DNA of 64,000 bases from Diadema setosum (lineage: Eukaryota > Echinodermata > Echinoidea > Diadematoida > Diadematidae). The notes beneath the pieces are model-generated. The model worked only from the letters and a program-made list of their open reading frames with translations. It was not told where the DNA came from and did no database searches. The DNA lies in assembly GCF_964275005.1 (NCBI RefSeq), contig NC_092696.1, positions 28,975,953 through 29,039,952 of the forward strand, given 5' to 3'. The translations under genes and the position numbers were made by a program. Below are positions 1-64,000 of the stretch, in pieces. The stretch's first letter is position 1. The number at the start of each line of letters is the position of its first letter.

Positions 1-1
1 G

Positions 2-39
2 TGTGAGGAAGAGGCTACCTCCTGGCCCGATGACGACTG
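2..39 (+). CDS. Exon a of the unrecognised plus-strand gene (partial, cut by window edge)
   Basis: Reads CEEEATSWPDDD and ends in phase 2 at ACTG followed by GTGAGA, a good donor. Joining to 2493 makes TGT (Cys) and keeps the frame open into exon b. It is short because the window begins inside it, so support rests on the donor and the phase agreement. Confidence 0.55.
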
Positions 40-3000
40 GTGAGACACATTCTTTTGCAGTTATAATGAGATATTGTATGCTCCATATACTTAGCAGCAA
101 GTCTCTTTTTATGCCTCCGCCACGAAGTGGTGCCGGAGGCATTATGTTTTCGGGTTGTCCGTCCGTCCGTCCGTCCGTCTGTCTGTCCGTCCGTCCTTCC
201 ATCCATCTGTAATGAATTTTGTGGACAGAGTAACTAAAAAACCTTTTGAGGTATCCTAATGAAACTTGGCATGTATGTGTACTAGGGGGTAAAGTTGTGC
301 CTATCAACTTTTGGGTGCACATGCTCAAGGTCAAAGGTTAAAAGGTAAAGGTCAAATATGTAAAATTTCACTATTTCCACCATATCTATGCAAGGCTTGA
401 AGATATTTTCTTGAAACTTAGTGTATACATGTATTACTCAATTAAGATTCTCTGGTGAAAGTTTGGGGTCATGAGGTCAAAGGTCAAAAGGTCAAGTAAA
501 AATATTAAAACCACTTTTTTCTCCGTACCTTGGAAATTGTGTAACGTATCTTCATGGAACATAGTATATAATATACATGTACTGACTGGCAGTGATTATC
601 TAGAGAATTTAGGGTTCATGGGGTCAAAGGTCAGGGGTCAAAGGTCAAGGGCAACACTTCAAAATTTTACTATTTCCCTCATGTTTATGCAATGCCAACA
701 GGATTATTTTTCTTTTACACTTGGTGTATGCATTTATAACCTAATAGAGATTCTCTGGAAAGTTTCTTTTTTTTCTTTTTCTTTTTTTGCCTCAAAGGTC
801 AAAAGGTCAAAGATCAAGTGAAAGTGCTGAACTAACTTTTTCCTCCATATCTCAGAAGTGGCTCAAGTTATCTTGAAACTTACCACATATTTATGCATGT
901 TCAGCCTGGCAGTGATTATCTTATGAATTTTAGGGTCAAAGGCCAGATGAAAATGGTAACAATTTACTATTCAATACAGAAATTGCACTTTTTCTCCATA
1001 CCTTGAAATTACTCAATGCATAAGAATATGAATGGGTCAAAGTCAAGTTAAAGTCCTTGAATCCCCAAATACATGCTCTCCTATTCATCCAATTAAAGCT
1101 AGGTCAAGGAAGGTGAACATTCAACACATTTGTGACAAACTTATCATTTTAATATTTTGCCAATTTTGTGAAAATGTAATCACACATTGTCCACATGTAC
1201 TATAGACCTATTAGGAGAATCATGCATTATGGCGGAGGAATACCAGTCGCCATAGCGACATTTCTGGTTTTTTTCATCATTATCATTATTTTAATTTTGT
1301 TTTTTTTTGTTTTTTTTTGCGGATCCGGACTTCCTGACAATTTTGTGAGTGTTTAAATTCCCGATCGTAGAGTGAAGTAATGAACATAGAAATGTATGCT
1401 TGCACGTTACATTCATGCCAGGGTCAGAGTTAATATTTTCACTTGTTAAATTTGCATGTTAAACACCTGACTCGAGAAGTTCATGAAAATGATAACCTTG
1501 TGAAGTATATGGCATATATAGCAGTACTTTATTGTTTCCACATGAATTCATATTCTGAAGTTTGTTTTAGTTTGTTAGATGTTGTGTTTTGTATTTTGAT
1601 AAGTTGTGTAGACCTACACAAACGATGTAATTTCGTCATAGGAACGAACAGACCAGACATGTACAAACTTGCACAGAGAATATGTTACTATAGAAGAGGA
1701 CTGAAGTAAGCAAGTGTTTCAATATATTCTGTCTTTTTATTTCCAAAAGAGACATGTTTTGTTTTCAGTGGTGGAATGACAGAATTGGACTTGAATGAAC
1801 AAAGGGGGGCAGTAAAATAGTTGACAACCAAAATCATATGAGTTCAGTTGAATAGAAATATTAGGAGGGCATTATGCAGTTTTGGCAGTGAAAGACCTTG
1901 ACGAGTTGGTGGATCAAGGGGACACACGGGGACACACTCTGACTTACATAAAGAGGCCGATTTGACAGAATGGAAAAGTGAGAGTTAATGGAGGTAATAT
2001 AAACATAGACAAGTTTCAAAAGGAAATAGATAATGATGATACATGAAAGCAAAGTCGAAAACAAGCTAGATGACGATAACATCTTGGAGAATCAGAACTT
2101 ATATGCCATATATTTCATGAGTTTAAATTTTTTGCCAATCAGGAATTCCCGTCGATTTCGCGAGTGGTTAAATTCGCAATGGTGGAGTCCTGTACTGAAC
2201 GGAGAAATGTGCACGCGTATGTATATGCACATCGGGATCAGAGTCAATATTTTTGCGCGTCTTTAATTTCGCGAATAGCACCCGAATTGCGAAATTCGCG
2301 AAAATAAAAACCTCGCGAAATATTCGGCATATACGGTAATTGAAAGAGATTCAGTGAGATGTGCTTTTAATGATTCAGGAGCTGCTCTGTACAAAGGCAG
2401 ACCAATCTTCCCTATAAGAATGATTTGTGGTCAAACTTCCATGCACCACCCTAACGCACTTGCTGTTTCTGCCCGCACCTGCCATGGCCCAGTACTTCAT
2501 CCACCATGTCGTCTGGGGATGCCTGCCCCTGGTTCTCCACCCCGGTCAGACCCACCAGCCTCCTGCTGGGCAGCCAGCCGCCCGCCGTCCCCGCAAAGCA
2601 CAGGCCCAGTCCGCCGGTCTGCTGGGAAACTCCCGTGGAGGAGGCTAAGGGGATGAATGCCAGACGGAGGAAACGACTCTTTCCCGGCACCGACTCGGGT
2701 CCAGAGGATGATGCTTCAAAGAAAGTAAAGGTTTGTGATGGAAGTCAACGATATTGAGTTGTGTGGCAAACATATAATTCCTGAACAACAAAACCAAGCA
2801 ACATATATGGTCATTTTTTTCCCCCTCTGCTTGAATATGAGAGCGGCGTTGAGCAGAAAATTGTGCTGAAACAATACATTGACACTGTTTTGTAACAAGA
2901 AATGAAATTCTGCCAGTACCAAGAAATGGCAATTGAAATTGATGTTTTGATGACAGTAATGGTGATAATAATGATGATAATCAAATGGTAAAGGCAACAA

Positions 3001-6000
3001 TAATAGCATCATGGTGATTTATCTATTTTCCTTAAGTTACTGTAATCATCATCCTGATATCTATAATTGTAACAATATCAGATTGACATAAGACTTAAGT
3101 AGGGAATGACTATATAGGGCAATTATAGGGGACAACAGCAAGCTGCTAAAAGGCAACTATAACTTCTCAGCTGCCTGGATTTTTGTAGTGGTACTTTTAA
3201 TACAGTTTAGTGAGAAATTATTGTATGCCTGTCAAGGAGTTGGCCATAATTATGTCTGCAGCAACAAAAGCTGCTGTAAAAAAAAATACCATGAAATGCA
3301 ATATAAGATGTTCAACTGAAATTATTAAATCCTTTTGACAATCTTGATGTAACATGCCTTCCCTTTTGGATATTCCAGTATACAGCCATTAATATAGCAC
3401 ACATCCTAGGTGGCCTGCTTTGGTGAGATAAAAACTTAAAATCCTGTTCTTGAACAACACAGAATATGTGGTCATCTGGGGCCCACTTCCTAAAGGGGTT
3501 CGCAATGATTGCAGTTTGATATAGTTACAGTTACCATGTTGATGGCTTCAATACTCACATTTAATTGGTTGCTCTATTGCGGCTGCCATAGAAATTACAA
3601 CCGCTGCACCCTATATTTGTCACAGGCAAGAGCTTAAGTCTTAGGATATGTGGCCCAACCTTCATGGTAATACATGGCATGACATTCCTGTTATATCAAC
3701 CTAATGGCACTGACACAAAGTCTTTATGACCTGTACCGATACAGTCTGGGGGCCTAACACCAAGGAAAAAATACCGCAAGTGCAGCACGGCAGCCAGGGT
3801 GCGTGCCTGGGACTCCACTGCAGGCAAGGTTCTGAGTCCTGTCCAGCCGTAAGTTGGCCTCTTGGTTCTTCTCTTTTCTTGCACTGTTTAATTGAACCCT
3901 GGAAACCGTTACAGGGAAGTTTAATACCCCCCGAGGACGCCCCCGATTGGGACAAGGCTTCATCACTTCATTTGAATCAGTTCAAATACAATAATACCAT
4001 GTTGACCCTGCATCACAAAACCGACAAAAAGTCACTAGACATGGATTTTTAGTTAGAGTAGATTCTGAAACAGCAGACTTAAAAATGATGTACAACTCAA
4101 TTCAGATGGACTCTCCTAATCTTAAATGTTGGGGAGAAAGCACACACTCGGGAAAAATTTGTACTGAGAAAAGAGGCTGTGAAGTATAGGATTAACCGTG
4201 CTCTGTGCCATGAATGGGACAAAAATAGGATGTTAAACTTCATAGTAATAACAAAGAAGGGATTATTAGATGAAGCTGAAATTGATCCTGCTTATCTAAT
4301 ACATTTATGCTATCCATGACAAATACCAAATTTCAAAGCAGTAGTATCATCTTTCAAGATTTAATGGAGATGAAAATAAGTGTGTAGATGTTTTTTTTTA
4401 GAAGTGAAAAGGTGACTCTAAGACACACTTAATCACACTATATACAAAGTGTTCTAGAAAAACTACTAAAAACACAATTTTCTGTTACGTACTTTATTTT
4501 CCCAAACTATAGGATAATGCAGAAGAAGAATTGCTTTCAGAAAATATGAAAAACTCAAGATTGACTAGTTAGACCCATTTCACCTATTTTGAGTCATCAC
4601 ACAAAATCGGTGAGTGAGAATTTTTGTTAGTTTTATGATGCACGGTCACATATTATGTCAGTATACTTTCCTCTTTTTTTTTCTTCTCACATTCATATTT
4701 GGAATGCTCTGTGTGAATTCCTTGAACTGGCCAAACTACTGAATTTTCTCCTGTAGGCAAACAAGACGTGTATTTGGAAAGCTTACATGTTACCCCATCT
4801 CCATTAGATACAGCAGTGCATTCAACACCAAGGAGCAGCTGAAGGCTGCCATAGCATCTCGTCTGCACACCAGGCACCCCGACTTCCACCTGACCAGCTA
4901 CCTCAGGAAGACGCTCTGCCTGGCAGCCAACACCGTAGAGCGCCCTCTACGACTAGCCACCACACAGCGGGCCCCCTCCAGCGACCCTATCATAACTACA
5001 CCAGTCGTCCCCGACTCGTCCTTTGGGGACTTGAGTCCGTGTGCCCAGGATTCGGACGGGGAGTTTGTCGACATGCTGGGGTCATCAGATTTGGAGATCG
5101 GGTCAGTTTTTTCCTCCATGACGGCAATGAGAGATGACGGGGGCGGGGGATGTTTTGTCTATCAAGTCACAGAATAATGTGATCAGGGTTGTAAACTTGC
5201 ATGGGAGATATCTGGACATCAAATACGAAGGGGCAATGCTCAATTGTAGCTTTCAGCAAGGAATAATTCCTTGGATAGTTGTCAAAATCAAAAGACTTCA
5301 TCTAGAAGTATAATGAAGAGCCATGTACATGCGTGCCACGAAATATAGTGATTGCATGAGAAGTGGAGGCATCCCAGGTGACTGCACAGTAGTTGCATTG
5401 CTCTATTCTAGCAGAACATAGAAAACTTCTTAGGTGAAGCTTGCATTTTAGTCAAGTTCATCCCACATGATTTCTTGTGTGAAAGGTATCGCATACTGTT
5501 TCAGTGGTTAATACTGTTTTACAGAAACAGTGAACGCATGGATTTTTAGTTAACCCGTTGAGGAAGGACTGATTTCGCTGCAACACGCATTTCCCACAGA
5601 CACCTGCCCACGTATACTCAGGATTCGTCCTCAGTGGGTTAAGGGTAGATTCTGGAAAAGCTACTCTAAGCTTCAAAATGATGTATAACTCAATACAAAC
5701 GGACTTTGCTAACCTATCTACACATAAATAATAGAAAGTTAACACTGTTGAGAAGTGTTTACTGAGAAAAGAGGCTCTGAAGTTTAGGGTCTATTCAAGT
5801 GCCTAATCTCACACCAAGATGCACTCTCTGCAGGGAATGGGACACACACACACACAGAAAAACAAACAAGCAAAACAGTATAAAGTTAGCTCCAACAGTG
5901 ACAATGAAGGGATGAGATTAATCTGAAACTGTGCACAATTAATGAGCACATTCTATTCATGACTAATCCCAACTTTCAGTGCAGTGGCAACATCCTTTCA

Positions 6001-8705
6001 AAGTTAAGAGTTGAAAGTGAAGAGTGTGAGTAGGGTCTTTAACATGTTGAAGACAAGTCCCGAGTATACTCGGGCAGGTGTCTATGGGAAATGCGTGTTG
6101 TAGCAAAATTAGCTTGTCCTCAATGGGTTAAGAAATATGAAAAGGGGTCTGCAATAAAAGACATACATAATCGCAATATTCTTTTAAAGAAAAAGTGTTC
6201 CAGAAAAACTTAAAAAAAAACACAATTTCCTGTTCATTCTATTAGCCAAACTTGAAAATAATATATAAGAAAAATTGCTCTTTCAGAAAATTAGAAAAAA
6301 ATTTTAACCCATTGATGACATGCTGATTTTGCTGTAACACACGTCTCATAAACACCTGCCCGAGTATACTCAGGATTAGTCTTCGACGGGTTAAGAACCA
6401 TTTCACCTATTTTGAGTACCCCCCATAAAATTGGGTTTGCGAATTTCTTGGTCTTGTGATGCACAGTCACATGTTAAGAAAATACAAAGAAAATTCTACA
6501 TAATTTCACTTTTCTAGCATAATGGAAAAGCACTTGTCTTACCTCTTTCTGAAGTCAAGGGAAATGATAATCGATTACCCTAAACACATCAATAACTTGT
6601 CCATGGAATCTGGTAGTGTGCTTTTCATGAAAAATGAAATTTTGAGGAATTCTCCTTTCCTTTCATGATATTGTTGTCCAAAATGACATCATGAATTGTA
6701 GTAGTCTTCCTTTCCAGCAGTGATGGCACCAAAACTGTAAAAACCTTATCTTTTGAATTGATTGTCCAACTCAATCCACACTGAGAATTTGGTCTATGGT
6801 TTCCTTTAACTCCAGGAACCTGGACTGTGAGGCAAGCCTGGTCCCAAGCCTCGTACCCAGTCTCGTGCCCACCCGCTGCCCAGGCCTCGACAGCTCACCC
6901 GACTCCAGCCCACGCTGCCTGAGGGATGTGAGTCTGCCACCCCCGACGGGCACCATCTCTCCCCCGGTCGTCCTCAGGGAAGGCGACGCCCCTGAGGGTT
7001 ACCCCACTCCGGAGCTCTTCACCCCCGTTCGCTCCTTCAGAGTGTGCAGCCCTGTGACATCTCTTCATGACAAGGGTGAGCACACATGATGTTTTTCTTC
7101 GTAATTAGGCTCTGTTTTACAAAGATGGACTAAATCTGGTCAATGGATTACGTTGTATGCAGATTTCCTGTTGGAAATATGCATGTTGCACATGTCACCA
7201 TGCATCACAAAACCAACAAAAAGTTACCAGATATGGATTCTTTATAAAGGGCAGATTCTGAAAGAGCAGACTCTAAGCTTTAAAATGATATGTAACTCTT
7301 TACAAAATTTGTTATTTTTTAACCTTACATAATGGAAAAAATGTACGCGCACTCTTGTGTGATTTCAGCGACTGGTTTCTCTGATCAAACAGATGCCATT
7401 CACAGAGGAGCCAGTGGCAGTGGGAGTGATGGAGACAGTTTCCATGACTACCGTGAGGACTACGAGACAGTGGGAGAGGATCAGCCGCATTCCATGGAGG
7501 ATCTTTTCGAGGCTTACCTGGGAGATGTGCGTCACCTGGACCCCGCCCTCCAGCCCCCATCCTCCTACCTGGACAGCAGCGAGTGCATCGTCTGTCCCGC
7601 AGGCAACATCATCCCGGAGGACCGGAGCCGCCTCGTCGCCCCTGGCGACAGAGTTGGATGCGATCAGATCCAGTCCGGCGCTTGCAACTTTGATGAGGAA
7701 GGATGGGAGTGTGACCCGCTGTCGGGAAGCGGAGTCATCACCCCTGCTCTAGCCTCGTTTGCCACTTCAGCTCTGCAGGTGCAAGGGCCCCAAGCTGATA
7801 CCAGGGCTGGTCGTCGCCATGCTGGTGTCCGACTCAAGCTTCCACAAGGTCAGTTTCATAGTTCCTACCTCATCCATAGGCCATAGAGGAATTCCAGGTC
7901 GCAGCAACACTGTAATTGACTGTGATCCTACCCAATATCATTGCCCTGTATGGACTTGCAAATAAGATTATGTGCTGTTGAAAACTAGTTATCTTGGGCT
8001 ATGGTAAATGGGAAGTGTGTGTTACAGGAAAATAAATCTTCTCCAGCAGGTTAACAATACCTTTTTGTCAGGTGTATGATGCTAGAATTTGATACTTTTT
8101 GGAATCTTACAGTTTTTCAGTTGTACGATGATAGAATTTAATTCTAATTGGAATCTTACAGTATGTACTTTGTGTTTAACAGGAAATTAATCACAAAATG
8201 AATTTCCTCTGAAGCAGTGATCAACCATTTTCTACATCTTTGAGACCATTGCTGCATTCAACCTAGTTTTATAGTCTGAAGTCTGTGTGTGAAATAAATG
8301 TGCACTTGCCTGCTGATCAGTAGAGCTAGCAACGAGCTCTTCCAGAAATAACCATTTTGTCAAGTGAAAACAAATTACATGTAGGTATTTATTGTGATGT
8401 CCCGCCATGCAAAGTGTTTTAATCTTTTCAATAAAATTTGAGAAAAATACAGGAAGAAAGGGGGGGGGGGGAGGGTCTTGATTAAGCAAATGCTCTAGAT
8501 ACCCCTCGAATTCGTATCTTGCTGGTATCCATTTGTTTGAGAAGTAAGTTGTCCTCTTTTTCCCTTCGTTTCAGCTGTTAACGCTAACGAGCAGGAAGAA
8601 GATGACCTGAACATCTGGAAGTTCACCCAGGCAGCCCTCAACGAGCAAGACATTCTTGGCTTCCCACAGACGGAATCCATCTGCTCCTTGTTTTCTACCA
8701 ACTAG
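2..8705 (+). CDS. Unrecognised proline/serine-rich acidic protein, 5' end outside window; faint SERTA-like motif
   Basis: Seven exons join in one frame to give 514 visible codons and a stop: 2..39, 2493..2730, 3745..3848, 4808..5101, 6816..7075, 7369..7848 and 8575..8705. Every junction has GT-AG and matching phase (2, 0, 2, 2, 1, 1). Visible residues 70-92 hold a basic then acidic stretch (RRRKR, then EDDASKKVK), which could be a nuclear localisation signal. Residues 99-115 are again basic (RKKYRK). Residues 132-172 contain YLRKTLCLAANTVER, loosely like the SERTA core LRRSVLIANTLRR but with one extra residue. The middle is Pro/Ser-rich. The C-terminus is acidic with aromatic residues (EEDDLNIWKF) and could be an activation region. 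No enzyme motif is seen. If SERTA-like it would be a nuclear transcription or cell-cycle cofactor, but that is a guess. The structure is well supported; the identity is not. Confidence 0.7.
109..1266 (+). mobile_element. GCCTCCGCC repeat, copy 1 (non-autonomous, about 1.16 kb)
   Basis: It starts with a hairpin (GCCTCCGCCAC, GAA, GTGGTGCCGGAGGC) followed by a (GTCC)n run. It ends GGCGGAGGAATACCAGTCGC then CATAGCGACATTTCT, a second hairpin. The interior is dense in AGGTCA half-sites, for example the perfect DR1 at 474..486. The same unit occurs inverted at 23490..24784, which fixes both ends. No transposase is seen. Confidence 0.8.
2140..2338. mobile_element. CGCGAAA palindromic MITE (partial copy)
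   Basis: Contains ATTTCGCGAGTGGTTAAATT and CGCGAAATTCGCGAAAATAA, ending GGCATATACGGTA. It belongs to the same family as 17634..17841, 23280..23479 and 46188..46691. The left terminus is not clear. Confidence 0.6.
2493..2730 (+). CDS. Exon b of the unrecognised plus-strand gene
   Basis: The acceptor is a pyrimidine-rich tract ending GCCCAG and the donor is AAAG before GTTTGT. It encodes TSSTMSSGDACPWF, a Pro-rich stretch, then RRRKRLFPGTDSGPEDD and SKKVK. An internal ATG at 2506 in a good context (CCACCATG) could be the start of a shorter isoform. I prefer it as internal because exon a joins in frame. Confidence 0.75.
3745..3848 (+). CDS. Exon c of the unrecognised plus-strand gene
   Basis: The acceptor is GATACAG and the donor is CAGCC before GTAAGT. 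It starts in phase 0 and ends in phase 2. It encodes SGGLTPRKKYRKC and ARVRAWDSTAGKVLSPVQ, a basic segment. Without this exon, exon b (phase 0) cannot join exon d (phase 2), so the phases require it. Confidence 0.75.
4001..4651 (+). mobile_element. TGCATCACAAAACC repeat, copy A (about 650 bp)
   Basis: The left end reads TGACCCTGCATCACAAAACC and the right end TTTTATGATGCACGGTCACA, which are imperfect terminal inverted repeats. The interior is non-coding (for example AGTAGATTCTGAAACAGCAG). Copies B and C lie in the next two introns of the same gene. Confidence 0.65.
4808..5101 (+). CDS. Exon d of the unrecognised plus-strand gene (SERTA-like segment)
   Basis: Encodes FNTKEQLKAAIASRLHTRHP, then DFHLTSYLRKTLCLAANTVE, then a Ser/Pro/Asp-rich tail ending SSDLEIG. 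The acceptor could be CCATTAG (start 4808), ATACAG (4814) or CAGCAG (4817). All three keep the frame and change only one to three residues. The donor is ATCGG before GTCAGT. The codon bias, GC content and lack of stops contrast with the AT-rich introns on both sides. Confidence 0.8.
5550..5642. mobile_element. AACCCGTTGAGGA mini-MITE, copy 1
   Basis: 93 bp between TTAACCCGTTGAGGA and TCCTCAGTGGGTTAA, which are inverted repeats. The inside has CACCTGCCCACGTATACTCA. Copy A of the host repeat lacks it at the matching position (about 4050), so it is an insertion. Confidence 0.7.
6039..6132. mobile_element. AACCCGTTGAGGA mini-MITE, copy 2
   Basis: Opposite orientation: TTAACATGTTGAAGAC to CTCAATGGGTTAAG, with GAGTATACTCGGGCAGGTGT inside. 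Confidence 0.65.
6304..6394. mobile_element. AACCCGTTGAGGA mini-MITE, copy 3
   Basis: TTAACCCATTGATGACATG to CTTCGACGGGTTAA, with CACCTGCCCGAGTATACTCA inside. More decayed relatives are seen near 7990..8055 and 35189..35250. Confidence 0.65.
6816..7075 (+). CDS. Exon e of the unrecognised plus-strand gene
   Basis: The acceptor is TTTAACTCCAG and the donor is CAAGG before GTGAGC, with phase 2 in and phase 1 out. It encodes NLDCEASLVPSLVPSLVP (a short SLVP tandem) and then Pro/Ser-rich sequence with YPTPELFTPVRSF. It has a marked GC jump relative to the flanking introns. It looks like disordered protein with several S/T-P sites, which could be phosphorylated by proline-directed kinases (inference). 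Confidence 0.8.
7193..7316 (+). mobile_element. TGCATCACAAAACC repeat, copy C (left end only)
   Basis: Begins TGTCACCATGCATCACAAAA and follows copy A through AGATTCTGAAAGAGCAGACT, then stops just before exon f. It is truncated. Confidence 0.6.
7369..7848 (+). CDS. Exon f of the unrecognised plus-strand gene
   Basis: The acceptor is GATTTCAG and the donor is CACAAG before GTCAGT, phase 1 in and out. It encodes an acidic segment (DYREDYETVGEDQPHSMEDL, then FEAYLGDVRHLDP) and a Cys-containing part (SSECIVC). It ends in a basic run, TRAGRRHAGVRLKLPQ. A second frame is also open across most of this exon, but only the chosen frame joins exon g without an immediate stop. Confidence 0.8.
8575..8705 (+). 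CDS. Terminal coding exon g of the unrecognised plus-strand gene
   Basis: The acceptor is CTTCGTTTCAG, phase 1. It encodes AVNANEQEEDDLNIWKF, then TQAALNEQDILGFPQ and a C-terminus ending SICSLFSTN before TAG at 8703. The acidic/aromatic EEDDLNIWKF suggests a short protein-binding or activation motif. I found no clear poly(A) signal close downstream. Confidence 0.8.
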
Positions 8706-10348
8706 ACGGCAGAGAGAGATGGGGGCCACACCCGGATGCCAACCTAGCACTCCATCTTGACTTGCGTCCTCCCAGGAAAAGCATCCTTTTCCCTCAAGCG
8801 GAGGCACTACAAAAGACATTTAATGCACTTGCCTGAGTAGCATTTGGGGCCCCCTACTTCTCAGGGGCTCAAGTGCCCATTTTGTATTTCTTGCCCAAAA
8901 GTGAGTATTAGTTGCTCGGTGCGTAGCAGAGAGGTGGCTTTGTTGCTCTCAGGTAGAAAGCTGTGATGGCTGAGAAAATGGTCATAACTCATCTCAAAAC
9001 AAGGCCTGCTCACACACAACCAAAATGGACACTTTTTGAAAAACATTTATCTGCAACGCAATGTGAAACCATCTATTCTTGTGTGTGAACACACAAAAAA
9101 ATAACTCCCGATATGCGAGTATAAAATTCATGTCCAAATGGTGCAGTGCCGGTCATATGGGCTTGAGAGTACTTATTTCAGGAAAACTTCCTGATGGTCC
9201 AGTGAAGATAAATGAAGATTTCTCATTTTCATTTGCTGTACATACGATTGTATGTTTGCATCAGATTTTATAAGTCAATTGCATGCTTACATTGTACAAG
9301 TGTTACTGTTGACATGGGTTTTTTCCCCCATTTTTCATGTTTATGGTGCATTTGGTGTGCTGCTACTTGTAAATTTTAGTCTAATCTTTAGATAGATGGC
9401 CTTAACATTGTTAAGATGATTTGTATTTTTGTAATCACAATCTTTGTACTTTTATACTGATTTTCTACAATACATAATACATAGACTTTAAAAGTTGGTT
9501 CACCTTGTACATTTTGTACTCTTGAAATGAGCGAAAGTTAATAGAAAAATCACAGCATTTGGTTACTGAAACTGAATACGGGGAAAACCTGTTATAATGA
9601 GGTTAGAGGAACTGTCAATTTTAACCCTCTTATAAATGAACAGAAAACTAGACCAGCTTTCAGTCAAATTCACCTTGTTCAAAGCAGTATATCATTACGA
9701 GCTACATAACATATATTAGTGTTTCCTGTAATTGAGTATATGGACCAAACTCTAGCACACCATCCTAGCATTTAGGAGGAAATGTAAGTACATGTACAGT
9801 ATGTTGAAGCCTGACGTGTCTCCAAATCTTTTCAAAGAACAGTTTTATGTGTTCACAAAATTGCTTAATGTTTGTGGAAATGATGAATGTACAGACAGTG
9901 AACTCCCATGATTAAAACAAAGTTGTAACAAAATTCTTGTTACAACGAAGTATGAGATTAAAATCATCTTATCTTTGTGGTAAATACATGTAAACACACT
10001 CACTAGTAAAATGACAAGATTGACACTATTCTCTGCATTTTCTATCATAATTTTTTTTTGTTTAATATTTCTATGTCAACATGACGATGTGTGAACAATA
10101 TATACAATTCACATGATCCATGGGTACAAGCTACAAATACATGACATGTACATCCACAATTAACCACCTCCTGGACTTAAAACTATTTACAAGGCATGAT
10201 CCTAGGCAGAAAATTCAGTCGCTTTTAGCAAGCTACACACAAGTACAAAAATAGTGCTCTAAAACAACGCAAGGAAATCATACAATCAGTTGTATCAATC
10301 ATGTGGTAATCCACTCATTTCCAAAGTTAATTGGTCATGTACATATAT
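8706..10348. other. 3' flank of the plus-strand gene
   Basis: Probably contains its 3' UTR, but I see no AATAAA near the stop (AATAAA first appears near 12809 and 13346). It is AT-rich, with short TTACAACGAAGT-type repeats and no gene. Confidence 0.4.
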
Positions 10349-10597
10349 GAAGGGGTCGGTGCGATATAGTGCTAACCCACACAATGTTCATTTTGAGATA
10401 ATCGCTGTTGAATGTTTGGAAAGTCCATACATTGTACATTGATAAAACATGAATGCATGCATATTTTACCATCTTATTGGTTGAATTCAAATATGATATT
10501 TTCACAGAGGTTAGAGTGAAGGATAAGGATTATGAAAATGCATGTAACTCAATTTTGACAGAAGTGTGGGTTAGCACTATACTGCACCGACCCCTTC
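10349..10597. mobile_element. GAAGGGGTCGG MITE, 249 bp, intact ends
   Basis: Inverted repeats of about 34 bp (GAAGGGGTCGGTGCGATATA left; its complement ends CTGCACCGACCCCTTC right) with about two mismatches. It is flanked on both sides by ATAT, a 4-bp target duplication. Non-coding inside. Confidence 0.8.
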
Positions 10598-10601
10598 ATA
10601 T

Positions 10602-13600
10602 TTTGAATCATTTTCTTTTCTTTTCTTTTTTGTGTTCAGATGGGTACGAATTAACTTGCATGGCCTTTTTAAGCATGAGTATGTAATCAATATGTCACTA
10701 AATATTGTTAATAGTACTTCTTGACGTTCACCCTTGCAAATGTATGGAAAACTTTTACACTCGCATGCATACGAATGAAATGCTATAAGGATAGTCAAAC
10801 GCACAATGTATGATGTATAACAATATGTGAACAGTAAGGACTACCTCCCATAAATGCTGCCTAATCTATCTTCTTCAGGTGCCCTATGAACATATTTCCC
10901 TGCACAAACATGTACAAGTGTTGCACAATAAGTGTAATCAAATCATTTAAATCTATGCATGTCAAATGTATAACCATTGATACGATACAGGGTGCTCCTA
11001 TTACAACAAAAACACTGATGTAAAAAATTTTTTATTAAAGCCAAGTGAAAATTCAGGTCCCATAATCAATATCATTAAAGTAAAGGGTGCAAAATTCCCT
11101 TACAGCAAACACGGTTGCAGCAGAATTGTTTACAACGAAGTCATTTCCATGCGCCATTCATAAAGAAAAACGCAAGAAGTGTGTAGGCTCCATTACAACA
11201 AAATGTGCATCACTTTACAAAATAACATCCAGCTGTAGCTAAACAAACATAAAATCATGCTTGGGGAACATCATTCCAGTGCGTTTGGGTGGAAATTATT
11301 CAATTCGCTGCCTGTGCGACCTCCACGTACCGTTTCCATGAAGAAATTGTGTTACGCAAGTCACGTAATGCCAGTGTATATGATAGCTCTACTACACATC
11401 GACCACCCTTTTTGAAACCGACCGCGTAGTTTTTGGCGCACAGAACGCTTAGTACGCACTGCACTGCACGCAGAGCACATAAAAATGTATTGGCTTTGAC
11501 TGTCGATGAGGATGTGTGGGAAAACGAAAATTCACTGTTGATTATTATGGTTTACATCGAGGACAAAAATTTCGAATGAATATTTTAACCAAATTATAAT
11601 GTCATGTCAATGCATTTTCTGAAAAGCTTCGTACAACACGGTGTTCAATACAACTCGGTTTGTGTGCTTTGTCAATACAAAAACAGCGGTCGATTAAAAA
11701 AAGCAGCGGCACCGCGAGGAGCTGAAAAGAGGGCACTCAAGTTCGACGGCAATAATTTTGCACTGAAACTTCGAATTGAAAAGGGGACAACAGCATTTGA
11801 TAGTGCTGGATTTTCTCAATCACGTAGGTCAAGTTTTAACGTGAATTTCAGTCTTAAATATTCTTATCAGGCAGATAAAAATTAGGCGGTCGATGAGTAG
11901 TAGGACCAACCATACTGTACTATAATAGATGTAGTACACGCAATGCATGGTTTTTTTATAGATACGTACAAAATGTATGACAAAAGAGAAGTGCTGGGTC
12001 CGAGGACTTTGTTCTAATGGGAGTGGCCTGTATTACCGTAGCCTTTATCATATATTTCTTTTCTTTTTCCCTCATAAACAATCCCATCCCTTTTGGCAAT
12101 TGATAGCAGCAGTGGTTGTTACAGTACAAACTTGCTTTATTCTAATAGCACAGTGGAATGATCACAATTCAAAAGTTCACATCAAATATCCTCAGCAAGT
12201 ACTGTCCCCTATCACACCAATTTCTTAGAGTAAGGATACGTTGTTTGAATGCACATAGTATTAAATTCAACCAATATGCAATCATATGGCTATTTTTCCC
12301 TTAGAGAGTTCTTATTAAGATCAATTTTCTTGTCCCCCTCTCAGTGACAATGATGGTATCAGTAATAAGAATCACGAATAAAAACCAAACATTAACAATA
12401 ATAATACAAAAAAATGTTCCAGCGGAAACATAGAAAGCAGTTTACTATGTGTCACATACATGTACTCTGTCATTAAAAGGTTTGCTTAACTGAAATTTCC
12501 ACTCTTACGAGCTTTGTTTTGAATAGGCAAGACTGTAATACATTAACATTGCCTTTAAAGCTTTCACTTCCATACATTGCTTTGAAGACTTGTTAATTTC
12601 TATACTCAATATGATGTTTGCACTACATTGTAACAGAAAAACAAGTGATGACTTTCAATTTCCATCAAACACAATATGGATATTTAGCAAGATACCTAAA
12701 AATATGAGTACATCTTTCACTCCCATTGAGTCCCTGGCATTGGAATGTTTTGGGCTCCAAATCATATTGTGACTGGTACAAAATGTAACTGACACTTTGA
12801 AACAGACAAATAAAGCATTTAAATTTTTCCAACTACACATTAACTTTTATTTAAAAAAAAAAGAAGAAAAAAAAGGTTCTTTGTGAGGGAGTAGCAAAAA
12901 AAAAATAAATCATGACACCTTTGCACATGATTTTTTTTTTCCATTTAAAACATTTCAATTTCAAAATTTAATAGAAAAAAAGAATGGGGCACTTGCCTAA
13001 AATGTCGATTTGGCCAGTGGGGAAAACCTACTTTTTTAAAAGGGTCTGCACGCACAGAATTCTGATGCTAAATTTCCATTCTGTCATGCAAGTTAGGATG
13101 ATTAATGTGATGTCGTACACAAAAAAAGATAAGATAGACTTGAACTGGTTTGCCATGAAAATTTTAACAATTTTTCTACAAATGTCTTGTTTCAATTCAG
13201 ATGATCAGTACACACTGCATCATCTTATACACGTTTGGTCACTCCCCGGTGATGGAATTTAATGCAAATGAAACGCCATCAAAGTTGAATTGTAATGACA
13301 GAGCAAACTGAATGATTGTATAAGTGTTTCTTTACATTTCGACATAAAATAAAGCTGTAGAATGGTAAAATTTCACATTTTTCACTTTTAACGGCAGTTT
13401 CGGCTTCAATCCAACATACACTGTATACTGAGGCAATGACAAACTCGGATGAAACACATCAATATGTCATCTAGCCACCAGAGTGTGCCAACCATATGCA
13501 CTGGTCCAATTGTGACTAAATATTGTTCCCACACCTTATGACAATCTCATATAAATCAAACATAAATTCATTCAATTGCATTAAAATCATTACTGCTTTC

Positions 13601-14438
13601 AACATAAAATATAATAGCAATTTTCTTCTTTGGCAAGATTGACTACAAAACAAATTCATCAAATGAAAGGCTCAACAATATAAATCATAAAACATAAATC
13701 TAGGCATTGCATAACTCCCCAATGAACTCACCAATAACTACTATATTGCACAAGATATAGACTTCAACCTTTGACTTCCTTGGCAAAAGATGCCTTTCCT
13801 TAAAAAACTTGTATACACATGAGCAACGCCAGGTCAAGCGTGTCGTATCCAGAAATGCCTACAGTTTGCATAATGAAATGCATGTAAGACGATTTGAAGG
13901 TATGCGGAAACCCCATCACTCTATACCTAAAGCTTTCTCCTTCTGTTTAATATGTTTTTATTTGCTTTTCAGATGAAGAATTGAGCAATCGACAGCTACC
14001 GACAAAACATTTCACCTGTCCCCCTCCCCCCCCCCCCCCAAAAAAAAAATAGGGAGAAGAAAAATCAGATGTAACTACTAAAAACAGTATCTAAAATGCC
14101 CCCATACCTCTCCCCTTGTCCCAATTTCATCAGAGAATGTGGAAATGTGCTTTCAACATTCTGCAATCTCCCCACATAGACTTTGAACAGTCCGGATCTC
14201 TTTTTACTGTATGTTGATGAAAAAGGTTTGCACAGTTAAATGTCTTGGTACACAAAGGGTTAAACCTGTTCCTCACAACATTCTGAAACCATCATAGACT
14301 TCGAGCTGGCCCCACTAGTTCACAAAACAGTGGGCTATATATCAAAACTAAAGGCTGTAAACCATACATTTTGACAGCAATGATGATTGAACATGGCTGT
14401 AGCATACTCATTCAACCACTGAATTCTAGAATTTCTAC
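10602..14438. other. Intergenic stretch
   Basis: AT-rich, with A/T runs near 12840..12990 and a C/A run near 14022..14050. Apart from the MITE at 11389..11903 I see no gene or RNA gene. Confidence 0.45.
11389..11903. mobile_element. CTACTAC-ended MITE candidate, 515 bp
   Basis: The left end CTACTACACATCGACCACC and right end GGCGGTCGATGAGTAGTAG are 19-bp inverted repeats with two mismatches. A 93-codon open frame inside has no recognisable domain and is probably chance. Confidence 0.55.
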
Positions 14439-14442
14439 ACTT

Positions 14443-16321
14443 GAAGAGTTTGTTTGCAAAAACCGATAAGTCCATATTTGTCAAATGGAGATATTTGCTA
14501 CTTAAGGTCAAGAAAAATAAAGAGAATAATAAGAAAAATTTTGCTTCTTTTGACCATAACTTCAAAAATATAGAAGTATTACCTTTATATGTAGTGACCA
14601 ATGTATCATTTCTGCCCCCCCCCCCCCCCACGGAAGAAAGCAGTAACTGCATAACTGCTGAGCTGAGATAAATGCGATTTTGTGTTTTTTGCAGATTCTT
14701 TAAAAACACAGAAACATTCAAAAATAATTTTGTGGTATGATTATGCACCATACCTAGTTGTCTAACAATACCTAGGAAAAAAATATGTTTCCATTATTTT
14801 TTAAATGTTATTTAGGAAAATGCAGTTACTGCGGTGGCTCACCCTTGTTTCTGGGTAGTTTCCCCACGGAAAAAAGCAGTAACTGCAGACGGCCAGGAGT
14901 CTGCTGTTTTCCCCATGGAAAAAAGCAGTAACTGCACATGTCACATGACCATAGGAGGAGAATTGTTACCACCACCAGGTTATAAAGTTCTTCTACTTTC
15001 TGGTTAGTCTAGATCTATAAGATCTAGGACCTAACGCTAGACCTAGACTAGGTCTTGTCGATTGAATGGCATTCTGTGTAAAAATAAGGTACATGTAGGG
15101 CCTACTGTAGGCCTACCCTAATTGAACTTTGAAGTGCCCGGCCTTGCCCCTGACACATGACCCTGGACTAGACAATAAAATATCATGTCTCTTCGTCTTA
15201 GATCCTAGTCGAACTCTGACATTACACTTAAGCTAGACTACAGATCTATGCCCAATGTTAGTGCTAGACCTAGATCTATTACGTTAGATTAGGCCTACTG
15301 ACATTTGTTCTAACACTAAACAGTTAACAATAGATCTACTCTGTAACGTTAGATCTGGTACGCGGTAGACCTATAGGGCCTACATCTAACGTTAGACTAA
15401 CGTTAGTGTATTAATACTATTGCTCATCTCCATTCAATATATTTTCAGCTCACCTAGATTTTCTTGTTCTGGCCAAAGCCATGGCTACCATGACTTTTCC
15501 TCTGCAATTCATGATAGATTTACAGGCATGCCTGGACCGCAGAAACTGTGTGACAGCATGGTTAGCACTGGCATGATCACTCAGACTGTACCAGACCTGC
15601 AATACCTGGTACTGTGCAAGTGATGACAGTGATGTGATGCAGTGTTTAGCTGCTAGTTACTACTGTGCAGTATGCTGCAGAATTTACGCGCATGAAGCTA
15701 GCTGCACGCGTATTCTACACTCTGAGCGCGCTGAGTCTGCCAGGTTTGCTAGTCTCCAGAAAGAAGCTTTTTCTACAACTTGTCATGTGATTCCCTGCGG
15801 GCAGAGTCAAGTTACTGGTGAAACAATCTTTTTTATATCTACTCCCCTGAATTATGGAATAAACTGCTGTTTACATTGTTAAAAAAAAAATTAGTAGAAA
15901 AAATAAATGGTATTAGGGGAAAAAATATACAGGAAGGACTATACAGAGTCTGAATGATTAGACTAAATTGTTAGTTACTGCTTTCTTCCGTGGGTTTTGT
16001 TAGTTACTGCTTTCTTCCGTGGGGAAACTTGCAAAGTTGAATCAACTGGATGCAGTTACTGCTTTTTGCAAAAGTGAAAAATTGCATTTTTGGTCACTTT
16101 CATTTTTTTTTTGTGCAAAACTGACCTGTTAACATTGGAGAGCATTGGGTAAACTATTCATTTTTGCAAAAAAGTAAACATTCATAAAAATGTCAGTTAC
16201 TGCGTTTTTCCGTGGGGGGGCAGATTTAAAAGGTATTATTTTGTACTTTATGACAGAGACCATACTTCAAAATCTTCAAAAATGGACTTTATTAATATCG
16301 GTTTTTGCAAACAAACTCTTC
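14443..16321 (+). mobile_element. GAAGAGTTTG MITE interrupted by a CTGCCCC element
   Basis: The ends GAAGAGTTTGTTTGCAAAAA and its complement TTTTTGCAAACAAACTCTTC are flanked by ACTT on both sides, a 4-bp target duplication. Without the insert the MITE is about 263 bp, matching the uninterrupted copy at 49882..50130. Confidence 0.85.
14612..16223 (+). mobile_element. CTGCCCC element, family A, copy 1 (1612 bp)
   Basis: Begins CTG followed by a C run and CACGGAAGAAAGCAGTAACT; ends ACTGCGTTTTTCCGTGG, a G run and CAG. It is flanked by ATTT on both sides, and the uninterrupted MITE at 49882 has a single ATTT there. Subterminal GCAGTAACTGC words recur near 14640, 14878 and 14926 on the left, and inverted near 15975, 16005, 16053 and 16196 on the right. 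The core, about 15000..15420, is crowded with CTAGATCTA and AACGTTAG words. No transposase is seen. Confidence 0.85.
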
Positions 16322-16911
16322 ACTTCTCTTTTCCACAAACCTGAAAATTTTTGGCGCTGTAATTCCATCAGGCCTATGCACCTACAACAAGAGATTTCCC
16401 TTTCAGAAATAATTGTCAAATGGCAGTAGCAGTGAGGCCTACATAAATTCAAATGTGGGGGAGGGGAGGTTTACAAACAATGACTGGCGCGTACTGTATC
16501 TTGCCCCACCTCCCTTGCCCTCCTCCCCCCCCCCCCAAAAAAAAAAAATGATATAAAAAAGGCCTTAACATACAAACATGGACCCTTGACACAGGGCTAC
16601 TAGATATCTACCTTTGTAGCATTAAATACTTCTATATGCCACTGATGTACATTGTATGTTTACTTCTAAAAGCAAGCAATGATAATCTAGACCTCTGTAC
16701 TGTGAAACAAGCTTGGTAGAGATGAGTTTTTGACAGTGGTGGGCACTTCCCTATTATCAAAGGATTACCACTGAATAGGCATTTCTGAATAGGAACATTA
16801 CCCTGTATTCTTATGATAATACCATCTGATTCAGACCAATTATGGAGGACAATATCATTCAGCCAGTGGTTTTATCTTCTCAGCACAGTATAAGCAAAGT
16901 GACCTACAAGT

Positions 16912-17301
16912 TTAAAGGGACTGTACAGTACTGGTTGAGGTGGGGATTCATGTTTTGAACATTCCTAAGTGAGATAATGAAAAGCCTAATATGAAATATG
17001 AAAGAGCACGTAATTTTAAGAAGGATTCAACGTTTATTTGATGAAAATTGGTTTTCAAATGGCCGAGATATCCAAAAAAGTGCTAATAATAAAAGGCGAC
17101 ATGCCACAACTTTATTAGGATCTCTTTGTTTCACGTTGTTTTTTGATATCTCAGCCATTTCAAAACCGATATTCATCGAATAAACTTTTGATACCCCTTA
17201 GAACTGCATGCTCTTTGACATCTCATAGACGGTTTCTGAATATCTCGCAAAACGTTAAAAGCTAAATCCTCACCTTAACCAGAACTGTACACACCCTTTA
17301 A
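16912..17301. mobile_element. TTAA-flanked palindromic MITE, 390 bp
   Basis: The ends TTAAAGGGACTGTACAGTAC and GAACTGTACACACCCTTTAA are inverted repeats. A long internal palindrome joins ATGGCCGAGATATCC to GATATCTCAGCCATTTC. The flanking TTAA fits the piggyBac or Kolobok type of target (known for those families). A related copy lies at about 27060..27600. Confidence 0.7.
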
Positions 17302-17344
17302 AAGACCAAGTAGCATCTCTAGCATCTTTACTGCAAAACATGAT

Positions 17345-17530
17345 ATATTCGCAGCACAAAATTTTCACAAATAGGAGCCAACGGCCTTTTTCGTGGAATG
17401 AAATTTTCGCGAATTGCTACTGGCGTTCAATGCATATAGTGAAGACAAGAAATTTTGCGTGCATTTTAATTTCACGAATCTTGGCGCTCGCGAAATTAAA
17501 ATGCACGCGAACATTCCTAGTTTTACAGCA
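17345..17530. mobile_element. CGCGAAA MITE, diverged copy
   Basis: Contains AATTTTCGCGAATTGCTACT and a hairpin joining TGCGTGCATTTTAATTTC to GAAATTAAAATGCACGCG. Ends are unclear. Confidence 0.5.
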
Positions 17531-17633
17531 TTTGCTGCTAACCAGGGTACTTTCGAAAACCATGAGTAGTTTGACTCCTGTTGAGATTCTCTGCTTGTGT
17601 GTGTACACAATTTGTTACAGGTTTCTACTCGAA

Positions 17634-17841
17634 TACTGTATATGCCGTTATTTTCGCGTACAGATATTTTCGCGAATGACAAGGTCATAGACATTTTCAC
17701 GAGATGTTGTTTTCGTGAATCAACGCAGACGCTTACGTTAATGCTCTATTAATGAAGTGCACGGAGACAATTTCCCGTGTTGTTAAATTCGCAATCCAAC
17801 TGCAATTCGCGAAATTCGCGAAAATAACGGCGTATACAGTA
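17634..17841. mobile_element. CGCGAAA palindromic MITE, 208 bp
   Basis: TACTGTATATGCCGTTATTT at the left and AAATAACGGCGTATACAGTA at the right are inverted repeats. TA at both edges may be the target duplication, as in Tc1/mariner-type elements. Confidence 0.75.
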
Positions 17842-20800
17842 TGTTATATCCGAGCCGGGCCCACCCTCCCACTCCATGGTATCCCCAAGTTTGCCAGGTC
17901 TACTTTTCAAAGCTAACTTAAACTACCATAGTTCACTGTAGCAGTGAAATGTGAATGCACAGATAAGGCAATAAACTGTCCTATTCAAATGGTGTGTTCA
18001 ATTATTAAAGCTAATCAAAACACCAATTTGTCTCTTTAACATTTAGAGCCTCATATTGTGGCAACGGCAATTCTCTTAAATATCTGCACCCAAGATATTT
18101 GACAATTCCAAAGGTACTCGCGTATTTAGAGTCTTTCACGCATTGTACATCACTGGGACTGACTTACAAAATGTAGTGGTATTGAAGTCAGTATTGCTTT
18201 TTGCTTTTCATTACTGACAGGCTTCACACATAGTGTGAAGCTTCCTGCTATGTTGAAAGAGTCAGGGGCATGCGTGTGGAACATAAATTGAAAAGCATCA
18301 AATTTTGTTATAATTTACAGAAATTCATCAAGTCTGTTCTTTACACCTTTCAAAGGAGACACATACTAGACATTGTCAGTTTAGAGTTGTTCTTCCTCAG
18401 TGGAAAAACAACCATGATGTACATGTAAATAATACAACATAATCTACCAGTACTGTATTTTTAAAATTAATTGTCTCCACTTTTCCTTTAACAAATACTG
18501 CCTTCCTTGGTGCAACCATTTTCATTACTAGCTAAATAATGCAAAGGACTCCACCTACATGCTTTATTCAAAGAGAAAAACATAAAGACAAACATATACA
18601 AGATATGCTAGGAATTCATGAGAGACTACAATGCATTGCAAAAAGCATGGAAACATATGACTTGAAAGAAAAGTAGTACTTTCTATGACATCACTTCCCA
18701 TGCATTATGACATCACTTTCCATGCCTTATGGCATCATTTTCCATCTTTGGGTGAGACCCGTTTCCAAATTACCTGCATGAAGCTGAATATATAAAGAGA
18801 GAAGCATCACCTTAAAGTCCTTTTTCTTGGCCTAGATTTGGTGAAACAATGTATGACATTTTTTGATATTAGAATTTTTGTCTTTATCTGTAGGAATTTT
18901 TGCTTGTAAATGTATCTAAATTTCAAGATCATCTTGGCATACCATTCAATTAAAATGAGTCTTTCCAGTACTTGTGAAATCTGGACATTGCATGAATATT
19001 TCTATGCAAATAAAAGCATATAAGTTCACATGCTCATATCCACCTACATGAATTGATTTGATCTGGTATTGGCATGAAGAAATATGACTTTTTTTTTTCT
19101 AAGAGATCTCTATGATGCTTTAATACAGAATCATTACTGCATTGATATGGAATGTTGAGCTGAAGAAAGGAACATACAATACTTCAATAAGAAAAATGTT
19201 TTCTGTCATTTTTCCTTTCTTCTTTTCAATGCCCTAAACTCTCAATCATGAATACTGGTATTGAAAGCTCAAAATTTGGAACAATAAAGTGCCTGAAATG
19301 AGCACCTCATTATCCAAAGACAGACAACTGCCACCATGTGAGGGCAGTATTGCTAACAACTTGCAGAAAGTTGCATTTTCTCCTCTTCCCTTCATTTTCC
19401 TCTTTACAATCAGGAAATGCTTTTTTTTTCCCCAGCCACATTCAGCCTAATCATTTCAAATGCAACGTTCTCGCTCCAAAGCAATTTTACAGCAGCAACA
19501 TCGAGCTCCGGTCACACACAAAACGAAAACGAGACATCTTGCACCACGGCTAAACATGAACTTACACATATCACATCCATTCAAAACAACCCGGAGTATT
19601 AGCCACTAGGTGAAGTTCAAGTGTCTGTTTATACCACTATGAGGAGACTACTCAGAAGTTGAAGACCTGCCTAGCTGTCAAAATGTCATTTTACGCAGCC
19701 TAGTTATAGCTACCTGACACCAACTGGGTGAAATGTACCTGGCTACATCGGAAATGAGGAGGTCCTCATTCATTCAAACCCTCAATACTCAGAATTAACA
19801 CTTCGGTGCATGTGGTGCTGTAATTCATTCATAGTGTTTCATGAGGTATAGTAAAACTTTCTCCAACATCAAAGTCCTTTACTGTTGATATATGATTGTC
19901 TTTTTCAGTGGCTAGATTATCACAAGCCTCTTCAATGCTAAACATGTAACTGATCCATTAATTTGACAACACTTCTTAGAAGATTAAAAGTGTTTCATTC
20001 ACCTGAAAAATAAATCTGGGATACGGAAGAGCAAATTTAAACCCACCAAAATGTGCTCTTCATTGTGAATCAACATTCTCCATAATTCACAGAAATTACT
20101 TTTATATCTTTACAGAGTTAAGTTTTGAATTAACTCTGTTCAGGTGGGACAAATTACAATGTACTCCAGCCACATTATTTGTGTGTGTGGCTGTTTTCCT
20201 TGTGTGCATTCAATCATTGCAACTTTCACAAAATTATCACAGCTGTAGTACGTGCCGGTGGCTACCCTTCCAGTTAAGCTAAACTTGCAAATTGAACACT
20301 GAATCCATGCTATATACCATATGGCAGTGTACGTGTACATAGCTTCTTCTCTAGTACCAAGAGTGGCAATATTCATGAAGTGCATATTGTAGATATGCCA
20401 TATCTATGCCCATGCGATACACAGCATATCGTTATTATGCCATAAGCATGCACAGCATACGTGGGCAACGTATATAGCACACGTATTTGATCGCACAGTG
20501 AGTGCGCCTGAGCCATGTTCCAAAGTTTCACAGTCATGTAGTAAATGTGTACGAAAATGCTCTCGGGGTGCATTGCACAGATGTGCAGAAGGTCAATACT
20601 TTCAGTATCACACTGCATATCAAAAATACACTTCCCAACGTGAATAACAAGTGAGTATCTAGGCTTCTTTCTGCACATGCAGCTGCCTGTATTCATTTGG
20701 ATGAACAGCAACTTTACAGCGGCACGACTAGGGTCTAATCTGTGAAAAATATTTTGCCCCGCTGGAATTCTGTCTGCTTCCAGCTAACCCAGCCTCATGC

Positions 20801-21604
20801 GATTTACCTGGAGAACAGTGTCAAATTTGCCCATCGATACTACTTGTTGACTAGTCTAAATTCAAAAAGTATACGCTTTTTGGTGCAAGTGGGAACACTC
20901 TTCTATTTATTACCTTGTACTTGTAATTAGCTTCACACTCTCATATTATGAGAAAATGATATCAGAACAATTTATCATTAGCTTATTTCGGGGCCTTCGA
21001 ATAATTCTCCTCCCAAAGTCGGCTATAACGCAACTCAGATGAACCTAGTCCACTGAAAGAAGACGTGACGTCTCGCACACTGGGTGCAGTGTGACACCAT
21101 AAAGTTTGATGGGACTTCATACCCGTAATCCCTCTTTACTGGCAGTTTGCTGCAGGGACACCTTGTGTGAAAGCTACCGGTTACTCTACAATGGTGGCGT
21201 CTTTCGAAGAGTGCTGAATATCAAATGCTGCCGTACAGCATGTGCTCGTGCCATGCTTGGCAATCCCCTCCCATTAAAAAACAGCACAATGCCACTCACT
21301 GCTTTATGAAAGATACTTGGTTACTTATTCCATGAGTAAGAGGGTGAATTGAAAGATAGAGAGAGAGAGAGAGAACATACAGACAGCATTATTGCATTGG
21401 TGGATCTGTTACCCCTTGGTTGCTCCGAAGTGACTCAACCAACGTCACTCGTTCTCTCCTGGCCTCGGAATCTCCTACAACAAAGTAGCACTCGAGCAGC
21501 ACGTCTCATCAACCTGTTGAACCTATCACCGGCCTACTGGACTACTCTACCTAACACCTGAGATGGAACGGATGGCTGATGCGGGTTTCCACGGCAACCA
21601 TATG
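17842..21604. other. Intergenic stretch and probable 3' UTR of the KIAA0930 gene
   Basis: AT-rich, mostly without recognised repeats. There is a small perfect hairpin (GCTTCACAC, ATAG, TGTGAAGC) at about 18220..18241. I see no other gene. The 3' UTR of the minus-strand gene must lie at the high-coordinate end. Confidence 0.45.
20906..20911 (-). other. Candidate poly(A) signal for the KIAA0930 gene
   Basis: TTTATT on the plus strand is AATAAA on the minus strand, about 700 bp past the stop. The hexamer is the only evidence. Confidence 0.25.
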
Positions 21605-49018
<27,414 letters not shown>

Positions 49019-49881
49019 TATGCTAGCTATCGGTCGACAAAACCAGGGTGCATTTCTGCACTTTAGATGTCCGGTTTGACTCCACAGCCGGTCTCTCTAA
49101 CTCCTCTCCCCTGGCCCACAGTTGAAGCTTCCCCTTTTGCGCTTGCACATCACACACACGACCCGCGAGCTCCGAGTGTAGCGAGTATCGCCGCCAGGTT
49201 ACGATGCTCCCACCCGTCGTATAGCCATTTATGGGCTAAAAACCGCAGCATATTTGAGATGATATTCCGAAAAATAATTCGTTCACATTCGTGGCACCGC
49301 CCAATCACCAAGTATAAGCCAGTTTTGCTGTTAAAACGTATTTTGGCGGTTTTTCTGTTTGGGTGAAATCTTGTTGAATTGCTGACCCGCATTGTGCTAC
49401 TTCCTCGGATCAGCAAATTTATGGTCATCGATGAACAGCTGTTGTGGACTTCGCGGCACTTTCACTTTGATAGTACTTTGAAAGATCGCGAAAATACTAA
49501 GAGGAAAATTGACAAATTCTAGGATTGAATACTAGCACGTTTTTGTTTGTTTTTCGTGTTGGAAACAAAATGTGTGATCGCATCAGAGAGAAAAGAAAAG
49601 AGGAAGCTGAAATATATAATTTTGCATAATAATAAAATATTTTTTTTCTTTTGTGTTTTTTGTAAGGAAGGACCAAAAGTTAGAAAGCTTGTACAGTGAT
49701 ATACAATATTGCATAGGCACACGTAAATTGAGAAACACAAAGAGAGGGAGAGAGGGAGGGTGCGCAAAAATAGCTGGAGTTTGGTTTGTTGTTTTTTGTT
49801 TTTGTTTTTGTTTTTACGAAAAATTGTTACAGTTGTAAAAGCAATATACTGCATTCACAGAACTTTGGTGATGTAGTATAT
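49019..49881. other. Upstream flank of the KIAA0930 gene
   Basis: The first 300 bp are GC-richer, as expected for a promoter and 5' UTR. The rest is AT-rich with GT/T runs. No other gene seen. Confidence 0.4.
49296..49310. promoter_or_regulatory. Candidate CCAAT box upstream of the KIAA0930 gene
   Basis: CCGCCCAATCA about 285 bp upstream of the start codon; NF-Y sites work in either orientation. No TATA box is seen. Motif only. Confidence 0.3.
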
Positions 49882-50130
49882 GAAGAGTTTGTTTGCAAAA
49901 ACCGATAAGTCCATTTTTGAAGATTTCGAAGTACGGTCTCTGTCATAAAGTACAAAATAATACCTTTTAAATGATATATTGGTCACTACATATATAAAGG
50001 TACATTTTTGAAGTTATGGTCAAAAGAAGCAAAAATTTTCTTATTATTCTCTTTATTTTTCTTCATCTTCAATCGCAAATATCTCCATTTGACAAATATG
50101 GACTTATCGGTTTTTGCAATCAAACTCTTC
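49882..50130 (-). mobile_element. GAAGAGTTTG MITE, uninterrupted copy, 249 bp
   Basis: The ends GAAGAGTTTGTTTGCAAAAA and TTTTTGCAATCAAACTCTTC are inverted, and flanked by ATAT on both sides. It shows the pre-insertion sequence of the family A target (TTTTAAATGATA here, complement TATCATTTAAAA). Confidence 0.85.
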
Positions 50131-50134
50131 ATAT

Positions 50135-50736
50135 AATGATTAAAAAAAAAATTCACTGACAATTTGGCTTCCAGCGCGGACGTCGGATCATATTCCTATA
50201 TTTCAGTTGTTTTCTTTTCAAATTAAAGATTTGTATTTGTTCAACTTAGGACAACTTATGTATAATTATAATAAAAACAATTTTCCAAATATACTTGAAA
50301 CAATGTTTCAAAGAAATTAATCTATACACAATATTATCCGAATAGGCAATCGAAATAGATTTCGATTTGCCATTTTTGAGAACTAAAATAGCTCAGAACA
50401 CATGGCATCTCTAGGACCTATTGGAACTCACTTCATAACAATACAAAAACAGCTCAAACTTTGAACTCCTTCACGAACAAGTTAAAATTGTTCCTATTGA
50501 ATATCTCATAACGTACAACGGAATTAGTTTCGTTTTATCATCTCAGTCAAGTAACAATTATGTATTCTTTTTATTTTTTTATTAGAGAAAAATTAATCTG
50601 TTAAACACAAGTCCTCCTCAGATGTTCCTCTTATTGGTCCGTATATACCATTGTGTCTATTCTCTCCTGCATTCTTACCGGTATAATTACATATATAAAT
50701 ATGTATATATACATATATATATATAGTTCCAATAGG

Positions 50737-50781
<45 letters not shown>

Positions 50782-51543
50782 ATAATAGGGTTGTATTCTA
50801 TCATTACTCTTACATAAGGGAATCTAGTTTGCTTGCGTCCACGATGGCACGTGCTGTGGTGTCTTTTTTTTTTCCTTCCCAATATGAATTCATGTCAGTT
50901 GACACTGTTTTTGTTCATTTTATTTCATTTTTTATATTGGTTTGTAGCTTAATTTATTATTCGCTGTCTTGTGTATTTTCTGAGGGTCACATATTGTACA
51001 AGCTTCGCTTCTCAATGGGACCCTCCATTTCCATCCCCATCCTTAATTAACTTGTATTATATATTATTATAATATATATCTAAAAATACAATTGTGCTTT
51101 CTTCCTCTGTTACTATTTTTCACATGTACTTTATTAAATCACGGTTGTTGTTTTTTTTTGCAATTATTACAAACATCTTCTGCATATACATTGTATATAA
51201 TTTCTATGTTTCTTTGATGAAAATAAATTTGAATCTTGAATCTTGAATCTTGAATCTAATCAGAATAGCACCCGAAAAATAAGAAAAAAAAATGTCAAAC
51301 ATAATTGTGTGATATCATACTCTCTGATTATACAAAATATACTGTGCCAAAGAACTAAAATGTTATCATATCTTATAGGAATGGTTTTATAAAGCCTGAA
51401 AAGAAAAAAAAACAACAACTATCTTTTGAAATTCATTATTGTAAATGGATGAAAAAAGTATCGTAAAATATTATCCAAAACCTACTGCAGTATCCAGGTT
51501 GGGGGCAAAGAAAAAGAAGGACCCCTCTCTGTAATTTACACTT
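50135..51543. other. Intergenic stretch with AT repeat and LINE-type tail
   Basis: AT-rich, with an (AT)n run at 50739..50778. No gene seen. Confidence 0.4.
50990..51258 (+). mobile_element. LINE 3' end fragment with TTGAATC tail
   Basis: Ends in AATAAATTTGAATCTTGAAT followed by further TTGAATC units. Short tandem tails after AATAAA are typical of some non-LTR retrotransposons. No reverse transcriptase is seen. Confidence 0.45.
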
Positions 51544-53733
51544 AAAGGGGAAATCCAGTCCAAATATAAGTTAGTGTGATAAGAAAGAGTAAATATTACG
51601 AGTTCAACGGCATACATTTGACCAAAATCGAAAAAAAAAATAAGGAAGTTATGACATTTTGAAGTTTCGCTATTTTTGGGGAAAACAGTTCTTGAACTGT
51701 CAATATGAATATGCAAATGGCAAAGTGAGCATATCTTTCCCTCACAACTTACCATACGTATATAGTTTGTAGAGAAAATTTTGAAATTTTCAGTTTTTCA
51801 TTCAAACGCAATTATACCTGAGGCTCAAATCCTCGTATATCTAACTAAGACCACTATTCTGAACCAGGAATAACATGTTTCAGACTTCAGCGACAGAAAC
51901 AATGAATAATTATTCGTAATTATTTGTACACGATCAATGGGAAATTGTGAGGGTATGACATGGTTAGCTCACTCATTTGCATAATTATACCCACTGTACA
52001 GGAACTGTTTTGGAGAAATTTCTGCCCCCCACGGAAAAACGCAGTAACTGACATTTTTATGAATGTTTACTTTTTTGCAAAAATGAATAGTTTACCCAGT
52101 GCTCTCCAATGTTAACAGGTCAGTTTTGCACAAAAAAAAATGAAAGTGACCAAAAATGCAATTTTTCACTTTTGCAAAAAGCAGTAACTGCATCCAGTTG
52201 ATTCAACTTTGCAAGTTTCCCCACGGAAGAAAGCAGTAACTAACAAAGCCCACGGAAGAAAGCAGTAACTAACAATTTAGTCTAATCATTCAGACTCTGT
52301 ATAGTCCTTCCTGTATATTTTTTTCCCTAATACCATTTATTTTTTCTACTATTTTTTTTTTTTAACAATGTAAACAGCAGTTTCTTCCATGATTTAGGGG
52401 AGTAGATATAAAAAAGATTGTTTCACCAGTAACTTGACTCTGCCCGCAGGGAATCATATGACAAGTTGTAGAAAAAGCTTCTTTCTGGAGACTAGCAAAC
52501 CTGGCAGACTCAGCGCGCTCAGAGTGTAGAATACGCGTGCAGCTAGCTGCATGCGCGTAAATTCTGCAGCATACTGCACAGTAAGTGAACTAGCTAAACA
52601 CTGCATCACATCACAGTCATCACTTGCACAGTATTGTCTGGTACAGTCTGAGTGATCATGCCAGTGCTAACCATGCTGTCACACAGTTTCTGCGGTCCAG
52701 GCATCGCATGCCTGTAAATCTATCATGAATTGCAGAAGAAAAGTCATGGTAGCCATGGCTTTGGCCAGAACCAGAAAATCTAGGTGAGCTGAAAATATAT
52801 TGAAGGGAGATGAGCACTAGTATTAATACACTAACGTTAGTCTAACGTTAGATGTAGGCCCTATAGGTCTACCGCGTACCAGATCTAACGTTACAGAGTA
52901 GATCTAGGCCTATTGTTAACTGTTTAGTGTTAGATAAAATGTCAGTAGGCCTAATCTGACGTAATAGATCTAGGTCTAGCACTAACATTGGGCATAGATC
53001 TGTAGTCTAGCTTAAGTGTAATGTCAGAGTTCGACTAGGATCTAAGACGAAGAGACTTGATATTTTATTGTCTAGTCCAGGGTCATGTGTCAGGGGCAAG
53101 GCCGGGCACTTCAAAGTTCAATTAGGGTAGGCCTTATTTTTACACAGAATGCCATTCAATCGACAAGACCTAGTCTAGGTCTAGCGTTAGGTCCTAGATC
53201 TTATAGATCTAGACTAACCAGAAAGTAGAAGAACTTTATAACCTGGTGGTGGTAACAATTCTCCTCCTATGGTCATGTGACATGTGCAGTTACTGCTTTT
53301 TTCCATGGGGAAAACAGCAGACTCCTGGCCGTCTGCAGTTACTGCTTTTTTCCGTGGGGAAACTACCCAGAAACAAGGGTGAGCCACCGCAGTAACTGCA
53401 TTTTCCTAAATAACATTTAAAAAATAATGGAAACATTTTTTTTTCTAGGTATTTTTAGACAACTAGGTATGGTACATAATCATACCACAAAATTATTTTT
53501 GAATGTTTCTGTGTTTTTAAAGAATCTGCAAAAAACACAAAATCGCATTTATCTCAGCTCAGCAGTTATGCAGTTACTGCTTTCTTCCGTGGGGGGGCAG
53601 ATTATAAAAATTTCATAATTTCATAACTTCCTTATTTTTCCTCCGATTTCAGTCAAATTTTTACCGTTGAATTCGTAACATTTCACTTTTTTTTTTATCA
53701 GACTATCTTATATTTGAACTGGATTTCCTCTTT
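51544..53733. mobile_element. TTAA-flanked MITE interrupted by a CTGCCCC element
   Basis: AAAGGGGAAATCCAGTCCAA at the left and GAACTGGATTTCCTCTTT at the right start inverted arms of about 130 bp. TTAA overlaps both edges. Without the insert it is about 610 bp. Confidence 0.75.
52022..53600 (-). mobile_element. CTGCCCC element, family A, copy 2 (1579 bp, inverted)
   Basis: Reverse-complement copy of 14612..16223 over its full length, including the CTAGATCTA/AACGTTAG core (about 52820..53240). The flanks ATTT and ATTA fit a 4-bp duplication with one change. The two copies look very similar, so they are probably recent. Confidence 0.85.
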
Positions 53734-53735
53734 AA

Positions 53736-54455
53736 TGTAAAATGAATGATAGGCCCCACTGCTATAAGAGAATCTCTGCCTCATTCACCATTATACAGTG
53801 CGAAATGTTGGCTTGTTTATAAATCTCTGATTTCTTTGTAATGAAATGATAATCTGACCTGCGAGTCATTATCTCATACTCAAATAAGTTAATAGAATAT
53901 TAGAACAGTGTATTATGTTTCCTTGTAGGGGTCACAATGGAGTTTCTTTATAGTGTCAATCCAAAATCACGTTTGTGCGTTTTAACAGAATCTATATTTT
54001 CTCCAATTGTTGATAACTTTTTTTTTACACGTGTATTGTATGTTTGAGTTGAATTTTCAGATAAAATCAAATCAAAATTGTTTCAGATGAATTCATTCTG
54101 TCACCCCCGCATGCAAACATTAAGTTTATTATTATTCGTTGCACCCAATTTTCCTATAAGCCGTGTACCGTGCCTTAACATTTGCATGTATGTGTCATGT
54201 TAAGTTAGAAGAGGCTTTGCATCTTATTGGCGGTCATAATGCAAGGACATAAACACTGAAAATATTTCTGAAAGATATTTTTCAAGTGTACACCATGTAC
54301 GTGGTGTCTCCAGAGAAGCCTCCAAAATATCGCTTTATATTATAAGCACCACACACTGTAGATTTTGACAGGTAAATGCAGTTTTTACTCTAAAACGTAT
54401 ATCCGCATAAATGTTTTCTCTTTCTACATGTTCTTACTCACTTTCTAAACTTGAT

Positions 54456-54517
<62 letters not shown>

Positions 54518-55400
54518 ATGTATATATGTATATTATTATATAGGTTTATTGTTTATACTATAGGCCTACTTTGTAATACGGTATCAGTAACTTTCCTTAA
54601 GGGTTATAACGGTATGACACCATCTTCTTCAGAGGTGTCCTCTTGGCTAGTGTAGGTTCCTTTCGGATGTGGGAAATGACTAATGTACTATAGGTATAAT
54701 GATTCGTCCAAGAACAAAAGACACGTTAATTTTCTTTCCAAACGTTCTTTCCAAATGGATAATATAGGTATATAGACTATGATATTCTATTCAAAAGCAC
54801 TATAAATGTCATAATTTAAGCCATGTGGGACTGGAAGCGAAACATGCAGTTCAATGTCTTGTGACCCGCTCAGCAGGTCCATAAAAGAATAATAATCTCT
54901 TCTCCTTTGTTTTGAATGCTTTCTTTTCTCTCCCAGCTGCCGGTACCCACATTATCTATCCTATTCTATTTTTTTAATGCCGTCTTTATGACGGTCTCCT
55001 CGGTCCTATTGTAAATTCAGTGTTTTTCAGTTCTCCCTGTGGTGTGTTGTGTGCATAATACACTTGTCAAGGTCAAAAAGACTGTATCTAAACCAATCAG
55101 CTAGTAGGCCCGTATACAATCTCTTTGGTCGAGTTGGATCAGGTGTACTTGCATTCCTGGTGTGTGTGTGTGTGTGTGTGTGCAACTCTTTTTCTTCGGA
55201 ACCACTCCTACATTATCTTGATTTTCAACAGAGACAAAGTATTGTCGACTGTTATCGGTGCATTTTCTAACTAATTACTTCAGAGCTTTTTAGGTGGTTT
55301 CTATACGTATAGACAGTTTTTTTTCTTTTTTTTTCTTTTCAATATTGTTTGGTCTCTATTAATGCTATATCCGAGTATAGTGCAATGCAATTTGTGTGTG
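53736..55400. other. Intergenic stretch
   Basis: AT-rich, with a (TA)n run at 54461..54509 and a (TG)n run near 55158..55183. No gene seen. Confidence 0.45.
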
Positions 55401-55930
55401 CACTGTAAAAACATCTGTGTTAGATTTAACACCATGGGTGTTAAATCTAACACCGATCAATCTTCAATAGAGGACCACACCCACAGGTGTAGAAAATGTA
55501 TTGTGACGGTGTTAAAAAGTGTTCACCTGGCACTTCGTGGTGTACTTTGACACTGTAGCTGGTGATATTTTTGACACTGCGCTGGAGTTAATTCATTAAT
55601 GACACCGCATGGTGTTGATTTGATATTGGTGGTGTTAATTTCAATGGTATAACACCCGTCCAGCTTCAATAGGAGACCATACCAACTGGTGTTATACTGT
55701 GGTGTAAATGTGTTTACACATTTTTTCAAAAATCAAGTATTTTATCGGACAATTCTTCATCGTCTTGTTGAAGTACAGAATTAAGGAAATTTAGTAACTA
55801 AGAAACTATCAAAAAAACAATCTTATATTTTGAAATGACACCCGGAGGTGTTAATCTAACACCATGAATGAGCACCGGAAATTTAACACCAGCTCGGTGT
55901 TTCATATTTAACACCGGACTTTTTGCAGTG
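55401..55930 (+). mobile_element. CACTG-ended element with GGTGTTA words, copy 1 (530 bp)
   Basis: CACTGTAAAAA at the left and TTTTTGCAGTG at the right, with TG on both sides. Inside are many TAACACC/GGTGTTA words in both orientations. The CACTG ends and 2-3-bp target fit CACTA/EnSpm elements. No transposase. Confidence 0.75.
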
Positions 55931-56028
55931 TGTGTGTATGTGTGTGTGTATGTGTGTGTGTGTGTGGGGGGGGGGGGGTGGTGATCTTGATAACAGAATG
56001 GATTTTCCAGCAGGGCTGTAATGTACGT

Positions 56029-56105
56029 GGCTCAGTCGGTATCGTTTCTGCCTCGCAGTCATTTGGATGGCTCAGTTTTGGACGCGGGATCCCCCTGATG
56101 TTATA
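56029..56105 (+). mobile_element. tRNA-like SINE head fragment
   Basis: GTGGCTCAGTCGGTATCG (A-box-like) and GGACGCGGGATCC (weak B-box-like) about 45 bp apart. No tail seen. Confidence 0.35.
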
Positions 56106-56138
56106 GCAATACTGTGTGTTAGCATGCCGTCCTCTTGT

Positions 56139-56315
56139 CAGGGGCGGATCCAGGAATTCCGTGAAGATGGGGGGGGGGGGGGGGCGATTTTACAAAATTA
56201 AAGGGGAGGGGCACACGCCTCCTCCCATTTTTCTTTTTATTTCTTTCGTTTTAATAGAAAATAAAGGGGAGGGGGCACGCGGCCGGTGCGCCCCCGCATG
56301 ATGGATCCGCCACTG
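56139..56315. mobile_element. CAGGGGCGGATCC MITE, 177 bp
   Basis: CAGGGGCGGATCCAGG at the left and ATGGATCCGCCACTG at the right are inverted, with CTTGT shared by both flanks. It contains a 16-base G run. Looks like a hAT-type MITE, though the target duplication is imperfect. Confidence 0.65.
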
Positions 56316-56708
56316 CTTGTATAAGAGGCAAAACACTCTGTCCGTGGGATATACATTGTAGGCACCAATAGAATATTAACACTTTCTGTCCCAATGGGTC
56401 AAGAATGTGAACAAATTTCACCCACTTACCTGTGGATGGAAATTAATGCGGCGTGCAGTGGGTTAAATGGAGGACCCTATGGGGGTGTGAGAGAGTCATA
56501 ACCCACGCACTTAAAATATCCCGTTTCATTTATTCATTCGTTGTAAAAGAGCGAGGTGATTTACAGTATGAAGTGGTCCGCTTCACGTACATACAACTGG
56601 AACCCATTATTAGACTATGTTGTGCAGCTAAACATGGGTATCAAGCCATTTTGTCAGATGGAAAGGGAAGAAATAAGGAAAAAGCAACAACAACAATGAC
56701 TAAATAAC

Positions 56709-57234
56709 CACTGTAAAAAGTCCGTTGTTAAATATGAAACACTGAGCTGGTATTATTTTCCGTGCTCATTGTTTGTGGTGTTCGATCAACACCTCCAGGT
56801 GTCATTTCAAAATGATTTTTTTTTTAATAGTTCCTTAGTTGCTGTTTTTCTTGTTGATTTTGAACTTCAACAAGACGATCAAGAATTCTCCGATAAAATA
56901 CTTGATTTTTTTTAAGGTGTGAACACATTTTACACCACAGCAACACCAATGGGTGTGGTCTCCTATTGAAGCTGCGCGGGTATTATACCATTGACTATAA
57001 CACCAGCAATATCAAATCAACACCATGCAGTGTCATTGTTCAATTAACGCCAGTGCAGTGTCAAAAGTATCACCAGCTGCAGTGTCAAATTAACACCATG
57101 AAGTGCCAGGTGAACACTTTTCAACACCATCACAACATACTTTCTACACCTGTGGTTTGGTCCTCTATTGACACTTGATTGGTGTTAGATTTAACACCCG
57201 TGGTATTAAATCTAACACCAATTTTTTTGCAGTG
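56709..57234 (-). mobile_element. CACTG-ended element with GGTGTTA words, copy 2 (inverted, 526 bp)
   Basis: Reverse-complement copy of 55401..55930, from CACTGTAAAAAGTCCG to TTTTTTTGCAGTG. The two copies form a large inverted pair 780 bp apart. Confidence 0.75.
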
Positions 57235-58927
57235 TCGTCACCTCATCTAATGAAGACCCGGGGGTACAGCAACCAGAGGGCAAACAAGAAAGTTTGTCTG
57301 ATTACCAATAATTCTTTATTCTCTTTTTTTCTCTTGTGGATATCAATAAAACAAAGGATAATTACAATCATTACATTTTGCATTCAAGGGGACAAAATCA
57401 AGTGGTTACATTACATATGCAAGATTTTTTTTTTAATTCAAAGAAATACATGTATACATAAAGTATATTTGAACTGAAAAAAAGAATAATATCGAGTGTA
57501 CATATCACGTGTGTGTATACTTACATACCTAATACATGTGCAATGTTCACGTAAATTGGAATGTACACATGATTATACGAAGATATATCATAATTTACGA
57601 ACAAGAACGGCAGAACCTTTGTACAACTTTACCACGTTTATCGAATAGAAAGTTGATTCTCTACTATTGACATTTTCTTATTTGATTTTTTCTTGTAAAT
57701 TATTTTTTTTTTGTGTGTGTAAATGATGTCCACGACGTTGCGATGTAGCCCTACATAAGTATTCATAATGATTACGTCAGTTATTAGGTAAACATTTAAT
57801 GCGACTGAGTGCTAAAGTGTGAAAACCTGTACAGAATGCCTTTTTTATCTTCCATGTACTAAAAGAATTATGAAATAGCAAAGGTAAATTAAACGCAATG
57901 TATAACTAAAAATTTTAAAATCAGATTCTCATACGAAATGTGAAACACACAAAATTGAATATCTTAAGCAGGCAAACATTTAAAACAAAAACATTTCAAT
58001 AAGAATTTTGGGAGTTATCAAAGTGACACAAACATGAGGTCATGCCTTTTCTCGCCCAGTTTGAGATATGAAATGAATAGAAAACACTTTAACAACTCCC
58101 CTACGCATGGCAGGATTTTATATATTCATTCTAAATGCTTGCCAAAAAGAACATAATGAGAAAAGAAACATGTGGGCTCCATTAAATTTGAAGACTTGAT
58201 CGCAAAACGAGTCTTTTTTTTTTTTAACCTCATTTTTAAACATTTTTATGTTAAGCCCATCATCACATAGAACAAAATAAAACCTTTCTATACTTCACTA
58301 AAATGTTCCATAACAAAGATACGATGTATTCTTAAAATCAAGAATGTTCAATAGGTTTTTATTATCTTCTGTTACTTTGCAGGAGCTTTAATCGCAAATA
58401 TCTTAAATCAACAAGAATGGAGTTAAGTCTTTTTTGCGATCAAATCCTTTATTTGTTCAAGTATTTTGTTTCTTCTTGCGAGGATAATGATTGCTAGAAA
58501 AATGTTACGATAAAGAATTGGTAAAAACAACAACAACAACAAAAACCCTGTTACTATGGTCTACAGTATGACGTCACCGTGATGATGTTACTATGGTCAA
58601 CGGTAGTGACGTCACCGTGGCGATGTTACGGTCTTGGTCAGGAACGCTTATAGTTCACTGAGATCACTTGATTTATCTGTTAATCTACGCCTAGAATGTG
58701 TGTTCAAAATTATTCAAGTGCATTTCATTGTGTCACATTGGGTAAAATGTCGAAGGGCAGTATTTCTTTTTACAATATTTTCTAAAAACTATATATATTT
58801 TTAAATCACAGACTCGTAAGAGTGAGCACACTGTCAAAAAGGGGTTTTTAGCTGGATTTCTGTATACGTGGCGTGCAGTGCGGTCAGTTTGGCATTGCCG
58901 TGCTGGTTTTACACCCGGAAGTTATCC
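57235..58927 (-). other. Probable 3' UTR and downstream flank of the tetraspanin gene
   Basis: AT-rich, no gene. AATAAA hexamers on the minus strand occur near 58448 and 57316. The CRE-containing repeat at 58549 lies within. Confidence 0.4.
58549..58626. promoter_or_regulatory. Two-unit repeat with two perfect TGACGTCA (CRE) palindromes
   Basis: Units of about 37 bp begin TGTTACTATGGTC and contain TGACGTCACCGTG. The CREs are at 58569..58576 and 58607..58614. Confidence 0.5.
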
Positions 58928-58987
58928 TCAATAGTCCTTATCGCCGACTGCACTGATCACACAACACGTGGCCCACAGAGTCAAAAC
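58928..58987 (-). CDS. Tetraspanin last coding exon
   Basis: The acceptor is GCTTCTGTACACAG. Encodes VLTLWATCCVISAVGDKDY and TGA at 58930..58928. Confidence 0.85.
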   Translation of the reverse strand, partial: VLTLWATCCVISAVGDKDY

Positions 58988-61465
58988 CTGTGTACAGAAG
59001 CAGAAACCGATTTTCATGTAATCATGGTAATGTAAGTAGATGAATATACATGTATGTATGTATGTGTGTATGTATATATGCGTACATTAGTATGTATGCA
59101 TATAACTATTATGTATAAACACACTATACATGTTACATTATTGTATACAGAACACAAGATATACGCATGCATAAATTCATTGAAAAAAAAAAAATTATTG
59201 AGACGTAATGTTCGTTAAAGAGCACATAAATCATAATTATTTTGGTTAAAATCCTCACAGTTTAATAACAAATCAAAAGGTCATTCTGACGCATGAATAT
59301 CCAAAATTCGATTGTCTTTTGAAGCATCGTGTCCATCCTTATTCAAAATTGCCTCTAATTTGACGAGATTATATAAAGCATTTAATTTAGAACAGTAAAA
59401 TTAATGGCTTCATAACCGTTTTGAGACTACATGTATATTGCATATTCAAAAACATGTAAAACATTAAGAATGTTTATTTTTCGCAATGGCTTGTAGAATG
59501 AAGCAAATGAAAAAAAAAACATTTTTATAAAAGATTATCATTATTGTAATCTATACAAGTGCTCAGGTTAACGAAAACAGTTTAGCTACAGTAGATGTGA
59601 ACATCCCGTGCACCTGCACTAGTGCACAATGCGTACTAATGATAAGCCTTTCAAGCACTGGAGCACTTTTCATATCACACGTTTACAAAACATCAAGGAC
59701 ATGCACGGATAAAACCACTATACGTGTAACATGCCTTATTGCTCGACGTTTATGCGTATTCGCCCTTCTCAATTCCACTAATAACACAGCATGTAAACAC
59801 CATCGTAAGAATCTGCGTATGAGAAGAGAGAGAGAAAGACAGGGCGGAAGAAAATGGAAAAGAATGGACTAAAATGAATCCAAATGTTGCAGTGCAAGGA
59901 AATGCCAAGGTTCGGGAATGGTATACGGGTTGATAAGAAATGAAGGGATATATAATTTTCTACTCTCTCAAGATTCTATTACTTTTTCTTTCAATCATGT
60001 CAATGCTTCATATACACCATCAACATCAAGACCTAAAGATGCCTTCAAACTGGCGGAAGAGGACTTACAGCTGACTTATACATTAAATTAACAAAGCTCG
60101 TGTTAGATTTTGGTGAAAGTATACATTTACTTTCACAAGTTTTGTCTGTCATTGTAGACTTAGATTGCTCAGGTCTGTCGGCACAGGTGCTTTTCAGTCT
60201 TGCTTAACATGAACCTTTAACATCAGAAATATCTAAATGTTAATTCTTTCTTCTTCTTTTTATTATAGCAATGAAAATAATGACAAAGTTGATGATTTCA
60301 AGTTACGTGCTGTATACGACCATAAACAAAACAAAAAGTAATGACACTATTGTCACAGTCATCATCTATGAAATTGGTTATAGGAAAAGTAATATTCTGA
60401 ATGATTGGTGGTATCCACAGAAATGGGATTAGGACAAATATTAACATCTTAATGATGCAAATTAGAGAAAAAAAGGGGGGAAGTTGGATATGATAATAAA
60501 CACCGGGTTCATGTAAGAAAGGTGAAGCAAACATGATCATAATGAAAATCAGCTATGGGGAAAAACTTAGGTCCGATGTCTTATATGTGAAATAGAAGGG
60601 AGAATCACGCCTCAGTGTACAGGTAAGTGCTGGAGTTACAAGGAGTATCCTCAGAAATACACATGAAATGCAACACTGCAACACATATATTGCATTGTAT
60701 TATATACATAAAGAACCTGAGTTGTCGTGGAAGTCATGTGTTTAAGAATGAGAATCGGAGATGCAATCTGTGTATGGTTCTTCATGCAGAAATAAATGTA
60801 TAGTTTTCTCCTACAGATGAAGAAAAATGCAACAACAATAACCATCCAAAATTGTGAGAAAGTTCCTATCAATAGAATCCCACAGGAATCAATCGACTAT
60901 TTTTGGATATCAAAGTTAAAGAAATGTACAGAAACACGCAAGCAGTGTGATGTTACTTATGCCTTCGATTTGTGCCTTTTTGCAGGAACTTTGTTTTGTA
61001 ATCTCGGAAGGGAAGATTACCCTATATAAATACTTCAATGCAATAGGTAAAATGGTAGAAGTTAGATAACAAAAATATAACAAGATAAGGTAATGTCAAC
61101 GTTTTTCATATTCTTTCACACTATCTCATGAAAAACAAAACGTATGAATACAAATTATATAGAAATCACATCTTGTGTGTTAGAAAAAAAGAATGGGGCC
61201 GTCATGTTATGCTGTTGATTCACATAAAGTAGCCGATGGGCTGCGACGGCGTTAACAGACATTCTACATGTCAAAAGTTTAAAAACTTGAATATTTCCAT
61301 CTCCACGTCCCCACCCTCTTCTCCTCCCCCTCCTCTTGAGCTGGTGTTAACTAAAACCACTTTGGCTGGTATCATGCTTACCTCAAACACAAGAAGAGCC
61401 AGACAAACCGCTCCAATGATCAGGTAGTTATCTTGGATAGTATCTACGGAGGCTGCAACGCAACC
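58928..61465 (-). CDS. Tetraspanin, C-terminal two coding exons (partial)
   Basis: The 84-nt exon 61465..61382 encodes GCVAASVDTIQDNYLIIGAV and CLALLVFE: the tail of the large extracellular loop with GC, then the fourth membrane segment ending in the conserved Glu. The last exon 58987..58928 encodes VLTLWATCCVISAVGDKDY then TGA, completing the membrane segment and giving a short cytoplasmic tail with juxtamembrane cysteines that could be palmitoylated. Both junction phases are 0, and an 84-nt exon at this place is common in tetraspanin genes. The intron between them is 2.4 kb. Earlier exons are not found before 64000, so the upstream intron is at least 2.5 kb. The subfamily is not identified. 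Confidence 0.85.
59040..61381 (-). other. Tetraspanin last intron
   Basis: AT-rich with TATG/TG-type runs near 59040..59100. No repeat with clear ends and no gene. Confidence 0.45.
61382..61465 (-). CDS. Tetraspanin penultimate exon (TM4)
   Basis: The acceptor is TTCTCATTTAG and the donor is TTTGAG before GTAAGC. Encodes GC, a short amphipathic stretch (SVDTIQDNY) and a hydrophobic segment LIIGAVCLALLVFE. A (CAA)n run, TTG on this strand, lies about 25 nt upstream of the acceptor. Confidence 0.87.
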
Positions 61466-61483
61466 CTAAATGAGAATCGTAAG

Positions 61484-61518
61484 GATAGCAACAACAACAA
61501 CAACAACAACAACAAAAA
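61484..61518. repeat. (CAA)n run upstream of the tetraspanin exon
   Basis: Nine or so CAA units; TTG on the gene's strand, close to the 3' splice site. Confidence 0.85.
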
Positions 61519-62222
61519 GAAATCAGATTAGACTGCAATAAGTAATTCTTTAACGTTACATATGCCGATATGAATACATTTTATTTTGTACATGTATTAT
61601 CTACAAGCGTTTAATTCATCCATTATATTCATTATCTGTAATGCTTTGTTTAAATATAATATACAATGTATTGCATATAATTTATGTATATAACCAGAAA
61701 AAAAAAAATCAAATTTTACAAGAGTCATTTTAGGAAGACTGTGAGATATTCCGTGTCTGGTACATATTTATGCCGTTGTTGTTTTGTCATCCATTTTTGA
61801 CCCCCTTACAATATCCTTACATTTCCTCTTTTTTTTTTTTCTTTTTTTTTGGCAAGTAAGCAAGCACAATTTTAGGGTGAATGACTATGTTAAACCATCA
61901 GATAACAGTTACTGCAAAACTCGTTACACACTTTTATTGAAAGAAATGGCATCATATCATTTTTTTTCCACACGAAATTTCAACAGCACAAGTCGTGTGA
62001 ACAGAGAGAGAGAGCTGTGTGGTTAAGTGAGCACCCTGTGAAAAGAAATGGAGCAAGAAGTGCTGAAATGTACTGCTGATATTTTTCCTTTCTCTCCTTC
62101 CATTCTTTCCATCTATTCTGTCAAGTAGTGCCATGCTTTTTTGTTTCTCCTGTTTAGTTCCGTCCTGTCGTAAATTATATCTGTGATAAGTGTTTGTAAG
62201 TAAGTAATTCATTCTTTTTTGA

Positions 62223-62466
62223 GTGGTTCACAATATACAAGCTTGCATAGCTTTCTATTTTTTTTTTGTCAGTATGTATTACTTTGTTTATCTGTATCAT
62301 ATATCTTTTGCAAAGTTGAATGTTTATGTTTATGATGTAATTTCAGATTTATTATGTGTTACGTTACGTGTTGCGTTTTTTATTATGTGTTACGTCTCAT
62401 CAGTTGCAGTGTTACGTTTTGTTTGGAAAAGAAGAATGAAAATAAATGAATTGAATTGAATTGATA
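62223..62466 (+). mobile_element. Possible LINE 3' end with TTGAA tail
   Basis: Ends GAAAATAAATGAATTGAATT with further TTGAA units, like the tail at 51258. A 78-codon hydrophobic frame here has no recognised domain. Confidence 0.35.
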
Positions 62467-63409
62467 TGGTATAAAGGACGGGGGTCAACAATGGATGATA
62501 AAACAATGACTGATAAACATTTAACAGAAACAAACAATTTCACACATGAATATAATGACTTTTGTGCCTTCTGTAAAGTGTTCGTTTTCCTTAAATGTGT
62601 GCTCAAACAAGCATGACTCAACAGATCACTCTCATTTTCACACTGCAGTTAGTTATTAAGATTAATGTAGAAATATCCCTGCCGTATTCTTTTGCTAAAA
62701 TCCGATTCGTTCAAAAGTTATGACATTTTGAATAAGGGAAGAGCTACATTGTGTGTGTGTTTTGTAATAGGTATTAATTCGGATAGGATACATACTTATT
62801 GCATAACGGCTTCAGGCACAAAACTGTAACAGCCAATGGCGCCACAAATAATAGTATTACAGTAATCTTTTTGTGTTTGCTTATCAGGCTTTTTTTACAA
62901 TTTTTTTTTTCTGAAATCGATACCATTACAACTGTTTTGAGAAATATTATGTCAGGTTTTTTCTCTAGTGTGCAGTATTATGATTATTTGCATGCTCCTC
63001 TAAGGGCCCTCGCATAACACAGAGGGTACCCCCTCCCCCTTTTTTACCCAGAAGTGGCAACAGAAAAAAATGTGGTTATAAGTTTTTCTTTTTTTTTTCT
63101 TTTTGCTTATCAGCTGAAAAGCAGAAAAGTGCGTGTATAAGGTCTTTTCTCCTCTTTTCTTTTCTTTTCTTTCCTTTTCTTTTCTTTATTTCTTGTGAGT
63201 TAAAGAAACCCGGAAGTTGCACCCGAAAATTGAACTGACGGACATCTTTTTTTGTTGTTGTTTTTTGTTTTGTCATGCCGTCAAACCCCCGTTTGAGACA
63301 AGACCCCATTGGCAAACGAAGCTGATGGGGTGCTATACCCCCTAACGAGTCCTCGTTTGAGAAGTGGGAGGATATGTATTTGCCCATTGCAAAATAACTT
63401 TCTACTCAG

Positions 63410-63466
63410 GCGTGGCAAACCTGGAGGCCAAGCCAGGGTTTAATGACTACAACAACAGCATCTTAC
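63410..63466 (+). CDS. Orphan 57-nt exon candidate, plus strand
   Basis: Between acceptor TTTCTACTCAG and donor TTAC before GTAAGA, symmetric phase 1. Encodes GVANLEAKPGFNDYNNSIL. The GC and codon pattern differ from the flanks. I do not recognise it and found no partner exon in the window. It could belong to a gene on the plus strand overlapping the tetraspanin intron, or be chance. Confidence 0.3.
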
Positions 63467-64000
63467 GTAAGAGCATGATAAGGATATCTGCCTGTGGCAG
63501 ACCATTCAAAGTGAACTCAATTTTCTCTATTCTTTCTAAAGTTTTCAATTTTATATTCTATTGACAAATGCTATGGTCATCCGTTTTAAATTTCGAACGA
63601 AAAAAATTGACCCATAAATAACGAAACAATGCATGCGTACACAGATCGACCACCTGCATGTATACCATAGAGCTACATAGCCCATGCCAAAACCAAAACA
63701 ATCTCCTCCTCTCGTGGGTGCCCCCTCCCCCCCCCCCCCCCCCCGCGCTGTGGCGATGACTAATGCTTAGATTAGGCCAGGGTCAAGAAACAGGTGTTTT
63801 ATATCTTTGGTTTTTAAGTCCTTGATTGCCAAGATATACACTGGCATTGTCTACAGGGGTGTAGCTTCTTCAAACGCGAGATTTGCCTCATGTTTTGTTT
63901 TGTTTTGGTTTGTTTTTTTGTTTTGTTTTGTTTTGTTTTTGATTGTCAGCTGGCGAAACCCGGAAGTGGCTCCAGAAATATAAACTACCCCCACCCCATT

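Follow-up and report, generated by a model that had tools for sequence, protein, structure and literature searches.

Two non-autonomous DNA transposon families in the genome of Diadema setosum, delimited through a nested insertion in a MITE

Background

Large MITEs and Ds-like non-autonomous elements with subterminal repeats are familiar from the Ac/Ds and CACTA systems, and subterminal repeats of the kind described below are known from CACTA elements, the termini of which begin with CAC. At the target site hAT makes 8-bp duplications, and PIF/Harbinger makes 3-bp ones (with DDE_Tnp_4 and Myb genes in its coding members). Sola elements, in the sections cited, are characterized by 4-bp duplications, very variable termini and terminal inverted repeats (TIRs) of 11-1124 bp (PMC10741241), and the excerpted account of amoebozoan Sola2 gives AWWT duplications such as ATAT, AAAT and ATTT (PMC3627910). 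The parts cited of a further account assign duplications of 3-5 bp to KolobokP units, describe the duplication of piggyBac and Kolobok as TTAA-specific and give the Kolobok termini as 5'-RR..YY-3' (PMC9587614), and Ginger and IS481EU are described, again in the sections cited, as ending in TG..CA (PMC10741241; PMC10045372). Academ has been given 3-bp duplications (PMC5199201).

Here we describe two families, E1 and E3, met in a window of 64,000 nucleotides (the whole stretch of DNA analysed; contig NC_092696.1 of RefSeq assembly GCF_964275005.1, positions 28,975,953 to 29,039,952) from the echinoid Diadema setosum, whose genome comprises 912.7 Mb in 102 contigs. We read them as two families of non-autonomous cut-and-paste DNA transposons, recently active and moved in trans by an unseen transposase. 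In common with Ds-like elements and large MITEs they have no coding capacity that we could see, inverted ends and many copies, and the terminal motif is repeated several times a little way inward from each end; unlike these, they have a 4-bp duplication and CTGC..GCAG ends. They are ordinary families of a well-known type, and we make no claim that they are unpublished.

Results and Discussion

A transposon nested in a MITE and its empty site

The exact ends of E1 are given by a nested insertion, in which a 1612-bp insert splits a 263-bp MITE (Table 1). At the matching place of an unsplit copy of the MITE, present in the same window, there is a single ATTT (the site reads TATCATTTAAAAGGTA), and this copy is a natural empty site for E1. 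Once the insert and one ATTT are taken out of 14442-16322, the 265 bases that are left can be aligned over their full length with 49881-50131 (reverse complement), the differences being scattered substitutions and two short indels; by BLAST the two MITE halves are 88% and 91% identical to the unsplit copy, and the homology spans the whole length. A preliminary description of the window had placed the split MITE with its ACTT flanks and the ATTT-flanked element, and its coordinates proved right to the base; it had also argued that the ends CTGCCCC...GGGGCAG and the 4-bp duplication can be derived from the sequence alone, which holds, and its own reservation, that the second copy might be an unrelated MITE, does not apply. 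The MITE family is itself dispersed: the best 40 of 467 candidate places, among them the copy in the window itself, match at 94-100%, and 38 of these 40 cover the query completely, a sample biased to unsplit copies by scoring the places best first. At 58356-58444 the window holds a sequence that is related to the MITE end but diverged from it (about 71-73% over 90 bp) and that may represent an older MITE family.

Table 1. Positions, within the 64,000-nucleotide window, of the nested insertion, its empty site, the further E1 and E3 copies and the sites of E1.
Feature	Positions	Strand	Remarks
MITE split by E1	14443..16321	.	TIR GAAGAGTTTGTTTGCAAAAACCGATA...; ACTT duplication 14439-14442 and 16322-16325
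E1 left 4-bp target duplication	14608..14611	.	ATTT
E1, non-autonomous transposon, 1612 bp	14612..16223	+	ends CTGCCCC...GGGGCAG
E1 left terminal site	14623..14651	+	CCCCACGGAAGAAAGCAGTAACTGCA
E1 left subterminal site 2	14859..14887	+	
E1 left subterminal site 3	14908..14936	+	
E1 right subterminal site 3	15968..15994	-	
E1 right subterminal site 2	15997..16023	-	
E1 right half-site	16053..16067	-	GCAGTAACTG part only
E1 right terminal site	16190..16216	-	
E1 right 4-bp target duplication	16224..16227	.	ATTT
E3, related non-autonomous element, 2.5 kb	36401..38926	+	AAGG/TATCT form of the sites; flanks AAAT/CAGT
Unsplit MITE copy, natural empty site for E1	49882..50130	-	own duplication ATAT
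Second E1 copy, 1579 bp	52022..53600	-	flanks TAAT/AAAT, an exact duplication but for one base

Dispersal, age and nested insertions

The window holds two further elements that the preliminary description did not mention, namely a second E1 copy (95% identical to E1 by BLAST of the window region against the window) and E3, which has the terminal and subterminal motifs in common with E1 and shares no long interior stretch with it (plus-strand comparison). A genome check for the element's ends, which the preliminary description had proposed, returned 257 matches to the left end of E1 (35-base pattern, at most 2 mismatches) against 0 for a reversed-pattern control, and a looser pattern covering the right ends of E1 and both ends of E3 returned 625 (some ends counted twice), again against 0. 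For E3, left ends were recovered at 99-100% identity (best 40 of 320 candidates) and right ends at 100% (best 40 of 220). The same element is found with the same ends at many places that have duplications of their own, which refutes the view of the 1612-bp insert as a product of chance, an assembly artefact or filler from break repair; we found nothing in support of that view and give it a negligible probability. Two E1 copies (L019 and L020), about 72 kb apart on contig C6, have identical flanks, so the surrounding DNA looks duplicated there.

Across 18 E1 copies (counting both L019 and its duplicate L020) the mean pairwise identity is 96.2%, and the same copies are 95.5-98.9% identical to their majority sequence. 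A young E1 subfamily, with the left end CTGCAA, reaches 98.1-99.7% (five copies compared in 10 pairs; L060, a sixth member, was excluded, its right end not having been recognised in the comparison), from which we take its movement to be recent. Ungapped comparison of E3 copies with that of the window gave 97.1-98.6% for three and 89-92% for two older ones. Judged by these identities, the movement of E1 and E3 seems to be both long-continued and recent, and, with some copies being recent, we expect a transposase source that still exists or did so until lately.

Of the nine nested insertions recorded among 31 E1 copies, six (in L013, L015, L017, L027, L028 and L055) fall between E1 positions 896 and 1062 (window 15507-15673). 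That this 167-bp middle stretch, about 10% of E1, is an insertion hotspot is only a hint, since the interval was picked after the data had been seen.

Target-site duplication

Both flanks were in hand for 30 E1 copies, namely 2 in the window, 21 in L009-L028, that in L055 and 6 in L056-L061 (L014 and L018 hold two copies each, L020 was dropped as a duplicate of the L019 site, and the count excludes the eight search loci of 3 kb, L001-L008, as well as an incomplete E1 lying at the end of L028). The 16 E3 copies comprised that of the window, those of L029, L030, L031+L032, L033 and L034, and ten more. An exact 4-bp duplication abuts intact CTGC...GCAG ends in 17/30 E1 and 7/16 E3 copies, where a chance 4-bp match would be expected, from base composition, in about 0.5% of copies. 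By eye, a match at a worn end could be added for one E1 copy (L060) and for three E3 copies (L034, L039 and L045). The remaining 12 E1 and 6 E3 copies are without an exact duplication (some with worn or missing ends, others intact-looking); three of the E1 copies (the second one of the window, the first one in L018 and that in L022) miss it by a single base. These 12 and 6 copies, with the window's second E1 copy and its E3 copy among them, count against our explanation. The preliminary description had looked to a constant 4-bp duplication as support for mobility and to differing ends or missing duplications as grounds for giving up its claim: the duplication recurs at its constant length in the 17 and 7 copies above and fails to match exactly in the others, and, with so many copies sharing both the CTGC...GCAG ends and the 4-bp duplication, the grounds for giving up the claim do not apply. 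In the left ends of L039 and L045 the terminal CTG seems (by eye) to have been lost, the duplication lying directly against the C run.

Among the 26 tabulated duplications (17 of E1, 7 of E3, and those of L039 and L045), the first base is A or T in 25 and the fourth in all 26, the latter being T in 23 cases; 14 of the 17 E1 duplications begin with A. The pattern is thus mostly WNNW, in E1 mostly ANNT, and its inner positions are often G or C. None of the 26 reads TTAA, which, together with ends in CT..AG instead of RR..YY, sets both families apart from piggyBac and Kolobok in spite of a duplication of the same 4-bp length.

Ends and the seven-site layout

The terminal inverted repeats of E1 consist of 27-nt arms, 93% complementary, that lie inside its left and right C/G runs. 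In all three window elements a C run follows the terminal CTG and leads up to the terminal site, and its length varies between copies and between the ends of a single copy; later slippage at a homopolymer would account for this variation. In each of the three window elements (the two E1 copies and E3), for which the layout was tabulated, a 23-bp site occurs once per terminus and twice more 171-285 bp further inward, the inner sites being oriented as the terminal site of the same end, and a half-site lies 130-141 bp inside the right terminal site. The 23-bp site reads CCCCACGGAARAAMGCAGTAACT in E1 (one site having ATGG) and CCCCAAGGAAAAACGCAGTATCT in E3, and in the window copies GTAACT occurs in 7/7 sites of E1 and GTATCT in 7/7 sites of E3. 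With three mismatches allowed, the core of the site has 22 matches in the 64-kb window, of which 21 fall in the three elements and 1 elsewhere. Two diverged transposases of an undescribed group, with the shift in DNA-binding specificity written in all seven sites, could conceivably serve E1 and E3, which we regard as improbable.

Search for a coding partner

The longest reading frame of E1 has 101 aa, and among the 28 frames of at least 45 aa in E1 and E3 the ten longest gave no Pfam match that reached its cut-off (two weak matches stayed below it), and none of the ten resembles a transposase; a transposase split by introns is harder to see in such a frame scan. A longer element ending in the same way and carrying a transposase frame, which the preliminary description had suggested looking for, was not found either: the long copies that were read (L028, L029, L030, L031+L032, L055 and L058) are E1 or E3 with inserts and include no coding relative with these ends. 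Of the wide pairs of ends seen by coordinates, C3:3995414-4010174 lies outside this reading, as do several pairs that exceed the usual length by about 0.3-0.7 kb.

Several candidates were rejected. L028 (E1, 8.5 kb between ends) has frames for DDE_Tnp_4 and Myb-like proteins and was considered as a Harbinger-type autonomous partner; its insert breaks E1 at positions 946-950, has inverted ends of its own (by eye) and is flanked by CATGG on both sides, and we therefore take it for a nested element and not for a partner. This 6.8-kb element (L028 1228-8061) is of PIF/Harbinger type, with DDE_Tnp_4 and Myb_DNA-bind_5 frames. PIF/Harbinger was accordingly dismissed as the superfamily of E1 and E3, its genes in L028 belonging to the nested element and the duplication here being of 4 bp. 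The inserts of L029 and L030, of about 2.1 and 2.2 kb, interrupt E3 at different positions and have no stretch of more than 60 bp in common. L031+L032 (11.9 kb between ends) contains two inserts, separated by 28 bp of E3. In L055 an older E1 (90-91% ungapped identity) is interrupted by 3 kb of sequence, some of which matches repeats found in other parts of the window and in the loci. Within the E3-inserted sequence of L031 (1-198) and L032 (5375-5803) short units, ACGGTACTACC-like and TACCATGG-like, are densely repeated in tandem.

A Pfam scan of 20 of the 45 insert frames of at least 75 aa (nearly the longest) at eleven loci (L015, L017, L026, L027, L029-L033, L055 and L058; the 167-bp insert of L013 was left out) gave no match reaching the cut-off. 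Nor did Pfam match any of four window frames outside the elements, and Rfam gave 0 matches in the window at gathering scores. A third family with the same core was sought with three patterns excluding the neighbour bases of E1 and E3, which gave 2, 2 and 12 matches, and with a fourth, which gave 5; by their letters these are mostly E1/E3 variants or internal sites with an extra C, and the seven of the 21 that were read turned out to be the young E1 subfamily (six, of the 12) and the E1 copy L012 (one). These patterns would miss a partner that has the very ends of E1 or E3. The partner may be scarce, no longer present in the assembly, interrupted by introns, or E1/E3-ended and located outside the places listed or read.

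Superfamily assignment

The preliminary description had been unable to name a superfamily for these ends, and so it stands: we file E1 as a non-autonomous DNA transposon with its superfamily left open, on the grounds of a 4-bp duplication with A/T outer positions that is not TTAA, and of termini that are neither TG..CA nor RR..YY. As a lead we put forward Sola2, the best fit among the superfamily accounts compared, albeit unproven, according to which both E1 and E3 would be members of the Sola superfamily moved by a Sola2 transposase. With Sola2 and its non-autonomous derivatives they have in common the length of the duplication, its A/T outer positions (which fit AWWT), inverted termini and a compatible size range. 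On the other hand, no Sola transposase was seen, the inner positions of the duplication are not restricted to A and T as in AWWT, and the C run and the set of subterminal sites are not mentioned in the excerpted Sola2 accounts; as the likeness is to descriptions and not to terminal sequence, we hold the assignment to be tentative.

The length of the duplication does not by itself separate the candidates, and another known superfamily whose duplication can be about 4 bp long (a Chapaev-like CACTA, Academ, KolobokP, or the IS481EU or Ginger branch) could be responsible. For CACTA the subterminal repeats speak in favour, but the termini are CTGC..GCAG here and do not begin with CAC; the same termini differ from the TG..CA of Ginger and IS481EU and, being CT..AG, from the RR..YY of Kolobok (KolobokP included), and Academ differs in its 3-bp duplication. 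Taken together, we deem these superfamilies only slightly less likely than Sola2. A transposase of a superfamily not yet described, finally, would agree with ends, a C run and a seven-site layout that are unmatched in the literature searched (in a text search of the transposon literature for CTGCCCC, the only paper to contain the string among the matches listed was an E. coli resistance paper), yet such an absence weighs little with Repbase and Dfam outside the comparison, and we give this explanation a low probability.

Proposed mechanism and implications

In our view E1 is very probably a non-autonomous class II (DDE-type, cut-and-paste) DNA transposon, moved in trans, that was inserted into a copy of the MITE. 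A transposase made elsewhere would bind the 23-bp sites at the termini and further in, cut at CTGC/GCAG (presumably by DDE chemistry) and join the element to target strands staggered by 4 bp, the repair of which would leave the 4-bp, mostly WNNW duplication; one such event would have placed E1 in the MITE copy. Against this explanation stands the result that no coding element with these ends was found among the copies read.

The nested insertion yields the ends, the duplication and the empty site without any experiment, and settles how two many-copy families of this genome are to be annotated. The orphan status of E1 and E3 and their seven-site layout are what a specialist might follow up, and the layout, which both families have retained although their site sequences differ, could serve to test how transposase specificity and sites change jointly.
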